Source of the DNA: Paludisphaera borealis
GTDB lineage: Bacteria > Planctomycetota > Planctomycetia > Isosphaerales > Isosphaeraceae
Direction of reading: 5' to 3'
DNA: 64,000 nucleotides
Assembly: GCF_001956985.1 (NCBI RefSeq)
Contig: NZ_CP019082.1
Location: 1,612,001-1,676,000, forward strand
Under the pieces are notes generated by a model. It was not told the DNA's origin. It searched no databases and saw nothing but the letters and a program-made list of their open reading frames with translations. Positions 1 through 64,000 of this stretch are shown here, piece after piece. The translations under genes and the position numbers were made by a program. Numbering within the stretch: position 1 is the first letter of the stretch; each line of letters starts with the position of its first letter.

Positions 1-321
1 TCGGTGAAGGCCAACCTCGACATCTCGCACCTGGTCCTCTCCCATCAATCGGCCAAGTTGATCGAGACCCTGAGGGGCCGGGTCGCCCACGTCCACATCT
101 CCGACTGCGACGGCAAGGTTCACGGCGATTTGCCGCCGGGCCGGGGCGTGGTCGACTTCGCTCCATACCTTGATGCGATTCGAGATCTCGGGCTGGACGA
201 TGACGCGACGGTGTCGATCGAGTTGGAGTATTCGCCCGACCCCGAGCGGATCGTCGAGTGGGTCGAGGAAGCGTACACGGCGACCGCCGACCTGATGCGC
301 GCCGCCGGCCTGCGATCGTGA
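1..321 (+). CDS. Sugar phosphate isomerase/epimerase, C-terminal part (5' end outside window)
   Basis: Only the last 106 codons are in the window and the frame stays open to base 1, so the start lies upstream. The fragment matches the end of an AP-endonuclease-2/xylose-isomerase-like TIM barrel. HVHISDCDGKVHGD fits the metal-binding strand that follows the VH motif, GRGVVDF fits the usual G-x-G-x-(V/I)-D-(F/W) turn, and SIELEYSPDPERI carries the last barrel Glu. Such enzymes isomerise or epimerise sugars or sugar phosphates in the cytoplasm. The substrate cannot be read from this fragment. The stop codon overlaps the GTG start of the next gene, so the two are probably co-translated. Confidence 0.8.
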   Translation, partial: SVKANLDISHLVLSHQSAKLIETLRGRVAHVHISDCDGKVHGDLPPGRGVVDFAPYLDAIRDLGLDDDATVSIELEYSPDPERIVEWVEEAYTATADLMRAAGLRS

Positions 322-1976
322 GCGCCTGGGCGAGTTGGACGGCCCGCGCTCTGGTGATCGTCGGCCTCGCGGTCCTGATCGGCTGGCCACTGGCGGCGAC
401 GATCGTTGAGGCGGTCGGAGTTGCCGAGACGGCCTCGGATTCGAGCGGAGGACTCGACCCGGCGGCGACGGCCGCGGTCGTCGCCGAGAGCGGCGGCCTG
501 GCTCGACCGGCGCGGCTGGCTTTCGAAACCGTTGTGTTGGCCGTCGCGTCCGAAGCCCTGGCGTTGCCGGTGGGCGTCGCGCTCGCACTCTTGCTGTTCC
601 GCACCGACGTCTGGGGGCGCCGGCCGTTGCTGTTCTTGCTGGGGCTGGCGGCGTTCATCCCGTTGCCGCTGCACGCCACCGCCTGGCTGGGGGCGTTCGG
701 CAACGCCGGCCGAATGCAGGCGATCGGGGTTCAGCCGATCTTGGTTGGGCGACTGGGCGTGGCCGTGATCACCGCGCTGGCCGCCCTGCCCTGGGTCGTC
801 TTGCTATCGGGCGTCGGCCTGCGGCTGGTCGAGCCCGAGCTGGAAGAAGGCGCCCTGCTCGACTGGCCGGCGTGGCGGGTCTGGCTGGGCGTGACCTTGC
901 GACGGAGCCTTGGCGCGGTCGCCGCCTCGGCCCTGGCCGTCGCGGTGCTCGCGGCCGGCGACATGACGGTGACCGACCTCTTGCAGGTCCGTACCTACGC
1001 CGAGGAAGCGTACGTCCAGTTCACGCTGGGCAACGGCCCGGCCAGCGCGGCGGCCGTCGCGATTCCGCCACTGCTGGTCCTGGGGACGGTCGTTCTGCTG
1101 GTCTGCCGGTCGCTCGCGCGGCACGCGCCGAGGCGGCTGGCTTCGGCCTTCGAGCGGTCGAAAACCTGGCGGCTGGGCCGGTGGCGGGTTCCCCTGGGGA
1201 TTTTCCTCGTCGCCCTGGTCGGTAACATCGTGGCGTTGCCGCTCTACAGCCTGATCTGGCGCGCGGGGCGGGTCGGAGGCCGGGCGACGCTCGGCAAGCC
1301 GCCGACGTGGTCGTTCGCCGGCCTCGGAGGCTCGCTGCGGTTCGCGTTCGAGGAAAGCGTCGAACCGCTGACGACGAGCGTGATTCTCTCGCTGGGCGCG
1401 GCGACGCTGACGGTCGTGCTCGCCTGGGCGATCTGCTGGCTGAGTCGTGCGTCGCGCGGGTGGCAGGCGCTCACGCTGGGGGGCGTTGCCTTGACTCTCG
1501 CCGCGCCCGGGCCGGTCGTCGGCATGGCCTTGCTCCTCGCTTATCGCACGGTCGATTGGGTCTATGACTCGCCGTTGATCGTGGTCTTCGCCATGTCCGT
1601 CCGAGCGTTGCCGTACGCGATCCTGATCCTTTGGCCCTTCTTGCGGAGCTTGCCGACCGAGGTCTTCGAGGCCGCGGCGATGGACGGCGTCGGGCCGATC
1701 GGCGAAGTGTTTCGCATCGCGATCCCGCTCTCGCGACGAGCGACCCTGGCCGCCTGGGCCGTGGCGTTCGTCCTGAGCCTCGGCGAACTGCCGGCGACCA
1801 ACCTGATCGCGCCGCCGGGCGTGCAGACGATCAGCCTTCTGATCTGGAGCCTCCTGCATACCGGAGTGGAAAGCCACCTCGCGGCCGTGGCCCTCGTCAC
1901 CCTGGCCGCGATCGCCGTCGCCGGCGTCGTCGCGGTGTGGTTGCTTCAGCGCGCCGTGGCGCGGACTCGTGCATGA
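318..1976 (+). CDS. ABC transporter permease, fused two-domain type (iron/thiamine-like)
   Basis: A 552-residue membrane protein with about twelve hydrophobic segments in two homologous halves, as in FbpB/ThiP-type permeases. The second half holds a clear EAA loop (EAAAMDGVGPIGEVFRIAIP, about residues 450-470) that docks the ATPase. The first half has a weaker equivalent around EPELEEGALLD. I chose GTG at 318 over the longer frame from 258 because it overlaps the upstream TGA as GTGA and places the first transmembrane helix near the N-terminus. No binding protein or ATPase gene is visible; they may lie upstream of the window. The family imports ferric iron, thiamine, phosphonate-like or other small solutes, so the substrate is undetermined. 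Confidence 0.85.
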   Translation: MSAWASWTARALVIVGLAVLIGWPLAATIVEAVGVAETASDSSGGLDPAATAAVVAESGGLARPARLAFETVVLAVASEALALPVGVALALLLFRTDVWGRRPLLFLLGLAAFIPLPLHATAWLGAFGNAGRMQAIGVQPILVGRLGVAVITALAALPWVVLLSGVGLRLVEPELEEGALLDWPAWRVWLGVTLRRSLGAVAASALAVAVLAAGDMTVTDLLQVRTYAEEAYVQFTLGNGPASAAAVAIPPLLVLGTVVLLVCRSLARHAPRRLASAFERSKTWRLGRWRVPLGIFLVALVGNIVALPLYSLIWRAGRVGGRATLGKPPTWSFAGLGGSLRFAFEESVEPLTTSVILSLGAATLTVVLAWAICWLSRASRGWQALTLGGVALTLAAPGPVVGMALLLAYRTVDWVYDSPLIVVFAMSVRALPYAILILWPFLRSLPTEVFEAAAMDGVGPIGEVFRIAIPLSRRATLAAWAVAFVLSLGELPATNLIAPPGVQTISLLIWSLLHTGVESHLAAVALVTLAAIAVAGVVAVWLLQRAVARTRA

Positions 1977-2084
1977 CATGATCCGCCGGCGTCGTGTAAA
2001 ATCCGGTAGGTTTGTGAATGAGGATCAAGCTTCGACTGCGAACCGAAGCAATTTCCATCCCGGGATGCCCTGCCAGTGGAGGAG

Positions 2085-2498
2085 ATGATGACGAGCACAT
2101 CGTTTCACGGATCGGATCGGCGGCATCGATTACTACGCATCGTCGCTTCGATCTATAGCATGATCGGCGGAATCCTGCTCGGTCTGGGGACGTCCCTGAT
2201 GGCTTTCGCGCTCTACACCGCCCTGGCCACGACGATTTCGGTGCCACCGTCCGAGGTAGGATTTGGCCGTCCCCAGACGAGCTTCTCGCCGTTGTCCGCC
2301 GGCCTGGGCGCAACGCTGTCCTTGCTGTGGTCCGTCGGAATCCTACTCGGAGCACTGCAATTCCTGGCGACGGGGGCGCTCATTCGACTGATGATTCAAC
2401 TCGAAGCGAATACGCGCGCCACGGCCCAGCTTCTCGACCGAGTTCAGGTGCGTCTGGAGCCGGCCCAGGAAGGGACGGGGTCGATGTTCGTCGCCTGA
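2085..2498 (+). CDS. Small two-helix membrane protein, unknown function
   Basis: About 137 residues. There are two strong hydrophobic helices, one from about IYSMIGGILLGLGTSL and one in the LLWSVGILLGALQFL region, joined by a short polar loop. A charged amphipathic C-terminal tail (LIRLMIQLEANTRATAQLLD) follows and could form a short coiled coil. A GGAGG at 2079-2083 precedes ATG codons at 2085 and 2088, and a GTG at 2076 is also possible, so the exact start is uncertain by a few codons. It stands alone between the permease and the convergent hemG gene. No family was recognised. Confidence 0.6.
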   Translation: MMTSTSFHGSDRRHRLLRIVASIYSMIGGILLGLGTSLMAFALYTALATTISVPPSEVGFGRPQTSFSPLSAGLGATLSLLWSVGILLGALQFLATGALIRLMIQLEANTRATAQLLDRVQVRLEPAQEGTGSMFVA

Positions 2499-2530
2499 AC
2501 CGAGGCTCGGAACCGCTTGCGGGCGAGCCG

Positions 2531-4018
2531 TTACGCCGCGGCGATCGAGCCGGAGCCGGCGAGGGCCGAGACGACGGCGTCGGCGGTGGTCTCGGCGGCG
2601 TGGACGCAGTCGGGGATGCCGACGCCGTCGAACGCAATTCCGGTCAGGAACAGGTTGGGGTGCCTGGCCGCCTTGCGTCGGATCGTCTCGACGCGTTCCA
2701 GGTGCCCGAGCACGTACTGCGGCATGGCGCGGGGGTGGCGGCCGATTTCCAGGAAGAGGGGCTCGCCGCGGACGCCGATCAGGTCGCCGAGTTCGCGGGC
2801 GACGATCTCGCGGATCGCGTCGTCGTCGAGGTCGAACAGGTCGGGCTGGGTGGCTCCGCCGATGAACACCCGGATCAGGGCCGAGCCGGCCGGGGCGCGA
2901 CTCGGGAACTTGACGTTGAGGAACGAGGCGGCGAGGATCGACCGCGACTCGACGGCCGGCACGACGACGCCGAAGCCGTCGAGCGGGTGCTTCACCTGGT
3001 CGCGGCGGTAGGCGACGTTGACGATGATCGACGAGGCGTAGGGGATCGCGCGGAGCTGGAGGGCCAGCGAGGGGTCGAGGCCGTCGAGCATCCGGGCCGT
3101 CGCGTGGGCTTCGGTCGTCGCGATCACGGCGTCGGCCTCGATCGGCGGGCCGTTGAGCAGCTCGACGACCCAGCCCGCACGATCGCTCCGGCGGCTGATC
3201 CGGCGCACCGGTCGGCCGGTCTGGATCGCGCCCTCGCCGAGCGAGGCCGCCAGTGTTCGCGGCAGGACGTCCATGCCGTCGGCCAGCGAGACGAACATGC
3301 CGTACCTCGCGCCCGACGATTCCTTCTCGCGACGCCGGGTCTCGGCGCTGCCGCGTTGCCGCCAGGCCGCCCGAATCAGGCTGCCATATTGCTTTTCCAT
3401 GGCCAGGAATTGGGGGAGCGTGGCCTTGAGGCTCAGGTTGCCGGGGTCGCCGGTGTAGATGCCTCCCACGAGAGGTTGCACCAGGCGTTCGAGCGCCTCG
3501 CGACCGAACCGACGGCGGACGAAGGAGGCCAGGCTTTCCTCGGCGTCGCTGTCGCGGCGCGGGATCATGATCTCGGCCAAGAGCCGGAGCTTGCCCCGCC
3601 ATGAGAGGATCGGCGTGGTGAGGATCGGCAGCAGCCGGTGCGGGGCCATCAGCACGAACCCCTCGGGCACTGGTACGAGACGGCCGTTGCGGACGACGAA
3701 CGAGCGGCGATGGGCCGAATCGGTCTCGATCAACTGATCTTCGAGGTTCAGCCGACGGCAGAGGTCGAGCGCCCACGGCTTGTTGGTGATGAACGAATCC
3801 GGGCCGCCTTCGAGCGTGAAGCCATCGCGGCGGTCGGTCCGGATCACCCCGCCGACGCGGTCTTTCGCTTCGAGGACGACGACTTCGACGGGCCTTCGGA
3901 GCTGCTTCGCCGATTCGTGGAGGCGGTGCGCGGCGACGAGTCCGGAGAGTCCGCCGCCGATCACGACCACCCGATCCGTAGTCTTCGAGCCTGACGACCG
4001 CTCGAGCGAAGTCTTCAT
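2531..4018 (-). CDS. hemG: Oxygen-dependent protoporphyrinogen oxidase (HemG/HemY type)
   Basis: About 495 residues. It oxidises protoporphyrinogen IX (or coproporphyrinogen III) with FAD near the end of haem synthesis. The N-terminal dinucleotide fold is clear: VVVIGGGLSGLVAAHRL followed by the conserved VVVLEAKDRVGGVIRT and EGGPDSF. The C-terminal FAD-contact region includes LFLTGIAFDGVGIPDCV, typical of the family. ATG at 4018 is preferred because GAGGGA lies 9 bases upstream; a TTG at 4063 would add 15 residues. It lies 102 bases downstream of hemE on the same strand, so the two are probably an operon. A ferrochelatase gene is not between them. Confidence 0.92.
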   Translation of the reverse strand: MKTSLERSSGSKTTDRVVVIGGGLSGLVAAHRLHESAKQLRRPVEVVVLEAKDRVGGVIRTDRRDGFTLEGGPDSFITNKPWALDLCRRLNLEDQLIETDSAHRRSFVVRNGRLVPVPEGFVLMAPHRLLPILTTPILSWRGKLRLLAEIMIPRRDSDAEESLASFVRRRFGREALERLVQPLVGGIYTGDPGNLSLKATLPQFLAMEKQYGSLIRAAWRQRGSAETRRREKESSGARYGMFVSLADGMDVLPRTLAASLGEGAIQTGRPVRRISRRSDRAGWVVELLNGPPIEADAVIATTEAHATARMLDGLDPSLALQLRAIPYASSIIVNVAYRRDQVKHPLDGFGVVVPAVESRSILAASFLNVKFPSRAPAGSALIRVFIGGATQPDLFDLDDDAIREIVARELGDLIGVRGEPLFLEIGRHPRAMPQYVLGHLERVETIRRKAARHPNLFLTGIAFDGVGIPDCVHAAETTADAVVSALAGSGSIAAA

Positions 4019-4120
4019 CAACACAAGTCCCTCGCGAGCCGTTCTGGGAACCTCGCTGCTCAAACCGCGAGTGTCGCCGATTCCAACCGATTTTGCCAGA
4101 TGCGAGGGAAAAATGTCAGT

Positions 4121-5212
4121 TCAACCGACGCCGCCGCGACGCGTCTGAGAATACTCGTGGACGACGTCGATGAGCGCACGGACGTGGTCGACCGGCGTGT
4201 GCTGCAAGACGCCGTGTCCCAGGTTGAAGATGTGGCCGGGCCGGCCGTCGGCCTGGTCGAGAATCCGATGGGTCTGGGCGGTGATCTCGGAAATCGGCGC
4301 GAACAAGGTGACGGGGTCGAGGTTGCCTTGCACGCCGACCTGGTCGCCGAGCCGGCTCCAGGCCTCGTCGAGTTCCACCCGCCAGTCGAGCCCGATCACC
4401 GAGCCGCCGGCGTCGCGTTGCAGTTCGAGCAGCGAGCCGGTGCCGGTCCCGAAGTGGATCGACGGAACCCTCGGATCAAGCATCGAGAAAAGGCGCGTCA
4501 TGTGCGGCTGGACGAACCGTCTATAATCGTGAGGGCTGAGCGCGCCGACCCAACTGTCGAAAACCTGGAGCACTTGGGCGCCGGCCTCGACCTGGGCGTT
4601 CAGGTAACGGGCCGTGGCGTCGACCAAGATTTCCATCAGGGCGTTCCAGGCGCCGGGGTCGCGGAGCATCCAGGCCTTGGCTTTTTCGTAGTGTCGCGAG
4701 CCGCCCCCCTCGATGGCGTAGCAGGCCAAGGTGAACGGAGCGCCGGCGAATCCGATCAAGGGGAGCGATGGCGGCAGAGCCGCCCGGATCAGCCGCACGG
4801 CCTCGAAGACGAAGCCCAGGGGTTCGAGATCGTCGAGCCGTCGCAGCCGATCGACGTCGTCGGCCGACTGGATCGGATTGTGGATGACCGGTCCTTCCCC
4901 CTTGGCGAACTCCAGGTCGAATCCGAGCGGTTCGAGGATCAGTAGGATGTCCGCGAAGAGAATGGCCGCATCGACGCCCAGAATTTCCGCCGCGGTGACG
5001 GTCACCTCGGTCGCCAGTTCGGGCTGCTTGCAAAGTTCGAGGAACGACGTCGTGGCGCGGACCGCCCGGTACTCGGCCATGTAACGGCCGGCCTGACGCA
5101 TCAGCCAGACCGGCGTGACGTCGGTCGGCTCGCGGCGGCAGGCCTTCAGGAACGGGCTGTTCCACAATCCGTCGGGGAGGGGCTGGTCGGTGGAGGCGGG
5201 GGCGCTGGACAT
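4121..5212 (-). CDS. hemE: Uroporphyrinogen decarboxylase
   Basis: 363 residues, the normal length. It removes four acetate carboxyl groups from uroporphyrinogen III to give coproporphyrinogen III in the cytoplasm. The signature MRQAGRYMAEYR is at about residues 38-49. The family's catalytic Asp region appears as ILFADILLILEPLG, the Tyr region as GAPFTLACYAIEG, and the C-terminal His as FNLGHGVLQHTP. A weak AAAGGAA lies 11 bases before the ATG. The gene is first of a hemE-hemG pair and is divergent from the LOG-family gene. Confidence 0.96.
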   Translation of the reverse strand: MSSAPASTDQPLPDGLWNSPFLKACRREPTDVTPVWLMRQAGRYMAEYRAVRATTSFLELCKQPELATEVTVTAAEILGVDAAILFADILLILEPLGFDLEFAKGEGPVIHNPIQSADDVDRLRRLDDLEPLGFVFEAVRLIRAALPPSLPLIGFAGAPFTLACYAIEGGGSRHYEKAKAWMLRDPGAWNALMEILVDATARYLNAQVEAGAQVLQVFDSWVGALSPHDYRRFVQPHMTRLFSMLDPRVPSIHFGTGTGSLLELQRDAGGSVIGLDWRVELDEAWSRLGDQVGVQGNLDPVTLFAPISEITAQTHRILDQADGRPGHIFNLGHGVLQHTPVDHVRALIDVVHEYSQTRRGGVG

Positions 5213-5413
5213 GGAATCGGGTCGTTTCCTTTGGGCCGAACAAGCGGGAGGAATTAGAGTTCCCCCATGTTAACGGCTCCGTCGTAGTCGTGGGAACTGG
5301 CTCTGGCGTGATTCTTGAGTACAACAGCCAGGAGATTGGCGGTCCAGGCCGAGCGTACAATAGGTTAGGATGGAATCCGAAGCATTACGATTTCGAGGAA
5401 AGCATTCATCAAA

Positions 5414-6376
5414 ATGGATCAGCACGACTCTTGCGACAGGCCGCGTCGTTCGGCCGATCAGCCGGGGGCCGACGCCTCGGATGCGGATTTCTTGAGCTCC
5501 AAAGGTAGAGAGGCCCTATCCCCGGCCGTGCATCGCAACGGCTCCCAGCCCCGTTCGTCGATCGGCGGCAGGACCGATGACGAGCAACTCCTGAACCGGC
5601 CGGCGTCGTCGGACCTGGTCCCGACTCCCTGGATGCCCGAGCAGGCGGCCTTCACCCATGACGAACCCTGGCGCGTGCTTCGCATTCAGGGCGAGTTCGT
5701 CCACGGGATCAACGCCCTGGCCGAAGTGGGCGCCGCCGTGACGGTCTTCGGCTCGGCTCGAATCAAGGAGCCGAACCCCCTTTATGAGGACGCCCGGAAG
5801 CTTGGCAGGCTGCTGGCCGACGCGGGGTTCGCGGTGATCACCGGGGGAGGTCCGGGGATCATGGAGGCGGCCAACCGGGGCGCTTTCGAGGCCGGCGGGT
5901 CGTCGATCGGCTGCAACATCCAGCTCCCGTTCGAGCAGGTCGGCAATCCTTACGTCAACCTGTCGATCGATTTCCGTTATTTCTTCGTCCGCAAGACGAT
6001 GTTCGTCAAGTTCTCCGACGGGTTCGTCATCTTCCCTGGCGGCTTCGGCACGCTCGACGAGATGTTCGAAGCCCTGACGCTCGTGCAGACGCGGAAGATC
6101 AACCGATTCCCGATCCTGCTCTACGGCACGGCCTACTGGAAGGGCATGCTCGACTGGGTCGTCGACACCGTGCTCGAATCCGGGGCGATTTCGCCCGAAG
6201 ACATGAACTTGCTGATCGTGACCGACTCGCTCGAAGAGATCCGCGACGCGATGGTCGAGTGCTATAAGAAGCGGTGCTGGGATACGTGGAAGCGATCGGT
6301 CGGCGCCAGCGTCGACGCCGATCCGCCGGGCGCCCCCGCCTCGGCCCTCGACCCAAGCAAGGGCGACGCCGAGTAG
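5414..6376 (+). CDS. LOG-family (TIGR00730) nucleotide phosphoribohydrolase-like protein
   Basis: 320 residues. The Rossmann-like LOG domain spans about residues 105-290 with AVITGGGPGIMEAANRGA and the hallmark PGGFGTLDEMFEALTLVQT, which holds the conserved Gly-rich loop and catalytic Glu. Family members release bases from nucleoside 5'-monophosphates and were long annotated as lysine decarboxylases. The first 80 or so residues are a polar, low-complexity extension that ordinary LOG proteins lack. The real start could be internal, since the ATG at 5414 has only a distant GAGGAAA. The next gene begins 26 bases downstream. Confidence 0.88.
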   Translation: MDQHDSCDRPRRSADQPGADASDADFLSSKGREALSPAVHRNGSQPRSSIGGRTDDEQLLNRPASSDLVPTPWMPEQAAFTHDEPWRVLRIQGEFVHGINALAEVGAAVTVFGSARIKEPNPLYEDARKLGRLLADAGFAVITGGGPGIMEAANRGAFEAGGSSIGCNIQLPFEQVGNPYVNLSIDFRYFFVRKTMFVKFSDGFVIFPGGFGTLDEMFEALTLVQTRKINRFPILLYGTAYWKGMLDWVVDTVLESGAISPEDMNLLIVTDSLEEIRDAMVECYKKRCWDTWKRSVGASVDADPPGAPASALDPSKGDAE

Positions 6377-6401
6377 AGTCATCGATGGAGATTTTCCGAC
6401 C

Positions 6402-7616
6402 ATGAAGGACGCCTTGACGCCAGCGATCGAGCCGGCCGTGACCGATGCGCCCCAGGGCTTCGACGACCTCGAAGCGATTCTCGACGCCGAAGGACCCGCC
6501 CCGGCCCTCGATCGCCTGATCGAGCGTTTGGACGCGTCGCGCGACTACCGGCTCTTGCTTGACGCCCTCTTGCTCAAGGCCCGGCACGAGCTGGGACTGC
6601 CGTTGATCCAGGTCGGCAAGTACGCCGAGCTGCCTGAGGAGCAAAGAACGCGATTCGAAGACCGTTACGTCGAGGCGCTCCGCCGCGTCGGCTCGCGGTT
6701 CCTCGACGTCGACGACATCCCCACCGCCTGGGCCTATTTTCGGGCCATCGGCGAGACCGCGCCGGTCGCCGCCGCGCTCGAGACGTCGCAGGCTCCGAAA
6801 GACCCCGAGAAGCTCGGGCCGATAATCGAGGTCGCCTTCCACCAGGGGGCCAACCCGAGGCGTGGTTTCGAGCTAATCCTCGAGCATTACGGCGCCTGCT
6901 CGGCGATCACGTCGCTCGAACAGCTTGGACCGATCGATCCCGCGATTCGGTCCGCGTGCATCGAACGGCTGATCCGCCACATCCACGCCCAGCTCGCGGC
7001 CAACATCCGGGCCGACGTCGTCCAGCGCGGGCAGCCGAAATCGCCCGAGGGCGCTCCGATCGCGCAGCTCATCGCGGGGCGGGACTGGCTGTTCTCGGAC
7101 GAGTCGTACCACATCGACATCTCGCACCTGACCTCGACGGTCCGGTCGTCGCTTCAGGTCACCGACCCCGAGGCGCTCGACCTGGCGATCGACCTCGCCG
7201 AGTACGGCCGGCGGCTGTCGCCCAGGCTTCAGTACGACGGGGCGCCTCCATTCGAGCGGACCTTCGAGGATCATTACGTCTTCCTCCGCGCGGTCCGCGG
7301 GCACGACGTCGACGCCGCGATCGCTCACTTCCAGGCGAAGCTCCCCGCGCCGGAGGCCGGCGCCGAGGACCTGGAGTCCACCATGCCCGCCCAGGTTCTG
7401 GTCAACCTGCTGGTCCGGCTCGACCGCCTCGACGAGGCGATCGATGTCGCCGCGGCTCACCTCGCGAACGTGCCCGACTCGCTGCTCGCCTGCCCACCGC
7501 TCGCCGAGCTTTGCCAGCGCTCGGGGCGGCTTGATCGACTGGCGTCGGCAGCCCGCACCATGAACCACCCGGTCCATTTCCTGGCCGCGATGATCCAGGC
7601 CCGGAACAAGCCGTAA
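6402..7616 (+). CDS. Conserved-looking cytoplasmic protein of unknown function
   Basis: 404 residues, rich in Ala, Leu, Glu and Arg and predicted helical throughout, with no signal peptide or membrane segment. Motif-like stretches include LLLDALLLKARHELGLPL near residue 50 and HYGACSAITSLEQL near 165. The tail (residues 330-400) has spaced helix pairs resembling degenerate TPR repeats. GGAG sits 11 bases before the ATG. It follows the LOG-family gene by 26 bases and is probably co-transcribed. No named domain was recognised; a TPR-like solenoid is only a guess. Confidence 0.75.
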   Translation: MKDALTPAIEPAVTDAPQGFDDLEAILDAEGPAPALDRLIERLDASRDYRLLLDALLLKARHELGLPLIQVGKYAELPEEQRTRFEDRYVEALRRVGSRFLDVDDIPTAWAYFRAIGETAPVAAALETSQAPKDPEKLGPIIEVAFHQGANPRRGFELILEHYGACSAITSLEQLGPIDPAIRSACIERLIRHIHAQLAANIRADVVQRGQPKSPEGAPIAQLIAGRDWLFSDESYHIDISHLTSTVRSSLQVTDPEALDLAIDLAEYGRRLSPRLQYDGAPPFERTFEDHYVFLRAVRGHDVDAAIAHFQAKLPAPEAGAEDLESTMPAQVLVNLLVRLDRLDEAIDVAAAHLANVPDSLLACPPLAELCQRSGRLDRLASAARTMNHPVHFLAAMIQARNKP

Positions 7617-7841
7617 GATCGCACCTGAGTTTCGGATTTCCACGGATTCGAGACTTGATCGGAGGCCGTCCGTCGTCCTCTAATTGTAGGGTCGAATTGC
7701 GGCGTCGAAACCCGCTCTCGATCTTCCGGCTAGTACATAAACTCGACCAGAGTGCGAGGCCGTCGCCCATCGACGTCTCGCGCGATGATCGGTCAAGAAG
7801 ACGCCCGACGCTCCTGGCCTTGATTGACGAGGTTTCCCTTG

Positions 7842-8456
7842 ATGAAACGTCTTCTGGGAGCGATCGTGACGTTGCTCTTGCTCGCCACGTCGACGTTCGG
7901 ACTGGATGATCCGCCGAAGCCCGTCAGCCTCTTCGACGGCAAGACGCTTGAAGGCTGGGTCGCTGAGCACGCCGACGGATTCGGCGTTCACGACTCGGTC
8001 CTCGCCGTCAATGGAGGCGCGGGGTGGTTGCGGTCGGCCAAGTCGTACAAGAATTTCGAGCTCGACGCCGAATTCCGGATCGTCAAGGCGGGGACCGAGG
8101 GAAGCCTGCTGTTCCGAACCAGTCTCGAAACCGCGCCGACGGATCCGTTTGGACCCGTCAAGGGGTATCAGCTCCAGCTCATGGACGGCGACGGCGGCTT
8201 CATGCTCTTCGGCCACGGGACCAACCCGCCTCGGTTCGAGCGCAAGACCGATGCGCTCAAGGCGGCGGCGAAGGAACTCGGGACCTGGCGAAAGCTCAAG
8301 ATCAAGGTCGTCGGCGCGCACCTGGAGGCTCGGCTCGACGACGTCCTGATCACGACGTCCGACGCGATCGAGCAGAACCCCGGTCATCTCGGTCTGATCG
8401 GTAAGACCGGTCAGCTCGAATGGCGGAACATGACGATCCTCGTCCATCCCGATTGA
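7842..8456 (+). CDS. Secreted DUF1080 (3-keto-disaccharide hydrolase-like) protein
   Basis: 204 residues. A signal peptide (MKRLLGAIVTLLLLATSTFG) is followed by the DUF1080 opening VSLFDGKTLEGW, and the jelly-roll continues through SYKNFELDAEFRI, GSLLFRT and GYQLQLMDGDGG to the terminal LEWRNMTILV strand. The family is a concanavalin-like fold common in planctomycetes; some members hydrolyse 3-keto-glycosides outside the cell. The ATG at 7842 is chosen because it begins the signal peptide; an upstream TTG at 7824 is less likely. It faces the minus-strand gene at 8461, leaving only 4 bases between them. Confidence 0.85.
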   Translation: MKRLLGAIVTLLLLATSTFGLDDPPKPVSLFDGKTLEGWVAEHADGFGVHDSVLAVNGGAGWLRSAKSYKNFELDAEFRIVKAGTEGSLLFRTSLETAPTDPFGPVKGYQLQLMDGDGGFMLFGHGTNPPRFERKTDALKAAAKELGTWRKLKIKVVGAHLEARLDDVLITTSDAIEQNPGHLGLIGKTGQLEWRNMTILVHPD

Positions 8457-8460
8457 ACGA

Positions 8461-8676
8461 TCAGGCGAAGCCTTCCTCCTCGATCAGGCAGAGGCCGGCG
8501 TCCGCCAACTCGGCGGCGGTGTGCTCCTCGAAGCGGCTGAGCAACAGGTCTCGGCCCCAGTCTTCGTTCTCGACGGCTTCGAGCGGCGGTAGTCGATCCT
8601 CGCCGAAGTGATTGACGAGGATCACATAAGCCTCGGCGACGCCAAGCTCGACGACCGGCTTCAGCTTCATCTTCAT
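8461..8676 (-). CDS. Small acidic protein coupled to the site-2 protease gene
   Basis: 71 residues from the ATG at 8676. That start codon overlaps the TGA of the upstream M50 protease gene (ATGA at 8676-8673), a normal sign of translational coupling. An in-frame ATG lies two codons further upstream. The sequence is acidic with alternating short helices (VAEAYVILVNHFGEDRL, LLLSRFEEHTAAELADAG) and no signal or membrane segment. I do not recognise a family. The context suggests a partner or regulator of the protease, but that is inference only. Confidence 0.6.
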   Translation of the reverse strand: MKMKLKPVVELGVAEAYVILVNHFGEDRLPPLEAVENEDWGRDLLLSRFEEHTAAELADAGLCLIEEEGFA

Positions 8677-9452
8677 CCCCATCGGCGGTTCGCCCAGTCG
8701 GCGACAGTGACCGGTGCCAGCCGCCACACGCCCTGGCCGCTCTCAATCCAGCGGTAGCCGGGAGGGGCTTTCCAGAGGTCTTCTTCGTTGGGCGTCGGAC
8801 TGCGCCGGCGACGCTCATCAGCGAGCACGCCGGCTTCCTCGACCCCCGCCGCGTAGTAGATGAACCCGGCCAGGGCGACCTGGATCAGGTTGAAGGTCAA
8901 CAGGCTGTAGATTCCGAAGCCCAACGCGAGCGCCCGTCCGACGCTCGCCGCGAACGACGTCGCCCGGCCCCGCCCGATCCAGCCGCTGAGAACGGCCCGC
9001 AGCACCCGCCCGCCGTCCATCGGAAACGCCGGGATCAGGTTGAAGCCGCCCAGGACCAGGTTCATCGCCATCAGTTGCAGCAGGAAAAAGCTCGCGTAGT
9101 CGCCCAGAATGGCGGAGCCCCCCAGCCCGAGCACTGCGCACAGACCCGCCGCGATGGCGAAATTCACCGCCGGCCCGGCCAGGGCGATGAGCAACTCGGC
9201 CCCAGGGGCGCGCGGCATGCGCATCAGCCGGGCCACGCCGCCGATTGGATAGAGCGTGATATTCACCGTGCCGATGCCGAACCGGCGCGCCGTCAACGCG
9301 TGCCCGAATTCATGCAAGAGCACGCAGCCGAACAGGGCGATCACCAGCGGCAGGTTCGCAACCGCGCCCGGCGCGAACAGGATCAAGAGAAAGGTCGGGT
9401 GCAGGAAAACATCGATCCCCGCAGCCCGACCTAGCTTCCAAGACATTCGCAT
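8673..9452 (-). CDS. Site-2 protease family (M50) intramembrane metalloprotease
   Basis: 259 residues. The zinc motif HEFGH lies at about residues 47-51 within a hydrophobic helix, and the second active-site motif NLIPAFPMDGGRVLRA, which holds the third metal ligand Asp, lies near 140-155. Several further membrane helices are visible, and the C-terminal 50 residues are polar. Family members cleave membrane-embedded substrates, often anti-sigma factors or regulators. The length fits the compact SpoIVFB-like class without CBS domains. It is coupled to the 71-residue gene by a 4-base overlap. The substrate is unknown. Confidence 0.9.
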   Translation of the reverse strand: MRMSWKLGRAAGIDVFLHPTFLLILFAPGAVANLPLVIALFGCVLLHEFGHALTARRFGIGTVNITLYPIGGVARLMRMPRAPGAELLIALAGPAVNFAIAAGLCAVLGLGGSAILGDYASFFLLQLMAMNLVLGGFNLIPAFPMDGGRVLRAVLSGWIGRGRATSFAASVGRALALGFGIYSLLTFNLIQVALAGFIYYAAGVEEAGVLADERRRRSPTPNEEDLWKAPPGYRWIESGQGVWRLAPVTVADWANRRWG

Positions 9453-9554
9453 CGACGAACCACGTCCCTTTCTGGAGGGAGATCAACCCGTCTCCTCGAC
9501 TCCACTACCTAATTCGACGACGAGTCGATGAAAGTTCGCCGGAATCGGTCTCGA

Positions 9555-11348
9555 TCAGCCGTACAACGGACCGAAGTTGGCGCAGGCGCGGTAGTCGGCG
9601 GCCTGCGGCTCCAGCGCTCCGAAGAGGCTCCAGGTGCTGGGGCGGAAGACCTTCTCGGCGGGCACGTTGTGCATGGCCACGGGGATTCTCAGGATCGAGG
9701 CCAAGGCGATGAGGTCGGCGCCGATGTGGCCGTAGCTGATCGCCCCGTGATTAGCGCTCCAGTTGGCCATCACGCTGTACACGTCGGTGAACGGCCCCTC
9801 GCCGGTCACGTTGGGGACGAACCACGTCGTCGGCCAGGTGGGATTCGTCCGTTCGTTGAGAATCTTGTGGACGTCGGCCGGAACGTCGACCGAAAAACCC
9901 TCGGCGATCTGGAGTACGGGTCCAAGCCCCTTCACCAGGCTGAGCCGGCTCATCGTCATCGGCATCCCTCCCCGTGAGAGGTAGCACGACGAGTAGCCGC
10001 CTCCTCGGAAATACTCGGAGATCGCCGCGGGCCAGGTGGTCGCGTCGAGGCAGCGTTCGGCCTCGGCCTCGCTGATCTCCCAGAACGGCTTCATCGCCGG
10101 CATGCCGTCGCGCGACTGCTCGCCCGTGCCATCCAGCGTGGCGGCGCCCGAATTGATCAGGTGGATGATCCCCCCCGCCGCGAGCCCGGACAGAGTATGC
10201 CCCGTCACCCGCTTGACGGCGTCCGGGCTCCAGTACGTCCGCACGTCGGCGAAGATCTGGGCCGTATTCGTCAGCAGATAGCCGAGCAGCATCCCGACGC
10301 CGTTGAGGCAGTCGTTCTCGGTGGCGACCATGTACGGCATCCGGACGCCGTTCCAGTCGAACGACGAGGTCAGGATCGCCTCGGAAAAGTCGCCGTTGGG
10401 CGAATGGTCGGTCCACGCTCGCTGACCCTGGAACCCCCCGGCGATCGCGTTGTGGCCGAGGGCTTCTTCGCCGTAACCTAGTGCGTCGAGCCGGGGGTTG
10501 CCGATCATCAGGTCGCGGAGGATCAGCGTCATCTTGACGACCGTGCGCCAATCCTCGGCCTTCACCTCGGCGGTCTTCCGGGCGGCCGGCGGATTGTAGT
10601 CCTTGCCTTCCTTGCAGTTCACATGAACCCAGAGCAGGGCTCGCTCGAATTCGTCGGGGTCGTAGATCTCCTCATTAATACGGCGCGTCAACTCGCTCAT
10701 GTCGACGCACTCGACCCGCATGCCGAGGTAGTGCTCGAAGAACGGCTGATCGACGATCGAGCCCGAGATGCCCATCGACACGCCGCCGACCGACAGGTAC
10801 GACTTGCCTCTGAGCGTGGCCGCCGCCAGCCCGGCGCGGACGAACCGCAGCAGCTTCTCCTGGACGTCGTCGGGGATGTTCGTATCGCCCGAATCTTGGA
10901 CGTCGCGGCCGTAGATGCCGAACGCCGGCAGGCCTTTCTGGTTATGGGCGGCGAGCACCGCCGCCAGGTAGACCGCGCCCGGACGCTCGGTGCTGTTGAA
11001 CCCCCAGACGGCCTTGGGCATCAGCGGGTCCATGTCCATCGTCTCGCTGCCGTAACACCAGCAGGGCGTGACCGTCAGGGAGACCCCCACGCCCTCGCGG
11101 GCGAACTTGTCGGCGCACGCGGCGGCCTCGGCCACCCCGCCGATGCAGGTGTCGGCGAGCACGCACTGCACCGGCTCGCCGGTCGGGTGCCGGAGGTTGG
11201 CGGTGAGAAACTCGGCGGCGTTCCGAGCCATGGCCGTGACCTGGTCTTCCAGCGACTCCCGAACCCCGCGCCGGCGGCCGTCGATCACGGGACGAATTCC
11301 GATTTTCGGCAACCGACCGATCCAGGGGCTCTTGACGTTCGAACTCAT
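9555..11348 (-). CDS. fucI: L-fucose isomerase
   Basis: 597 residues, the normal length. It interconverts L-fucose and L-fuculose using Mn2+. Similarity to the E. coli enzyme, compared from memory, runs the whole length: [20 protein letters not shown] at the start, [35 protein letters not shown], and the metal-ligand regions [13 protein letters not shown] (Glu), [12 protein letters not shown] (Asp) and [14 protein letters not shown] (His). It ends [13 protein letters not shown] as expected. AAAGGAA lies 9 bases before the ATG. It is downstream of the M24-like gene on the same strand. No fuculokinase or aldolase gene is nearby. Confidence 0.97.
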
Positions 11349-11484
11349 GACTCACGTTTCCTTTTCGTGGCAAGAATTCGCCACCGACGGCGCGTGGCGC
11401 GATTCCATCTTTTTACAGGGAGTGGCTGATCCGCGAAATGGCGCGGTATCGCTTCGCACGAAGAACGCGGCGACGGGAGGCCGA

Positions 11485-12756
11485 TCAGCGTTCGAGAATC
11501 CCCGGGCGGGGCAAGACGTAGCCTTTGACGGCCACTTCGATCTGCGGCCAGTTCTGCGCCGCGGTGACGACCTCGAAGCCGCGCGAATCGACGACGATCG
11601 TGTCTTCCGAGCGGGCCGACCCGACGCTGGGGCTCCAGCAGACGGCCATGTCGGGCTCGAGCACGATGTTGCTGTCGGGAACGAGCAGCGCGTCGCGTGG
11701 GGAATAGCCGATGAAGACGCCCTGATAGTCCAGCGTCCACTCGTGCGGCGCGTCGAACTTCTCGTAGATCCGCCGCGATCGGCGGAAGACTTCCGAGACG
11801 GGCTCGCTGGGACGGGAGAAGTAGATGCAAGTGGCGTCAACCATCGTCGCCAGGGCGTGATGGGCGCGGAACTCGGCGTCGACGGGACCGAACGAGACGG
11901 TGCGGGTCAACGAGGCGCAGAGTCCGTGGCGACGTCCCGTGACCGTGATCGTCGCCCGCTTGTTGATCGGCTCGGCCTTGAACGTCGGCTGGCGATATCG
12001 GCCGAGCCGGTCGTCGCTGGCGATCCGCAGGTTGACCGGCACGACCCCTTCGCGAAGCAGGCGATGGGCCAGGTGGCCGGCGACGTCCGCCTCACGCTCA
12101 CCCCGGTCGAAATTCCGACACGTGGCCTCGACCGCCAGAGCGAGCGTCCGGCCCAGTTCGCGGAGCCGTTGCCGTTCGAGGTTCGTCAGCCGGCGGCGAA
12201 GGGCGCTCAGGGGATCGAAATCGCGTCGCCACGGCGTGCAGCCGGATGTGGACATATCGGCGACGATCCGCTTGTTGTGGCACAACTCGGCCACGACGCG
12301 GAGCGGGTCGTCGAACCAGGGGCGTTCCTTGAGCTGGAAGCCCAGGCCCGCCAGCTCCTCCTCGAAAACCCGTGAGCTCTGGACGTTGTCGGTGATCACC
12401 GCGCGACTGTTGCGGTTGATGAACAGAAGAATCGAGCTGAATTCCGAGCCGCAACCCTGCCCGACGTCGCCGCCGGACGTGAACCAGGCGACCGACTCGG
12501 CCCGTCCCAGAACGACCGCGTCCTGGTCGTTGCGGTCGAGGAACTCGCGAATCCGCTGATGCTTGATCTCGACGTCGTCGCGCCGGCGCTTCAGCTCGGC
12601 CTGCTCGTGGTCGGCCGTGGGATCGGGCACGACCGGTAGCGAGTCGGCCTCGGGGCGATCCGCGGCCGTCTCGCGGACCCGATCGTAATGATCGGGCATC
12701 AAACCCGCGCCCGGCAAGATCGTGATCAGACCGCTGGTGGACGCTTCGGTCGACAC
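11485..12756 (-). CDS. M24 (pita-bread) peptidase-fold protein, probably catalytically inactive
   Basis: 423 residues from a GTG start. The N-terminal half resembles a creatinase/prolidase N-domain (HQRIREFLDRNDQDAVVLGR). The C-terminal half has the M24 layout, including SLTRTVSFGP, matching the usual (S)D-x-TRT strand, and ARSEDTIVVDSRGFEVVT, matching the ED-x-V segment. The expected metal ligands are mostly replaced: the two Asp positions read Thr and Ser (TVTGRRHGLCASLTRT), the His region reads LDYQGVFIGY, and the first Glu is in WSPSV. Only the last Glu is clear. It lies 136 bases upstream of fucI, so a sugar-related binding or regulatory role is possible. Confidence 0.75.
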   Translation of the reverse strand: MSTEASTSGLITILPGAGLMPDHYDRVRETAADRPEADSLPVVPDPTADHEQAELKRRRDDVEIKHQRIREFLDRNDQDAVVLGRAESVAWFTSGGDVGQGCGSEFSSILLFINRNSRAVITDNVQSSRVFEEELAGLGFQLKERPWFDDPLRVVAELCHNKRIVADMSTSGCTPWRRDFDPLSALRRRLTNLERQRLRELGRTLALAVEATCRNFDRGEREADVAGHLAHRLLREGVVPVNLRIASDDRLGRYRQPTFKAEPINKRATITVTGRRHGLCASLTRTVSFGPVDAEFRAHHALATMVDATCIYFSRPSEPVSEVFRRSRRIYEKFDAPHEWTLDYQGVFIGYSPRDALLVPDSNIVLEPDMAVCWSPSVGSARSEDTIVVDSRGFEVVTAAQNWPQIEVAVKGYVLPRPGILER

Positions 12757-12938
12757 GGCGTCAGCCCTCTGGCCAATTGCGAATCAAGACCCGTCCAGAC
12801 CGAGGTCCGGTGAAGCGGTGAACTAACGATCTTAAGTGTTTAAGAATTGGCAACCTTTATCCTTCCAGGTTTGGCGAAGGAATTCAAGAAGCCAGGCCGC
12901 GGAAAATGATCCCGATGCGCGGAATTTCTCGCGCGAAT

Positions 12939-13898
12939 TCACGCTGCGTCGGATGCGCGTTCCCGCCAGACCTCGTTCAGAAAGTCGAGAACATCGGGCA
13001 GCAGGTCGCGAGGGCTCGGCGCTTCGACCCGAAGCTCGAACCCATGGCGCGCGCCGTTTATCTCGATCAGCCGGCTGGGGATCGCCATCCAGCCAAGTCG
13101 TTTGTGCAATTCCCGCGCCTGGCTGATGGGAACCCACAGATCGTCCGTCCCGTGTATCAAGAGCATCGGTCTCGCTCGGTGCGAAATGAGCGTCACCCAC
13201 TCATTGAGCTTCGTGCGAACCATGTTGTCCAAGTCGCCGGACGATAGGCCCATGAGATCTCGCAACGGGTCGTGTTTGAGCGATCGAAATGCTGCGAGTT
13301 CCACCAGGCTCGTTGGCGTGGAGAGGCAGACGGCAGCCTTTACCTGCTGCCTGGCTCCGGCCATGTAGCTTCTCAGAGGGGTGCCGAGTCCTATATGAGC
13401 AGCTAGGAAGCCGCCCGCCGAAGTACCGACGATGGCGAGTCGATCGGTGTCGACTCGGTATGTTTCGGCGTAAACGCCGAGCCAGTCGACGGCGGCGGCG
13501 ACGTCTTCGAGCGCTCCGTCCCAGCTTGGCGCGCCCGGGCGCGCCAGTCGATAATCGACAACGGCGACGACGATGCCGTGCTCCGCGAATCGAGCGAACT
13601 GCGGGCCGTAATCGCGCTTCGAGCCCCCAACCCAACTTCCGCCGTGGACGGCGACGATCGCGGGCCGAAGCTCACCCGTCCCTGCCGTTGGGGGACCCGC
13701 GTCGGCGGGGAGGTAGAGATCGAGCGCCAGGCGTTGTTCTCCGAAGTAGCGATATGTCAGGTCGCGGATCACGACCACGCCTTCGGGGAGCGGCGGTTCG
13801 GTTGGCTTCTCAGCCGCCCCGGCCCAGACCCAGGCCGTTGCGGCGGCCGTCATGGCCCATCCGACGCTTCGAACATGAACCAAGATGCGATGCCACAT
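12939..13898 (-). CDS. Secreted alpha/beta hydrolase (esterase/lipase-like)
   Basis: 319 residues. An N-terminal hydrophobic signal (VGWAMTAAATAWVWAGAA) precedes an alpha/beta hydrolase core. The oxyanion-hole motif is AVHGGSWVGG, the nucleophile elbow is GTSAGG, the acid is in LLIHGTDDLWVP, and the catalytic His is in ARHGFEL. The order matches feruloyl/acetyl-esterase-like BD-FAE enzymes that deacylate plant or algal polymers, though the substrate cannot be read. An internal ATG at residue 16 is an alternative start. The gene is single, with 182 non-coding bases separating it from the M24-like gene's start. Confidence 0.82.
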   Translation of the reverse strand: MWHRILVHVRSVGWAMTAAATAWVWAGAAEKPTEPPLPEGVVVIRDLTYRYFGEQRLALDLYLPADAGPPTAGTGELRPAIVAVHGGSWVGGSKRDYGPQFARFAEHGIVVAVVDYRLARPGAPSWDGALEDVAAAVDWLGVYAETYRVDTDRLAIVGTSAGGFLAAHIGLGTPLRSYMAGARQQVKAAVCLSTPTSLVELAAFRSLKHDPLRDLMGLSSGDLDNMVRTKLNEWVTLISHRARPMLLIHGTDDLWVPISQARELHKRLGWMAIPSRLIEINGARHGFELRVEAPSPRDLLPDVLDFLNEVWRERASDAA

Positions 13899-13985
13899 CG
13901 GTCACCACTTCCCAAAGCGCACCACCGATCGCAAACACGCGACGGCTGTCTTTCATAATACGTAGTCTACAACGGAGGGGATGCG

Positions 13986-14480
13986 ATGCCGGACGAGATG
14001 CCGAAAATCCCCCTGCTTCAGCAGCGTGAGATCGAGGCTGGGATCGTCGGCCCGCTGGTCCGGGCCTTCGCCCATGAGGTCGGCCAGGAGCGGGCGCTGA
14101 TGGTGCTTCGCGAGGTCATCACCGATCTCGCCCGGCGGAGCGGCCGGAATCTCGCCGTCTCGCTCGGCGAGGACTCGTTGGAGGCGTTCGCCGGGGCGCT
14201 CGACCGGTGGCGGGAAAACGACGCGCTGGAGATCGAGATGCTCGAACAGTCGCCCGATCGCCTGTCCTTCAACGTCGTCCGCTGCCGTTACGCCGAGATG
14301 TACCGCGCCCTGGGGCTCGGAGACCTGGGGGCGAGCCTTTCCTGTCAGCGTGATTTCGCCCTCGTCGAAGGCTTTAATCCGGCTATCGATCTGGAGCGCA
14401 CCCAGACGCTGATGCAGGGGGCGCCTTATTGCAATTTCCGGTTCCGACGAGCCGCCGGGCCGGAAGCGGACCCGAGTTAG
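13986..14480 (+). CDS. L-2-amino-thiazoline-4-carboxylic acid hydrolase-family protein
   Basis: 164 residues, soluble. The C-terminal half fits the ATC-hydrolase family (PF14196): CRYAEMYRALGLGDLGASLS, a conserved Cys in SCQRDFALVEGFNP, and the ending TLMQGAPYCNFRFRR. The founding enzyme opens the thiazoline ring on the way to L-cysteine, but most relatives are uncharacterised. The N-terminal region is helical. It is a single gene whose last four bases overlap the stop of the convergent gene at 14477. Confidence 0.75.
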   Translation: MPDEMPKIPLLQQREIEAGIVGPLVRAFAHEVGQERALMVLREVITDLARRSGRNLAVSLGEDSLEAFAGALDRWRENDALEIEMLEQSPDRLSFNVVRCRYAEMYRALGLGDLGASLSCQRDFALVEGFNPAIDLERTQTLMQGAPYCNFRFRRAAGPEADPS

Positions 14481-15154
14481 CGTGGCGCGTCGTGGCTTGC
14501 TTGCTTGGCGGCCGGGTCGACGACGGGTTCGGGGGGCGGGCTCGTTACGAACTGACAGCGGTCGCCGAGCACCCCGTTCCAGGCTTGGAGTTGCGGGTTT
14601 GACAGGATGGCGAGCGACTTGCGACGGATCGCCGTCTCTTCGGCCGGGTTGAAGCCGTTCTTGATGAACCGGGCGTTGCGGTCGGCGATCAGGTGTGTGA
14701 GTTCGCGGACCTGGCTCGTGCTGAGCTTCAAGATCTCGGCGACGGCGGGGCGGCTGACCAGGGCCGACGAGCCTTCCCACTGGAGGTCGATCTGGCTGAG
14801 CCGGCTGAACTGCTGCTCCGACAGGTTCGCTGTCAGCCACTGACTCTGCGCGTCGTCGATCGCCTGACGCTCGGCGATGACCGTGCCGCCGGTCTTGCCG
14901 CGCAGGGCCTGCGCCCGCTGCGAAAGATCGTCGATCGTCTTGTGCAGCGAGGCGATCTGGGCGGCTTCGAGCTTGACGTCGGATTGAACGTCGGGGCGAG
15001 TCAGCAGCAGCAAGGGCGCTGTGCGAATCCCCATTCGGCCGTCAGGCAACGACCAGTCTCCCCCGTCGCTTCGACCCGAGAAGACGGCGAGAATCAGGCT
15101 CAATCCGAGACCGAAGACTCGCACGGCCTTGGCGAAAAACAGTCCTCGACGCAT
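14477..15154 (-). CDS. Secreted Spy/LTXXQ-like helical protein
   Basis: 225 residues. A long signal sequence (FAKAVRVFGLGLSLILAVFS) is followed by helical, Gln-rich periplasmic sequence. The pattern DVKLEAAQIASLHKTIDDLS followed by LSEQQFSRLSQIDLQWEG resembles the repeated L-T/S-x-x-Q units of Spy/CpxP-like periplasmic chaperones, as does KLSTSQVRELTHL. The ending is Pro-rich and polar. A similar, larger protein is encoded immediately upstream (15308-16810), so the two may be a pair. The family assignment is tentative. Confidence 0.65.
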   Translation of the reverse strand: MRRGLFFAKAVRVFGLGLSLILAVFSGRSDGGDWSLPDGRMGIRTAPLLLLTRPDVQSDVKLEAAQIASLHKTIDDLSQRAQALRGKTGGTVIAERQAIDDAQSQWLTANLSEQQFSRLSQIDLQWEGSSALVSRPAVAEILKLSTSQVRELTHLIADRNARFIKNGFNPAEETAIRRKSLAILSNPQLQAWNGVLGDRCQFVTSPPPEPVVDPAAKQASHDAPR

Positions 15155-15224
15155 CTGGCGGCTCCCTCCGCTCGATTCGGCGCACTCGTTCCATGAGGGC
15201 CGGAACGCCCGTCCCGGAACGACC

Positions 15225-15259
15225 GCGAGCCTCGACGAGTGGATCTCGCCGAGGCTCGC
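15225..15259. other. Long intergenic hairpin between two minus-strand genes
   Basis: GCGAGCCTCG at 15225-15234 pairs perfectly with CGAGGCTCGC at 15250-15259. After one A/C mismatch the stem continues as CGAG/CTCG around a five-base loop. On the plus strand TTTATA follows directly, which looks terminator-like, but no plus-strand gene ends here. On the minus strand it lies between the end of the Gly-rich gene and the start of the 225-residue gene and lacks a T tract. An mRNA stabiliser or attenuator is possible. Confidence 0.45.
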
Positions 15260-15307
15260 TTTATACGACGCTCTTAAGGATCAGGAAAGACCAGTGTGCA
15301 GCCGACG

Positions 15308-16810
15308 TCAGCGGGAACCGCGGGCACGCGTCGATTTGACGGCCGCACTCGACTTGGGGGTCGCGCTCTTGGTGGCCGCGCTATTGCTAGTCGAGTCCTT
15401 CGAGCCGTCCGCCGCGACGTCGGCCTTTGCCGTTGCACTGCCGTTGGCGGTCGCGTTGTTGGCATTCGCATTGTTGGCAGTCGCGTTGTTGCCGTTCCCC
15501 GGGCCGCCTGGGCCACCCGGCGCGCCTGGGCCACCCGGGCCGCCTGGGCCACCTCGCATGAAGCCCTGGCGAACCAGATTCACGTCGAAGGGCTTGCCGA
15601 GCATCTTCTTGAAGGTGGTGACCTGGCGACGATCGAGAGCCTTATAGACCATCGTGTAAGACCGCTCGGTCAACGCTTCTTCCTGCTTCCTAACCTCGTC
15701 CATCTTGGCTTTGACGTCCGGCTGCTCCATCAACTTGCGCATGGCTTCCGGATCGAAGTTGCGGCGATTACCGCCTTGACCGCCGGGGCCGCCGTTGCCA
15801 GCTTGAGCGCCAGCGCCGTTGGTTCCCCGAGCACCCTGACGGCCTCGTCCCGTGTTGGCGTTGGCGTTCGCCGGAGGAGTGTTCTGGCCGTTGGCGTTCG
15901 CCGGAGGAGTGTTCTGGCCGTTGGCGTTGGCTTGCCCTTGCTGGCCGTCGCGGAGCGATCGGAAGACGTCGCGGGTCTGCGACATGATCTCGCGGCGCTG
16001 CTCGTTGGCGGCGCCCTGAATCTCGCGGATTTCCTCGGCCTGTTCGTCTCGGATTTCGAGGCGTTCGGCCACGTCGGGCTTGAGGACCGCGAACGGACCT
16101 TCGACTTGAAGTTGAATCTCGTAGAGGCGGCGGATCTGGGCCTTGTCGAGGATCTTGGCGAGACTCTGCTCCGATCCCGCCTGAAGCTCTTCCATTCCCT
16201 GCCGCATCATCTCCCGGCTCTCACGCTGCACTTCGTTCTGTTGCTGCCGGAATTCCTGCTGCACGGCGTTGGGATCGACGCCGCCTTGCTGGCCGCCGTA
16301 GGGGTTGGCGCCGAAGCCTTGGCCGGCACCTTGGAGACCCGACACCAGAGCCTGGTTGCGCGGGTCGAGAGTCTGGGGGCCTTGCTGGAGATTATTCGCC
16401 GCATCCTGTTGTGCGGCCTGAAGCTGGGCTCGCGCGGCGTCACCTTGCTGGCGCATGTTCTGGAAGAACTCGCGCCGCTTCGAATCGAGGTCTGACGAAA
16501 GCTTGCTGATCTTGATTTTCTGGCTGTCGGTAATCTTCACTTCTTTCTGAACCGGGTCGATGCCGGCCAGCGAGATGATCGATCCCCCAGGGCCACCGAA
16601 GCCTCCAAAGCCACCGGGGCCTCCGAAGCCGCCGGGCCCGCCAGGTCCTCTCTGGCCGCCTTGGCCGCCCTGCCCGCCTTGACCACCCTGGCCGCCGGCT
16701 CGGTTGCCCCGTCCGCCTCCGCCTTGCTGTTGCGCAAAACTGGTCACGGAGGCCGCGGCCACGGCGGCGGCCAGACCTCCAGCGATTACGGATAAGCGAA
16801 TACGCGACAT
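15308..16810 (-). CDS. Secreted Gly/Gln/Asn-rich low-complexity protein with helical core
   Basis: About 500 residues. A signal peptide (IAGGLAAAVAAASVTSFAQQ) is followed by a collagen-like Gly-rich stretch of GGQ and GGP triplets to about residue 70. A helical Gln-rich core contains ITDSQKIKISKLSSDLDSK and ILDKAQIRRLYEIQLQVEG. Next comes an Asn/Pro tandem repeat, a second Gly-Pro stretch and an Ala/Asn/Ser/Lys-rich basic tail. The start at 16810 is preferred over 16816 because GAGGAG then has 7-base spacing. The core resembles Spy-like metal-sensing or chaperone proteins of planctomycetes. It probably acts in the periplasm or cell surface; its role is unknown. Confidence 0.75.
   Translation of the reverse strand: MSRIRLSVIAGGLAAAVAAASVTSFAQQQGGGGRGNRAGGQGGQGGQGGQGGQRGPGGPGGFGGPGGFGGFGGPGGSIISLAGIDPVQKEVKITDSQKIKISKLSSDLDSKRREFFQNMRQQGDAARAQLQAAQQDAANNLQQGPQTLDPRNQALVSGLQGAGQGFGANPYGGQQGGVDPNAVQQEFRQQQNEVQRESREMMRQGMEELQAGSEQSLAKILDKAQIRRLYEIQLQVEGPFAVLKPDVAERLEIRDEQAEEIREIQGAANEQRREIMSQTRDVFRSLRDGQQGQANANGQNTPPANANGQNTPPANANANTGRGRQGARGTNGAGAQAGNGGPGGQGGNRRNFDPEAMRKLMEQPDVKAKMDEVRKQEEALTERSYTMVYKALDRRQVTTFKKMLGKPFDVNLVRQGFMRGGPGGPGGPGAPGGPGGPGNGNNATANNANANNATANGSATAKADVAADGSKDSTSNSAATKSATPKSSAAVKSTRARGSR
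15861..15920 (-). repeat. 30-bp perfect tandem repeat, two copies, in a coding region
   Basis: Bases 15861-15890 and 15891-15920 are identical, and a third copy begins with 8 matching bases. On the minus strand the unit encodes a ten-residue segment with GQNTPPANAN periodicity in the low-complexity linker of the Gly-rich secreted protein. Because the unit is a multiple of three, copy-number change would preserve the frame. Confidence 0.95.
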
Positions 16811-17028
16811 GCCCATGCTCCTCGAATACACGGATTCCGCCATCAGTGGCCGTAGCCCAACGGTCGTCAATGGCCGGGGCCGACGTCTTCACTCATCTTA
16901 GCGGCTTTCGAGGGGAGGGTGGCCGGGATTCTCGGTCAAGCTTTTAAGAATAATCCGTTCCGGTCGGATGCCGTTCGTAGTGAGTCTTGGCGCTTGCCCC
17001 TATTCGAGATGCGGCTCGCGTATTGCGA

Positions 17029-17802
17029 TCAGTGCGGCCGCGAAGTCCAGAGCCAGGCGGCCAGCGCGAAGGTCGCCGACATCGTGCTCAACCGGACGAG
17101 CAGTCGGTAGACCGCGAACCGTCGTGGGGCGAGCGACAGTGAGCCTTCGCCCCCCTCGATCGCGACACCGCCGGCCTCGGCCTGCCGCTCGAAGTTCGCC
17201 AGGGTCGACATGCCGACCAGATGGACGAGCCAGACGATCAGGAAGCCGACTCCCTGATCGAGCCAGGCTCGCCAGGGGACGGGGGGAATGCCGGGCTTCC
17301 ACCAGGCCGGGGTGGTCAACGGCGCATCGCTCTGGTAGACGACGAGCCGGAGCGAACCGGCGTCGATCTTCTCGCCATCGCTCACCCGGACGGCCAGGTC
17401 GACGGGCTGGGGCGTTCCCTTCGAGGGGGTGCCTTTGACCAGTCCCGAGTCGGGATCGAAGCTCAAACCCTCGGGAAGCGCGCCGTCGAGCGACCAGTGG
17501 AGCGGCCCCTGGCCGCCGTCGGCCGCCAGGGCTACCGTGTACGGCCGGCCGGCGATCGCCTCGGGAAGGCTCTCGGGCGTGAGGATCTTCAACGGCCGAC
17601 GCGCGACCTCGGCCGGCCCACCGTCCTGGGGGCGCGCCGCGGAGTCGATCGCCTTGGGGAGCAGGGCCATGATGACCATCGTGAGCAGCAGGATGAACAG
17701 CAGCGCCCCGGTGAGCTTGGTCACGACGACGGCGACGAACGAATCCTCGCCCGATCCGCCGAATTCCAAGCCCGATCCGCCGCCTCGCCGATTCCGTCGC
17801 AT
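17029..17802 (-). CDS. Membrane protein with putative Ig (He_PIG) domain, partner of the MotA/ExbB-like protein
   Basis: 257 residues. A Gly/Arg-rich cytoplasmic start with GEDSF leads into a first membrane helix (LTGALLFILLLTMVIMALL, about residues 30-48). A periplasmic Ig-like domain follows (about 70-165) with the classic putative-Ig pattern LPEAIAGRPYTVALAADGG, LPEGLSFDPDSGLVKGTP. Two more membrane helices follow (VGFLIVWLVHLVGM and TFALAAWLW near the end). The gene lies 81 bases downstream of the channel-like gene on the same strand. An ExbD/MotB-like role for the first helix is an inference from position; no OmpA domain is present. Confidence 0.7.
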   Translation of the reverse strand: MRRNRRGGGSGLEFGGSGEDSFVAVVVTKLTGALLFILLLTMVIMALLPKAIDSAARPQDGGPAEVARRPLKILTPESLPEAIAGRPYTVALAADGGQGPLHWSLDGALPEGLSFDPDSGLVKGTPSKGTPQPVDLAVRVSDGEKIDAGSLRLVVYQSDAPLTTPAWWKPGIPPVPWRAWLDQGVGFLIVWLVHLVGMSTLANFERQAEAGGVAIEGGEGSLSLAPRRFAVYRLLVRLSTMSATFALAAWLWTSRPH

Positions 17803-17883
17803 GGCTTGCCTCTTTATGGAGACCCCGGGCGCGTCCCGATCGCGCTCCTTGAACCCTCAAACGGACGACCGCCGCCTGCCGCG

Positions 17884-19266
17884 TCAGGCCGCCCGGACCG
17901 AGTCGGACCGCGAGCCGCCGTTGCCGCCGCCGCCATTGCCGCCGCTGCCTCCTCGGTCGTCGAACATCCGTTTCACGATATTCTTGTACAGGGAGTTCCC
18001 CTGCTCGATGCTGACGTTGATCATCTCAAGGGCGTCCTTGAGGCTGTTCATCGTCTTGGCGAGCTGCTCCTGGGTCGACCGGCTCGACTTCTCGTAGGCC
18101 GACGCCCACGAGCCGGCGAGGCTCTCGATAGCCGTGGTGGTGCGATCGAGTCCGCGCTTGATCTCCTGGAGCTGCGGATCGGGGGCGTCCGACCGAGCCA
18201 GGGCGTCCTCGATTCGGGAGAGCGAGGCGGCGGACCTTCTCGTCGATTCGCTCAGGTTCCCAAGCGCCTCGAACTCGCCGCCGATCCGGCCGATGGTCTC
18301 GGCGCCTTGCTGGAACGCCGAGAGTGAAGCCGGCATCAGCTCGACCGACGCCGCGAGCCGGCGGATCGGGTCGCTCAGGCTCTGGCTGATCTTCTCCGCT
18401 TCGACTTGAAGCGAGCGGGCGGCCGGCTCGAGGATGGTCGCCAGCTCGGTCCGCAGCCGTTCCAGATGCGGGCCGATCAGCTCGTCGAGCCGCTCGGTCA
18501 TCGGATCGCGGCTGCCGGCGCCGGGCAGGACGTGCTCGACGACCCACCGATCGACCCGCGCCAGGTGCTGCTCGACCAGCCGGAAGATCATGGTTTGAAC
18601 CAGCATCAGCGCGGCGCTCAGGAACAAGGCGAGCAGGGTGCTGTCGAACGCGATCTGAAGGGCTGAGGTCACGCCGGTCAGGTTGCTCAAGAAGGCGTCG
18701 AGGTCCTTGACCATCGGCAAGACCTTGCTGATGTTCATGAGCGCTTTCGAAATGCCTTCGACCGTGCCGATGAATCCGATCACCGGCAGGAGGTAGAGGA
18801 TGTAGCGCGTAAGAGTGAACCGGCCGGCCATGTGCTCCTGGTCAAGGCCCGACGCCTCGCGGTTGACTTCCATCAACTGGCTGGCCGAGGGGCCGCTGAT
18901 CTCACGGGCGTAGCCCACGAGCTGCCGCACGCGGACGGTCAGGATGCGGCCGTCGCGGGTGATCGCTTCGGCGACCGGCGCTGGCTCGCGTGAGCCGACC
19001 CGGCTGAGCGTCTGGCCGATGAACTGGAGCAGTCTGGGCGCGTCTTCAAAGGCTCGCTCGTTGCGCCAGAGCCGGAGAAGCTCGTTGCCGAGGGTCAACA
19101 CCGCCCAGAAGTAGATGGCCGTCCCGACGTACTGCTCCCAACCACGCTCGAACATGAGCGTCGGGTTGAAAACCATGAGGCCGATCGGGAACAAGAGCGC
19201 CAGCACGAGCATCGCCGACGCGGTGAGATAGCCCAGCCGTGGGGAACCTGAAGCGCCAGTCGCCAT
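17884..19266 (-). CDS. MotA/TolQ/ExbB-family proton channel-like protein with long coiled-coil tail
   Basis: 460 residues. Two N-terminal membrane helices (about 11-34 and 46-62) are followed by a cytoplasmic loop, then the paired channel helices. The first channel helix has YLLPVIGFIGTVEGISKAL, the P-x-x-G-x-x-GTV signature, and the second has TSALQIAFDSTLLALFLSA with the conserved pore Thr. From about residue 235 to 430 the protein is a long amphipathic coiled coil, ending in a Gly/Asn-rich tail (GGSGGNGGGGNGG). Typical ExbB proteins are half this length. A cytoplasmic tail on such a stator is known from ZorA of Zorya systems. Ion conduction is inferred from family. Confidence 0.8.
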   Translation of the reverse strand: MATGASGSPRLGYLTASAMLVLALLFPIGLMVFNPTLMFERGWEQYVGTAIYFWAVLTLGNELLRLWRNERAFEDAPRLLQFIGQTLSRVGSREPAPVAEAITRDGRILTVRVRQLVGYAREISGPSASQLMEVNREASGLDQEHMAGRFTLTRYILYLLPVIGFIGTVEGISKALMNISKVLPMVKDLDAFLSNLTGVTSALQIAFDSTLLALFLSAALMLVQTMIFRLVEQHLARVDRWVVEHVLPGAGSRDPMTERLDELIGPHLERLRTELATILEPAARSLQVEAEKISQSLSDPIRRLAASVELMPASLSAFQQGAETIGRIGGEFEALGNLSESTRRSAASLSRIEDALARSDAPDPQLQEIKRGLDRTTTAIESLAGSWASAYEKSSRSTQEQLAKTMNSLKDALEMINVSIEQGNSLYKNIVKRMFDDRGGSGGNGGGGNGGSRSDSVRAA

Positions 19267-19679
19267 CCTTGGAATGTCCTTCCTTGAGATCCGACTCGAT
19301 CATGAAAGACCGCCGCAAGACGGCCCCGACCTCGAAAGCTGGATCCGCCGAGAATCGCTACGACCTCTACCATCTCTCACATCGGTGCAACCGTTCCGCC
19401 GACTTGAGAGTTCTTCGAGCGGAATTTTTCTTGTGCGCTTCGTCGCCGGTTCACCGTTCTCCTTCGAGGCCGGCGCGGCGAGAAACCGCAGTTGTCGAAC
19501 GTCGCGGCTTGTTGTATTCCATGGGCCGGCCTCGGTCCACATCGATCATCGACCGGTTCGGCCGAATTTCGCGCCCCGCGGAAAACTGAATGATCTTTCA
19601 TGTTCGGCGACATGGATGTCGGCCGCACGGTTGATCGCGCACTGCATCTGGCGCGGGTCTCAAGGAGGAGGGTCGAACG
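19267..19679. other. Intergenic region of 413 bases between divergent genes
   Basis: This region separates the minus-strand channel-like gene from the plus-strand sulfatase gene and must hold both promoters. A strong ribosome binding site, AAGGAGGAGG, ends 9 bases before the sulfatase ATG at 19680. Short open frames cross the region but lack coding character. I see no RNA gene or repeat. Confidence 0.6.
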
Positions 19680-21608
19680 ATGACGAGCCTGCGGATGAAC
19701 CCGCGCGGCGAATGGAAAGCCGATCCCCGCGACGCCCTCGGGCGTCCTTCGGGCCATTCGGCCGCCGAGTGGTCGCTCTCTCCTCTCAAGCTCACGATGC
19801 TGGCGGCGCTCTTCGGCCTCTTCACCGGCGGCCTCGAGTTGGTCCAGTGGCTGATCCGCAACGCGATCACCGGAGGCGTCTCGCTGGGAAGCTTTCAGAT
19901 GAGCCGTCACTTCGTCTGGATGATCCCGGCCTCGAACCTCTCGATCTTCCTCGTCTCAGGGCTGGCGCTGGGTGGTCTCGCCTGGTTTCGACCCCGGTTG
20001 GCGACCCGGCTGGCGGTTCTGGTCTTCGGCTTCCTCTGCTTTCTGGCGTTGCTGCTCACGATCCCGGGCTTGTACGGGTTGGCGGCCGTCTCACTCGCCG
20101 GGGGGTTCGGCACGTTGATCGCGCGGCGGTTCGCGGCCCAGCCGGCGCGGGCGCTGTACATTCTCGCGTACTCGTTGCCGGTGCTTGGGGTTGCGGCCTT
20201 CAGCCTGGCCGGCTGGGACGTGAGCCAGGGGAAGCTCGCCGATCGTCCGCTCAATGCCTCGGCGGCCCCGGTTCGAGCCGAGTCGCCCAACGTCCTCTTG
20301 CTCGTACTCGACACCGTTCGCGCCGAGAGCCTCAGCCTGTACGGCTGCGACCGCGATACGACGCCGAATCTCGCCCGGCTCGCCAAGCGGGGAATCCGCT
20401 TCGAGCAGGCCCGATCCACCGCGCCCTGGACGCTCCCCTCGCACGCGAGCATGTTCACGGGGCGATGGCCGCATGAGCTGAAGGTCGGCGAGAGCCGCCC
20501 GCTCGATTCGACTTATCCCACGCTCGCGGAATACTTGACGGGCCACGGCTACGCGACCGGCGGGTTCATCGCCAATACCTTCTTCTGCAACGCCTGGTTC
20601 GGCCTGGGGCGCGGCTTCGACCACTACGATGATTTTTACGAGGAACAACTGGCCGTCTCGGTCGGCGAAACGCTGCGATGCTCGTCGCTGGGCCGGCTGA
20701 TCGTCCGCCTGCTCCGCGACCCGTTCGGCGTCGATCGCCGCCGCAAGGACGCCTCGCAGATCAACGGCGACTTTCTGGCCTGGCTCGAAAAGCAGAAGGG
20801 CCAGCCGTTCTTCGCCTTCATCAACTACTTCGACGCTCACACCCCTTACGTCTTGCCCGAGGGGGCCGAGCATCGTTTCGGTCGACCGCTTCAGAACGAG
20901 CAGGAAGTCGCGACCATCCAGGGATGGGACGCGCGGTCGCGGACGAGCGTCACCGACGCCGAGCTGACCCTGACCCGCAACGCCTACGACGACTGCCTCG
21001 CGTACCTCGACGCCGAGATCGGCAAGCTGTTCGACGACCTGGAGCGGCGCGGCGTTCTCGACGACACGATCGTGATCCTCACGTCGGACCACGGCGAGAA
21101 CCACGGCGAGCACGGCCTCATCGGCCACGGCCGCAGCCTCTACGATCAGGAGGTCCACGTTCCGCTGCTCGTGTTCCTGCCCGGCGGAGCGCACGCGGGT
21201 GAGGTCGTCGCCGATTCCGTCAGCCTCCGCGACATTCCCGCCACGGCCGTCGATCTGCTCAAGCTCAAGGACGGCTCGCCGTTCCCCGGCGTTTCACTGG
21301 CCCGATGCTGGGAGAGCCCCGGTGACGCGGCCGCGGCGGACGTCCCCGTCCTGACCGAGGTCCTGCTCCGCGACCAGATCTCGAAAAATCCCAACCGCCC
21401 CCCCGCCTGGCGCGGGCCGATGTACTCGATCGTCGCCGAAAATCAAACCTATATCCGCAACGCCGACGGTCAGGAAGAGCTGTACGACCTTCGCAGCGAC
21501 CCGGCGCAGGCACGCGACCAGGCCGCCTCGGCCGAGTCGGCGGACGTTCTCCTGCGGATGCGCGAGCGCCTCAAGGCGCTCGCGCCGCAAGTCCCTCAAG
21601 GCAATTGA
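19680..21608 (+). CDS. Membrane-anchored sulfatase/alkaline-phosphatase-superfamily protein
   Basis: 642 residues. The N-terminal 200 carry about four or five membrane helices, and the rest is a sulfatase-fold domain. The first metal Asp is D211 in LLLVLDTVRAESLSLYG. The position of the usual sulfatase Cys/Ser is Thr251 in APWTLPSHASMFTG, so the C/S-x-P-x-R sulfatase signature is absent. The second metal site is TSDHGENHGEHG. Thr nucleophiles are typical of phosphoglycerol and phosphoethanolamine transferases such as LtaS, so a phosphotransferase or phosphodiesterase is as likely as a sulfatase. The start is fixed by AAGGAGGAGG. It stands alone. Confidence 0.85.
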   Translation: MTSLRMNPRGEWKADPRDALGRPSGHSAAEWSLSPLKLTMLAALFGLFTGGLELVQWLIRNAITGGVSLGSFQMSRHFVWMIPASNLSIFLVSGLALGGLAWFRPRLATRLAVLVFGFLCFLALLLTIPGLYGLAAVSLAGGFGTLIARRFAAQPARALYILAYSLPVLGVAAFSLAGWDVSQGKLADRPLNASAAPVRAESPNVLLLVLDTVRAESLSLYGCDRDTTPNLARLAKRGIRFEQARSTAPWTLPSHASMFTGRWPHELKVGESRPLDSTYPTLAEYLTGHGYATGGFIANTFFCNAWFGLGRGFDHYDDFYEEQLAVSVGETLRCSSLGRLIVRLLRDPFGVDRRRKDASQINGDFLAWLEKQKGQPFFAFINYFDAHTPYVLPEGAEHRFGRPLQNEQEVATIQGWDARSRTSVTDAELTLTRNAYDDCLAYLDAEIGKLFDDLERRGVLDDTIVILTSDHGENHGEHGLIGHGRSLYDQEVHVPLLVFLPGGAHAGEVVADSVSLRDIPATAVDLLKLKDGSPFPGVSLARCWESPGDAAAADVPVLTEVLLRDQISKNPNRPPAWRGPMYSIVAENQTYIRNADGQEELYDLRSDPAQARDQAASAESADVLLRMRERLKALAPQVPQGN

Positions 21609-21658
21609 GGCTGTCCTCGCCCGGTCGAGGCGACGGCGGCCCGAGTCGGGAGGAAACG

Positions 21659-22275
21659 TCAACCGTTCTTCTTGAACTGGTGCCAATACGATTGAATGGC
21701 CTTAGCTGCATCCGGTTCGCCGGAATAGCTGTCGAAGAAGGACAGAAAGTCGAGAACCGCCCCGGACGGAGCATGGTTGAGCGACTTGGAGCGCTCCGGC
21801 TCGAACGCATCGGACAGTTCCAGCGACCAGATGACCCGGTCCGGGGTAATCGAATCAGACGACCGCCAATTCTCGAGCGACCAGCACAGGAACGCCGGGA
21901 GGTAGAATCGCCAGCCTTCGACGTCGAAAAAGCTGAGGGTGGAGAATCCAGACTCTATCTTCCAGCCTGGAACTTCGGACCAGTGAACTTCTGGGTCTTT
22001 TCTCTTGCCGCAAGCCATTTCGCCTCGGTGTCGTAACACCCTTCGAGATGGCCTTGGTGAAGAGTGTAGCCGCTGCCGCGCTTGACGTCGGCAAAAGCTC
22101 GATGGATTTTTTGGACGAGTTCGGAGATGTCGCGGAGTTCCTGGTCGGACTGCGCCGCTGGGTATTCGGCCCCGCCAAAGTTGCGGTTGCACTCGGGGCA
22201 ATACTCCCACTCGTATTCCCACGCGATGCCGCAGTGGCGGCATTTCATCCATAGCCGGTCGGGCCGTGGGGACAT
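21659..22275 (-). pseudogene. DUF6714-like gene with N-terminal zinc ribbon, broken by a one-base frameshift
   Basis: The gene starts at ATG 22275 with GAGGAGG seven bases upstream. The first part encodes a zinc ribbon, CRHCGIAWEYEWEYCPECN, and a helical segment ending GCYDTEAKWLAAREK. The frame then runs to a stop after about 107 residues. In the neighbouring frame the same protein continues as DPEVHWSEVPGWKIES and FFDVEGWRFYLPAFLCW to a stop at 21659, the typical C-terminus of DUF6714. One extra A in the run at 21998-22001 (T's on the plus strand) would join them into about 205 residues. A real mutation and a homopolymer sequencing error cannot be told apart here. Confidence 0.75.
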
Positions 22276-22345
22276 CAGCGGCCTCCTCGGATTTCTCGTC
22301 GAGACGCTTCCGAGTAGGCGGCTGACGACTCCATGGCACCGGGCG

Positions 22346-24739
22346 TCACTTCGCGGCAGTCGCCTTGTTCGAGTTCGACTCGGGCTTTTTCTCGGTCGAT
22401 CCGGCGTCCTGGCGGAGGATGACGACGCGGTCGTGGAGGATGGCGACGAGGTCGGTGCGGCCGTCACCGTCGACGTCGCCGAGGGCCATGTCGCGGGGCT
22501 CGATCATGTCGCCGCCGCCCCGGAACGACTTGCGCTCGAAGAGTTTGAAGGTTGTGGCGTGCAGGAGTTCTTCGTCGCCAACGTAGCTGGCGATGTCGAG
22601 CGACTGTTCGGCCACGTCGGTGAAGACGACGTCGGGGACGCCGTCGCCGTTGAGATCGCCGGTGATCAAGTCGGCCAGGCGGGCCTCGTTGCGCTTGGGT
22701 TCATAGCTGGCGATCTCCTTGAGGCGCTGGCCTTTGTCGCCGGTCTGGAGCACGGCGAACCGATCGCTGCCGGCGATCAAGAGGTCGTCGCGGCCGTCGC
22801 CGTCGAAGTCGGCGACGTGCAGGCCCTCGAAGTTGATCGAGCCCACCGAGAGGGTTCCGGTCTGCCGGTAGACGCCGTCCTTGGGAGTGAGGAACAGCAG
22901 CGACTTCGAGGTGCGGTCGAGCAGGACGACGTCGGCGCTCCCTTCGCCGGTGACGTCGAGCGCCGCGGCGCCCTGGATCTGGACGGCGGCGCGGCCGGCG
23001 TTGTACTGGTCCTTGATCTCCCACTGGCCCTTGGCGTCGAGCACGATGTGCCGCGCGAAGGTGTTCTGGGCCACGATCAGGGCGGGCCCCTTGAGGTTCA
23101 TCACGCTCAGGCCGGAGGGCGTGGCGCCGCCGAGCGGGCCGAGGCTGCCGCCGAACGGGGCTAGGGAATGATCCTTGGGCTGGCCGAGGAGCAGGACCGG
23201 CGAGCCGAACGCGCTGAAGATGATGATGTCGGTCTCGCCGTCGTTGTTGACGTCGAAGGCGCGGATGGCCGTCGGGGCGCCCGAGAGGCCCGTCAAGGGG
23301 ACGGACTCGTTGGGGCCGAACTTCCGTTCGGCGAACTCGCCCGAGTCGCCGCGGCGGATCGCCCGCAGCTCGAAGCTGTCGGCGCCCGGCTTGGTGCGCG
23401 CGGCGTAGACGATGGCGGGGGTGGACGCCTTGTCGAACTGGGCCAGGCCCATCGCGATGGGTTCGCCCTTGATCGGCAACGGCGTGGGGAAGCCGAGGCG
23501 GCCGTTCTCGAACTGGCTGCGGCCGATCTGCTTTTCTTGCTCGGAGAGGACGTACGCCTCGTCGCTTCCGTTCTTGTCGAGGTCGGCGAGGACCACGGCC
23601 TTGCCGCCGAGCAGGCCGGGGAACGACTGGCCGGTGTTCAGCCCCGACTTGCCGCTCTGGCGGTAGACCCAGACCTGGGCGTTGGCGGGGTCGGTGACGA
23701 GCACGTCCTTCTTCTTATCGCCGTCGAGGTCGCCCACGGCCAGGGCCCGGCCGCGGTCGCTCCCTTTCGGAAGTCCGAAGAAAATCAGCCGTCCCCACTT
23801 GTTGGCGTCGTCGGTCGACGACTCATCGAGCGTGTAGACCTTGCCCCGGCCGGACGTGTTCTCGATGGTGAGCACCTCGACGCCCGGCATGCCGTCGATC
23901 TGGCCGTACGTGATCGCCCGGGGGCTCTCGACCGCGAACCGCTGTTCGGGCCCCAGCTTCTTATCCTTGGTGGCGAACCGGACGTGGATCGGGTGGTCGG
24001 TGCCGCTGTCGAGGATCAGCAGGTCGGAGGCTCCGTCGCCGTTGAGGTCGTGGATCTTGACCATCCGGGGGTTGCTCGCGGTGTGCGGGACCCGCTCGGG
24101 CTCGGTCAAGACGCCGGGGGCCGTCTGATAAATCAGGATCAACTCGTTCTCGGCGATCAGCGCGACGTCGTCGCGGCCGTCCTGGTCGAGGTCGCCGACG
24201 GCCAGTGAGTTCGACCCTTCGACCGCCTCGCCGCTGTGGATCCGCTTCGGATTGCCGAACTTGCCCGGCCCTTGGTTGAACAGGATTTCGACCTCGGCGG
24301 GGGTGCCGTAGTACACCAGGTCGGGTTTGCCGTCGCCGTTGAAGTCGCCGACGTCCAGGCTGACGATCTCCTTGTTGACCGAGATGCTGGCCAGCCGCAT
24401 CCGCTTGTCCGACTCAAGGTCGTTGGCTTCCTTGCGGAACGGCCGCGCGTCGGCCTCGCCGGCCGGCAGCTTGGTCGAGAGCAAGAGGTCGATCCGCGAC
24501 CGGGCGTTGTTGCCCACGATCACGTCGCCGATCTTGTCGCCGTCCAGGTCCCGGACCACCAGGTTGCCGATCCGCCGCTCCAGCTTGTAAAGCTCCAGAG
24601 GCTGAAACCCGAAATAGTCGGCGAGCTTCGACTTCGCGGCGGGCTCTTGCGCCTCGACCGGGGTGGGGCGTCCGACGATCACGAGTCCCAGGAATAAAGG
24701 GATCAGGACGACCGGGCGAATCTGCGGGAGCATGGTCAT
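22346..24739 (-). CDS. Secreted FG-GAP/VCBS repeat protein
   Basis: 797 residues. A signal peptide (LIPLFLGLVIVGRPTPVEA) leads a protein made almost wholly of beta-propeller FG-GAP/VCBS repeats. I count about ten calcium-binding D-x-D-G-D-x-x-x-D-(V/L) motifs, such as VRDLDGDKIGDVIVG, VGDFNGDGKPDLVYY, VGDLDQDGRDDVALI, IHDLNGDGASDLLIL and LGDVDGDGRTDLVAI. It is presumably exported and structural or ligand-binding; no catalytic domain is seen. The C-terminal 15 residues are polar and Lys/Asn-rich. It runs in the same direction as the DUF6714 gene but 70 bases separate them. Confidence 0.88.
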   Translation of the reverse strand: MTMLPQIRPVVLIPLFLGLVIVGRPTPVEAQEPAAKSKLADYFGFQPLELYKLERRIGNLVVRDLDGDKIGDVIVGNNARSRIDLLLSTKLPAGEADARPFRKEANDLESDKRMRLASISVNKEIVSLDVGDFNGDGKPDLVYYGTPAEVEILFNQGPGKFGNPKRIHSGEAVEGSNSLAVGDLDQDGRDDVALIAENELILIYQTAPGVLTEPERVPHTASNPRMVKIHDLNGDGASDLLILDSGTDHPIHVRFATKDKKLGPEQRFAVESPRAITYGQIDGMPGVEVLTIENTSGRGKVYTLDESSTDDANKWGRLIFFGLPKGSDRGRALAVGDLDGDKKKDVLVTDPANAQVWVYRQSGKSGLNTGQSFPGLLGGKAVVLADLDKNGSDEAYVLSEQEKQIGRSQFENGRLGFPTPLPIKGEPIAMGLAQFDKASTPAIVYAARTKPGADSFELRAIRRGDSGEFAERKFGPNESVPLTGLSGAPTAIRAFDVNNDGETDIIIFSAFGSPVLLLGQPKDHSLAPFGGSLGPLGGATPSGLSVMNLKGPALIVAQNTFARHIVLDAKGQWEIKDQYNAGRAAVQIQGAAALDVTGEGSADVVLLDRTSKSLLFLTPKDGVYRQTGTLSVGSINFEGLHVADFDGDGRDDLLIAGSDRFAVLQTGDKGQRLKEIASYEPKRNEARLADLITGDLNGDGVPDVVFTDVAEQSLDIASYVGDEELLHATTFKLFERKSFRGGGDMIEPRDMALGDVDGDGRTDLVAILHDRVVILRQDAGSTEKKPESNSNKATAAK

Positions 24740-25114
24740 CGAACGATTCTCATTGGGCGACGGTTTGAAACCGAGAATCCATAGCTCGGCCTACCATCCA
24801 CCCAGACTACGGGCCCGGCGTGACAAGGGCAAGTGAGGGAAGTTTCCCGGATGAGGAAAGCAAGACGGCTCCGCCGCCGCCAGACCCGCGCCCGATCGCG
24901 TGGCTTCAGAACAACGCATCGACGTTCTTTGACAAAGCCTCGGTTCGTGACCTAGGTTTCCATTGATACTGGTGAGGGAGTCGACGAGGCGAGCCGATCA
25001 GGTGCGGCGAGCCGCCATTCGGCCCCCTCCGCCAGTAGATGGGAAGCGATGCACGACTTCGTTCGTCCGAGTCGATTCTCTCTGGATTGAAAGCGATCAC
25101 GAAAGGAGCATGCG
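24740..25114. other. Intergenic region upstream of the Flp pilin gene
   Basis: 375 bases between the divergent FG-GAP gene and the pilin gene. TTGACA at 24929-24934 with TAGGTT eighteen bases further on (24953-24958) is a weak candidate for a housekeeping-type promoter driving the pilin; this is only a pattern match. AGGAG at 25104-25108 is the pilin ribosome binding site. I see no RNA gene here. Confidence 0.4.
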
Positions 25115-25294
25115 ATGCGAGACATGATTACGAAAGTTCAGCGGTTCGTGGTAAGTGAAGACGGCCCGACCGCCGTCGAGTACGCGGTCATGCTGGCCCT
25201 GATCCTGGTTGCCTGCATCACGGTCGTCGGCACGCTGGGTACGAGCATTTCCAGCACGTTCAACAGCGTCAACTCTGGCCTGAGCGGTAAGTAA
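25115..25294 (+). CDS. flp: Flp/Fap-type pilin prepilin
   Basis: A 59-residue protein starting MRDMITKVQRFVVSEDG. It has a short basic leader, the type IVb processing site G17/PTAVEY with the required Glu-Tyr pair at +5/+6, then a hydrophobic helix (AVMLALILVACITVVGTLG) and a short Ser/Asn tail. The mature pilin would be about 42 residues, the normal Flp size. Prepilin peptidase should cleave after Gly17, and the Tad machine polymerises it into adhesive pili. AGGAG with 6-base spacing supports the start. A strong terminator follows at 25524, before the assembly genes. Confidence 0.93.
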   Translation: MRDMITKVQRFVVSEDGPTAVEYAVMLALILVACITVVGTLGTSISSTFNSVNSGLSGK

Positions 25295-25317
25295 CGACCG
25301 GAGACGCCGCGAGCAAC

Positions 25318-25485
25318 ATGACGCGAACTTCCGTTGACGAGAGAGGGAAAGCCGAGGACGGCCCGGGCCGCGCGTCGTCGCCGAGGCGAATCGCGATCGT
25401 GCTCCTGATCCTCGTGGCCAGCCAGATCGGCGTGCAAGCGATGACGCTCGCCGCTGAGGCGCCGGTTGCCCGCCTCGCCGAATGA
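25318..25485 (+). CDS. Possible small single-helix membrane protein after the pilin gene
   Basis: A 55-codon frame, too short for routine gene calling. It has a polar start with several charged residues, one hydrophobic segment (IAIVLLILVASQIGVQAM) and a short acidic tail. It lies between the Flp gene and the terminator at 25524, so it would be on the pilin transcript. No convincing ribosome binding site is visible, so it may not be translated. It could be a pilus accessory peptide; that is a guess. Confidence 0.4.
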   Translation: MTRTSVDERGKAEDGPGRASSPRRIAIVLLILVASQIGVQAMTLAAEAPVARLAE

Positions 25486-25523
25486 CGGGCGAAGCCATGA
25501 CTGCCGACAATACGATCTCCTCC

Positions 25524-25560
25524 AGGGCGATGCGCCGCTGCCGGCGCATCGCCCTTTTTA
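25524..25560 (+). terminator. Strong Rho-independent terminator after the Flp pilin unit
   Basis: A perfect 14-bp stem (25524-25537 pairing with 25542-25555) closed by a CTGC tetraloop and followed by a run of T's (TTTTTAT). It lies downstream of the pilin and small-ORF pair and upstream of the prepilin peptidase gene, so it should end most pilin transcripts. Confidence 0.92.
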
Positions 25561-25576
25561 TCGTTGAGTATCCGAG

Positions 25577-25736
25577 AGCCCCCGAATGGAAGCCCGAAGC
25601 GCAAGCGAGTGCATGGGTTTGCGTTTGCTGATTCCGCGCGGCTGGCTGGGAATTCACTCGCTTGCGCTTCGGGCTTCCATTCGGAGGGCCGCCTGGGAGT
25701 TCATCCGGTTGCGCTTCGGGCTTCCATTCGGGGGCT
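25577..25736. repeat. Inverted-repeat cluster of a 28-bp element, three copies
   Basis: The unit at 25584-25611 (core GAAGCCCGAAGCGCAAGCGA) occurs as a perfect 28-bp inverted copy at 25655-25682. A shifted version of 25577-25604 recurs inverted at 25709-25736, also as a perfect 28-bp match. Together they can form alternative large hairpins in the leader of the Tad assembly operon. A degenerate pair with the same core is at 55028-55122, so this looks like a dispersed genomic element. Open frames across it are artefacts of the repeat. Confidence 0.9.
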
Positions 25737-25884
25737 TGGAATGAGTGCCGGGCGCTCAGTTGATCTCTGGAAACATGATGCGTGAATTGACAACTCGGCG
25801 GGCGCGACACATGTTTGCCTGAGACGGTTGATCGAAAGCCGTCGACCGCGACTTCCTGTTCTCCAAATTCAAGAAGGCTTCACC

Positions 25885-26427
25885 ATGACGGACATCCCCC
25901 TGGCCGTGGCGTGGCTGGTCACGATCGTGCTGATCGAAGCGGCGATCATCGACGGCCGTCAGCTTCGCGTACCGAACTGGCTGACGTTCCATTTCGCCGC
26001 CGCCGGTCTCGCCTACGCGGCCTGGAGCGGAGGTCGAGAGAGCCTGATCTGGTCGCTCGAAGGGGCCGGCGTGGGCCTGCTGACCCTCTTGCCGCTGTAC
26101 GCGATCGGCGGCATGGGGGCCGGCGACGTCAAGCTGATGGCGGGCCTGGGCGCCTGGATGGGACCGGCCATCACCTTGGGCGCGTTCGTGGCCACGGCGA
26201 TCACCGGCGGCGTCATCAGCCTGGCCATGATCGTGATGAGCGGCGAAGCAGCGCGGCACTGGGCGACCTTCCAGATGCTCGGCCGGGAGATTCTCGTGGT
26301 CCGCGACCCATCGACGCTCGCGATGCGGGCCGCCGAGCGGAAGCCGACCATGATGCTGCTGCCTTACGCCATCCCGATCGCTGTCGGCTCGATCTCCTAT
26401 TTCATCTGGCTCGGTCTCCTGTCCTGA
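25885..26427 (+). CDS. tadV: Prepilin peptidase (A24 family) of the Tad system
   Basis: 180 residues, almost entirely membrane helices. It is an aspartic protease that cleaves Flp prepilin at the Gly site on the cytoplasmic side. The first catalytic Asp is in IDGRQLRVPNWLT (D-x-x-x-x-x-VPN), the second in GGMGAGDVKLMAGLGA (G-x-GD-x-K). It lacks the N-methyltransferase domain, as is usual for TadV/CpaA-type enzymes. ATG 25885 is preferred to 25828 because it begins just before the first helix and has AAGG upstream. It is the first gene of the assembly operon. Confidence 0.92.
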   Translation: MTDIPLAVAWLVTIVLIEAAIIDGRQLRVPNWLTFHFAAAGLAYAAWSGGRESLIWSLEGAGVGLLTLLPLYAIGGMGAGDVKLMAGLGAWMGPAITLGAFVATAITGGVISLAMIVMSGEAARHWATFQMLGREILVVRDPSTLAMRAAERKPTMMLLPYAIPIAVGSISYFIWLGLLS

Positions 26428-26468
26428 TCTGATCCTCGAACCTCACCGTCGCCGAGGGGGATGAAACC

Positions 26469-27482
26469 ATGCAGGGCAAACCGCTGGTCATGCTGGCCCT
26501 GGCGGGCACGCTAGGGCTCGGCGCGATGCTGATGACAAGTCGCCTGCTGAGCAAGAAGTCGACGTCCGAGGAGCCGACGCGCGACGTGCTGGTGGCCGTG
26601 CGCGACTTCAAGGAGGAGGAGATCCTCAAGCCCGACATGCTCAAGACGGTGCGTATGGCCGAGTCGGCGGTTCCCGTAGGCGCCTTCGCATCCGCCCAGG
26701 ACGTCGCCGACCGCTGGGTGCGGACGGCTGTGCTCGAAGGCGAGCCGGTCGTCGAGCGGAAGCTCGGCCCCAAGGGGTCGCCTCCCGGCCTGGTCGCCAA
26801 CATCCCCAAGGGCAAGCGCGCCTTCGCGGTCGAGGTCAATGAGCAGTCGGGCGTCTCAGGCTTCATCCTGCCGAGCCACCGAGTCGACGTGATCAAATTC
26901 GAGAACAGCGACGACGCGGTTAAGCGAGGCCAGACGATCCTCCAGGACGTTCTGGTTCTGGCCGCGGGGCAAGTGTTCGTGAAGTCCGAGGAGAAGTCGC
27001 TCCAGAGTCGAACGGTGACGCTCGCCGTCAGCCCCGACGAGGTCGACGTCCTGGTCGCCGCGAAGTCGAAAGGCACGCTCTCGCTGGCTCTCCGAGGCGT
27101 CAACGATCACGACGTCATCGAGCGCCCTGAGCCCCCTCCCGCGACCGACGACGGCGCAGAGAAGAAAAAACAGATCGAGCTGGAGAAAACCATCGCCCAG
27201 TTGAAGCAGGACCATGAGCAGGAGAAGAAGCGGCGGATCGAGCTGGAAAAAGCAGCACTGAAAACGCCGCCGGTCCCCAGCCGGATGGGATACATCTATC
27301 GTATTCCTGGGAGTAAGCAAGAGCCATTCTTTCTGGCCGGCCGGGCTTCCCAGCCATCTCCGCCCTTGCCCCCCGAGACGCCGCCGGAGTCGCCTGACGA
27401 TTCCGAGGACGTGCCTCAGGCCTCTCCCACGTCGCTCGTGGCTGGCGGCCTCGTGGGGGCGAGCCGGGAGAACAAACCGTGA
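26469..27482 (+). CDS. cpaB: Flp pilus assembly protein CpaB/RcpC
   Basis: 337 residues. An N-terminal membrane anchor (LVMLALAGTLGLGAMLM) is followed by a SAF-like domain (RDVLVAVRDFKEEEILKPDM) and the CpaB core with IPKGKRAFAVEVNEQSGVSG and PSHRVDVIKF. This periplasmic subunit normally sits beside the outer-membrane secretin. Unusually, residues 224-262 form a highly charged coiled coil (KKKQIELEKTIAQLKQDHE) followed by a Pro-rich tail not found in standard CpaB. It follows tadV by 41 bases. The secretin gene (cpaC/rcpA) that usually comes next is absent. Confidence 0.9.
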   Translation: MQGKPLVMLALAGTLGLGAMLMTSRLLSKKSTSEEPTRDVLVAVRDFKEEEILKPDMLKTVRMAESAVPVGAFASAQDVADRWVRTAVLEGEPVVERKLGPKGSPPGLVANIPKGKRAFAVEVNEQSGVSGFILPSHRVDVIKFENSDDAVKRGQTILQDVLVLAAGQVFVKSEEKSLQSRTVTLAVSPDEVDVLVAAKSKGTLSLALRGVNDHDVIERPEPPPATDDGAEKKKQIELEKTIAQLKQDHEQEKKRRIELEKAALKTPPVPSRMGYIYRIPGSKQEPFFLAGRASQPSPPLPPETPPESPDDSEDVPQASPTSLVAGGLVGASRENKP

Positions 27483-27549
27483 CGCGAGCCGCCGCGCGAG
27501 CCGACCAACGACACCCCGCTGCCCAGCGTCTTCCGAGATCTCGAGCTTA

Positions 27550-28737
27550 ATGATGAAGGATGTGATCCGAGTCGTCCTGGTCGACCCAAGCGAGCCTTCG
27601 CGGACAAACCTCCAGCGACTCGTGCAGGGGGTTGCGTCGCTCTGGACGGCCGAGGTTCTGACCACCTGCCAGGGAATGGCCGGCCGGATCGCCGAGATCA
27701 ACCCCGACCTGTGCGTGATCGGCCTCGACGCCGACCCCGCTCAGGCGCTTGAGCTGATCGCCCAGATCCACGCGACGGCCCCGTCCGTCGTCGTGCTGCC
27801 GGCGAGCGCGACGGCTGACAGTACCCTGATCTTGAAAGCCGTTCGCGCGGGAGCTCGCGAGTTCCTCACTTTGCCGTCGGAGCCGACCGAGCTTCACGAG
27901 ATCGCCGCGCGCCTTTGCACCGCGCGGGAGGGGCGGAAAAGCATCGCGATCCGGGGGCCTCAGATCGTCGCGGTGACCGGCGCGGCCGGCGGCGTCGGCA
28001 GCACGTCGGTCGCCGTCAACCTCGCCGCGTCACTGGCCCTGCGCAAGAGTCAGGAGTGCCTGCTGCTCGACTTCGACCTCATGTTCGGCGCGGTCGACGT
28101 CTGTCTCGACATCATCCCCGACAACACGCTCTCGACGATACTCCAGAGCTTCGACCGCCTTGACCAGACGCTCCTGAAGCGATCCCTGACGCGCCATCGC
28201 TCTGGGCTTTACGTCCTCCCCCACCCCGTCGCTATGGAAGACGCCGCCAAGATCGACCCCGAGAGCTTGCGGCGTTTCCTGATGCTGCTGAAATCGGCGT
28301 TTCCCGCCCTGGTCATCGACACGAGCAAAGGGCTGCAAGCGTCGGATTTCGTCGCCTTCGAGATGGCTGACGTGATTCTCATAGTGGTCACGCTGGATCT
28401 GACATGCCTTCGCAACACGGCGCGGTTGCTCAACCTGTTCCGGCAGTTCGACGGCATGGTCGACCGCGTCAAGATCGTTGTCAACCGCGCTGGGTCGTTC
28501 GAAAACGAGATCAGTCTGAGCAAGGCCGAGGAGACCTTGAAAGCGCCGATTTTCCGCCAGATCCCTAACGCGTCGAAACCGTTCCAGGCGTCGCGGATCA
28601 AGGGCGCCCCGCTCTCCGAGGCCGCGCCGGGGACCCGCGTGTATCAAGACTTTCTCGAATTGACCGGCGCGCTCTGGCCCGAATCTCCGTCGGAGAATCA
28701 GAAGCCGCGCAAGGGACTGTTCGCCGCGTTCTTTTGA
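27550..28737 (+). CDS. tadZ: Pilus assembly ATPase-like protein TadZ/CpaE
   Basis: 395 residues. An N-terminal atypical receiver domain (about 5-125) is followed by a MinD/ParA-fold domain from about 137. TadZ localises the Tad machine to a cell pole. The P-loop reads TGAAGGVGSTSVA, where both usual MinD-type lysines are missing; deviant P-loops are common in TadZ. Other MinD-like segments are CLLLDFDLMFGAVDVCLDI, FPALVIDTSKGLQASDF and VKIVVNRAGSFENEI. ATG codons at 27550 and 27553 are adjacent. It is 67 bases after cpaB in the same operon. Confidence 0.9.
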   Translation: MMKDVIRVVLVDPSEPSRTNLQRLVQGVASLWTAEVLTTCQGMAGRIAEINPDLCVIGLDADPAQALELIAQIHATAPSVVVLPASATADSTLILKAVRAGAREFLTLPSEPTELHEIAARLCTAREGRKSIAIRGPQIVAVTGAAGGVGSTSVAVNLAASLALRKSQECLLLDFDLMFGAVDVCLDIIPDNTLSTILQSFDRLDQTLLKRSLTRHRSGLYVLPHPVAMEDAAKIDPESLRRFLMLLKSAFPALVIDTSKGLQASDFVAFEMADVILIVVTLDLTCLRNTARLLNLFRQFDGMVDRVKIVVNRAGSFENEISLSKAEETLKAPIFRQIPNASKPFQASRIKGAPLSEAAPGTRVYQDFLELTGALWPESPSENQKPRKGLFAAFF

Positions 28738-28799
28738 ATTGAGAACGACGCCGGACGGCGGTATCGACCGTCGCGCGACGTCTTCAGGAGTGTTTTGTC

Positions 28800-30272
28800 A
28801 TGCTGCGAGGATTGACCCGTGGTCCGTTCGGGGCGAGGCCCGCGCTGGGAGGGCTTGCCGAGGCCGTCGCGGTCGAGCCTACGTCGACCGTCGCGGAGGC
28901 CTCCGGCCAGCCGGCGCCGAGCTATGTCCCGCCCCCGGTCGCGCCGATGCCTGAACCGGAGCCGCCGCGGAAGCCCGAGGGGCCCTCCGAAGCCGAGCAG
29001 CAGTACGAGACGCTCAAGCGTCACATTCACATGCAGCTCGTCGACCGGCTCGACATGAACCGGGTCGCCGAGATGGACCCGAAGACTCTCCGCAACGAGA
29101 TCCGGGCGCTTGTCGAGCAGCTTTGCGACACCGAGAACCCGCTGCTCAACCGCAACGAACGCCAGCGGCTGGTCAACGAGGTCCTCGACGAGACGTTCGG
29201 CTTCGGCCCGCTCGAACTGCTGCTCAAGGACGACAAGATCGGCGACATCATGATCAACGGCCCCAAGAAGGTCTATATCGAGAAGGGGGGGCGGATTCAG
29301 AAGTCGGAGGTCGTCTTCCGTGACAACGACCACCTGTTGCAGATCATCGACCGGATCGTTTCGCGCGTCGGCCGCCGGGTCGACGAAACCTCGCCGATGG
29401 TCGACGCCCGGCTCCCCAACGGCTCGCGGTTCAACGCCATCATCCCCCCCCTGGCCCTCGACGGCCCGACCGTCACCATCCGCTTGTTCGGCTCCAAGCC
29501 CCTCTCGCAGCACGACCTTCTCAAGTTCAAGGCGTTCACGCCCGAGATGCTCACGCTCATGGAAGGGGCGATGAAGGCCCGGCTCAACATCATCATTTCG
29601 GGCGGCACCGGCTCGGGCAAAACCACGCTCTTGAATACGCTGTCGAGCTTCATTCAGCCCGATCACCGGGTCATCACGATCGAGGACGCCGCCGAGCTTC
29701 AGCTCCAGCAAGACCACGTCGTCCGGCTCGAAACCCGGCCCCCCAACATCGAGGGCCGAGGCGCGGTGACCGCCACCGACCTCGTCAAAAACGCCCTCCG
29801 AATGCGGCCCGACCGGATCATCATCGGGGAGTGCCGGGGAGCCGAGACGCTCGACATGATCCAGGCGATGAACACCGGCCACGAGGGGTCGATGACCACC
29901 GTCCACGCCAACACACCCCGCGACGCCATGAGCCGTCTCGAAACCATGATCAGCATGGCCGGCCTCGAACTTCCGATCCGCGCGTTGCGGTCGCAGTTCG
30001 CCTCGGCCGTCGACCTCATCATCCAGGCCAGCCGCCTTCAGGGAGGCCCGCGCAAGGTGACGAGCATCTCGGAGGTGGTCGGCATGGAGGGCGACACGAT
30101 CATCATGCAAGAAATCTTCGCCTTCCGTCTGATCGGCGTCGACGCCGACGGTCGCGCGTTTGGCGAATTCTCGTCGACCGGAATCCGGCCGACGTTCATG
30201 GACCGCCTCGAATCGTCGGGGGTGCACGTCTCGCCCGAGATCTTCCGTCAAAAGGTGCTGCTCAAGGACTGA
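28800..30272 (+). CDS. tadA: Type II/IV secretion ATPase TadA/CpaF
   Basis: 490 residues. It powers pilus assembly at the inner membrane. A Pro-rich N-terminal linker precedes the CpaF N-domain. The Walker A motif is [14 protein letters not shown] (about residue 268), with Asp box [20 protein letters not shown], Walker [20 protein letters not shown] and the His box [20 protein letters not shown]. All catalytic elements are intact. The start ATG 28800 follows TadZ by 62 bases. It is the best-conserved gene of the locus. Confidence 0.96.
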
Positions 30273-30291
30273 CCCACGGAGTTCGACCACG

Positions 30292-31263
30292 ATGGACGCG
30301 ACGTTGCTGATATCACTGGCGATCGGGGCGAGCGTCATGCTCGTCGTGGCGGCGCTCGGCGGCATGACGTCCGCCGCGACGGCCCCGGCCGACCAGCGTC
30401 TGGAGGGCTTGACCAGCGGCGTCAAGGGCCGGGCCAAGGCCGATCTCTCCAGCGGCATCCTGTTGCGGCCGTCGGCCATCAACCTCGGCGGCGGCTCGCT
30501 CTGGACGAGGCTGATCCCTGATCCCGAGCGACTCAACACGCTCTACGAGCAGGCTGACGTCAGTCTGCCCTTCAACCGGTTCATGATGATCGTCGTCGGC
30601 CTGGGAGTCGTGGGGGCGCTCGCCGCGTTCGCGTTCGGGCTCTCGCCGCTGCTTGCGCCGCTGGCGGGCGGGTTCCTCGCGGCGATCCCTTTTTTCTGGC
30701 TCATGAAGCGGCGGAGCAATCGGATCAGGGCGTTCGTCGACGCCATGCCCGAAGCCGTCGAGCTGATCAGTCGCGCCCTTCGCGCCGGCCACGGCCTGGC
30801 GTCGGGCCTCAGGCTCGTCGCCGAGGAGATGAAGGGGCCGATCGCCGACGAGTTCCACCGCGTCTTCGAGGAGCAAAACCTCGGCGTGCCGATCGAGATC
30901 TCGCTCCGCAACCTGGCCGACCGGATACCGACTATGGACGTCCGGTTCTTCGTGATCGCCGTCGTCATCCAGCGCGCCACCGGCGGCGACCTCGCCGAAG
31001 TCCTCGACAAGATCGGTCGCCTGATCCGCCAGCGATTCGAACTGATGGGACATGTCAAGGCGCTCACGGCCGAGGGAAGGCTCTCGGGAATCGTCCTGTT
31101 GGCCCTTCCTCCGGGTCTTTTGGCATTCCTTTCATTTACGAACTATAAGTATGTCAGCCCCCTGTTCACGACGCCCGTGGGAACCAAGATGCTGGCCGCG
31201 ACCGTCGCCTTCCAGCTCCTGGGAGCCTGGATGATCAACAAGATCGTGGCCATCAAGGTGTGA
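30292..31263 (+). CDS. tadB: Type II secretion F-domain protein TadB
   Basis: 323 residues from ATG 30292; a longer frame from 30160 runs into tadA and is rejected. It is an inner-membrane platform protein with an N-terminal anchor, helices at FNRFMMIVVGLGVVGALAAF and LLAPLAGGFLAAIPFFWLM, and a T2SSF domain with the typical DAMPEAVELISRALRAGHG and FFVIAVVIQRATGGDLAEVL. Two terminal helices complete it. It partners TadC and binds the TadA ATPase. It lies 19 bases after tadA. Confidence 0.94.
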   Translation: MDATLLISLAIGASVMLVVAALGGMTSAATAPADQRLEGLTSGVKGRAKADLSSGILLRPSAINLGGGSLWTRLIPDPERLNTLYEQADVSLPFNRFMMIVVGLGVVGALAAFAFGLSPLLAPLAGGFLAAIPFFWLMKRRSNRIRAFVDAMPEAVELISRALRAGHGLASGLRLVAEEMKGPIADEFHRVFEEQNLGVPIEISLRNLADRIPTMDVRFFVIAVVIQRATGGDLAEVLDKIGRLIRQRFELMGHVKALTAEGRLSGIVLLALPPGLLAFLSFTNYKYVSPLFTTPVGTKMLAATVAFQLLGAWMINKIVAIKV

Positions 31264-31269
31264 CCCGCG

Positions 31270-32223
31270 ATGATCCTGACTCTCGAAACTATGGTACCGC
31301 TGGTCGTCTTCGCGGCGATCACCCTGGCCGTCTGGGCGTGCCTGAGCGCCTTCGCCGGTCGGCCGGCGGCCGGCGACGAACGGCTCCGGCGGATCATGAA
31401 CCCCGCCAACGGGCGGCAGGCGTCCGAGGAGTCGATCGCCAAGCGGCAAGAGCGATTCCACAAGCAGGTCACCCAGGCGGCCGACAAGCTCGGTCGATCG
31501 TTGCGTCCGTCCGACGCCGAGGAACTGGGCAAGGTTCGGGTCAAACTTCTCAACGCCGGCTTCCGTCACGAGCAGTCCGTCGCCGTCTTCTACGGCGCCA
31601 AGTTGATCCTGCTGCTGGTGGGCCTGGCCATCGCGTTTCCGGTGCTGTTTCTCAGGTCGGGGATGACGACCAACACGCTGACCCTGACGATCATCGGCGG
31701 CGCGGTCGGCTTCTATCTGCCGGGAATGATCGTCGATTCGTTCAAGAAGCGGCGGTTCGAGGCGATCTTCCTCGGCCTGCCCGACGCGCTCGACCTGATG
31801 GTCGTCTGCATCGAAGCCGGGCTCGGCCTCGACGCCGCCATGCGGCGCGTGACGTCAGAGCTGTCGACCTCGTGCCCCGTCCTCTGCGAAGAGTTCGCCA
31901 TCGCCAATTTCCAGCTCCAGATGGGCCGCGCGCGGCGCGACGTTCTGCGCGACCTCGGGGTGCGCACCGGCGTCGACGACATGCGGTCGCTGGCCGCCGT
32001 CATCATTCAGGCCGAGAAGTTCGGCGCGAGCGTCGGCTCCGCGCTTCGCGTTCAATCCGACGCCATGCGGCTCAAGCGGCGGCACCTGGCGGAAGAACGA
32101 GCCGCGAAGACCGCCGTGAAGATCATGATCCCGCTGATTCTCTTCATCTTTCCAGGCGTCTTCGTCGTGCTGGTCGGTCCTGCGGCAATCCAGATCGCCA
32201 CGGTCATGATGAAGAAAGGCTGA
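31270..32223 (+). CDS. tadC: Type II secretion F-domain protein TadC
   Basis: 317 residues. Second platform protein of the Tad machine. After an N-terminal helix (TMVPLVVFAAITLAVWACL) comes a basic loop, then helices around LILLLVGLAIAFPVLFL and LTLTIIGGAVGFYLPGMI. The T2SSF core reads LPDALDLMVVCIEAGLGLDA and SLAAVIIQAEKFGASVGSAL, and the last helix is IMIPLILFIFPGVFVVLVG. It starts 6 bases after tadB, so coupling is likely. No TadD, TadE, TadF or TadG gene follows. Confidence 0.94.
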   Translation: MILTLETMVPLVVFAAITLAVWACLSAFAGRPAAGDERLRRIMNPANGRQASEESIAKRQERFHKQVTQAADKLGRSLRPSDAEELGKVRVKLLNAGFRHEQSVAVFYGAKLILLLVGLAIAFPVLFLRSGMTTNTLTLTIIGGAVGFYLPGMIVDSFKKRRFEAIFLGLPDALDLMVVCIEAGLGLDAAMRRVTSELSTSCPVLCEEFAIANFQLQMGRARRDVLRDLGVRTGVDDMRSLAAVIIQAEKFGASVGSALRVQSDAMRLKRRHLAEERAAKTAVKIMIPLILFIFPGVFVVLVGPAAIQIATVMMKKG

Positions 32224-32280
32224 GTTCACAAGGCCGAGACGGCTCGGCCGGTCGCAATCGGGAAAGAGTCCGGACCCACC

Positions 32281-32619
32281 ATGCGGAAACAGTCCATCGG
32301 CCTCGACGAGTCCCTTGCCGCCCGCCCTGCCCCGCGGCTGCCTCGGCTCGTCGTCGGCGTCGTGCTGGCGGCCGTGAGCGTCCCTATCCTCTATGAGGGC
32401 GTTTTGCTCTGTGCGGCGAACTGGAAGAGGGCGCTGGGAATGTCGGCCGAAGCGCGCACCCCCGCCCTCGACTGGACCTGCGAACTGCTCGGCCGGCTTC
32501 AGGACGAGGTCGGCGCGATAATCCTGCCGTGCTTCCAGCACGTCCCCTGGCAGCCGTCGCACGTCCTCCTGGCCGCCGGCGTCGCCATGACTCTCTCCAT
32601 GCTGATGCTGAGGCGCTGA
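32281..32619 (+). CDS. Small membrane protein at the end of the Tad operon
   Basis: 112 residues with two hydrophobic segments (LVVGVVLAAVSVPILYEGV and VLLAAGVAMTLSMLML) and a middle region holding three Cys. It lies 57 bases downstream of tadC on the same strand and is probably the last gene of the operon. I do not recognise it as a known Tad component; it is too short for TadD and lacks a pilin-like processing site. Confidence 0.65.
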   Translation: MRKQSIGLDESLAARPAPRLPRLVVGVVLAAVSVPILYEGVLLCAANWKRALGMSAEARTPALDWTCELLGRLQDEVGAIILPCFQHVPWQPSHVLLAAGVAMTLSMLMLRR

Positions 32620-32741
32620 AGCGACGGAACGACGACGACGATCACGACGAAAATACAAGAGTACGGAGTGCGTCCGACTCGGAACGAAAGCACGAGGGGT
32701 TGACAGGTGCGGCCTTCCAAATCATGCTGGCTCTCTGCATT

Positions 32742-32824
32742 GCCGAAGTGGCGGAATGGCAGACGCGCCGGACTCAAAATCCGGTGGGGTAACACCCGTG
32801 TGGGTTCAAGTCCCACCTTCGGTA
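32742..32824 (+). tRNA. tRNA-Leu (anticodon CAA)
   Basis: An 83-nt tRNA. The acceptor arms GCCGAAG and CTTCGGT pair over seven positions, the first being G-U. The anticodon stem (32768-32772 with 32780-32784) is perfect and the loop CTCAAAA gives anticodon CAA, decoding UUG. A variable arm typical of class II tRNA-Leu and the T loop GTTCAAG are present. The discriminator base is A and CCA is not encoded. It lies 122 bases after the Tad operon. Confidence 0.95.
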
Positions 32825-33394
32825 CTCTTGGCGACGGCGACACGGCTTGTCGCGCTTTCACGGACAGCTTGATTCCTGTTCCCTATCTAACCACGTTCCT
32901 CGGTCCCGGGCTCTCGGGCCGTGGTCGTTTCATCCAGCGTGTTTCGAGTTCCTCCCTCGATGCGCCGTCCAGGCCTCGCTTCCCGGCCTCGAACCGGGAG
33001 TGAAGAGTCGTCCCCATGGCGGCGCTTTCCTGGGACCGAACTGGATGGACTCTCAGCTCATCAAATCATCGGAACGATGTGGTGGAAACGAAACGACCAC
33101 GGTTGAACCGACGACTTCCACCCGTCGTCCCGGCCTGGCCGTAGTGAGTCCTGGCGCGAATCCTGTCGATAAAACCGAACTCCGTGAAGATTCGGAGTGG
33201 TAGTGAGTGTCTGACTAGTTGACACTGATGTACCATCCTGATAGTTCTGGAGAATACGTATTTTGCCATCAGACCTGCATCTGTTTGTCCCGCTGTGGTC
33301 TCTATTAGGTCGTGCGTCCTTACCGAAGGCCTGGCTGAGCTCATCGCCGGCCCTTCCGACCTCAGCGGAAATCACCACTACTGAAGGACACGCA
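32825..33394. other. Non-coding stretch of 570 bases with a candidate promoter
   Basis: Between the tRNA and the lipoprotein gene. Open frames cross it but none has a ribosome binding site or recognisable product. The last 200 bases are noticeably more AT-rich than their surroundings. TTGACA at 33219-33224 followed after 17 bases by TAGTTC is a weak promoter candidate. A GTAGTGAGTC-TGGCGC motif near 33150 also occurs near 16977, so it may be a short dispersed repeat. Confidence 0.4.
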
Positions 33395-33658
33395 ATGCGC
33401 TTCCCGCGACAACTGAGTGCGTTCCGGCTCTGCATGGGAGCTGGTGTGGTTGGTGTTTTGGCTTTGACCGCGGGCTGCGACAGCGGCTCCGCGCCTGAGG
33501 CGACCCCGGCCGACACCGAGAAGGTCCAGAAGAACGAAATGGAAGCTCGCCAGAAGGCTTACGGCAAGCAGGGCGTTGCGGGCGCGAACAGTGCCAAGGC
33601 GGCGAAGGCGGCCGCCCCGGCCGCGGTGACTCCCGCCGCGGAAACCCCCGCCAAGTAA
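33395..33658 (+). CDS. Small lipoprotein, Ala/Lys-rich
   Basis: 87 residues from ATG 33395, with GAAGGA 6 bases upstream. A signal sequence with hydrophobic core GAGVVGVLALTAGC ends in an acceptable lipobox (LTAGC), so Cys28 should be lipidated. The mature part is polar and low-complexity: a Glu/Lys/Gln-rich helix (KVQKNEMEARQKAYGKQG) and an Ala/Pro tail. Small lipoproteins of this kind often accompany DUF1559 genes in planctomycetes, as here. Function unknown. Confidence 0.75.
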   Translation: MRFPRQLSAFRLCMGAGVVGVLALTAGCDSGSAPEATPADTEKVQKNEMEARQKAYGKQGVAGANSAKAAKAAAPAAVTPAAETPAK

Positions 33659-34186
33659 CCGAATCCTCCGCTGCGACTTTTTCGATACGTTGGAACGAAA
33701 TTCGCAGCCGAATGAGGGTTGTTTGACGCTTGACTGACAATGACGGCAGACGCGGGCATCGACCTGAATCTCGTCTCGATCGTCCCCATAGGTTTTCAGC
33801 GAGGCGTGCCACGCTCTCGTCTTGGAGCCGTCCCCAAATCAACCAACCGTTCGTGCGTTGACTTCGATCGCCCCTGAACGGTCTCAGCCGAAGTGAATGC
33901 TGGAATTCCAACGGCGGGGTCGACCTGTCCAAGATCACGCTCCCATGGTCGACTGTGGAGTGGAGAGGAGCGTGCCCTCCTCGTCGCTCGGTCGGCCGAG
34001 TTGAAAAGCCAAGCCAAGCCAGCCTTGCCCAGCCCCGCCAGGTCGTGGTCGGACGTGGGCTCCTGGCACAAGATCAAGTGAAACTTCAAGGCCGGGGGCC
34101 TCGACGCTGCGCGTGGAGGGTCGCCGGGCCTTGTCGACAGTCGGGATTCTTCCGCTCTTATCTTTGTTTTGACCGGAGTTACGTCC
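33659..34186. other. Non-coding stretch of 528 bases upstream of the DUF1559 gene
   Basis: No supported gene. A simple repeat of AAGCC units lies around 34005-34030. GGAG at 34175-34178, 8 bases before the DUF1559 ATG, is its likely ribosome binding site. The region may hold a long 5' leader. I see no hairpin with a T tract and no known riboswitch. Confidence 0.5.
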
Positions 34187-35341
34187 ATGAGTTCCAGTGT
34201 ACGTCGGGGGTTCACTCTAATTGAACTCCTCGTGGTTATCGCCATCATCGCCGTTTTGATCGCCTTGCTCTTGCCCGCCGTCCAGTCCGCCCGCGAGGCC
34301 GCTCGCCGCGCCCAGTGCGTCAACAACCTGAAGCAGATCGGGTTGGCGATGCACAACTACCACCAGTCCGTCGGCACGTTCCCCCAGGGGAAATCGGAGG
34401 CTGCGGCCGATCCGTACCTCCAGAATAAGAATTACGCCGGCTGGACCGAGTGGAGCGCCCACGCCGAGATGCTCCCTTACATGGAGCAGACGCCGATCTA
34501 CAACTCGATCAACTTCATGTATGCGGGTGGTTACAACTCCGCCTCGTTTATCAACGGCACCGCCTGGAAGGCCGTGATCGCCGCTTACATGTGTCCCTCC
34601 GACGGCAACGTCGCGCGCGGCACCGTGTCGATCGGCACTGGCACCCCCAATACGAACAGCTATCGGGGCAGCATTGGCACTACAAGCGCGAGCTGGAACT
34701 GGACGCCGGGTCCTGGCTACTCGTCCGCTCCGCCCGACCCGCTCGGTATTGCCGGCGGTCAGACGAACATCTCCTCCTCGACGGGGGTTTTCACCTACTG
34801 GTACTCGTACGGCATTCGCGACATCACGGACGGCACCTCGAACACGATCGCGTTCTCTGAGTCGCTCGTCGGCGACGTGAGCAACCCGTCCGTGTTCCGG
34901 CCGAATAATTCGGTGACCGGCGTTGGCGGCGCCACCGCCGGGTCCGTGTTCGACGCTTCGATCATTCCGATCGCCACGTTGACCTCCGCACTTCAGGCTT
35001 GCACGCAGGCTTACAAGCAGGGGGCGACCAACGGCAACACCAACATCTCGAACGTGAACGGCAATCGCTGGGGCTGGGGCGCCACCACGATGACCCTGTT
35101 CCACACGATCGTTCCGCCGAACTCGAAGCAGTATTCGTTCAACTCCTGCCGCCAGGACTGCGGCGGCTGCGGTCCGGACGACTCTTCGTTCTCGAACGCC
35201 CAGAGCAACCACCCGGGCGGCGTCAACTGCCTGATGGGCGACGGCTCCGTCAAGTTCATCAAGGATTCGGTCAACATGGTCACCTGGATGCAGTTGGGCA
35301 CCAAGGCCAACGGCGAGGTCATCAGCTCCGACGCTTATTGA
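34187..35341 (+). CDS. DUF1559 pseudopilin-like protein
   Basis: 384 residues. The type IV prepilin-like N-terminus is [20 protein letters not shown] with Glu at +5, followed by the planctomycete H2 motif [20 protein letters not shown]. The DUF1559 body contains [48 protein letters not shown] and the ending [20 protein letters not shown]. Cleavage after the Gly of RRG is expected. These proteins occur in tens of copies per planctomycete genome and probably form surface fibres or an envelope component. A candidate terminator follows at 35395. Confidence 0.95.
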
Positions 35342-35394
35342 TTTAAGCGACGTAGCCGCGTGATCTGAATCGAACGCGACTGTTTTTCCGTCCA

Positions 35395-35427
35395 GGCCCG
35401 GCCGGGCTTCATACTCGGCCGGGTCTT
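35395..35427 (+). terminator. Candidate terminator after the DUF1559 gene
   Basis: A ten-pair GC-rich stem (35395-35404 with 35416-35425, one G-U pair) and an 11-base loop, followed only by TTGTC, so the T tract is weak. Position, 54 bases after the DUF1559 stop, supports a terminating role. Confidence 0.5.
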
Positions 35428-35462
35428 GTCGTTGACTCCGAGGCTTGCGAGGCCGCAACCTG

Positions 35463-38363
35463 ATGTCGCATCGCCTGCTGGTTCCCGTCCTGGTTCTGGT
35501 CTTGCTCGTCCTGCTTGCGGCGTCGGGCTGGCTGGCCGTGCACGCCTATCGCGATCGGCGGTTTCAGGACGACCTCCGTCTCGCCCGTGAAGACCTCGAA
35601 GCCGAGCGCTATCCCAGCGCCCTCGAGCGTCTCGATCGGCTCGCCCAAAGCCGCCCCACGGACGGCGAGGTCGCGTACTGGCTCGGCGTCGGCTCGATGC
35701 AATCCGGCGACCTCGCGGCGGCCATCGCGGCGTTCGGGAGCGTGCCCGAAAACGACCCCCGCGCGGCTCAGGCCGCGCTCGCGACTGGCCGGGCGGCTCT
35801 CGATCTCGGCCGCTACCGAATCGCCGAGGCTGCGCTGGAGCGGGCTGCGCGAGCCAGCGGCCAGGTCGGCGAAGAGGCGTCGCGAGCGCTTGGACCGCTG
35901 TACGCGGTGACCGGCAGAACCGACGATTACCGTCGACTCTTACTTCACAGGATCGAGCGGCTGCAAGATCCGACCGAGTTGTTGCGAACACTCGGCGAAA
36001 TCGCCGGGACCTCGTATCCCGTCGACGGCGTCCGCCAGGCCCTCGACGACGCGCATCGGAAAAGTCCGGACGACGACCGCGTCTGGCTCGGCCTGGCGAA
36101 CCTCGAAATCCGCGCGGGGCGCTTCGACGAGGCGGATCGGTGGCTGTCGAAGTGCGAGCAGTCGGCCCCGGCCGATCCGCTCGTCCGGCTCGCCCGGCTG
36201 CACTTGAGCAAGGCCGCCGACCGGCCCCTCGAGGCGGTCCAGGCCGCGGCCCAGGTTCCATCCGACCGACTGTCGACGATCGAAAAACACCGACTGCGGG
36301 CGTGGCTGGCGTCGAAGGCCGGTGATCGCGGCGCCGAGCGAACCAGCCTCGAAGCGGTCCTGGCGATCGGGCCGGGCGACCTCGCGGCGATCGAGCGGCT
36401 GGCTGACATCGCAGCCGAGGACGGCCAGGTGGAACGGGTGTCGACTCTCCGCCGCCGCAAGGCCGACCTTGAGGCCGTCCGCGAGCGTCGACGCGTCTTG
36501 TTCGCCGAGGCCGACCCGTCGGCCCACGCGGCCGAGCTGGCGGCCGTGTCCGAGAGTCTGGGCGACCGCGAGGAAGCGAAAGCCTGGTGGCGGCTGGCCG
36601 AGCGGAAAACGCGCGAGCCATCGACCCAGTCCGCCGCCGCCGCCCGGATCAAGGCGCTTGCCGTTGCTCCGTCGGAACCGTCCTCCGAGGACCGAAACCG
36701 CACCGTCGCCGATTGGCTCGGGCCGATCGTCGCGAAGGTCGAGGCCAGGAGGCCCGCGCCCGCTTCGGCGGCCGTTCCCGTTTACCGCGACGAGGCCGCG
36801 ATCCGGGGGCTAAATTTCACCTTCGACAACGGCCGGAGCGACCGCAGGCAGCTTCCCGAGACGATGAGCGGCGGGGTGGGCGTCCTCGATTTCGACGGCG
36901 ACGGCCGGCTCGACGTCTACACCGTCCAGGGGGGCGCATTTCCGCCGCGACCGTCGCAGCCGTTCGGTGATCGGCTGTTTCACAATCGCGGCGACGGCAA
37001 GTTCGAGGACGCCACCGAGGCGGCCGGACTCGCGAAGTTCCCCGGCGGTTACGGCCACGGCGTGGCGGTCGGCGACTACGACGGCGACGGTCGCCCCGAC
37101 CTGTTCGTCACGCGGTGGCGAAGCTATGCGCTCTATCGCAACAAGGGCGACGGAACCTTCGAGGACGCCACCAAGGCGTCGGGACTGGGGGGCGATCGCG
37201 ACTGGCCGACCTCGGCGGCCTTCGCCGATCTCGACGGCGACGGCGACCTCGACCTCTACGTCTGCCATTACCTGAAGTGGGACGAGAACGATCCGATGGA
37301 CTGTCCCAATCCTTCGAAGCCGGGGCTCTCCTACTGCGACCCTCGCCTGTTCCCCGCGCTTCCGGACCACGTCTTCCGCAACGACGGCGGCCGGTTCGTG
37401 GATGTGACCGAGGGCTCGGGGATCGTCGACGCCAACGGTCGAGGCCTGGGGGTGGTGGCTGCCGACCTCGACGGCGACGGCAAGCTCGACCTCTTCGTCG
37501 CCAACGACACGACGCCCAACTACTATTTTCGCAACCTCGGCGGCTTCAAGTTCGTTGACGAGGCCGCCGAGTCGGGCCTGGCGGCGGCGGCCGGCGGCGG
37601 CTACCTGGCCGGCATGGGGATCGCTTGCGGCGATCTCGACGACGACGGCAAAATCGACCTGGCCGTGACGAACTTCTACGGCGAGTCGACGAGCCTGTAC
37701 CACAACCACGGCGGCGGCGTGTTCAGCGATCGCTCGACGGCCGCCGGCCTCGCCGCCCCCACGCGCTACATGCTCGGCTTCGGGATCGCCGCTTTCGACG
37801 CCGACAACGACGGCCGGCTCGACCTGGCGCAGGCCAACGGCCACGTCAACGACTACCGGCCGGCCACTCCATACGCGATGCCCGCGCAGCTCTTTCGGGG
37901 CGTCGGGTCCGGCCGGCTCGCGGACGTCTCCGATCGATCGGGGGCCTCCTGGTCCGTCCCCCGCCTGGCGCGCGGTCTGGCGGTCGGCGACCTGGATTCC
38001 GACGGCCGCCCTGAAGTCATCATCCTGTCCGAGAACCAGCCGCTCGCCTGTTTGCGGCAAGCGGACTCGACCAACCACCACATCGGCTTCAAGCTCGTCG
38101 GCGACACGTCGAATCGCGACGCCGTCGGCGCGGAAGTGGCGATCACGGCCGGCGGCCGACGCCAGATCGGCTATCGCCACGGCGGCGGCAGCTACCAGTC
38201 GGCGGGAACTCCCCTGCTCCATTTCGGCCTGGGAACGGCGACCGTCGTCGACCGCGCCGAGATTCACTGGCCGTCGGGTCGTCGCCAGGTGATCGATAAG
38301 ATGGCGGCGGATCACGTCTATCAGATCCGCGAGGGCGATCCCGAGCCGAAGCAGTTCCCCTGA
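35463..38363 (+). CDS. Membrane-anchored TPR / FG-GAP / ASPIC-UnbV protein
   Basis: About 966 residues. An N-terminal anchor (LVPVLVLVLLVLLAASGWLA) is followed by a TPR-like helical region to about residue 400 (AYWLGVGSMQSGDLAAAIA, VWLGLANLEIRAGRFDEAD). From about 470 come FG-GAP/VCBS repeats with calcium motifs such as VLDFDGDGRLDVYTV, VGDYDGDGRPDLFVT, FADLDGDGDLDLYVC and AADLDGDGKLDLFVA. The C-terminal ASPIC/UnbV domain reads VGAEVAITAGGRRQIGYR and AEIHWPSGRRQVID. The architecture is common in planctomycetes (CRTAC1 homologues) and is thought to face the periplasm. ATG 35463 is chosen over 35445 because it sits just before the anchor. Confidence 0.9.
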   Translation: MSHRLLVPVLVLVLLVLLAASGWLAVHAYRDRRFQDDLRLAREDLEAERYPSALERLDRLAQSRPTDGEVAYWLGVGSMQSGDLAAAIAAFGSVPENDPRAAQAALATGRAALDLGRYRIAEAALERAARASGQVGEEASRALGPLYAVTGRTDDYRRLLLHRIERLQDPTELLRTLGEIAGTSYPVDGVRQALDDAHRKSPDDDRVWLGLANLEIRAGRFDEADRWLSKCEQSAPADPLVRLARLHLSKAADRPLEAVQAAAQVPSDRLSTIEKHRLRAWLASKAGDRGAERTSLEAVLAIGPGDLAAIERLADIAAEDGQVERVSTLRRRKADLEAVRERRRVLFAEADPSAHAAELAAVSESLGDREEAKAWWRLAERKTREPSTQSAAAARIKALAVAPSEPSSEDRNRTVADWLGPIVAKVEARRPAPASAAVPVYRDEAAIRGLNFTFDNGRSDRRQLPETMSGGVGVLDFDGDGRLDVYTVQGGAFPPRPSQPFGDRLFHNRGDGKFEDATEAAGLAKFPGGYGHGVAVGDYDGDGRPDLFVTRWRSYALYRNKGDGTFEDATKASGLGGDRDWPTSAAFADLDGDGDLDLYVCHYLKWDENDPMDCPNPSKPGLSYCDPRLFPALPDHVFRNDGGRFVDVTEGSGIVDANGRGLGVVAADLDGDGKLDLFVANDTTPNYYFRNLGGFKFVDEAAESGLAAAAGGGYLAGMGIACGDLDDDGKIDLAVTNFYGESTSLYHNHGGGVFSDRSTAAGLAAPTRYMLGFGIAAFDADNDGRLDLAQANGHVNDYRPATPYAMPAQLFRGVGSGRLADVSDRSGASWSVPRLARGLAVGDLDSDGRPEVIILSENQPLACLRQADSTNHHIGFKLVGDTSNRDAVGAEVAITAGGRRQIGYRHGGGSYQSAGTPLLHFGLGTATVVDRAEIHWPSGRRQVIDKMAADHVYQIREGDPEPKQFP

Positions 38364-38493
38364 ACGCGGGAGCGCGCGTGGCGAGTCGGTTGCGGCCGTG
38401 AACCGAGAGGGACACAATAGGGATGGCGCCCCCGCGTGAGCCGGCGGTTGGACGGCCTCGCGTCGCCGGGCGTTTAAGAAAGAATTCCGGACC

Positions 38494-41400
38494 ATGATAA
38501 TCCTTCACGCCTCCGCCTGGGGCGGCCGGTTTGTGCTCTGGGGCGAGACGTCGACGGGAATGCCGGAACAGCCGACGCGGAAACGAAAGTCGACGCGGGG
38601 TGCCGAGCCCGCGCGGGTTTCACGGTCCCGGTTCGCCCTTGATGCGGATCATCTCGCCGAGGCGGCGTCCTCCGAAGTCCCCGGCGTTGCGTTCTCCAAG
38701 CAGCCGCCGCGGCACTGGGTCGCTTGGCTGCCGTCGAACGAGCGAGGGGCGTTGCCGTCGAGCCCGCTTCTGACCGACGGGCCGGAGGATCAAGGCGCGG
38801 TCAAGATCGCTCCATGGGAGACGCCGGCCCTGATTTTGACGACCGAGCAGGCGGTCGCGGTCTTACTCGCCGCTGTCGACCGGACGACCTGGGGGCCGGG
38901 CGTGGTCGTCGGCAAGTCGCTGAATTACTGGGCGACCGTGTTGCGGTTCGCCGGGGCGCTCGTCGCGCGGCAGCGGTATCTTCCCGGCCTGATCGCGGAC
39001 GCCGTCGGTCCGACGTTCCAGGCGGTCTGGGAGCCGGTGCTGACCGGCGCGGAGCGGCTCCAGGCCGAGCATCTCGCCCGGTTGATGCCGCACGCCTGCC
39101 GCGCGCTCGGGCCCGACGACGGCGAGCCGCCGCGGTCGTCCGCATCGGACTTGCTCGCCGAGACTCTGGGGGCGGTCGTCGACTACCTGGTGCGGTCCGC
39201 GTCGGGGCCGCCCGGCAAGGTCCAGAGGCGGTTTCCGAGCCTGCACGATCAGTGGCTCTACGCCCTGCGCTCGCCGGACGGCCATATGACAGGCGATCCC
39301 GTCGAGCTGGCGAAGCTGGCCGAACAAACGCGACAGTGGCGTCAGCCGCTCGACGTCGCCGCGTCCGCGCCGTTCCGGCTCTGCCTGCGGCTGGAAGAGC
39401 CGGAAGCCGAATCGGGCAAGGACGCCGACCGTTGGCGGATCGCCTATCTCCTCCAGGCGGTCGGCGACCCGAGCCTTTTGGTCCCGGCCGCGACCGCGTG
39501 GAAGGGGAGCGGGCGCGAAGCGGCGATCCTCGAACGCGACGGCTTCCGACCGCGCGAGTACTTGCTGTCGGCCCTCGGCCAGGCCGCCGCGCTGAGCCCT
39601 CGAATCGAAGCTAGCCTGAAATCGGCCGCGCCTTCGGGATACACGCTCGACGCCGCCGGGGCGTACGAATTCCTCTCGGAGAAGGCTGGAGTGCTGGAAG
39701 AGGCTGGCTTCGGCGTCTTCTTGCCCGCCTGGTGGACCCGCAAGGGGACCAAGCTCCGGCTGGCGGCACGGGCGGTGGTCGCGTCGCCAAAGATGACCAG
39801 CAAGGCCGGGCTGTCGCTCGACGAGGTCCTCAAGTTCCGCTGGGAGGTCGCGCTGGGGGACGAGACTCTAACGCTCAGCGAGTTGAAGGCCCTGGCGAAG
39901 CTCAAGACGCCGCTCGTTAAGGTGCGCGGCCGCTGGGTCGAGCTGAACCCGGAAGAGATCCAGGCGGCTCTCGCGTACTGGACGGCGAAGGGGGAGACGT
40001 CGATCACGGCCCGGGAGGCTGTGCACATGGCGCTCGGCGCTGCGAAACCTCCCGGCTCGCTCGATTTCGAGGGAGTGAAAGCGTCGGGATGGCTCGCGGA
40101 CCTACTCGCCCAGCTCGAAGGGGCTTCGGGCTTCGAGACGCTCGACCCGCCCGACGGCTTCCACGGCGAGCTTCGGCCCTACCAAACGCGCGGTTTCTCG
40201 TGGCTCGGCTTCCTCGGCCGCTGGGGCTTCGGAGCCTGCCTGGCCGACGACATGGGTTTGGGCAAGACGATCCAGACCCTCGCCCTGATCCAGCGCGAAT
40301 GGGAGTCGCGCCCTGCACGGCGTCGCAAGCCGACGCTCTTGATCTGCCCGACGTCGGTCGTCGGCAACTGGAGCAAGGAGGCCGCTCGGTTCACGCCCGA
40401 TCTCCCCGTGATGGTCCATCACGGCCTGGAGCGCGCCCGGGGGGCCGACTTCAAGAAGCAGGCCGCGAAGCACGCCCTGGTGCTGTCGAGCTACGCGCTT
40501 CTACACCGTGACTTCGAAGTCTTGAAGCAGCCGGCGTGGACCGCGCTGGTGCTGGACGAGGCGCAGAACATCAAGAACCCGCAGACCAAGCAGGCGAAGG
40601 CGGCGCGGGCGCTCCAGGCCGAGCACCGCATCGCCCTGACCGGCACGCCGGTCGAGAACCACGTCGGCGACCTCTGGTCGATCATCGAGTTCCTGAATCC
40701 CGGCTGGCTCGGCACCCAGGCCGAGTTCAAGCGCACGTTCCACGTTCCGATCCAGGTCGGTCGCGATCCCGAGGCCGCCCGCCGGCTTCAGCGTCTGACC
40801 GCGCCGTTCGTCCTGCGACGGCTCAAGTCCGACAAGTCGATCATCGCCGACCTGCCAGAGAAGCTGGAGATGAAGGTCTTCTGTACGCTGACCAAGGAGC
40901 AAGGGTCGCTTTACGCCGCCGTGGTCGAGGAGACGGCCGAGCGGATCGAATCGACCGAGGGGGTCCAGCGCAAGGGGATCGTCCTGGCGACGCTCATGAA
41001 ACTGAAACAGGTCTGCAATCATCCGGCGCAATTCCTCGGCGACCACTCGGCGGTCTCCGGCCGCTCGGGCAAGCTGGCGCGGCTGACGGAGATGCTCGAC
41101 GAGGCGCTCTCGGTCGGCGACCGCGCTCTGGTTTTCACCCAGTTCGCCGAGATGGGGACGCTGCTCAAGAACCATCTTCAGGAGACGTTCGGCCGCGAGG
41201 TGCTGTTCCTCCACGGCGCGACGCCCAAGGCGCAGCGAGACCGGATGGTCGAGCGATTCCAGGCCAAGGGGGACGACGGGCCGCCGATCTTCATCCTCTC
41301 GCTCAAGGCCGGCGGAACGGGCTTGAACCTGACGGCCGCGAACCACGTGTTTCATTTCGACCGCTGGTGGAACCCGGCGGTGGAGAATCAGGCGACCGAC

Positions 41401-41610
41401 CGCGCGTTCCGGATCGGCCAGACGCGGCGGGTGCAGGTTCACAAGTTCGTCTGCGTCGGCACGCTCGAAGAGAGGATCGACGCGATGATCGAGGATAAGA
41501 AGGAAGTCGCCGGACGGGTCGTCGGCAGCGGCGAAGCCTGGCTCACCAAACTCTCGAACAAGGAGTTGAAAGACCTGTTCGCACTGCGGGAATCCGCGCT
41601 GGAGGGCTGA
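38494..41610 (+). CDS. SNF2-family DEAD/DEAH helicase
   Basis: 1038 residues. The N-terminal half (to about 540) is the bacterial SNF2 helicase-associated region, including LDEVLKFRWEVALGDETLTL and LVKVRGRWVELNPEEIQAAL. The ATPase lobes are complete: motif I ADDMGLGKTIQTLALIQ (about 585), Ia LLICPTSVVGNW, II LVLDEAQNIKNP (about 688), III ALTGTPVENHVGDLWSII, IV region ALVFTQFAEMGTLLKNH, V LSLKAGGTGLNLTAANHV and VI QATDRAFRIGQTRRVQVHKF. It is an ATP-driven DNA translocase. An internal ATG at 38560 is an alternative start. It is followed by its usual SWIM partner. Confidence 0.93.
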   Translation: MIILHASAWGGRFVLWGETSTGMPEQPTRKRKSTRGAEPARVSRSRFALDADHLAEAASSEVPGVAFSKQPPRHWVAWLPSNERGALPSSPLLTDGPEDQGAVKIAPWETPALILTTEQAVAVLLAAVDRTTWGPGVVVGKSLNYWATVLRFAGALVARQRYLPGLIADAVGPTFQAVWEPVLTGAERLQAEHLARLMPHACRALGPDDGEPPRSSASDLLAETLGAVVDYLVRSASGPPGKVQRRFPSLHDQWLYALRSPDGHMTGDPVELAKLAEQTRQWRQPLDVAASAPFRLCLRLEEPEAESGKDADRWRIAYLLQAVGDPSLLVPAATAWKGSGREAAILERDGFRPREYLLSALGQAAALSPRIEASLKSAAPSGYTLDAAGAYEFLSEKAGVLEEAGFGVFLPAWWTRKGTKLRLAARAVVASPKMTSKAGLSLDEVLKFRWEVALGDETLTLSELKALAKLKTPLVKVRGRWVELNPEEIQAALAYWTAKGETSITAREAVHMALGAAKPPGSLDFEGVKASGWLADLLAQLEGASGFETLDPPDGFHGELRPYQTRGFSWLGFLGRWGFGACLADDMGLGKTIQTLALIQREWESRPARRRKPTLLICPTSVVGNWSKEAARFTPDLPVMVHHGLERARGADFKKQAAKHALVLSSYALLHRDFEVLKQPAWTALVLDEAQNIKNPQTKQAKAARALQAEHRIALTGTPVENHVGDLWSIIEFLNPGWLGTQAEFKRTFHVPIQVGRDPEAARRLQRLTAPFVLRRLKSDKSIIADLPEKLEMKVFCTLTKEQGSLYAAVVEETAERIESTEGVQRKGIVLATLMKLKQVCNHPAQFLGDHSAVSGRSGKLARLTEMLDEALSVGDRALVFTQFAEMGTLLKNHLQETFGREVLFLHGATPKAQRDRMVERFQAKGDDGPPIFILSLKAGGTGLNLTAANHVFHFDRWWNPAVENQATDRAFRIGQTRRVQVHKFVCVGTLEERIDAMIEDKKEVAGRVVGSGEAWLTKLSNKELKDLFALRESALEG

Positions 41611-41645
41611 TCTGGTCCGGGAGCCGAAACGAAGGGAGAGACGCG

Positions 41646-42512
41646 ATGTCCGGTCGATGGGGTTGGGACGACTGGGGCCATCCACGTTCCCGGCCGGTGA
41701 AGGCCGAGGGGGGGATCAGGTCGCAGTCGAAGCGCGGCGCGTTCGGCGAGAGCTGGTGGGCGAAACGCTGGATTCAGGTGCTGGAAGGCTTCGACATCGG
41801 GGCGCGGCTGGCGCGCGGGCGGTCGTATGCGCGGAAGGGCCAGGTGCTCTCGATCACGATCGAGAACGGCAAGGTCACGGCCAAGGTGCAGGGCTCGCGG
41901 CCCAAGCCGTACAACGTCACGATCGAGGTCAAGACGCTCTCCAAGTCCGACTGGGCGAAGGTGCTCGACGCGCTCGGCCGGCAAGCGCTGTTCGCGGCGA
42001 AGCTCCTGGCCGGCGAGATGCCCCAGGAGATTGAAGAGGTGTTCACGGAAGTCGGCCTTTCGCTGTTCCCCGCCAAGCTCGGGGACTTGAAGACCGATTG
42101 TTCGTGTCCCGACTGGTCGAACCCGTGCAAGCACATCGCGGCGGTCTACTACCTGCTGAGCGAGGAGTTCGACCGCGACCCGTTCCTCATCTTCACGCTG
42201 CGCGGTCTGGGCCGCGAGGCCCTGACGTCGCGGCTGGGGTCGGCTCCGCCCGCGCCGGTGACGGCTCCCCGTCCCGTCGAGCCGCTGAACGCCCGGGTCG
42301 AGATCTTCTGGGGCGAGTCGGGCGTCCAGATCGAGGATTCCCTCGGTGCGGTGGAGATCCCGCGCGAGCCGGCGGCCCTGGCCCGACGGCTCGGCGGATT
42401 CCCGTTCTGGCGCGGCGAGACGCCGTTTCTGGACGCCTTGAGCCCGATCTACGCCTCGGCCTCGCCGCGCGGCCTGGACGTGCTCCTCGGGCCGGCGGCC
42501 CAGGCCGAGTAA
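41646..42512 (+). CDS. SWIM zinc-finger protein paired with the SNF2 helicase
   Basis: 288 residues. N-terminal conserved blocks are GAFGESWWAKRWIQVLEGF and GRSYARKGQVLSITIENGK, typical of bacterial SWIM proteins. The zinc finger C-S-C-PDWSNP-C-K-H is at about residues 153-163. The C-terminal third is less conserved. SWIM domains bind DNA or proteins. In many bacteria this gene directly follows a SNF2 helicase, as here (35 bases, with AAGGGAGAG before the ATG), so the two probably work together on DNA. The biological role is not established. Confidence 0.9.
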   Translation: MSGRWGWDDWGHPRSRPVKAEGGIRSQSKRGAFGESWWAKRWIQVLEGFDIGARLARGRSYARKGQVLSITIENGKVTAKVQGSRPKPYNVTIEVKTLSKSDWAKVLDALGRQALFAAKLLAGEMPQEIEEVFTEVGLSLFPAKLGDLKTDCSCPDWSNPCKHIAAVYYLLSEEFDRDPFLIFTLRGLGREALTSRLGSAPPAPVTAPRPVEPLNARVEIFWGESGVQIEDSLGAVEIPREPAALARRLGGFPFWRGETPFLDALSPIYASASPRGLDVLLGPAAQAE

Positions 42513-42531
42513 GCAAGCTGTTGTGAACATG

Positions 42532-42554
42532 CCTTCTCCCCTTGCGGGAGAAGG
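42532..42554. terminator. Perfect hairpin between convergent genes (possible bidirectional terminator or repeat)
   Basis: CCTTCTCCC (42532-42540) and GGGAGAAGG (42546-42554) form a perfect 9-bp stem around CTTGC. It sits between the stops of the SWIM gene and the GH2 gene. No T tract follows on either side, so it may instead be a dispersed palindromic element. Confidence 0.5.
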
Positions 42555-42589
42555 GAATTCGGCCTCGGCCCGTGCCCCAAGCGACGAAC

Positions 42590-44839
42590 TCACGGCTTGG
42601 CGGCGCTCGCCGTGGCGGGCGGGGCCGACTTGATCTCGATCAGGCCGACGTCGATGTACTGGCCGCCGGCGGACTGGCGGCACGAGACGGCCAGAACGTT
42701 GCGGCCGGGCTTGAGGGCCTCGACGGCCTTCCGATCGAGCGGGAGGAACTGGTAGTCGCCGACGTGGCCAGGCTGCTTCGACACGAGCACGCCGTTGAGG
42801 TAGACCTCGGCGTCCTCGTCGTGGTGGATCGAGAGCAAGAGGCTGTCGACCGCTCCGGGCTCGGCCTGGAACTCGCGACGGAGATGGATCTCGTTGGTCT
42901 TCCACTCGGTGTGGACCACCGCGCCGGGGGTTCCCTTGGCGCCGAAACCGCCGGGGCCGGACGACCACGAGGCGTCGTCGAAGTCGGGCTTCGTCCAGTC
43001 CGGGCCGACCGGGTTGGTCGTGTACTTCCACGTCTGGGGCGTCGTCTGCGAGGTCGCCGCCAGGACCTTCGCGGCAGGCAGGGGTTGGTAGAGCGGCTTC
43101 AACACCGCGGCGGCCGCATCGGCGGGAACCTTGAGCACGGCGCGGTCGTAGGTCATCAGGCCGTTGACCTCGATCTCGACGTCGGTCGTCTGGGTGTAGA
43201 CCGAGGCGCTCAGGCCCAGCGCGGCGAGCCCCCGGAGGCGTTCGTTGAGGTCGAGGTAGGCCTTGGTCAGCTCGGCCTGGTTGGGGAACGTCTTGTATCC
43301 CCAGTTGTTCTTGTCGACCCAGAGGTGGCCGGCGAGCGGTAGGCCGAGGCCGCCGAACTCGCCGAGCACCGCCGCGCGGGCGGCTTCGACCGGCGGCATG
43401 CCGGGGCCGGGGTAATTGTGCATGTCGTTGACGTCGCCGACCCCCTTGTCGGTCCAGCCGCTGGCGTTGTTGACCAGCCGGGTCGGGTCGTGCTTCTTGG
43501 TCCATTCGACGACCTTCGGCGTGTCGTGCTGGCCCCATCCCTCGTTGAACGGAACCCACATCACGATCGACGGATGGTTGTGCAAGGCGTCGATGATCCG
43601 CTCCCACTCGGCGGCGAATTGCTTGTGGGACGCCTCGTCCTTGTTGTCGGCCGAGGGCATGTCCTGCCACACGAGGAGGCCCATCGTGTCACAGTGGCGA
43701 TACCAGCGGGCGGGCTCGACCTTGATGTGCTTGCGCACCATGTTGAAGCCGAGTTGCTTGGTGATTTCCAGGTCGTACTTGAGGGCCTCGTCGGTGGGCG
43801 CGGTGTACAGGCCGTCGGGCCACCAGCCCTGGTCGAGCGGGCCCGCCTGGAACAGCGGCTGGTTGTTGAGGAAGAGCCGGTTGACGCCGGCCGCGTCCTT
43901 GGCGAGGGCGATCTTCCGCATGCCGAAGTAGGAGTGGACCTGGTCGCCCCCCTTGATCGCGACTCTCAGGTCGTAAAGGAACGGCCGGTCGGGGCTCCAG
44001 AGCTTGGCGTCGGGCACCTTGATCGTCAGGGTCGAGCCCGCGCGGCCGGTCGCCTCGCCGACCGTCTTGCCGATCTCAAGGACGGTCGCCGTGACGCTTG
44101 TTTCGGAGTCGGCGCCGGAGAGCCTGGGCGTGATCCGAACCTCGCCCGCGTCGACGTCGGTGACGATCTTGAGCGACTCGACGTGTCGCGTCGGGACGGG
44201 CTCAAGCCAGACGGTCTGCCAGATGCCGGTGTTGGCCGTGTACCAGATGCCTTCGGGCTTGAGCACTTGCTTGCCGCGCGGCTGGCTGGCGGAGTCGGTC
44301 GGGTCCCAGACCGAGACGATGATCTCCTGGGACCGCTTCTCGGGGTCGAGGAAGTCGGTGACGTCGAACGAGAACGGGTCGAAGCCCCCCTTGTGCTCGC
44401 CGACCTTGTCGCCGTTGACGTAGACCGTGGCGTGCCAGTCGACCGCGCCGAAGTGGAGCAAGTAGCGGGTGTCGGCGGGCGGCTTCGGCAACGAGAACGT
44501 GCGGCGATACCAGAGCCTCTGGTCGGGACTCACCGACCGCTTGACGCCGCTGAGCGACGACTCGACCGGGAACGGAACGAGGATGTTCCCTTCGTAGACG
44601 GCGGGCCGCCCGTCGCGATTGGACTGGATGGCGTACTGCCAGAGGCCGTTGAGTTTCATCCAGGACGGGCGGACCATCTGGGGACGCGGGTACTCGTCGA
44701 GAGCTTTCGCGGGATCGACCTGCGCGGCCCAGCGGGTTTGCAGGGTTCCCTTGACCGGATGCCACTTCGGGGCGTCGTCCGCTCGCGACAGGGCCGGCAG
44801 GCCGGCGAGCAGCATGAAGGTCAGACTGGCGTGTTTCAC
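42590..44839 (-). CDS. Secreted glycoside hydrolase family 2 enzyme
   Basis: About 749 residues from GTG 44839, with AAGGGAAAG upstream, which opens a clean signal peptide (KHASLTFMLLAGLPALSRA). A start at ATG 44944 would overlap the upstream stop (ATGA) but would bury the signal. The order is a GH2 sugar-binding domain (LWYRRTFSLPKPPADTRYLL, NGDKVGEHKGGFDPFSFD), an Ig-like domain, then a TIM barrel with the acid/base Glu in WVPFNEGWGQHD (about 430) and the nucleophile Glu in AVLGEFGGLG (about 491). A C-terminal beta domain follows. Probably a beta-galactosidase, glucuronidase or mannosidase-like exoglycosidase; substrate unknown. Last gene of the sigma-factor operon. Confidence 0.9.
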   Translation of the reverse strand: MKHASLTFMLLAGLPALSRADDAPKWHPVKGTLQTRWAAQVDPAKALDEYPRPQMVRPSWMKLNGLWQYAIQSNRDGRPAVYEGNILVPFPVESSLSGVKRSVSPDQRLWYRRTFSLPKPPADTRYLLHFGAVDWHATVYVNGDKVGEHKGGFDPFSFDVTDFLDPEKRSQEIIVSVWDPTDSASQPRGKQVLKPEGIWYTANTGIWQTVWLEPVPTRHVESLKIVTDVDAGEVRITPRLSGADSETSVTATVLEIGKTVGEATGRAGSTLTIKVPDAKLWSPDRPFLYDLRVAIKGGDQVHSYFGMRKIALAKDAAGVNRLFLNNQPLFQAGPLDQGWWPDGLYTAPTDEALKYDLEITKQLGFNMVRKHIKVEPARWYRHCDTMGLLVWQDMPSADNKDEASHKQFAAEWERIIDALHNHPSIVMWVPFNEGWGQHDTPKVVEWTKKHDPTRLVNNASGWTDKGVGDVNDMHNYPGPGMPPVEAARAAVLGEFGGLGLPLAGHLWVDKNNWGYKTFPNQAELTKAYLDLNERLRGLAALGLSASVYTQTTDVEIEVNGLMTYDRAVLKVPADAAAAVLKPLYQPLPAAKVLAATSQTTPQTWKYTTNPVGPDWTKPDFDDASWSSGPGGFGAKGTPGAVVHTEWKTNEIHLRREFQAEPGAVDSLLLSIHHDEDAEVYLNGVLVSKQPGHVGDYQFLPLDRKAVEALKPGRNVLAVSCRQSAGGQYIDVGLIEIKSAPPATASAAKP

Positions 44840-44940
44840 GGCGTTGACTTTCCCTTGGGAGAGGCCGCCGGCCGCGCGCTTCAAATCCAAGTTTCGAAGC
44901 GCGCGGCCGATCGCGGCGAGGTTTTCTGACCCTGGAGGGA

Positions 44941-47900
44941 TCATTCGGTTTCCAACGTCACCGCCATGACGACCGGCGCGGTGTGGTCGGGGCCTTTCAC
45001 CAGCTCGATATGGTCGATCGGATCGGACCGTTCGGGCTGGACCCGGACGTGCCGAAGCTGGCGGCCGTCGAGCTTGAACGCGAGTTGCGAGCCGGGGACG
45101 TCGACCACTCGAATATAATCGGCGAACTCGACGCCGTCACGCAGCGCGTGGTCCTCGACCTTGCCGTCGGCGTAGTGGAGCCGGACGATCATCGAGACCG
45201 TCTTCCGCGCCTCGCCGCCGTTGAAGCCCCATCCGCTCACGCCGCTGAGCAAGTGGACGGCCTTCGCCGGCGCGTTGCAGGGGAGTGAGACCGATTTCGG
45301 CATCCGAGGGGGAATCGCACCCAGCGGCGAGAACAGCATCACGGCGTTGGGCGACTTGTCGCCGCGCGGGTCGACGAGCTGGTAAGGCACGCCCTCGAAC
45401 GTCTTGGTCGACCAGTCGGGGAAAATCAGCCGTTCGACGGGCGACTCCGAGGCGTAGAACATCCCCTGCGTGGTGACGACCGTCGCCGCCTTGCGGAGGT
45501 CGAGCGGCAGGTACTTGCCGTGCTGGGTGAGGAAGGCCAGCAAGTCGGCGACGTCGCTCGCGCTCACCTGTTTCTCGAAGCCCTCGGGCATGATCGACTT
45601 CTTCGAGGCCGTCAGCTCGTCGATGTCGTCGCGGAGGATGACGTGCGTTTTGGCCTCGGCGTCCAGCAGCTCGACCGACGTCTTCGATTCGGACGACAGC
45701 AGGCCGTTGAGCACTCGGCCGTCGGTCATGGCGACCGAGTACTGCACGAAGTTGCCCTCGACGCTCCGGCTCGGGTCGATGATGTTGACCAGCAGCTCGC
45801 TCTTCGGATGCGCGGCCATGCCGCTGAGGTCGGGGCCGACTTGCCCCCCTTCCCCGTTGTACTTGTGGCACTTGGCGCACTGGTCGGTGAACACCTTCTT
45901 GCCGTGCGTCGGGTCTCCTCCCTGGAGCACGACCTTGGCAAGCTGGTCAATGACCGCCTGGCGGTCGCGGTCGGGAAGACCGCCGCCCCGGGCGATCAGC
46001 TCCTTGGCCCTGTCGGCGACGGCTTTCGAGGGGTGGGCGACGAGCGCTTGCTTCTGGTCGAGCGTGAACTGGTCCCAGCCGACCGCGCCCGAGTCGACGG
46101 CGTCGAGCAGGTCGGCGGTCCAGTCGGCCCGGCCGAGCAAGGCGCGGATGGCGACGACCCGCGTGGACGGGGTCATCGAGCCCAGGGCCGAGAGCAGGGT
46201 CTTGCCCGTCGCCCGGGCTCGCCCGTTCGTCAAGGCTTCGACGAGCGCTGTGGCGAGCGTCGGCGAGGTGCGCGGCGTGATCTGCGCGACGATCTCGGCG
46301 GCGACGGCGTCGTCTTCGGGCCGAAGCTCGACGACCTCGCGGCCGGCGGTGATTCGCTCGGCTTCCGGCTTCGAGGCGTCGCTCAGCTTGAGCAACAGGT
46401 TCTTGGCGATCGAGCCGGCGGCTTCCTTCATCGCCTTGCTTCCCCACCGCGAGCCCAGGTTGACGAGCCGGCCGCGGGCCTCCAGCGGCAGCCGCTCGGC
46501 AAGCCGCACGAGCGCGGCTTCACTTTCGGCGTCGAGCTTCGCCGGCTTGTCGCCGGGCCATCCCTTGCTCACGCCCGCGATGACGCGCTCGGCGATCGCC
46601 CGGCCGAACGGCTGTTCGGTCGCCGAGGTCCAGGCCGCGAACAGACCGCCGACCGATTCGACCGGCCCGCCCCGCGCGTAGTGCTCGGCGGTCCGCTCGA
46701 CGACGGTTCGCAACGCCGCCGACGGCTCGCCCTCAGCCTTGATCGTCGCGAGGGCCTTCAAGAACGGTTCGGGGTGAGCCGCCGCCGCGCTCGTGGCGGC
46801 GTCGGTCAGCCAGTGGTCCCCCTCGCCCAGCCCGTGCGCGAGGGCCGTCGCCATCCCGCGCGCCGAATCCGGCGTGCTGGGAGCGTCGGCGAGGCTCAAC
46901 AAGGCGGCGAGTCGCACCTGGGCGTCGGCGGCGGACAGCAAACCGGCCGCCACGATCGCGTCGGCGGTGGCGGCGTCGTGCGGCAGCGCCGCGATCGCAT
47001 TGCGGCGGACGCCAGCCGACGGGTGTTTGAGGGCGGCCGTCGCGGCCTTCCGCGCTCCGTCGTCGTCGAACGCCTTCAAGCCCTGGAGCGTCCAGAGGGC
47101 GTGGATCGCGGCCGGGTTCAGTCCGATCGCATCGACCGACGGATCGGCGACCAGCGCGGCCAGCGCGGGCGTCACGTCGAGCTTGCCGCGCTCGACCAGC
47201 AGGCGCTGGGCGTGCAGCCGCCAGAACTGGTTGTCGCTCTTGAGGGCCGCGACGAGCGCGTCGGGCTGGGCGGGATCGAGCGGGGCCTGCTTGGCGGACT
47301 TCCCAGCTCGATGAACCACGCGATAGATCCGGCCGTGGGTCTGGTCGCGGATCGGGGTCTCGTAGGCGCCCCCCTTGCCGGTCTTGAATCCTTGCGGCGT
47401 CGGGTTGTGCTGGACGATGTAGTTGTACCAGTCGACGACCCAGACGTTGCCGTCGGGGCCGACCTCGGCGACGATCGGCGCGGTCCATTCGTCGTGGCTG
47501 GCCAGAAGGTTCCAGCCGTTGTAGGCCGCGAAGTCGCTCCCCTTGGGTTCGAGCGTGAACGTGGCGACGAGGTGCCCCGTCGGCTCGGTGACGAAGGCTG
47601 TGCGGTTCCAGTAGGGCTTCGGATAGTTCCGCGCCGTGTAGAGGGCGTGGCCGGCGGCGGCGGTGAAGCCGCCGTGGAAGTCGACCTGGCGCACCTTATC
47701 GGTCACGGGGTAGAACGAGTTCGTCGCGGCGATCGACCTGAGAACGCTCGGCGACCAGCCGCGCACCGATTCGTAATAGCGGTTCGGCACCGCCAGGAAG
47801 ACGCTCGGGCAGCCGTTGGCGGTCGAGGCGAACGCCAGGCCCTCCTCGCTGAATCCGAGCCCCCATGAGTTGTTGTTGGTGCTGCGGAGGAACTCCAGCT

Positions 47901-49269
47901 TCGAGCCGTCGGGCTTGAACCGGTAGACCCCCTGGCCGAACTGGTGACGCTCGCCGCCGACTGTCCCGTTGAACGCGGAATAGCCGACGATCCCCCAGAT
48001 CCAGTTGTCCGGCCCCCACCGCAGGTTGCTCGGCCCGGCGTGGGTGTCGCTCGTTCCCCAGCCCGTGAAGAGGACCTTGCGGACGTCGGCCTTGTCGTCG
48101 CCGTCCGTGTCCTGGAGGAACAGCGTGTCGGGCGCCTGCTGGACGATCACGCCCCCCGAGGCGAGGCAGAGGCTCGTGGGGATGTTCAGGCCGTCGGCGA
48201 AGATCGTGAACGTCTCGGACCGGCCGTCGCCGTCGCGGTCCTCGCAGATCTTGATCCGGTCGCGTCCAGTGGCGCTCCTGGATCGTTTGACGTTCGGATA
48301 GTCATAACTTTCCGCGACCCAGAGCCGCCCGCGATGGTCCCAGGCCATGCAGATCGGCTTGGCGATCTCGGGCTCGGTCGCGAAAAGCTGGGCTTCGAAG
48401 CCGTTCGGCAGGACGAGGCGCTTGATCGACTCACTGGCGGGGAGCGGCTCGGGCATCTTGCGGTAGGGCTCGCCCTGAGTCCCCCACTTGTTGGACGGCA
48501 GGTAGTTGGGGATGTCGCCGGCCGCCTCGGTGAGCGGAACCGGCTTCAAGTTCGAAGCGACGGCCGGGCGACTGTCGAAGACCGGCTTGCCCGCCGCCCA
48601 CCGAATCCCGCGCTCGAGCAGATCCTGAAAGCCCGGCTGTTCCCAGGTCCGCGAGTCATGGCCGTACGCGGTATAGAAGACGCGTCCCTTGCCCTGCGCG
48701 CGGGTCCACGTCCACGGCTCCTGGTCGCGCATCTGGAGGACGTGGCGGCCTTCGGTGTTGTGCAGGTCGTGAACGTAGGTCTCGTCCCAGGTCCGGAACG
48801 GAAGCAGGCCCTTGGTGATCGGATGCTCGGCGTCGACCACGCGGGTCTCGAACGCCCCCTCGCCGTGGCTCTTGAACTGCGCCCCGACGAGCGCCACGTA
48901 CTTCGGCGCGTTGCGGAAGCAGAACGAGGCGCAGTGGATCGGGACGAACCCCCCTCCCCCTTCGACGAAATCAAGCAGCGCCTTCTCTTGCGCGGGGGCG
49001 ATCTCGTCGATGTTGGCGTAGATCAAAACGGCGTCGTAGTTCGCCAGCGTCTTGGGGTCGAGGTCCGTCACCTTCTCGGTATAGGTCGCGTCGATGCCGC
49101 GAAGGGCCAGGACGGGCGTGATCTGCGCCGCGCGGTCGGCCGGATCGTGGTGGCCGCGATCGCCCAGGAAGAGGACGCGGATCGGTCGAGGCTCGGCCGT
49201 GGCGGGCGCCGGGGCCTCCGCCGCGATCGCGGCGGTCAGGCCGAGGAAGGCGATGAGGGTGTGTATCAT
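44941..49269 (-). CDS. Giant secreted ThuA / PVC dehydrogenase-like / HEAT / cytochrome c protein
   Basis: 1442 residues. A signal peptide leads a ThuA (glutamine-amidotransferase-like) domain at about 28-228 (IRVLFLGDRGHHDPADRA, EGGGGFVPIHCASFCFRNA). A PVC-type beta-propeller domain spans about 265-680 (VLPNGFEAQLFATEPEIAKP, WDHRGRLWVAESYDYPN). HEAT-like Ala-rich repeats follow to about 1080. A haem-binding motif, DQCAKCHKYNGEGG, is at about 1129 with downstream IDPSRSVEGNFVQY and Met ligand candidates. The end (about 1330-1442) is an NPCBM-like beta domain. The architecture is typical of planctomycetes and is thought to act on carbohydrates with electron transfer; the reaction is not established. 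Confidence 0.9.
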   Translation of the reverse strand: MIHTLIAFLGLTAAIAAEAPAPATAEPRPIRVLFLGDRGHHDPADRAAQITPVLALRGIDATYTEKVTDLDPKTLANYDAVLIYANIDEIAPAQEKALLDFVEGGGGFVPIHCASFCFRNAPKYVALVGAQFKSHGEGAFETRVVDAEHPITKGLLPFRTWDETYVHDLHNTEGRHVLQMRDQEPWTWTRAQGKGRVFYTAYGHDSRTWEQPGFQDLLERGIRWAAGKPVFDSRPAVASNLKPVPLTEAAGDIPNYLPSNKWGTQGEPYRKMPEPLPASESIKRLVLPNGFEAQLFATEPEIAKPICMAWDHRGRLWVAESYDYPNVKRSRSATGRDRIKICEDRDGDGRSETFTIFADGLNIPTSLCLASGGVIVQQAPDTLFLQDTDGDDKADVRKVLFTGWGTSDTHAGPSNLRWGPDNWIWGIVGYSAFNGTVGGERHQFGQGVYRFKPDGSKLEFLRSTNNNSWGLGFSEEGLAFASTANGCPSVFLAVPNRYYESVRGWSPSVLRSIAATNSFYPVTDKVRQVDFHGGFTAAAGHALYTARNYPKPYWNRTAFVTEPTGHLVATFTLEPKGSDFAAYNGWNLLASHDEWTAPIVAEVGPDGNVWVVDWYNYIVQHNPTPQGFKTGKGGAYETPIRDQTHGRIYRVVHRAGKSAKQAPLDPAQPDALVAALKSDNQFWRLHAQRLLVERGKLDVTPALAALVADPSVDAIGLNPAAIHALWTLQGLKAFDDDGARKAATAALKHPSAGVRRNAIAALPHDAATADAIVAAGLLSAADAQVRLAALLSLADAPSTPDSARGMATALAHGLGEGDHWLTDAATSAAAAHPEPFLKALATIKAEGEPSAALRTVVERTAEHYARGGPVESVGGLFAAWTSATEQPFGRAIAERVIAGVSKGWPGDKPAKLDAESEAALVRLAERLPLEARGRLVNLGSRWGSKAMKEAAGSIAKNLLLKLSDASKPEAERITAGREVVELRPEDDAVAAEIVAQITPRTSPTLATALVEALTNGRARATGKTLLSALGSMTPSTRVVAIRALLGRADWTADLLDAVDSGAVGWDQFTLDQKQALVAHPSKAVADRAKELIARGGGLPDRDRQAVIDQLAKVVLQGGDPTHGKKVFTDQCAKCHKYNGEGGQVGPDLSGMAAHPKSELLVNIIDPSRSVEGNFVQYSVAMTDGRVLNGLLSSESKTSVELLDAEAKTHVILRDDIDELTASKKSIMPEGFEKQVSASDVADLLAFLTQHGKYLPLDLRKAATVVTTQGMFYASESPVERLIFPDWSTKTFEGVPYQLVDPRGDKSPNAVMLFSPLGAIPPRMPKSVSLPCNAPAKAVHLLSGVSGWGFNGGEARKTVSMIVRLHYADGKVEDHALRDGVEFADYIRVVDVPGSQLAFKLDGRQLRHVRVQPERSDPIDHIELVKGPDHTAPVVMAVTLETE

Positions 49270-49343
49270 GATGTCGGTCTCTTATCGGATCCAGAGAGGG
49301 TCAAGGGTCGATCGGGAGAGCGCCTGACGTCGAGTCGCGAAAA

Positions 49344-51014
49344 TCAGGGGAAGTCTTGAGACGAGGCCAGCCGGAAACCGTCGAGGCTCGTCGGCAGGCT
49401 CGCCAGCCTCGATGAGAGGACGGTCACCGAGACGTTCCGGATGGTCAAGGTCTTGCTGACGTCGCTCTGCGTGTTGGCCCCGAAGACCCCGACGTAGAGG
49501 TCGGCGGCTCCGTCCAGGAACGGTCGGTGCGCGATCGAGAGCGTGCTGGAACTCTGACGGGTCTGGTTCTCGACGATCAGCGAGTACCGTCCTCGCCGTC
49601 TCCTCAAGGTCAGCTTGAGATCCTCGCCGGTGTTCATCACGCCGATCTCGTGGATGTCGGCGTCGATCCCGCCGTCGTTGTTCACCAGGAAGAGCCTGTA
49701 CTGATCGCGCTCGTTCTGGCTGATCAGGCCGCCTCGAATGTTGGAATCGCTTTTCCTGCCGGCGTAGAGGCCGAACTGGCCGACCTGCTCCAGACCGGGG
49801 ATCTCCGGGATCGTGGCGCTGATCTCGAAGTCCTCGGCGCCGGTGAAGCCCAGGTCGGCCAGCCGGAAGCCCAGGTATTCGCCCCTCGCCAGGTTAGTCT
49901 GCTTGTTGATGTCGCTTCGGGTGGTCGTGAGCCGGAGGGCGCGGGCCGCCGGATCGAGCCGGAGATTCGGATCGAGGCCAGGGAGCGAGCTTCCCGTTCC
50001 CGGCAGCCGGTGCGTCAGGCCGATGCCCATGCCGGCCGCGTCGCTCAGCGTCCCCGGACGGGGGGCCGAAAAGTCGAGTTCGAGACTGCGAGGGACGATC
50101 ACGCGGGGAGGGTCGATGGCGCGGACGAACCGCGAGGCGTCTTCGCCTTGAACCGTGGGGTCCTCGATTTCAACCGATCGGGGGGCGATCAACGCGACCT
50201 GATCCTTGAGCAGCGTCAGCGCCGGCGACCGCTTGTCCGGCGTCGCGAGCGGCGAGGCCTGGACCTCTCCCTTGAAGACCTTCACCGTGGTGTTGCCGCG
50301 ATCGTCGACCGTCAGGCCGAACTCGGTGCCGAGGTCGACCACCTTGCCGGTCGGAGAGAGGACCATAAACCCCTTGGCTCTGGGCGGCACCTGCGCCGTC
50401 ATCTTGCCCGACACGAGCCTTGCGCTGTTGCCGGTCAGTAATTCAACGATCGCCGGACCCTGGAGCAGCACCCGGGCGCCCTGGTCGAACTCGATCTCCG
50501 CCAGGCCGACCCGGAGCTTGAGGAGCTTGCCGGCTCTCATGTCGCGACCGGGCATCTCCGACTCGTCCGCGGCCCATTGGCAGTCTTGCGCGTTCACCAG
50601 CCAGGCGACGTTCGAGGGCTCGGACGTCGCCGGCGCGGTGGCCGGACGCGGCCGTCCCATCGCCAGGAAGCCCCAGCCGAGGGCGAACAGCACGACCGCC
50701 GCCGCCAGCTTGCCGACCGTCTCCGTCGGAGCGAACCGACGGAGAGACCAACGGCGGGCTGGCGACGCGATCGTCGGCCCGTCCGTCGCGACGTCGCGGA
50801 GCTGGGTCCGGAGCGCCTCGGAAGCGTGCCGGGATCGGACGACGAAGCGGATCTCGGAATGTACCAGGTGCGCCTCGGCGAAGGACCGCCGGGCCTCGGC
50901 GTCGGCCGACAACCGCCGCTCAAGTTCGCGCAGCGAAGCGTCGTCGAGCAGGCCGTCGCACGAGGCCTGGATCAGATCGTCGAGTGGGCGGAGAGAAGGA
51001 TCGACGTCGCTCAT
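49344..51014 (-). CDS. FecR-domain / LamG-like membrane protein, probable anti-sigma partner
   Basis: About 556 residues. The cytoplasmic N-terminus (LDDLIQASCDGLLDDASLRE and LERRLSADAEARRSFAEAHL) matches the planctomycete anti-sigma-like zone, followed by one membrane helix (VGKLAAAVVLFALGWGFLAM). The periplasmic part has a FecR domain (FDQGARVLLQGPAIVELLTG, VDLGTEFGLTVDDRGNTTVK) and a concanavalin/LamG-like C-terminus. The start ATG overlaps the sigma-factor stop as ATGA (51014-51011), so the two proteins are translationally coupled. It probably senses a surface signal and controls the sigma factor. Confidence 0.88.
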   Translation of the reverse strand: MSDVDPSLRPLDDLIQASCDGLLDDASLRELERRLSADAEARRSFAEAHLVHSEIRFVVRSRHASEALRTQLRDVATDGPTIASPARRWSLRRFAPTETVGKLAAAVVLFALGWGFLAMGRPRPATAPATSEPSNVAWLVNAQDCQWAADESEMPGRDMRAGKLLKLRVGLAEIEFDQGARVLLQGPAIVELLTGNSARLVSGKMTAQVPPRAKGFMVLSPTGKVVDLGTEFGLTVDDRGNTTVKVFKGEVQASPLATPDKRSPALTLLKDQVALIAPRSVEIEDPTVQGEDASRFVRAIDPPRVIVPRSLELDFSAPRPGTLSDAAGMGIGLTHRLPGTGSSLPGLDPNLRLDPAARALRLTTTRSDINKQTNLARGEYLGFRLADLGFTGAEDFEISATIPEIPGLEQVGQFGLYAGRKSDSNIRGGLISQNERDQYRLFLVNNDGGIDADIHEIGVMNTGEDLKLTLRRRRGRYSLIVENQTRQSSSTLSIAHRPFLDGAADLYVGVFGANTQSDVSKTLTIRNVSVTVLSSRLASLPTSLDGFRLASSQDFP

Positions 51015-51535
51015 GCGCGCGCTCCCTGGACCAAGGATCTTCGGACGCACTCGCAGAGGGCCTCCCTGATCCGCTTGAGCGAGTTGTGGATGCTCTGCGG
51101 CGATCGCCCCCAGGTCTCGGCGATCTGAGGGATGCGGACCGATCGGCGATAGCAGGCTTCGAGCAGCTCGCGGTCCCGTTCGCGCAGCTTGTCGACGCAG
51201 CCGGCGAGTGCGTCGAGTCGCTCCTCCTGATTCTCCCGCGCGACGGCCTCCCAGGCCTCAATCAGCAGGATGTTCAAATCGTCGCTGAAGTAGAGTCGGT
51301 CGCGGCTGCGGCTTCTCAGGAAGTTGGACGCCTCGAACCGGGCGACCCCGCAAGCCCAGGCGACGAAGCTCCTCGTCGGATCGTATTGTTCGTATTTTCG
51401 CCAGAGCGCCAGACCGGTCTGTTGGAACACGTCGTCGGCGTCGTCCATGTCGCGCACGAGTGAATAGATGTAGGAGAAGATCTGCGTCTGACAGCGCTGG
51501 AGCCTCTCGGAGAACTCGGCTCGCTTGTCGCTCAT
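51011..51535 (-). CDS. ECF-type RNA polymerase sigma factor (planctomycete family)
   Basis: 174 residues. Region 2 is present as FSYIYSLVRDMDDADDVFQQ and SFVAWACGVARFEASNFLRS, and region 4 as LDALAGCVDKLRERDRELLE and IPQIAETWGRSPQSIHNSLK, with a helix-turn-helix. It belongs to the ECF group expanded in Rhodopirellula-like planctomycetes. It directs RNA polymerase to its own regulon, probably including this operon. First gene of a four-gene operon with FecR-LamG, ThuA/PVC and GH2 genes. No clear ribosome binding site is seen before the ATG. Confidence 0.92.
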   Translation of the reverse strand: MSDKRAEFSERLQRCQTQIFSYIYSLVRDMDDADDVFQQTGLALWRKYEQYDPTRSFVAWACGVARFEASNFLRSRSRDRLYFSDDLNILLIEAWEAVARENQEERLDALAGCVDKLRERDRELLEACYRRSVRIPQIAETWGRSPQSIHNSLKRIREALCECVRRSLVQGARA

Positions 51536-51671
51536 GATCGCATCCACAGGGTACGAGGCCGTCGACACTTCTATAAAGGTATCAGCCGGCCACGGCCGCT
51601 TGTCACCCTGCGAATGGAAAAACCGATCCGGAATCCTGGATTCTTTCAGAGTCGAGACCCGCTCACGCCCC

Positions 51672-51994
51672 GCCGAGAGCCCAGAACGCGCTGGAGACGA
51701 CGCCCAACGCTTACTACAAGCAGTGCATGGCGTCGCCGCCGACGCCTGGCTCCGGCAACACCGACCTGACCGGTAGCGGCGACGACGATAGCTCCGGCAT
51801 GGTCTGGATGTCGGGCCAGCCCGATAACTCGCGGTAGCTCCACGTGATGCCGCCGAACACCTTGGGGGGGCCGCTCCGGGCTGCAAATGGCTCACGTCGC
51901 CAGCAGCCGGCAACCTGGCTCGATCAACGTCCAGACGTGGTGGGCGCTGGGGTGCCCTGCCGGTGGCGAGATGACCTCGTCCGACCAGTGCTGA
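51672..51994 (+). pseudogene. Decayed C-terminal fragment of a DUF1559 gene
   Basis: Plus-strand frames here translate to recognisable DUF1559 ending pieces. The first is NALETTPNAYYKQCMASPP and, after an in-frame TAG near 51836, LHVMPPNT. After a frameshift, AHVASSRQPGSINVQTWWAL and GGEMTSSDQC follow with a TGA at 51992. In intact proteins the HVMPPN and SSRHPGGVN blocks are followed by DGSVRF; that block is deleted here. No N-terminal prepilin part is present. It is a relic left beside the sigma-factor operon. Confidence 0.75.
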
Positions 51995-52010
51995 CGGGGG
52001 GAAGATCCTG

Positions 52011-52331
52011 TTCAACCGCTTGATCGTGAGGGGCAAGTCCGAGAAGAAAGCGAATCAGAACGACGACCTCGCCGACCTGGGCCAGGCCTACGAACAGGCC
52101 GGTCTGATCGACGAGGCGCGGGGGTGGTACAAGCTGGCGATCGACATGGACCCGCTCGACTGCCACTCTCAATCGGCCCTCTTCCACGTCGACGCCGTCG
52201 CCGCGTCGAGGCCGGCCCCGCGCTCTGCTGAGTCCGGCGAGCCCGTCGTCAATGGTAGACGGCGCGCTCCAGCGTCTTGCATTGTTCGATCCAGTCGCCG
52301 AGTTGCTTCTCCGAGGGAATCCGCCGGGTGA
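52011..52331 (+). pseudogene. Fragment of a TPR-repeat gene
   Basis: An open plus-strand frame encodes one clear tetratricopeptide unit, DDLADLGQAYEQAGLIDEAR and GWYKLAIDMDPLD, with no start signal and no second repeat. It directly follows the DUF1559 relic and overlaps the end of the minus-strand DUF4332 gene. It is best read as the remnant of a gene that once lay downstream of the DUF1559 gene. Confidence 0.5.
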
Positions 52332-52650
52332 GCTTCTTGGCTTCGTTGACCTCGACGAGCTTGGCGTGGAGGTTCGCGGCGACCCGGTGCGCCAACTCGG
52401 GGACCGAATCGACCCCGGCGGCTTCGAGAAGCTCGGCGAACTGCTCGGCGACGCCCACGATCCGGATCAGGTCGGCGTGATTGACCCACCGCAGGATCAG
52501 GGCGCCCGAGATGCCCGTCTTCTCGGCCAGTTCGTCGCGGCCCTTGGGCTTCGCGCCCAGCTCCAGCAGCTTCTCGACCGTCTTGACGCCCGCGTCCTCG
52601 AGCTTCTTCGCGTAGACTTCACCGACGCCCTCGATATCGATGATCTTCAC
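52249..52650 (-). CDS. DUF4332 helix-hairpin-helix protein
   Basis: 133 residues from a GTG start with AAAGGAGGG upstream. The whole protein is the DUF4332 pattern of tandem helix-hairpin-helix motifs: MKIIDIEGVGEVYAKKLEDA and GVKTVEKLLELGAKPKGRDE, then LILRWVNHADLIRIVGV, AGVDSVPELAHRV and a polar end. HhH units bind DNA non-specifically or mediate protein contacts. No neighbour suggests a pathway. Confidence 0.88.
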   Translation of the reverse strand: MKIIDIEGVGEVYAKKLEDAGVKTVEKLLELGAKPKGRDELAEKTGISGALILRWVNHADLIRIVGVAEQFAELLEAAGVDSVPELAHRVAANLHAKLVEVNEAKKLTRRIPSEKQLGDWIEQCKTLERAVYH

Positions 52651-52851
52651 CGCGCCCTCCTTTCATTTCGATCCAGCCAGGAAGTGGAACGCTGGCGCAC
52701 CCGTCGTCAGGGCCGCTCCAACCCGCGCAAGCCGGCCGACCGCGTCAGCCGGCTTTGTTCAAACTATAGTTCGACTTGCGCGTCAAACAAGTTGAATGCG
52801 AATCCGGGAGAGGTACGGGATGTTTTCGAGAACGCTTTGTGAAGCCGTCGT

Positions 52852-53619
52852 TCAGTCGATCAGCTCGACGCGGGCGCGGTAGCCGGAGGGCATTTGAAGC
52901 GTATCGAGGGAGCGGCGGACGCTTCGGCGGTACCAGAAGCGAGACGCCCGGGCGCGAATGGCGACCGTCCGGCCCGTGACGCGGACGTCGACCGAATTGA
53001 CGTGGTCGCCCAGCGCCTCCTGGATCTTCTGCTCGACCCGCCGCTTCACGGCCGCCTCGGCGGCCGGGTCGGACCGCGACTCGACGCGGATGGCGCTCTT
53101 GGCGTTCGACCCCTCGTCGTCGGCTCCCAGGATGCGCCCCAGCACGGCCCCGGGGTAATACCGCGAACCACCCGTCGCCGGCGCGGGCGTTGCGGGGCTC
53201 GTCGACCGGGGCTTAGCCCGGGTCGGGGCCGAACGCTTGGGCTCGGCCTCGTCGACCTCGTCGGCCGCCGGGATCGGTTCGAGAGTCAACGGGATGGCGG
53301 CTTTCGGCGTCGTCGCGGGACCAGCCAGTGCCGGTGCGTCCGAGGGCTTTGCTCCGGCGACGACCGACGGCTTCCGGGCCGTCCGCGCCGACGCGGAGGC
53401 GGGCGCGGTGACGCCGGGGATCACCAGCAGCGGACGCCTCGGAGCGGCTTCAGACGCGGTCGGCGCCGAGAGAGCGGCCGAAGCGGGAGGCGAGGCGGCG
53501 GCCTCGGCTGGGGGCAAAAGCGCCGGGGCATCGAGCGCCGGGCTGGAGTCCTGGGCGTGCGCCAGGCTCGCCGCGAGCATCAGAATTCCCAGAGTCCCGA
53601 CGACGACGCTGCGTGACAT
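52852..53619 (-). CDS. Secreted BON-domain protein with long Ala/Pro linker
   Basis: About 255 residues from ATG 53619, with GAAGGCGG upstream. The signal peptide ends AASLAHA. A long Ala/Pro/Ser-rich disordered linker fills residues 25-150. The C-terminal BON domain reads AAVKRRVEQKIQEALGDHVN, VDVRVTGRTVAIRARASRFW and RRSVRRSLDTLQMPSGYRAR. BON domains bind phospholipid or help anchor periplasmic proteins. A longer frame from 53694 is unlikely because it hides the signal peptide. Confidence 0.82.
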   Translation of the reverse strand: MSRSVVVGTLGILMLAASLAHAQDSSPALDAPALLPPAEAAASPPASAALSAPTASEAAPRRPLLVIPGVTAPASASARTARKPSVVAGAKPSDAPALAGPATTPKAAIPLTLEPIPAADEVDEAEPKRSAPTRAKPRSTSPATPAPATGGSRYYPGAVLGRILGADDEGSNAKSAIRVESRSDPAAEAAVKRRVEQKIQEALGDHVNSVDVRVTGRTVAIRARASRFWYRRSVRRSLDTLQMPSGYRARVELID

Positions 53620-53829
53620 GGTCGTTCCGCCTTCGTGAACAGCACGCCCGAACGGATTGGAGTCTATCGTTTCTTCATCGGTCGATCGGCTCACAATTCA
53701 TGCGTCTTTTCCGACGGCAGGGACGGTTCCGCGGTCAACACCGGTCTTGCGACCTCGGGCCGGGTCGAGTTAGATGGGAATCGGCCCGGTTCGACGATGT
53801 TTTCCTGATTATCGGCACAAGGATACGAC

Positions 53830-54975
53830 ATGGCTCCCAGCCCGGTTTCGAGCGATTTGAAGATCACGAGCGTCGAGGCGATCTACCTCCGCTTGCCGCA
53901 GGTGAAGGAGCAGTGCGACAGCGGGCAAGACGCGCTCATCGTCAAGATCACGACCGACTCGGGGATCACCGGCTACGGCGAGGTCGACTCGAACCCGATG
54001 GCCGCCAAGGGCTGCATCGAAGGGCCGTTCTCGCACACGGCCACGACCGGGCTGGGCCACGTCCTGATCGGCGAGGACCCGCTGCGGACCGAGTACCTCT
54101 GGCAGAAGATGTACCGGGCCAACATCTACAGCGGCCGGCGCGGGATCGCCATCCACGCGATGAGCGGCATCGACCTGGCCCTCTGGGACATCAAGGGCAA
54201 GGCGCTCGGCCTGCCGATCTGGAAGCTTCTCGGCGGCGGCTTCCATCGCGAGCTGCGGCCGTACGCCAGCAGCCTCTTCGGCGCGACGCCCGCCGAGACC
54301 GGCGACCGCGCCCGGCGGTTCGCCGACCAGGGCTTCACGGCCGTCAAGTTCGGCTGGGACCCGATGGGGAAGGACGCCGAGACCGACGTCGCGCTCGTCC
54401 GCGAAGCCCGCGCCGGGCTCGGCGACAAGCTCGACCTGATGATCGACGCCGGCCTCGTCTTCGACGCCAAGACCGCCATCCAGCGAGCCAAGGCGTTCGA
54501 GCAGTACAACCCGTTCTGGTTCGAGGAGCCGCTCCTTCCCGACGACTACCAGGGGTACGCCAAGCTTTCCGCGGCGACCAGCCTGCGGATCGCGGCGGGC
54601 GAGGAGGAGAGCGAGCGGAAGTCGTACATCGAACTCATGGACGTCGGCCAGATCGACGTCGTGCAGATCGACCTCACCCGCTGCGGCGGTTTCACCGAGG
54701 CCATGAAGATCGCCTCGCTCGCCGCCGACCGCGGCCTGCCGGTCGTCAACCACGGCTTCACGACCTACCTGAACGTCGCCGCCGCGCTCCACTTCCTCGC
54801 CAGCGTCCCCAACACGCTCGGTCTGCTCGAATTCGTCGTCGAGGAAGGGACCACCCTCCGCCACTCGATCAGCGAGCCGATCCGAGCCGTGGACGGCATG
54901 GTCCGCGTCCCCGACGCCCCCGGTCTCGGCCTCGAACTGAAAGAGAAAGACATCGAACGCTACCGCGTCGGTTGA
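53830..54975 (+). CDS. Mandelate racemase / muconate lactonizing enzyme family protein
   Basis: 381 residues, full length. An enolase-superfamily enzyme. The capping domain is at the N-terminus (TSVEAIYLRLPQVKEQCDSG, DLALWDIKGKALGLPIWKLL). The barrel has the general base region FTAVKFGWDPMG, metal ligands in LDLMIDAGLVFD, FWFEEPLLPDD and RIAAGEEESE, and a His region LPVVNHGFTTYLN. It probably dehydrates or epimerises a sugar acid; the exact substrate is not readable. AAGGA precedes the ATG. Single gene. Confidence 0.92.
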   Translation: MAPSPVSSDLKITSVEAIYLRLPQVKEQCDSGQDALIVKITTDSGITGYGEVDSNPMAAKGCIEGPFSHTATTGLGHVLIGEDPLRTEYLWQKMYRANIYSGRRGIAIHAMSGIDLALWDIKGKALGLPIWKLLGGGFHRELRPYASSLFGATPAETGDRARRFADQGFTAVKFGWDPMGKDAETDVALVREARAGLGDKLDLMIDAGLVFDAKTAIQRAKAFEQYNPFWFEEPLLPDDYQGYAKLSAATSLRIAAGEEESERKSYIELMDVGQIDVVQIDLTRCGGFTEAMKIASLAADRGLPVVNHGFTTYLNVAAALHFLASVPNTLGLLEFVVEEGTTLRHSISEPIRAVDGMVRVPDAPGLGLELKEKDIERYRVG

Positions 54976-55027
54976 CGGCCTGACCCTCATTCCGGGAGCC
55001 GACGGTCCGCGATACTTGGGTTTGATA

Positions 55028-55122
55028 CAAGCTCGAAGCGCAAGCGAGTGGATCGCCTCGCGGAGCTCGTTCCCTTCGGGACGCACCGTCCGGACCATTC
55101 GCTTGCTGACGCTTCGGGCTTG
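55028..55122. repeat. Degenerate inverted copies of the 25.6-kb repeat
   Basis: CTCGAAGCGCAAGCGAGTGG at 55033-55052 shares the core CGAAGCGCAAGCGAGTG with the element at 25584-25611. About 45 bases later an inverted diverged copy occurs (55096-55122, ATTCGCTTGCTGACGCTTCG). It lies between the enolase-superfamily gene and the cupin gene and can form a hairpin. Confidence 0.75.
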
Positions 55123-55188
55123 TCCGTCGGGGCTCGGGTGAGGGAAGGCATGTTCGTGACAGCCCATTTTGATGAAAGACCTCCGACG

Positions 55189-55701
55189 ATGCCCACGGCT
55201 CAAGAGATCATCGACGCCCTGAAGCTTCAGCCGCACCCGATCGAAGGGGGCTTCTTCCGCGAGACGTACCGATCGGCGGGGACGCTGCCCGACTCGGTCC
55301 TTCCCGACGTGTACAAGGACAAGGGCGAGCGGTCGCTGGGCACGTCGATCTATTACTTGTTGACGCAAGACACGTTTTCGGAGATGCACCGGCTGCCGAC
55401 CGAGGAGGTCTTTCACTGCTACCTCGGCGGCCCGGTGCGGATGCTCCAGCTCCTCCCCGACGGCTCCCACCGCGAGCACCTGATCGGTCCCGACGTCCTC
55501 GCAGGCCACGAACCGCAATTGATCGTCCCCCCCGGCGTCTGGCAAGGCTCGCTCCTCGAACCCGGCGTCGACTTCGTCCTCCTCGGCGCCACCATGGCCC
55601 CCGGTTTCAACTACGCCGACTACGAACAAGGAACCCGCGCCGACCTGCTCTCCCGGTATCCTGAGGCGGCGGAGCTGATCCGCAAGCTGACGCGAGTTTG
55701 A
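55189..55701 (+). CDS. DUF985-family cupin
   Basis: 170 residues. A typical DUF985 cupin: start PTAQEIIDALKLQPHPIEGG, FFRETYRSAG, SIYYLLTQDTFSEMHRLPTE, EVFHCYLGGPVRMLQLLPDG, and the final LLGATMAPGFNYADYEQGTR. The family is a single-domain beta-barrel of unknown function, possibly sugar-epimerase-like. The start at 55189 matches the family; ATG 55150, with GGGAAGG, would add 13 residues. Its last 27 bases are also found at 57541-57567. Confidence 0.85.
   Translation: MPTAQEIIDALKLQPHPIEGGFFRETYRSAGTLPDSVLPDVYKDKGERSLGTSIYYLLTQDTFSEMHRLPTEEVFHCYLGGPVRMLQLLPDGSHREHLIGPDVLAGHEPQLIVPPGVWQGSLLEPGVDFVLLGATMAPGFNYADYEQGTRADLLSRYPEAAELIRKLTRV
55675..55701 (+). repeat. 27-bp repeat copy at the 3' end of the DUF985 gene
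   Basis: This segment, containing CTGATCCGCAAGCTGACGCG, differs by one base from 57541-57567 in the same orientation. Both copies end at TGA. In this copy it supplies the last eight codons and stop of the cupin. Confidence 0.85.
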
Positions 55702-55773
55702 GCGTCGGCGCACGAGTGTCGTAGAATCAAGAGGTTCAGAAGCGTCCTTCTCGCGGTAGGTCGTTCCGGATCG

Positions 55774-57375
55774 ATGAGGCTCGACGACATGACTGGCCGG
55801 AGTTCGCTCTCGATCGCTTTGGCAAGGCGCTGGCCGAGGTTCCGCCTCCGTACGCTCCTGCTGGCGATCGCCGTCTTCGCGCTTCTGTTGTTGGGCGCGA
55901 TGGTCGTCGTCCCCTGGATCATGTGGCGCTACCATGTCGCTCGATCCCTCGAAGCGGCCCAGGCCATGGGCCCCGAATTGTTTTGGTCCGTGGACGTCTT
56001 CCAGGCGCCACGAACGGACGATTTCCTCTACCTCCTGAGCGACCGGGAACGCGTATTGGAGAAGCTGATCCAGGCCGTCGAGGACGATCCAGACGACACG
56101 CGCCGACTTCACGCCGTCCAGACGATGCGGGCGATCCTCAAGCAACCCGGTCCGTCTGCATCGCGGGGGCGCTGCCTCGAACGGGCTCTCGACCTCGCGA
56201 CCCGCGCCGGGCTCTCGCCGTCCGTCGAAGCCGAGCTGGCCGCCGCCATCGCGGACCTGGCGCTTTCTACGGGACTCGACGCGGGACAACGCGGTAAGAT
56301 CTTGACCAGGACCAAGGAGGCGTCGCCCGCACTTATGCCCGCCTGGGCGAGAGTCCTGGCAAGCATCGGCGGCCGCGAGGAGACCCTCGTTCTCATCGGC
56401 CTTGGCGACACACACGATCCTGCCCTGCTAGACTCGGTCTACAACTCAGCGATGTTCCACAGCCACTGGCCGGGGCTTCTCCCCCCATTGAGGCGTTGGC
56501 TCGACGATCCCGTAATCGCACCCTTTGTGTTGAGGTATTCGCTGCTCACCCGGTCGTCCGAAGGTCGGGAATTTCTGCTGGCTTACGCCGTCGCCAAGAC
56601 GCATCCGTTGGTATTTCGGCGCCAGGCTGTCGAACGGCTTCTGGAGACCATCCCCGGAACCAAACTTCTCTTGAACGCCGTCGAGGACCACGACTCCTTC
56701 GCGGTTCTCGCCGCGACCATCGACGGCGACCTTCGCGAGACGTTTCGGGCCGCGATGGCGAAACTCGAAGACCGAAACGGCGAGGCACTCTGGACCGAAC
56801 TCATCGAAGCCGTCGACTCCATTTATCCTAACCGGTTCCCGATACCCACAACGGCGATGGAGAAGTCGGCGAGTGTTGCGGAGAGCCGCAGGCGGTTTAT
56901 AGATGATTCAAACCTTCTCTGTCTTGAATGGATCACAGGTCGAACCGACGTTCGGTCCCAGGCGGAATGGCGGCGATGGTATGAGAGCACGCAACCGTCC
57001 CCGCTGTCGCAGCGCGATATCGTCAAGCTAGCGCTGGAGCATCCCGAGACGCTCAACGTTGCCGCTATCCTCCGGCGCATCGTGCCCTACCACCTCGGCC
57101 CATTGCCGGCCGACTGCATCCCACTCTACGAACGGATGGCCCGGGACGGTCCGCCTGCCTCTCAATTCTGGGCCTGCACCGCCCTACTGCTCTGCACTCC
57201 CAAGACCGACGCCGTCCCGATCGTAATCGACCTCATCGACCAGAAACCGGCCGACGACCTCAAGCCAAGGAACTGGGGGCCGATCGAACTCCTCCAATGG
57301 CGGTTTGCCGAGAACTTTGATGGGGACACGGCGGCCTGGCGGCGATGGTGGACTGAATTCGGTCGCCAGCCGTGA
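55774..57375 (+). CDS. Single-pass membrane protein of unknown function
   Basis: 533 residues. The N-terminal RRWPRFRLRTLLLAIAVFAL followed by more hydrophobic residues is a membrane anchor with the R-F-R-L-R-T-L-L motif common in planctomycetes. The rest is a large helical domain, possibly a HEAT or armadillo-like solenoid (AFVLRYSLLTRSSEGREFLL, RFIDDSNLLCLEWITGRTDV). No catalytic motif was found. ATG codons at 55774 and 55789 are both possible starts. It stands between short-repeat copies. Confidence 0.75.
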   Translation: MRLDDMTGRSSLSIALARRWPRFRLRTLLLAIAVFALLLLGAMVVVPWIMWRYHVARSLEAAQAMGPELFWSVDVFQAPRTDDFLYLLSDRERVLEKLIQAVEDDPDDTRRLHAVQTMRAILKQPGPSASRGRCLERALDLATRAGLSPSVEAELAAAIADLALSTGLDAGQRGKILTRTKEASPALMPAWARVLASIGGREETLVLIGLGDTHDPALLDSVYNSAMFHSHWPGLLPPLRRWLDDPVIAPFVLRYSLLTRSSEGREFLLAYAVAKTHPLVFRRQAVERLLETIPGTKLLLNAVEDHDSFAVLAATIDGDLRETFRAAMAKLEDRNGEALWTELIEAVDSIYPNRFPIPTTAMEKSASVAESRRRFIDDSNLLCLEWITGRTDVRSQAEWRRWYESTQPSPLSQRDIVKLALEHPETLNVAAILRRIVPYHLGPLPADCIPLYERMARDGPPASQFWACTALLLCTPKTDAVPIVIDLIDQKPADDLKPRNWGPIELLQWRFAENFDGDTAAWRRWWTEFGRQP

Positions 57376-57410
57376 CGAGTTAAGCGGGCGGCGACTCCGG
57401 ACTGATCTAC

Positions 57411-57502
57411 CGAGCGCGCTCGACAGGCGTCTTTCTCCAAGGCCAGTTCGCGTTGCGTCCCGCTGCTGAGGCCTTGGGGTTGGTCGATGCGACCGGGGAT
57501 GA
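57411..57502 (+). repeat. 92-bp interspersed repeat, copy A
   Basis: Aligns without gaps to 59562-59653; I counted about 74 identical positions of the first 90. The best-conserved part includes AAGGCCAGTTCG and TGGGGTTGGTCGA. This copy is intergenic, 35 bases after the 533-residue gene. Confidence 0.85.
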
Positions 57503-57540
57503 TGGCAGCGTTTCGAGTCCTTCTTCCGAGCCAGGCGGAT

Positions 57541-57567
57541 CTGATCCGCAAGCTGACGCGGGTTTGA
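57541..57567 (+). repeat. Second copy of the 27-bp repeat
   Basis: Matches 55675-55701 at 26 of 27 positions. It is intergenic here, just downstream of repeat copy A and before the esterase stop at 57608. Confidence 0.85.
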
Positions 57568-57607
57568 ATTCCTCGCCGGATGGCGACCTGCCTCGCTTCG
57601 CCGTGGG

Positions 57608-58639
57608 TCATCGTTTTGGCAGGCTCGATCGCATGAAGTCGGCCATGCGCGCGATGGACTTCCGAGCTTCGGGCAACAGCGGCTCGTGGGACTGGAACAC
57701 ATGGAACATACCCGGCCAGACTTCAAGGGTGACTTGCGCCCCGTCCGACTTGGCCTTGCTCGCGACCCGGATACTGTCGTCGCGGAGCATCTCGTGCTCG
57801 CCGACCTGGATCAGTAGGGGCGGAACGCCGCGATAGTCGCCGAAGACCGGCGAGGCCAGTGGGTTGCGTGGATCTGCTTTACCCAGGTAGAAATCCCTGA
57901 ATACAGGCATGGTCCGCGCGCTGAGGATGGGATCTTCGACGGTCCGCAAGGATTTGCTCGCCAACGTCAAATCGGTCGTCGCCGACAAGGAGATTCCCCC
58001 CGCCGGCAGCGGCCGTCCACGGTCTCGCAAGGCCAGGAGCGTCGCCAGCGTCAGGTTGCCGCCGGCCGAATCCCCGGCGATGAACGTGGCCGTCGCGGGA
58101 CCGGGGCCGGACGGTCCGTTCGATCGGATCCATTCGTGAGAAGCGATGCAGTCTTCGAGTCCGGCGGGGAACGGTTGCTCGGGCGCCAGCCGATAATCCG
58201 GCAGGAGCACGGCGCACTTCGCCGCCGCCGAGATGTGGGCCGCCAGCGTGAGATAGAATCCCCCCGACCCCGAGACGAAGCCGCCGCCGTGCAGGTACAG
58301 GAGCCGCAAATCAGGGTCCGCTCCGGGCGCGACCACCCACTCGCAAGGTACCTCCCCGATCTTCGAGCGAATGAGCCTGACGTCCTTGATCGTGGGCTCT
58401 CGACGCGTTTTCATGCCCGCTCGCAACTGCTCCAGGTTGAAATCCGATGCGCCGAACGGCGTGTTTCTACGCAATTTCTGCAGATACTCGATGCCTTCCC
58501 GCGAGACCGGCCTTGGCTTGTCCACCGGTGCTCCTGGTGGACTCGAACCGACGCCGTCCTCACTCCCGGAGATCGCCGTAAAAGACGCGCCGAAGGCGAC
58601 CATGAAGACAAGGAGTGCTTTGGCGACGAGTCGTTTCAC
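57608..58639 (-). CDS. Secreted alpha/beta hydrolase of the GDSAG (hormone-sensitive lipase) family
   Basis: About 343 residues from GTG 58639. GGAGG lies 6 bases before that codon, and the signal peptide (KRLVAKALLVFMVAFGASFT) then begins at once; a longer frame from 58687 lacks such support. The oxyanion motif is LYLHGGGFVSGSGG, the nucleophile elbow is IAGDSAGGNL, the acidic residue is in VGEHEMLRDDS, and the His is in WPGMFHVFQS. It is a carboxylesterase, probably in the periplasm. Single gene, convergent with repeat copies. Confidence 0.87.
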   Translation of the reverse strand: MKRLVAKALLVFMVAFGASFTAISGSEDGVGSSPPGAPVDKPRPVSREGIEYLQKLRRNTPFGASDFNLEQLRAGMKTRREPTIKDVRLIRSKIGEVPCEWVVAPGADPDLRLLYLHGGGFVSGSGGFYLTLAAHISAAAKCAVLLPDYRLAPEQPFPAGLEDCIASHEWIRSNGPSGPGPATATFIAGDSAGGNLTLATLLALRDRGRPLPAGGISLSATTDLTLASKSLRTVEDPILSARTMPVFRDFYLGKADPRNPLASPVFGDYRGVPPLLIQVGEHEMLRDDSIRVASKAKSDGAQVTLEVWPGMFHVFQSHEPLLPEARKSIARMADFMRSSLPKR

Positions 58640-58748
58640 CACGAACCTCCGATTCTTGTGATGGCGGGGGAGTGAGGTGGCATCCATAAAGGACGCCGTG
58701 GGTTCTCGACTTGCGCGACCAGCTGCATGCCTAATGTGGCTCGATCAA

Positions 58749-59166
58749 TTACTTCGGGCGAGAATCAGGTGGAAAATCGCCTTCCTCGATTAACTCTCGC
58801 CGAAACTCAACTCTGTAATCGAGGTTGATTTCGAGCACGATCACCGTCGCTCTGCCGGTGGCGGTCAATCCGACCAGCCAGGGGCCGTCCCATCGAAAAT
58901 GACGCGGCCAACTCTGCCGCCGAGGATTAAAGGAGGGGAGCGATTCTCCTGGTCTGACTGTCGAAGCCGGATAGGTTGGCTCCTTTGTGGTTATTGCACG
59001 CGAAACATGCGTAACAAAGGTTGTCGGCTTGAGTGGGACCCCGATGCTTCAACGCGATCACGTGGTCGATCTGGAAGGGAAGCCGGTCGCGGGATTCGGG
59101 AACCTGGCAATACTCGCAGCATCCACCCGATCGACGGCGAACAAGGGTTTCCAGATCGCGCCTCAT
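58749..59166 (-). pseudogene. HNH endonuclease gene broken by a one-base frameshift
   Basis: The frame from ATG 59166 encodes a normal HNH start: RRRSGGCCEYCQVPESRDRL, the catalytic block FQIDHVIALKHRGPTQADNL and CYACFACNNHKGANL. It ends at a TAA (58929-58927) after APLL. In the neighbouring frame the conserved continuation is intact: FNPRRQSWPRHFRWDGPWLV, GLTATGRATVIVLEINLDYR and VEFRRELIEEGDFPPD to TAA at 58749. Removing one C in the CTCC stretch just before the stop restores about 138 residues. The HNH core itself is intact, so the truncated 79-residue product might still fold. Confidence 0.8.
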
Positions 59167-59172
59167 GTCGGC

Positions 59173-59475
59173 TCAGCGCGGCTCGCTCTCGCCTGGGACG
59201 GCGCGAGCGGCTTTGAGGGAACGGCGGGCTTTGGATTGGAGGATGTTGATGAAATGGCCGACGCGTTCATAGCCATCGATCTCGGCTCGTTCCTCGGCGC
59301 TGAGTTTACCTTCACGGGCGAGGTCCGCCAGTCGCCGCATGCGTTCCTTGTCTTCCCGAGTGAAGTCGAAGGTCAAGACCTCCCTCGCCAACTCGGCGGA
59401 ATACGTGGGTTTTTCCGCCTGTAGAACGCGGTTCAAGATTGCGGTTTCGCTGAAATCGAGCCGTGGCGATCCCAT
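59173..59475 (-). CDS. Small helical protein paired with the HNH endonuclease gene
   Basis: 100 residues. It reads as a helical protein with FDFTREDKERMRRLADLARE, GKLSAEERAEIDGYERVGHF and INILQSKARRSLK, a pattern I associate with genes placed directly upstream of HNH genes in planctomycetes and cyanobacteria. Six bases separate it from the HNH start, so they are co-transcribed. GGGAG lies about 10 bases before the ATG. It could be an antitoxin-like or regulatory partner, but no function is established. Confidence 0.78.
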   Translation of the reverse strand: MGSPRLDFSETAILNRVLQAEKPTYSAELAREVLTFDFTREDKERMRRLADLAREGKLSAEERAEIDGYERVGHFINILQSKARRSLKAARAVPGESEPR

Positions 59476-59555
59476 ATTCCAGTCTCCCCGATGACGGTCG
59501 CATCAACTTCGATTCTAGCATCCGACCGTCCTGCCGCCCAGCGTCCCCGAGCCGG

Positions 59556-60572
59556 TCACGCCGAGCGTGCGCGGCCAGCGTCCTTGTCGAAGGCCAGTTC
59601 GAGTTGCGTCCAGCCGCGAAGGCCGTGGGGTTGGTCGACGCGGCCGGGGATGACGAGATCAGCCGCCGTTCGACGTCCCAGCCAGAACGAGGGGCGGAAG
59701 ATCGAGAGGAGGGCCGATAGCTCGTCGGGGGCGAGGAACAGGAGGTAGAGGGCGGTCATCTGTTCGCCGAAGAGGGGAACGTTGACGATCGGCCAGATGC
59801 CGACGTGCAGGGCGACGCCCAGCAGCGCGATCCAGCGGCGGGTGGGGCGGAACCAGAGGAGGAAGACGAGCGCGAACTCGGTCAGGAGGGCCGCGTGCGC
59901 CATCACGTTGATGACCAGCGGATAGGCCGCCAGCCATTCAAAATTCAACTGGCCGACCTCGTGGTTGAAGAGGATCGGGTGCAGCGCCGTGCCGTTGGCC
60001 CACATGCGTCCGCTGGATTTCAGGTAGGCCGTGATGAAGTAGATCACGCATATCTGAAGCTGCATGAACCGCTGGGCCCAGGGGAGGATCAGGGGCTCGG
60101 CGAGCGTCCCCCGGGCGCGGGCGACGCGGCGGGCGTCGAGCGAGTACGCGGCGCCGCAGGGGGCGAGCATCATGTAGAACGAGGTGATCATCATCACCTG
60201 GTCGGGGCCGCAGTTCGTCAACAGGTTGCGGTTGTAGAACGAGAGCATCCCGAGGTACGTCAGGGCGCCGGCGATCCGGGTCCGCCATCCCAGCGTGAAC
60301 GCGACGGCCGCGACGGCGGTGAGCCCCAGCGCCACGCGCACCGAGGACGGGTCCTGGTAGTAGCTCAGAGGGGTCGGCCGCAGCGGGCCGGCGGTGACGG
60401 CCGCCTCATCGCCCCGCATCAGGCCGACGTCGGTGTACCAGTAATCGAGGTCCACGGAGATCAAGGCCAGGTGCGCGAGGACCATCAAGCCGAAGACGAT
60501 CCGATACGCGCCGAGCGGCCGGGCCGACACGGGCGCGAACCAGAACCGGTTCCAGGCGCGGAGCGGATTCAT
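59556..60572 (-). CDS. HTTM-domain membrane protein
   Basis: 338 residues with about eight membrane helices. It matches the horizontally transferred transmembrane (HTTM) family related to vitamin K-dependent carboxylase: PLGAYRIVFGLMVLAHLALI, MLSFYNRNLLTNCGPDQVMM, FYMMLAPCGAAYSLDARR, RFMQLQICVIYFITAYLKSS and PIVNVPLFGEQMTALYLLF. The last 31 or so residues after ADLV are encoded by the interspersed repeat copy B and are not part of the fold. Its ATG overlaps the upstream gene stop as ATGA (60572-60569). Confidence 0.88.
   Translation of the reverse strand: MNPLRAWNRFWFAPVSARPLGAYRIVFGLMVLAHLALISVDLDYWYTDVGLMRGDEAAVTAGPLRPTPLSYYQDPSSVRVALGLTAVAAVAFTLGWRTRIAGALTYLGMLSFYNRNLLTNCGPDQVMMITSFYMMLAPCGAAYSLDARRVARARGTLAEPLILPWAQRFMQLQICVIYFITAYLKSSGRMWANGTALHPILFNHEVGQLNFEWLAAYPLVINVMAHAALLTEFALVFLLWFRPTRRWIALLGVALHVGIWPIVNVPLFGEQMTALYLLFLAPDELSALLSIFRPSFWLGRRTAADLVIPGRVDQPHGLRGWTQLELAFDKDAGRARSA
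59562..59653 (+). repeat. 92-bp interspersed repeat, copy B, inside the HTTM gene 3' end
   Basis: Ungapped match to 57411-57502 at about four-fifths identity. Read on the minus strand it encodes the HTTM C-terminus (PGRVDQPHGLRGWTQLELAF and following). Copy A keeps an equivalent open frame (PGRIDQPQGLSSGTQ), which shows the repeat can carry a coding frame. Confidence 0.85.
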
Positions 60573-61111
60573 CGGTGGACCTCGTTCCAGGAGGTGAATT
60601 CAAAGGCCGCCAGGTTGTGAATCCGCGACGGCGCCATCGGGTCGGATTGTCCCACCCCCAGCGGCGGTGGCGGCTTCACCTGGTAGTAAAGGGTGACGAT
60701 GACCGGGAACGACTCGGGGCCGAGCCCGAGCGCCCGCACGACGTGGCGGGCCGCCATCTCGCGCTGGGGGGTGTACTCGTCGACCATCAGGTTGGCCGCG
60801 AACTTGGGATGACGGAATTTCGGCATCTTCAGCCACCACGGCATGTCGGCGACCTTCGTGAATTCGTAAATCCGCCGCATCCCCTTGGCGTCGGTCACCT
60901 GCGATTCCAGGGTGATCGTGCTGTCCAGCGGGTCCGGGGCGAACATCCCCCAGGCCTGCCAGAGGCCCAACGGGAGCATGTAGGACCGGAACCAGGGCAT
61001 CAGCTCTTGCTTGATCGGCGAGTTCGGGAGAACCCACGTGATTGTCGCGGCGAGGTGAAAGAGGATGTAGGCCGAAAGCGCCAGCCTCAAGGCAGTCCAT
61101 CGCCAGGTCAA
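60569..61111 (-). CDS. Membrane-anchored protein coupled to the HTTM gene
   Basis: 180 residues from a TTG start at 61111, with GGAGGG five bases upstream; a longer frame from 62338 runs through the DUF1501 region and is rejected. One membrane helix (LRLALSAYILFHLAATITWV) is followed by a soluble domain with LPLGLWQAWGMFAPDPLDST and VVRALGLGPESFPVIVTLYY. Proteins of this kind typically precede HTTM genes in planctomycetes. The 4-base ATGA overlap with HTTM indicates coupled translation. The joint function is unknown. Confidence 0.8.
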   Translation of the reverse strand: MTWRWTALRLALSAYILFHLAATITWVLPNSPIKQELMPWFRSYMLPLGLWQAWGMFAPDPLDSTITLESQVTDAKGMRRIYEFTKVADMPWWLKMPKFRHPKFAANLMVDEYTPQREMAARHVVRALGLGPESFPVIVTLYYQVKPPPPLGVGQSDPMAPSRIHNLAAFEFTSWNEVHR

Positions 61112-61327
61112 GGCGCCCTCCTTCCGTCTCTGCAAAATGAGGCCGATTCGTTGAAAACAAGCGGTATTCCATGCAAGGCGCGTGAATCTAGCGCAATCCG
61201 TCCGACCCGTCAAGCGCAGCCGCGACGGGCGTCCGGGTCGATCGGCCTGGATCAAAGCGTTGAAGATCTTGTAAACTCTTGTTGTGCAACGAGGGGCTGG
61301 TCGAATCGTCGAGACTGGGGTTTCGTC

Positions 61328-62737
61328 ATGAGGGACGGCAGCGGGCATGCTCACGGCATCGTGCGGCGCGAGTTCTTGCAGGTGGGTTTTTCGGGCTTCC
61401 TGGGCCTGAGCCTGTCGCAGATCCTGACGGCCCGCGCGCTGGCCGATCGCGTCGCGAAGGCCGGCGGCGGCGGTTCGGGCTCGAAGCCCCGGGCGAAGTC
61501 GATGATCCTGGTGTTTCTGACCGGGGGTCTGAGCCATCTCGACTCGTTCGACATGAAGCCCGACGCCCCCGAGCGGATTCGAGGCGAGTTCAAGCCGATC
61601 GACACGGCGGCTTCGGGCGTCCAGTTCTGCGAGCACCTGCCGATGCTCGCGGCCCGGGCCGCCGACCTCGCGGTGGTGCGGTCGATGTCGCACAAATTCA
61701 CCAACCATCTGAACGCGACCCACGAGCTGCTCACCGGCCATTCGCAGCCGGGGGCGTTCTTCGACAAGGTCGCCTCGCGCGACGATTACCCGTGTTACGC
61801 CTCGGGCCTCGACTACCTGCGGCCCCGGCAGGACGGCATTCCCACCGGCGTCATGCTGCCGACGTTCCTGATGGAAGGCCCGCTCGTCTGGCCCGGTCAG
61901 CACGCGGGCTTGCTCGGGCCGCGCCACGACCCCTGGCAGATCAAACAAGACCCGAACCAGCCGGGCTTCCGCGTCGACAGCCTGGCGCTTCCCGTCGGCT
62001 TCAGCGTTGAGCGCCTGGGACGCAGGCAGACGCTCCTCGATCAGATCAACCACCACCAGAACGAGGCCCTGACGCAGCCGTCGACCGGCGGCGATTCCAT
62101 GAGCGACCAGCGCGCGCGGGCGATGTCGCTGCTGCTGTCGGGCAAGGTCTCGGGCGCGTTCGATCTGGACAAGGAAGACCCGAAGACCCGCGACCGCTAC
62201 GGCCGGCACACGTTCGGTCAGTCGCTGTTGCTCGCCCGCCGGCTGGTCGAGGCCGGCGTGCCGATCGTCCAGGTGAACATGGGCCGTGTGCAGCAGTGGG
62301 ACACCCACTCGCAGAACTTCAAGAACCTCAAGGAACACCTCCTACCCCCCACCGACCGCGGCGTCTCCGCCCTGCTCGACGACCTCAAGAGCCGGGGCCT
62401 GCTCGACGAGACCCTGGTGGTCATGACCGGCGAGTTCGGCCGCACGCCTCGGATCGGGTCGAGCACCGGCAACAACAACACGCCCGACGGCCGCGACCAC
62501 TGGGCGGCGGTCTTCTCCGCGCTCTTCGCCGGCGGAGGCGTCCAGGGGGGCCAGGTCGTCGGCGCCTCCGACCGGATCGGCGCGCACCCGGCGAGCCCGC
62601 CGTACGCCCCCGCCGACCTCGCCGCGACCATCTACCAGTCGTTCGGCGTCGACCCCGCCTCGGAGATTCGCGACCGCTTCGGCCGTCCCATCCGCCTCTG
62701 CGACGGCCAGCCCATCGCGCCGTTGTACTCGGCCTGA
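61328..62737 (+). CDS. DUF1501 secreted protein (Tat-type signal)
   Basis: 469 residues from ATG 61328; the frame is open far upstream but that region is the antisense of other genes. The N-terminus has a twin-arginine-like export signal (IVRREFLQVGFSGFLGLSLS). The body is sulfatase/phosphatase-fold DUF1501: ILVFLTGGLSHLDSFDMKPD, LAVVRSMSHKFTNHLNATHE, LVVMTGEFGRTPRIGSSTGN and GRDHWAAVFSALFAGGGVQG. Tens of these occur per planctomycete genome, often with DUF1553 partners; none is here. It is probably periplasmic. Function unknown. Confidence 0.92.
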   Translation: MRDGSGHAHGIVRREFLQVGFSGFLGLSLSQILTARALADRVAKAGGGGSGSKPRAKSMILVFLTGGLSHLDSFDMKPDAPERIRGEFKPIDTAASGVQFCEHLPMLAARAADLAVVRSMSHKFTNHLNATHELLTGHSQPGAFFDKVASRDDYPCYASGLDYLRPRQDGIPTGVMLPTFLMEGPLVWPGQHAGLLGPRHDPWQIKQDPNQPGFRVDSLALPVGFSVERLGRRQTLLDQINHHQNEALTQPSTGGDSMSDQRARAMSLLLSGKVSGAFDLDKEDPKTRDRYGRHTFGQSLLLARRLVEAGVPIVQVNMGRVQQWDTHSQNFKNLKEHLLPPTDRGVSALLDDLKSRGLLDETLVVMTGEFGRTPRIGSSTGNNNTPDGRDHWAAVFSALFAGGGVQGGQVVGASDRIGAHPASPPYAPADLAATIYQSFGVDPASEIRDRFGRPIRLCDGQPIAPLYSA

Positions 62738-62844
62738 AGTCCAATCGCGCCAGGGGCTACAGCCTGACGCGGCCGTTGGAAATTCGCCCGCTGCGCCCTT
62801 GACCCGGGACGACCGCTCGCGGACCCTCGGATTGGAAGTATTTA

Positions 62845-63855
62845 ATGATCCAGGGCATAGAGGCGAAGGCGGCGGCGACCATGGATACATCAAAGATTCC
62901 CGATCCGATTCTCGAGGTCTTCCGGGGCGTCGGCCAGGTGTTTTTCGAGGAGAACGCTCTGACGGGTGCTCTGATGAGTGCCGGCCTGGCGTTCAATTCA
63001 CCGCTGATGGCGACAGGCGCGGTCGTCGGTTCGGCGATCGGGACGGCCACGGCCCGGGCCATGAAATTCGACGAGGGGGAGATCAAGGCGGGGATCTACG
63101 GCTTCAACTCCACGCTCATCGGCATCGCCACGTTCTTCCACTTCCAACCTTCGGTGATGAGCGTCATTCTGCTGATCGCCGGTTGCGTCGCCGGGGCCTT
63201 CGTCACCCGGTTGATGCGGGGGCACGTTCCGTTCCCGACCTACACTGCGCCGTTCATCGTCACCACCTGGGCCGTGTACTTTCTGGGCTTGGCGCTGCAC
63301 GTGGCTCAGGTCCCCCCCTCGGACGAGCCGGCCGATACGTACCTCGCCGGGTCGATCCCGGGCATCGCGAGCGCCGAGGGTGAAACCACGGCCGAAGGCA
63401 AGCCGGCTCCGAGCGAGTCGAGAGGCAACATCGCCATCGACATCGTCGAGGCGGCGACCCGAGCCATCGGCGAAGTCAAGTTCCAGGGAAGCATCTGGAC
63501 CGGCATCCTGTTCCTGGTCGGGATCGGCCTGAACAACAAGGCGCACGCGGCCTGGGTGTTCGTCGCATCGCTGATCGCCACGTTCGTGGCCGTCTACCAC
63601 CACGACCCGTCCCACGACGTCGCCCTCGGACTGAGCCAGTACAGCGCCCCGTTGACGGCCGTCGCCCTCTACTTATGGCGTAAATCGCTGGTCGCGCCGC
63701 TTCTGGGCATCATGCTCTCGGTGCCGCTGACCGAGGTCTTCCCCCTCACCGGCCTCCCGACCTACACGGCCCCCTTCGTGCTGGCCGCCTGGATCGTCAT
63801 CCTTCTCGAACACTACGAGGACAAGCTGTTCGGCAAACCCAAGACAGCCGTCTGA
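62845..63855 (+). CDS. Urea transporter (UT family)
   Basis: 336 residues with about ten membrane helices in two repeats. Family motifs are FFEENALTGALMSAGLAFNS, GIYGFNSTLIGIATFF and TYTAPFIVTTWAV in the first half, and LGLSQYSAPLTAVALYLW and LPTYTAPFVLAAWI in the second. It forms a channel that lets urea cross the inner membrane down its gradient. A charged cytoplasmic-type loop with about 40 polar residues joins the halves. GGAAG 6 bases upstream supports ATG 62845. No urease gene lies in the window. Confidence 0.92.
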   Translation: MIQGIEAKAAATMDTSKIPDPILEVFRGVGQVFFEENALTGALMSAGLAFNSPLMATGAVVGSAIGTATARAMKFDEGEIKAGIYGFNSTLIGIATFFHFQPSVMSVILLIAGCVAGAFVTRLMRGHVPFPTYTAPFIVTTWAVYFLGLALHVAQVPPSDEPADTYLAGSIPGIASAEGETTAEGKPAPSESRGNIAIDIVEAATRAIGEVKFQGSIWTGILFLVGIGLNNKAHAAWVFVASLIATFVAVYHHDPSHDVALGLSQYSAPLTAVALYLWRKSLVAPLLGIMLSVPLTEVFPLTGLPTYTAPFVLAAWIVILLEHYEDKLFGKPKTAV

Positions 63856-64000
63856 CCGCGACCGGAAAGCCATCAAGAATTCAGGCTCGGTTTCGCTTCA
63901 CGACAAGCCTGACCCGCCAGCGAGTGAATTTCTTCGCCGACGGTTCGGGCTCGTATCCGGAACCTCGCGGGCCGAAGCGGGTCGGCCGCCGGCTGTCGGG
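63856..64000. other. Window end without a supported gene
   Basis: 145 bases after the urea transporter. No terminator hairpin, open frame or repeat that I can support. Confidence 0.5.

Follow-up and report, generated by a model that had tools for sequence, protein, structure and literature searches.

The axle proteins MotB, TolR and AglQ/AglS carry the conserved acidic residue of their motors themselves (excerpts of PMC9389320); in GldLM, the known exception, the acid is located on the ring (excerpts of PMC8986121). In that system E49 of GldL, in the ring, is an essential protonatable residue; GldL has two transmembrane helices, and GldM a periplasmic arm of four domains (excerpts of PMC8986121). 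In Zorya, ZorB combines a critical aspartate (D24/D21) with a peptidoglycan-binding domain (excerpts of PMC11890865). From the PVC group, TolQ-like rings with TPH-vWA partners and paired heterologous tolR genes have already been described (excerpts of PMC12204202), and MotAB and generic ion transporters are covered by the available part of PMC12505986. TolQ, motility and gliding are absent from the main text of a genome comparison of the Isosphaeraceae (PMC5352709), and no publication on the gene pair described below was found in the literature searched.

The window (the whole stretch of 64,000 nucleotides of Paludisphaera borealis that was analysed) contains a pair of open reading frames, A and B, both on the minus strand, with A upstream of B and 81 nt between them (Table 1). 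The two proteins probably form a ring-and-axle membrane complex related to the bacterial ion-driven motors.

Table 1. Coordinates in the window of genes A to D and of the parts of A and B discussed in the text.
Feature	Position	Strand	Description
A	17884..19266	minus	460-aa ring subunit of the MotA/TolQ/ExbB fold with long helical cytoplasmic tail
A TM3, residues 150-180	18727..18819	minus	contains LPVIGFIGTVEGIS; invariant Thr168 and Glu170 (codon 18757-18759)
A TM4, residues 196-222	18601..18681	minus	contains ALQIAFDSTLLALFLS; invariant Asp208
A cytoplasmic tail, conserved tip, residues 391-435	17962..18096	minus	74.5% identity; predicted helix 364-439
B	17029..17802	minus	257 aa; helix 1, Ig domain, helix 2, helix 3
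B helix 1, proposed axle helix, residues 19-48	17659..17748	minus	Lys29 at 17716-17718; no Asp/Glu beyond Asp20
B Ig-like domain (He_PIG, cadherin/dystroglycan-like), residues 70-155	17338..17595	minus	Pfam, model and structure matches
B helices 2 and 3, about residues 185-205 and 229-252	17047..17250	minus	predicted membrane re-anchor
C	15308..16870	minus	secreted-looking LTXXQ/Spy-like protein
D	14477..15154	minus	225 aa, signal-peptide-like N-terminus; matched by the same iterated profile as C

A sequence-only reading of this locus had assigned the product of A to the MotA/TolQ/ExbB channel family, and its identity as a channel ring subunit of that fold is supported. The protein matched the Pfam family MotA_ExbB (PF01618) with 28.2 bits, over the cut-off of 22.9, and with 31.4 bits in a genome search. 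Its AlphaFold2 model (mean pLDDT 68.9) places helices at residues 10-33, 42-87, 128-187 and 189-251, followed by the long helical tail. With this model, Foldseek ranked ExbB first at an E-value of 2.5e-3, with no match under 0.001, and TolQ/ExbB chains headed the VIA-align list with Z-scores of about 11.5-13.2 over residues 32-273; as a Z near 13 can reflect an arrangement common among long helices, and the model is of moderate confidence, the assignment of the fold rests on the Pfam match and on the agreement between Foldseek and VIA-align. When solved structures were searched with the sequence of A, the tail gave matches of coiled-coil type and no channel was returned. The long tail that had been read from the sequence is likewise predicted to be helical (residues 255-358 and 364-439), at low confidence (pLDDT about 46-75). 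Mean pairwise identity in the tail is 41.1% before the conserved tip, compared with 74.5% within it, and tail and tip probably contact a cytoplasmic partner or set the orientation of the ring.

For B, the same reading had described an Ig domain with two more helices after the first, and this architecture was borne out. He_PIG (PF05345, E-value 2e-8) is the only family to pass its Pfam cut-off, and no ExbD or OmpA-like periplasmic domain was detected. The AlphaFold2 model (pLDDT 81.0) contains a helix at residues 19-54, a domain of strands at about 70-155, and helices at 185-212 and 225-254, the last two of which are predicted to lie in the membrane given their hydrophobic sequence. The matches listed for this model are Ig-type domains, with a putative galactosidase, SraP, dystroglycan and cadherin among the best, and a sequence search of solved structures with B likewise gave mainly Ig-type domains. 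Elsewhere in the same genome, an open frame of 2946 aa (G000:C1:6726618-6731660, in part within L065) encodes many Ig repeats that resemble the Ig domain of B.

Conservation of the two proteins was followed as mean pairwise identity (22 rows for A, 24 for B) and by counting residues in 37 (A) and 35 (B) of the 43 genomes of the family Isosphaeraceae that have the genes; the fragments L023 and L030 were omitted from some alignments of A. Helix 1 of B is 97.6% identical among 24 genomes, TM3 of A 93.4% among 22 rows and TM4 92.8%, followed by TM2 (70.4%), TM1 (54.8%) and the cytoplasmic part of A (48.1%), and by helix 2 (55.7%), the Ig domain (51.8%) and helix 3 (45.0%) of B. This joint maximum of constraint in TM3, TM4 and helix 1 suggests that helix 1 lies in the pore of A, and favors the earlier placement of that helix in the position of the ExbD/MotB axle. 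Where residues of helix 1 agree, the codon is shared in 55.6% of cases, compared with 46.8% expected from codon usage; the synonymous codons have thus largely diverged, and it is the protein that stays constant. In a control set of seven ordinary ExbBD loci, all of one type and mostly from the genus of the window, identity was 96.6% in the ExbB helix and 87.0% in the ExbD helix. The conservation of helix 1 of B therefore equals or exceeds that of a genuine axle helix.

The residues at these positions set the pair apart. Glu170, two residues past the channel-motif residue Thr168, and Asp208 occur in 37/37 family genomes examined, and A thereby has carboxylates inside membrane helices of the ring, as is the case in GldLM. 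Among 40 sampled loci of relatives outside the family, glutamate was never found at the position of Glu170, which is residue x of the GTVxG motif and is occupied there by Ile (22), Leu (7), Met (6), Arg (2), Val (2) or Gln (1); the position of Asp208 holds Asp in 35 of these loci and Glu in one, the pattern being unmatched in four. In B, Lys29 is the sole charged residue inside helix 1 and is present in 35/35 family genomes examined; this count kept rows bearing VTK, a filter that lost no genome, and Lys29 was seen in unfiltered alignments also. The acidic residues that had been noted ahead of the helix are indeed conserved, Asp20 being invariant in all aligned rows and Glu19 replaced in a single row, by Ala (sets of 23 and 35). 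However, the protonatable carboxylate expected within an axle helix is missing: no Asp or Glu occurs in the 27 residues after DSF in any of the 35 genomes. The earlier suggestion of an ion-driven motor is not supported by these results. By comparison, helices of ExbD type from the family, found in 19 of 20 regions with a search pattern that did not require Asp, have it in 19 of 19 cases.

A and B are core genes of one family, the Isosphaeraceae, in which orthologues are 44-79% identical. When 40 relatives were searched, 25 of them from the same family, a strong match to A and a full-length match to B were obtained together in 24 of the 25; in the remaining genome (G019), no A was found and the search with B gave Ig-domain matches only. 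With a profile of B, full-length matches came from 43/45 family genomes; in two of these, G129 and G164, the match contains a stop codon. Not one of the 352 other genomes of the class gave such a match, the matches there spanning the Ig part only; across 392 genomes of the phylum, only two matches were found at an E-value of 1e-15, both from family members. In these class and phylum searches at most six candidates per genome were scored, and the absences apply to that search. The profile of A also matched in 43/45 family genomes, G019 and G133 being the two without a match, and found weaker relatives in 124 of 153 other genomes at E-values up to 1e-10. Genomes of the family with A have one gene of this kind, except for a partial second copy in G005. 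A pattern scan of named genomes located 33 loci with A, including Paludisphaera, Aquisphaera, Singulisphaera and Tautonia records; five of these (L188, L198, L200, L201 and L205) were without B in the stretch examined. Three (L198, L200 and L201) are records of metagenome-assembled genomes titled Candidatus Kuenenia that contain an A of the Isosphaeraceae type, which suggests misnaming or contamination.

The neighborhood was compared in 21 regions, comprising the window and 20 of the 23 other genomes with B (G003, G011 and G023 were omitted). Conservation of the two genes as neighbors had been set as a check on the earlier reading, and it mostly holds: in 17/21 regions A is the gene immediately before B on the same strand, and in the other four it is 2.9 kb away or on the opposite strand. 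At the named locus of Singulisphaera acidiphila (L186), A and B share a strand and are separated by about 2.2 kb (gap at about 7275-9571). A gene for an FG-GAP repeat protein at 22346-24739 of the window has close homologues near A and B in 4/20 regions. Also in the window, a gene on the plus strand at 13986-14480 encodes a protein of 164 aa, which presumably resembles an ATC-hydrolase-type protein; its end meets the end of D, and homologues occur near A and B in 7/20 regions.

Downstream of B lie the genes for two further proteins, C and D, which are named by position as the profile cannot distinguish one from the other. Translation of C probably begins at an ATG near 16816, which precedes a stretch resembling a signal peptide. 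C matched PF07813 with 26.9 bits as a protein, above the cut-off of 24.3, and with 22.3 bits in a genome scan, under it; D passed no Pfam cut-off. A match to the profile of C was found downstream of B on the same strand in 18/21 regions, including all four in which A is not beside B, and none was found after B in the other three. The linkage of B with C is thus about as tight as that of A with B. A second match on the same strand, corresponding to D, occurs within 2.2 kb after B in 9/21 regions. Among the named loci, 23 of the 28 with B have a C-type gene after it, these 28 overlapping in part with the genomes of the regions.

Outside the family, genes related to A commonly stand with two further genes, B1 and B2. 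Among a chosen spread of 40 loci from the A-profile matches listed, a protein of B2 type was detected in 35, in each case with an aspartate where the helix begins, and one of B1 type likewise in 35; the B2 count used a profile built from rows with Asp but not demanding it, and for these counts one row of the B2 list (L173) was reassigned to B1 and two rows of the B1 list (L149 and L162) to B2. At one locus (L137), both partner genes encode the axle aspartate motif (SFLDILACTVGAL), its B1 row included, and at three (L140, L165 and L173) the contig ends soon after A. This motor-like A-B1-B2 module (loci L134-L173) is common in Planctomycetia, and Pfam gave no match over its cut-offs for the two B1 and two B2 proteins from outside the family that were tried. 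Its A is homologous to that of the Isosphaeraceae, and the two have in common the long tail and the AFD[ST]T motif of TM4. The module differs from the Isosphaeraceae pair in having no B but two B proteins with a coiled coil and a further C-terminal part, in the axle aspartate of B2, and in a GTVxG residue that is never Glu. In a tree of 57 rows rooted on three ExbB sequences, the 14 rows of A from the family group together in one starred clade, which arises on a long stem (1.26) from within the other 40; its closest neighbor, L162, also has a long branch and is placed with little certainty.

Genes B1 and B2 persist in the Isosphaeraceae, in 44/45 and 43/45 genomes, respectively (41 of the latter at E-values below 1e-47), and no A-like open reading frame lies near them in 20/20 regions. 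They are present also in G019 and G133, two fragmented assemblies in which neither A nor full-length B was found. The genome of the window has its own B1/B2-like genes at about 8013-11827 of L231 (G000:C1:5148000-5166000), again with no A-like frame nearby, and a glutamate lies where the membrane helix of that B1 begins. At one column of family B1, glutamate occurs in 20/20 regions, aligned with Ser of the SLFPF motif of relatives. In family B2, no Asp is present at the aligned place, nor any conserved acid in the helix, among 20 regions. The helix of B1 is 35.1% conserved and that of B2 20.7% (18/20 regions). The B2 profile matches the genome of the window from position 54 only, compared with positions 1-4 in 17 other rows with E-values below 1e-30; in three family genomes (G160, G015 and G014) the match starts at 4-18, and hence the helix of B2 has decayed unevenly within the family. 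Profile comparison gave a weak match between helix 1 of B and that of B2 (probability 50%), with 5% for full-length B against B2 and 2% for helix 1 of B against B1. The picture is one of a single rewiring on the stem of the family, in which A acquired a different partner, the axle acid was lost, the ring acid and the axle lysine were gained, and the old partners were left elsewhere. Since these changes all fall on one stem, they amount to a single co-occurrence, and provide neither independent covariation nor independent evidence for one another.

The reading preferred here, to which a probability of about 0.5 is given, is that A and B form a stator-like complex, with a pentamer of A around an axle of two B helices, that was rewired from the A-B1-B2 module in an ancestor of the Isosphaeraceae, and in which any charge transfer would involve the ring carboxylates and Lys29. 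The pentamer most likely encloses the two helices as in a ring-and-axle motor, and the older planctomycete assembly from which it would have arisen is envisaged as one ring with two different axles. Position 24 of B (or 25, depending on a gap of one residue) would take the place of the lost aspartate, with Lys29 1 to 1.5 turns farther up the helix, and contact between Lys29 and Glu170 is plausible. Charge transfer, if any, would then rely on the ring carboxylates (Glu170, perhaps Asp208) acting on Lys29 of B, in the manner of GldLM, with no axle aspartate; ion coupling may run through these carboxylates or may have been lost. The Ig domain would sit in the periplasm just above the ring, held to the membrane at both ends, and this anchoring suggests that any motion of helix 1 would be passed to a partner near the membrane, probably the secreted Spy-like C and D, rather than to peptidoglycan; it also argues for a short stroke close to the membrane. 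The fuller account, that the ion-binding carboxylate has moved from axle to ring, with Glu170 facing Lys29, and that an axle tied back through the Ig domain and two helices rocks or orbits, rather than spinning freely, to act on a secreted Spy-like partner, is possible but decidedly tentative. If true, it would represent a second, independent route to the charge layout of GldLM, taken from an aspartate-based planctomycete motor on the stem of one family. The Asp-bearing relatives and the Asp-less clade together offer a natural comparison by which the role of axle charge becomes directly testable.

Among the considerations that count against the preferred model are that the double anchoring of B would hinder free rotation and that B1, with its new glutamate, could be an axle partner of A. 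Others are the weak profile match to B2, the B2 helix that is not degenerate in every family genome, the single stem on which the changes fall, the three regions with no C-type gene found after B, and the two fragmented genomes that have B1 and B2 but gave neither A nor full-length B. One alternative is an assembly that is derived from a stator but is an ion motor no longer: a fixed or gated scaffold, with helix 1 of B plugging the ring and the Ig domain binding a ligand of the envelope. The lack of a carboxylate from helix 1 in every genome examined (35/35) and the predicted membrane ties on both sides of the Ig domain, which disfavor continuous rotation, are in its favor. However, a scaffold need not retain Thr168 and two invariant carboxylates in the pore helices of A, which are the most conserved part of that protein, and GldLM demonstrates that a motor can work with its acid on the ring; the scaffold is judged unlikely. 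Another alternative is a mixed axle, in which A would drive both B, through Lys29, and B1, encoded at a distant locus and supplying the new glutamate, with B2 reduced to a plain membrane anchor. This would account for a glutamate found in 20/20 regions where outside relatives have Ser, and for a B2 helix that is weakly conserved and without a conserved acid; the older module, moreover, has two different B proteins, and there is but one A of this kind per family genome with A, the partial copy in G005 aside. Yet the B1 helix is only 35.1% conserved, as against 97.6% for helix 1 of B, and the genes for B1 and B2, which lie apart from A and B, are still present in the two genomes where A and full-length B were not found; a mixed axle is considered improbable.

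The sequence-only reading had also likened the tail of A to ZorA while noting that no Zorya effector gene was adjacent. The latter observation stands, as none of ten neighboring proteins matched any PADLOC model at an E-value of 0.001 (no ZorC, ZorD or ZorE), and the former holds at the level of the superfamily only. Membership in Zorya was rejected: A scored 9.7 bits against the NCBIfam model of ZorA, for which the cut-offs are 190 and 100, its best PADLOC match reached 16.4 bits, and B matched no Zorya model in PADLOC or NCBIfam. That the pair might nevertheless be an unusual anti-phage system of Zorya type, as its long cytoplasmic tail and the weak PADLOC matches to ZorA could be taken to indicate, is very improbable given these scores, the absent axle aspartate, the neighbors without a defense match, and a presence in 43/45 genomes of one family that is unlike the sporadic occurrence of a defense island.

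Compared with the described systems, the preferred stator-like complex shares with TolQR/ExbBD the fold of the membrane part of A and the GTVxG motif, and it differs from them in that B has neither an ExbD domain nor an axle aspartate, that A has a long tail, and that B has an Ig domain and two extra helices. ZorAB, like A, has a ring subunit with a long cytoplasmic tail, but the family-level models fail, ZorB has an Asp where helix 1 of B has none, and no effector was found near A and B. The closest known charge layout is that of GldLM, by analogy of a protonatable residue on the ring subunit. GldM has an arginine near the ring acid. No mention of this arginine was found in the excerpts of PMC9389320 and PMC8986121. 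No sequence relation between the two systems was found, no GldL or GldM family being listed for A or B in Pfam and NCBIfam, and only the tail region giving a match to GldL (E-value 0.13); B, moreover, has a single Ig domain and two more helices, and in GldM a Glu31 close to the helix is also conserved, although dispensable. With the motors described from the PVC group (excerpts of PMC12204202), the locus has in common a partner helix, not of ExbD type, that is predicted to lie in a TolQ-like ring; paired B genes, too, have been described from that group. Those partner helices keep the proton-binding Asp and are joined to a vWA domain, whereas B has no such Asp, and an Ig domain instead of the vWA domain.
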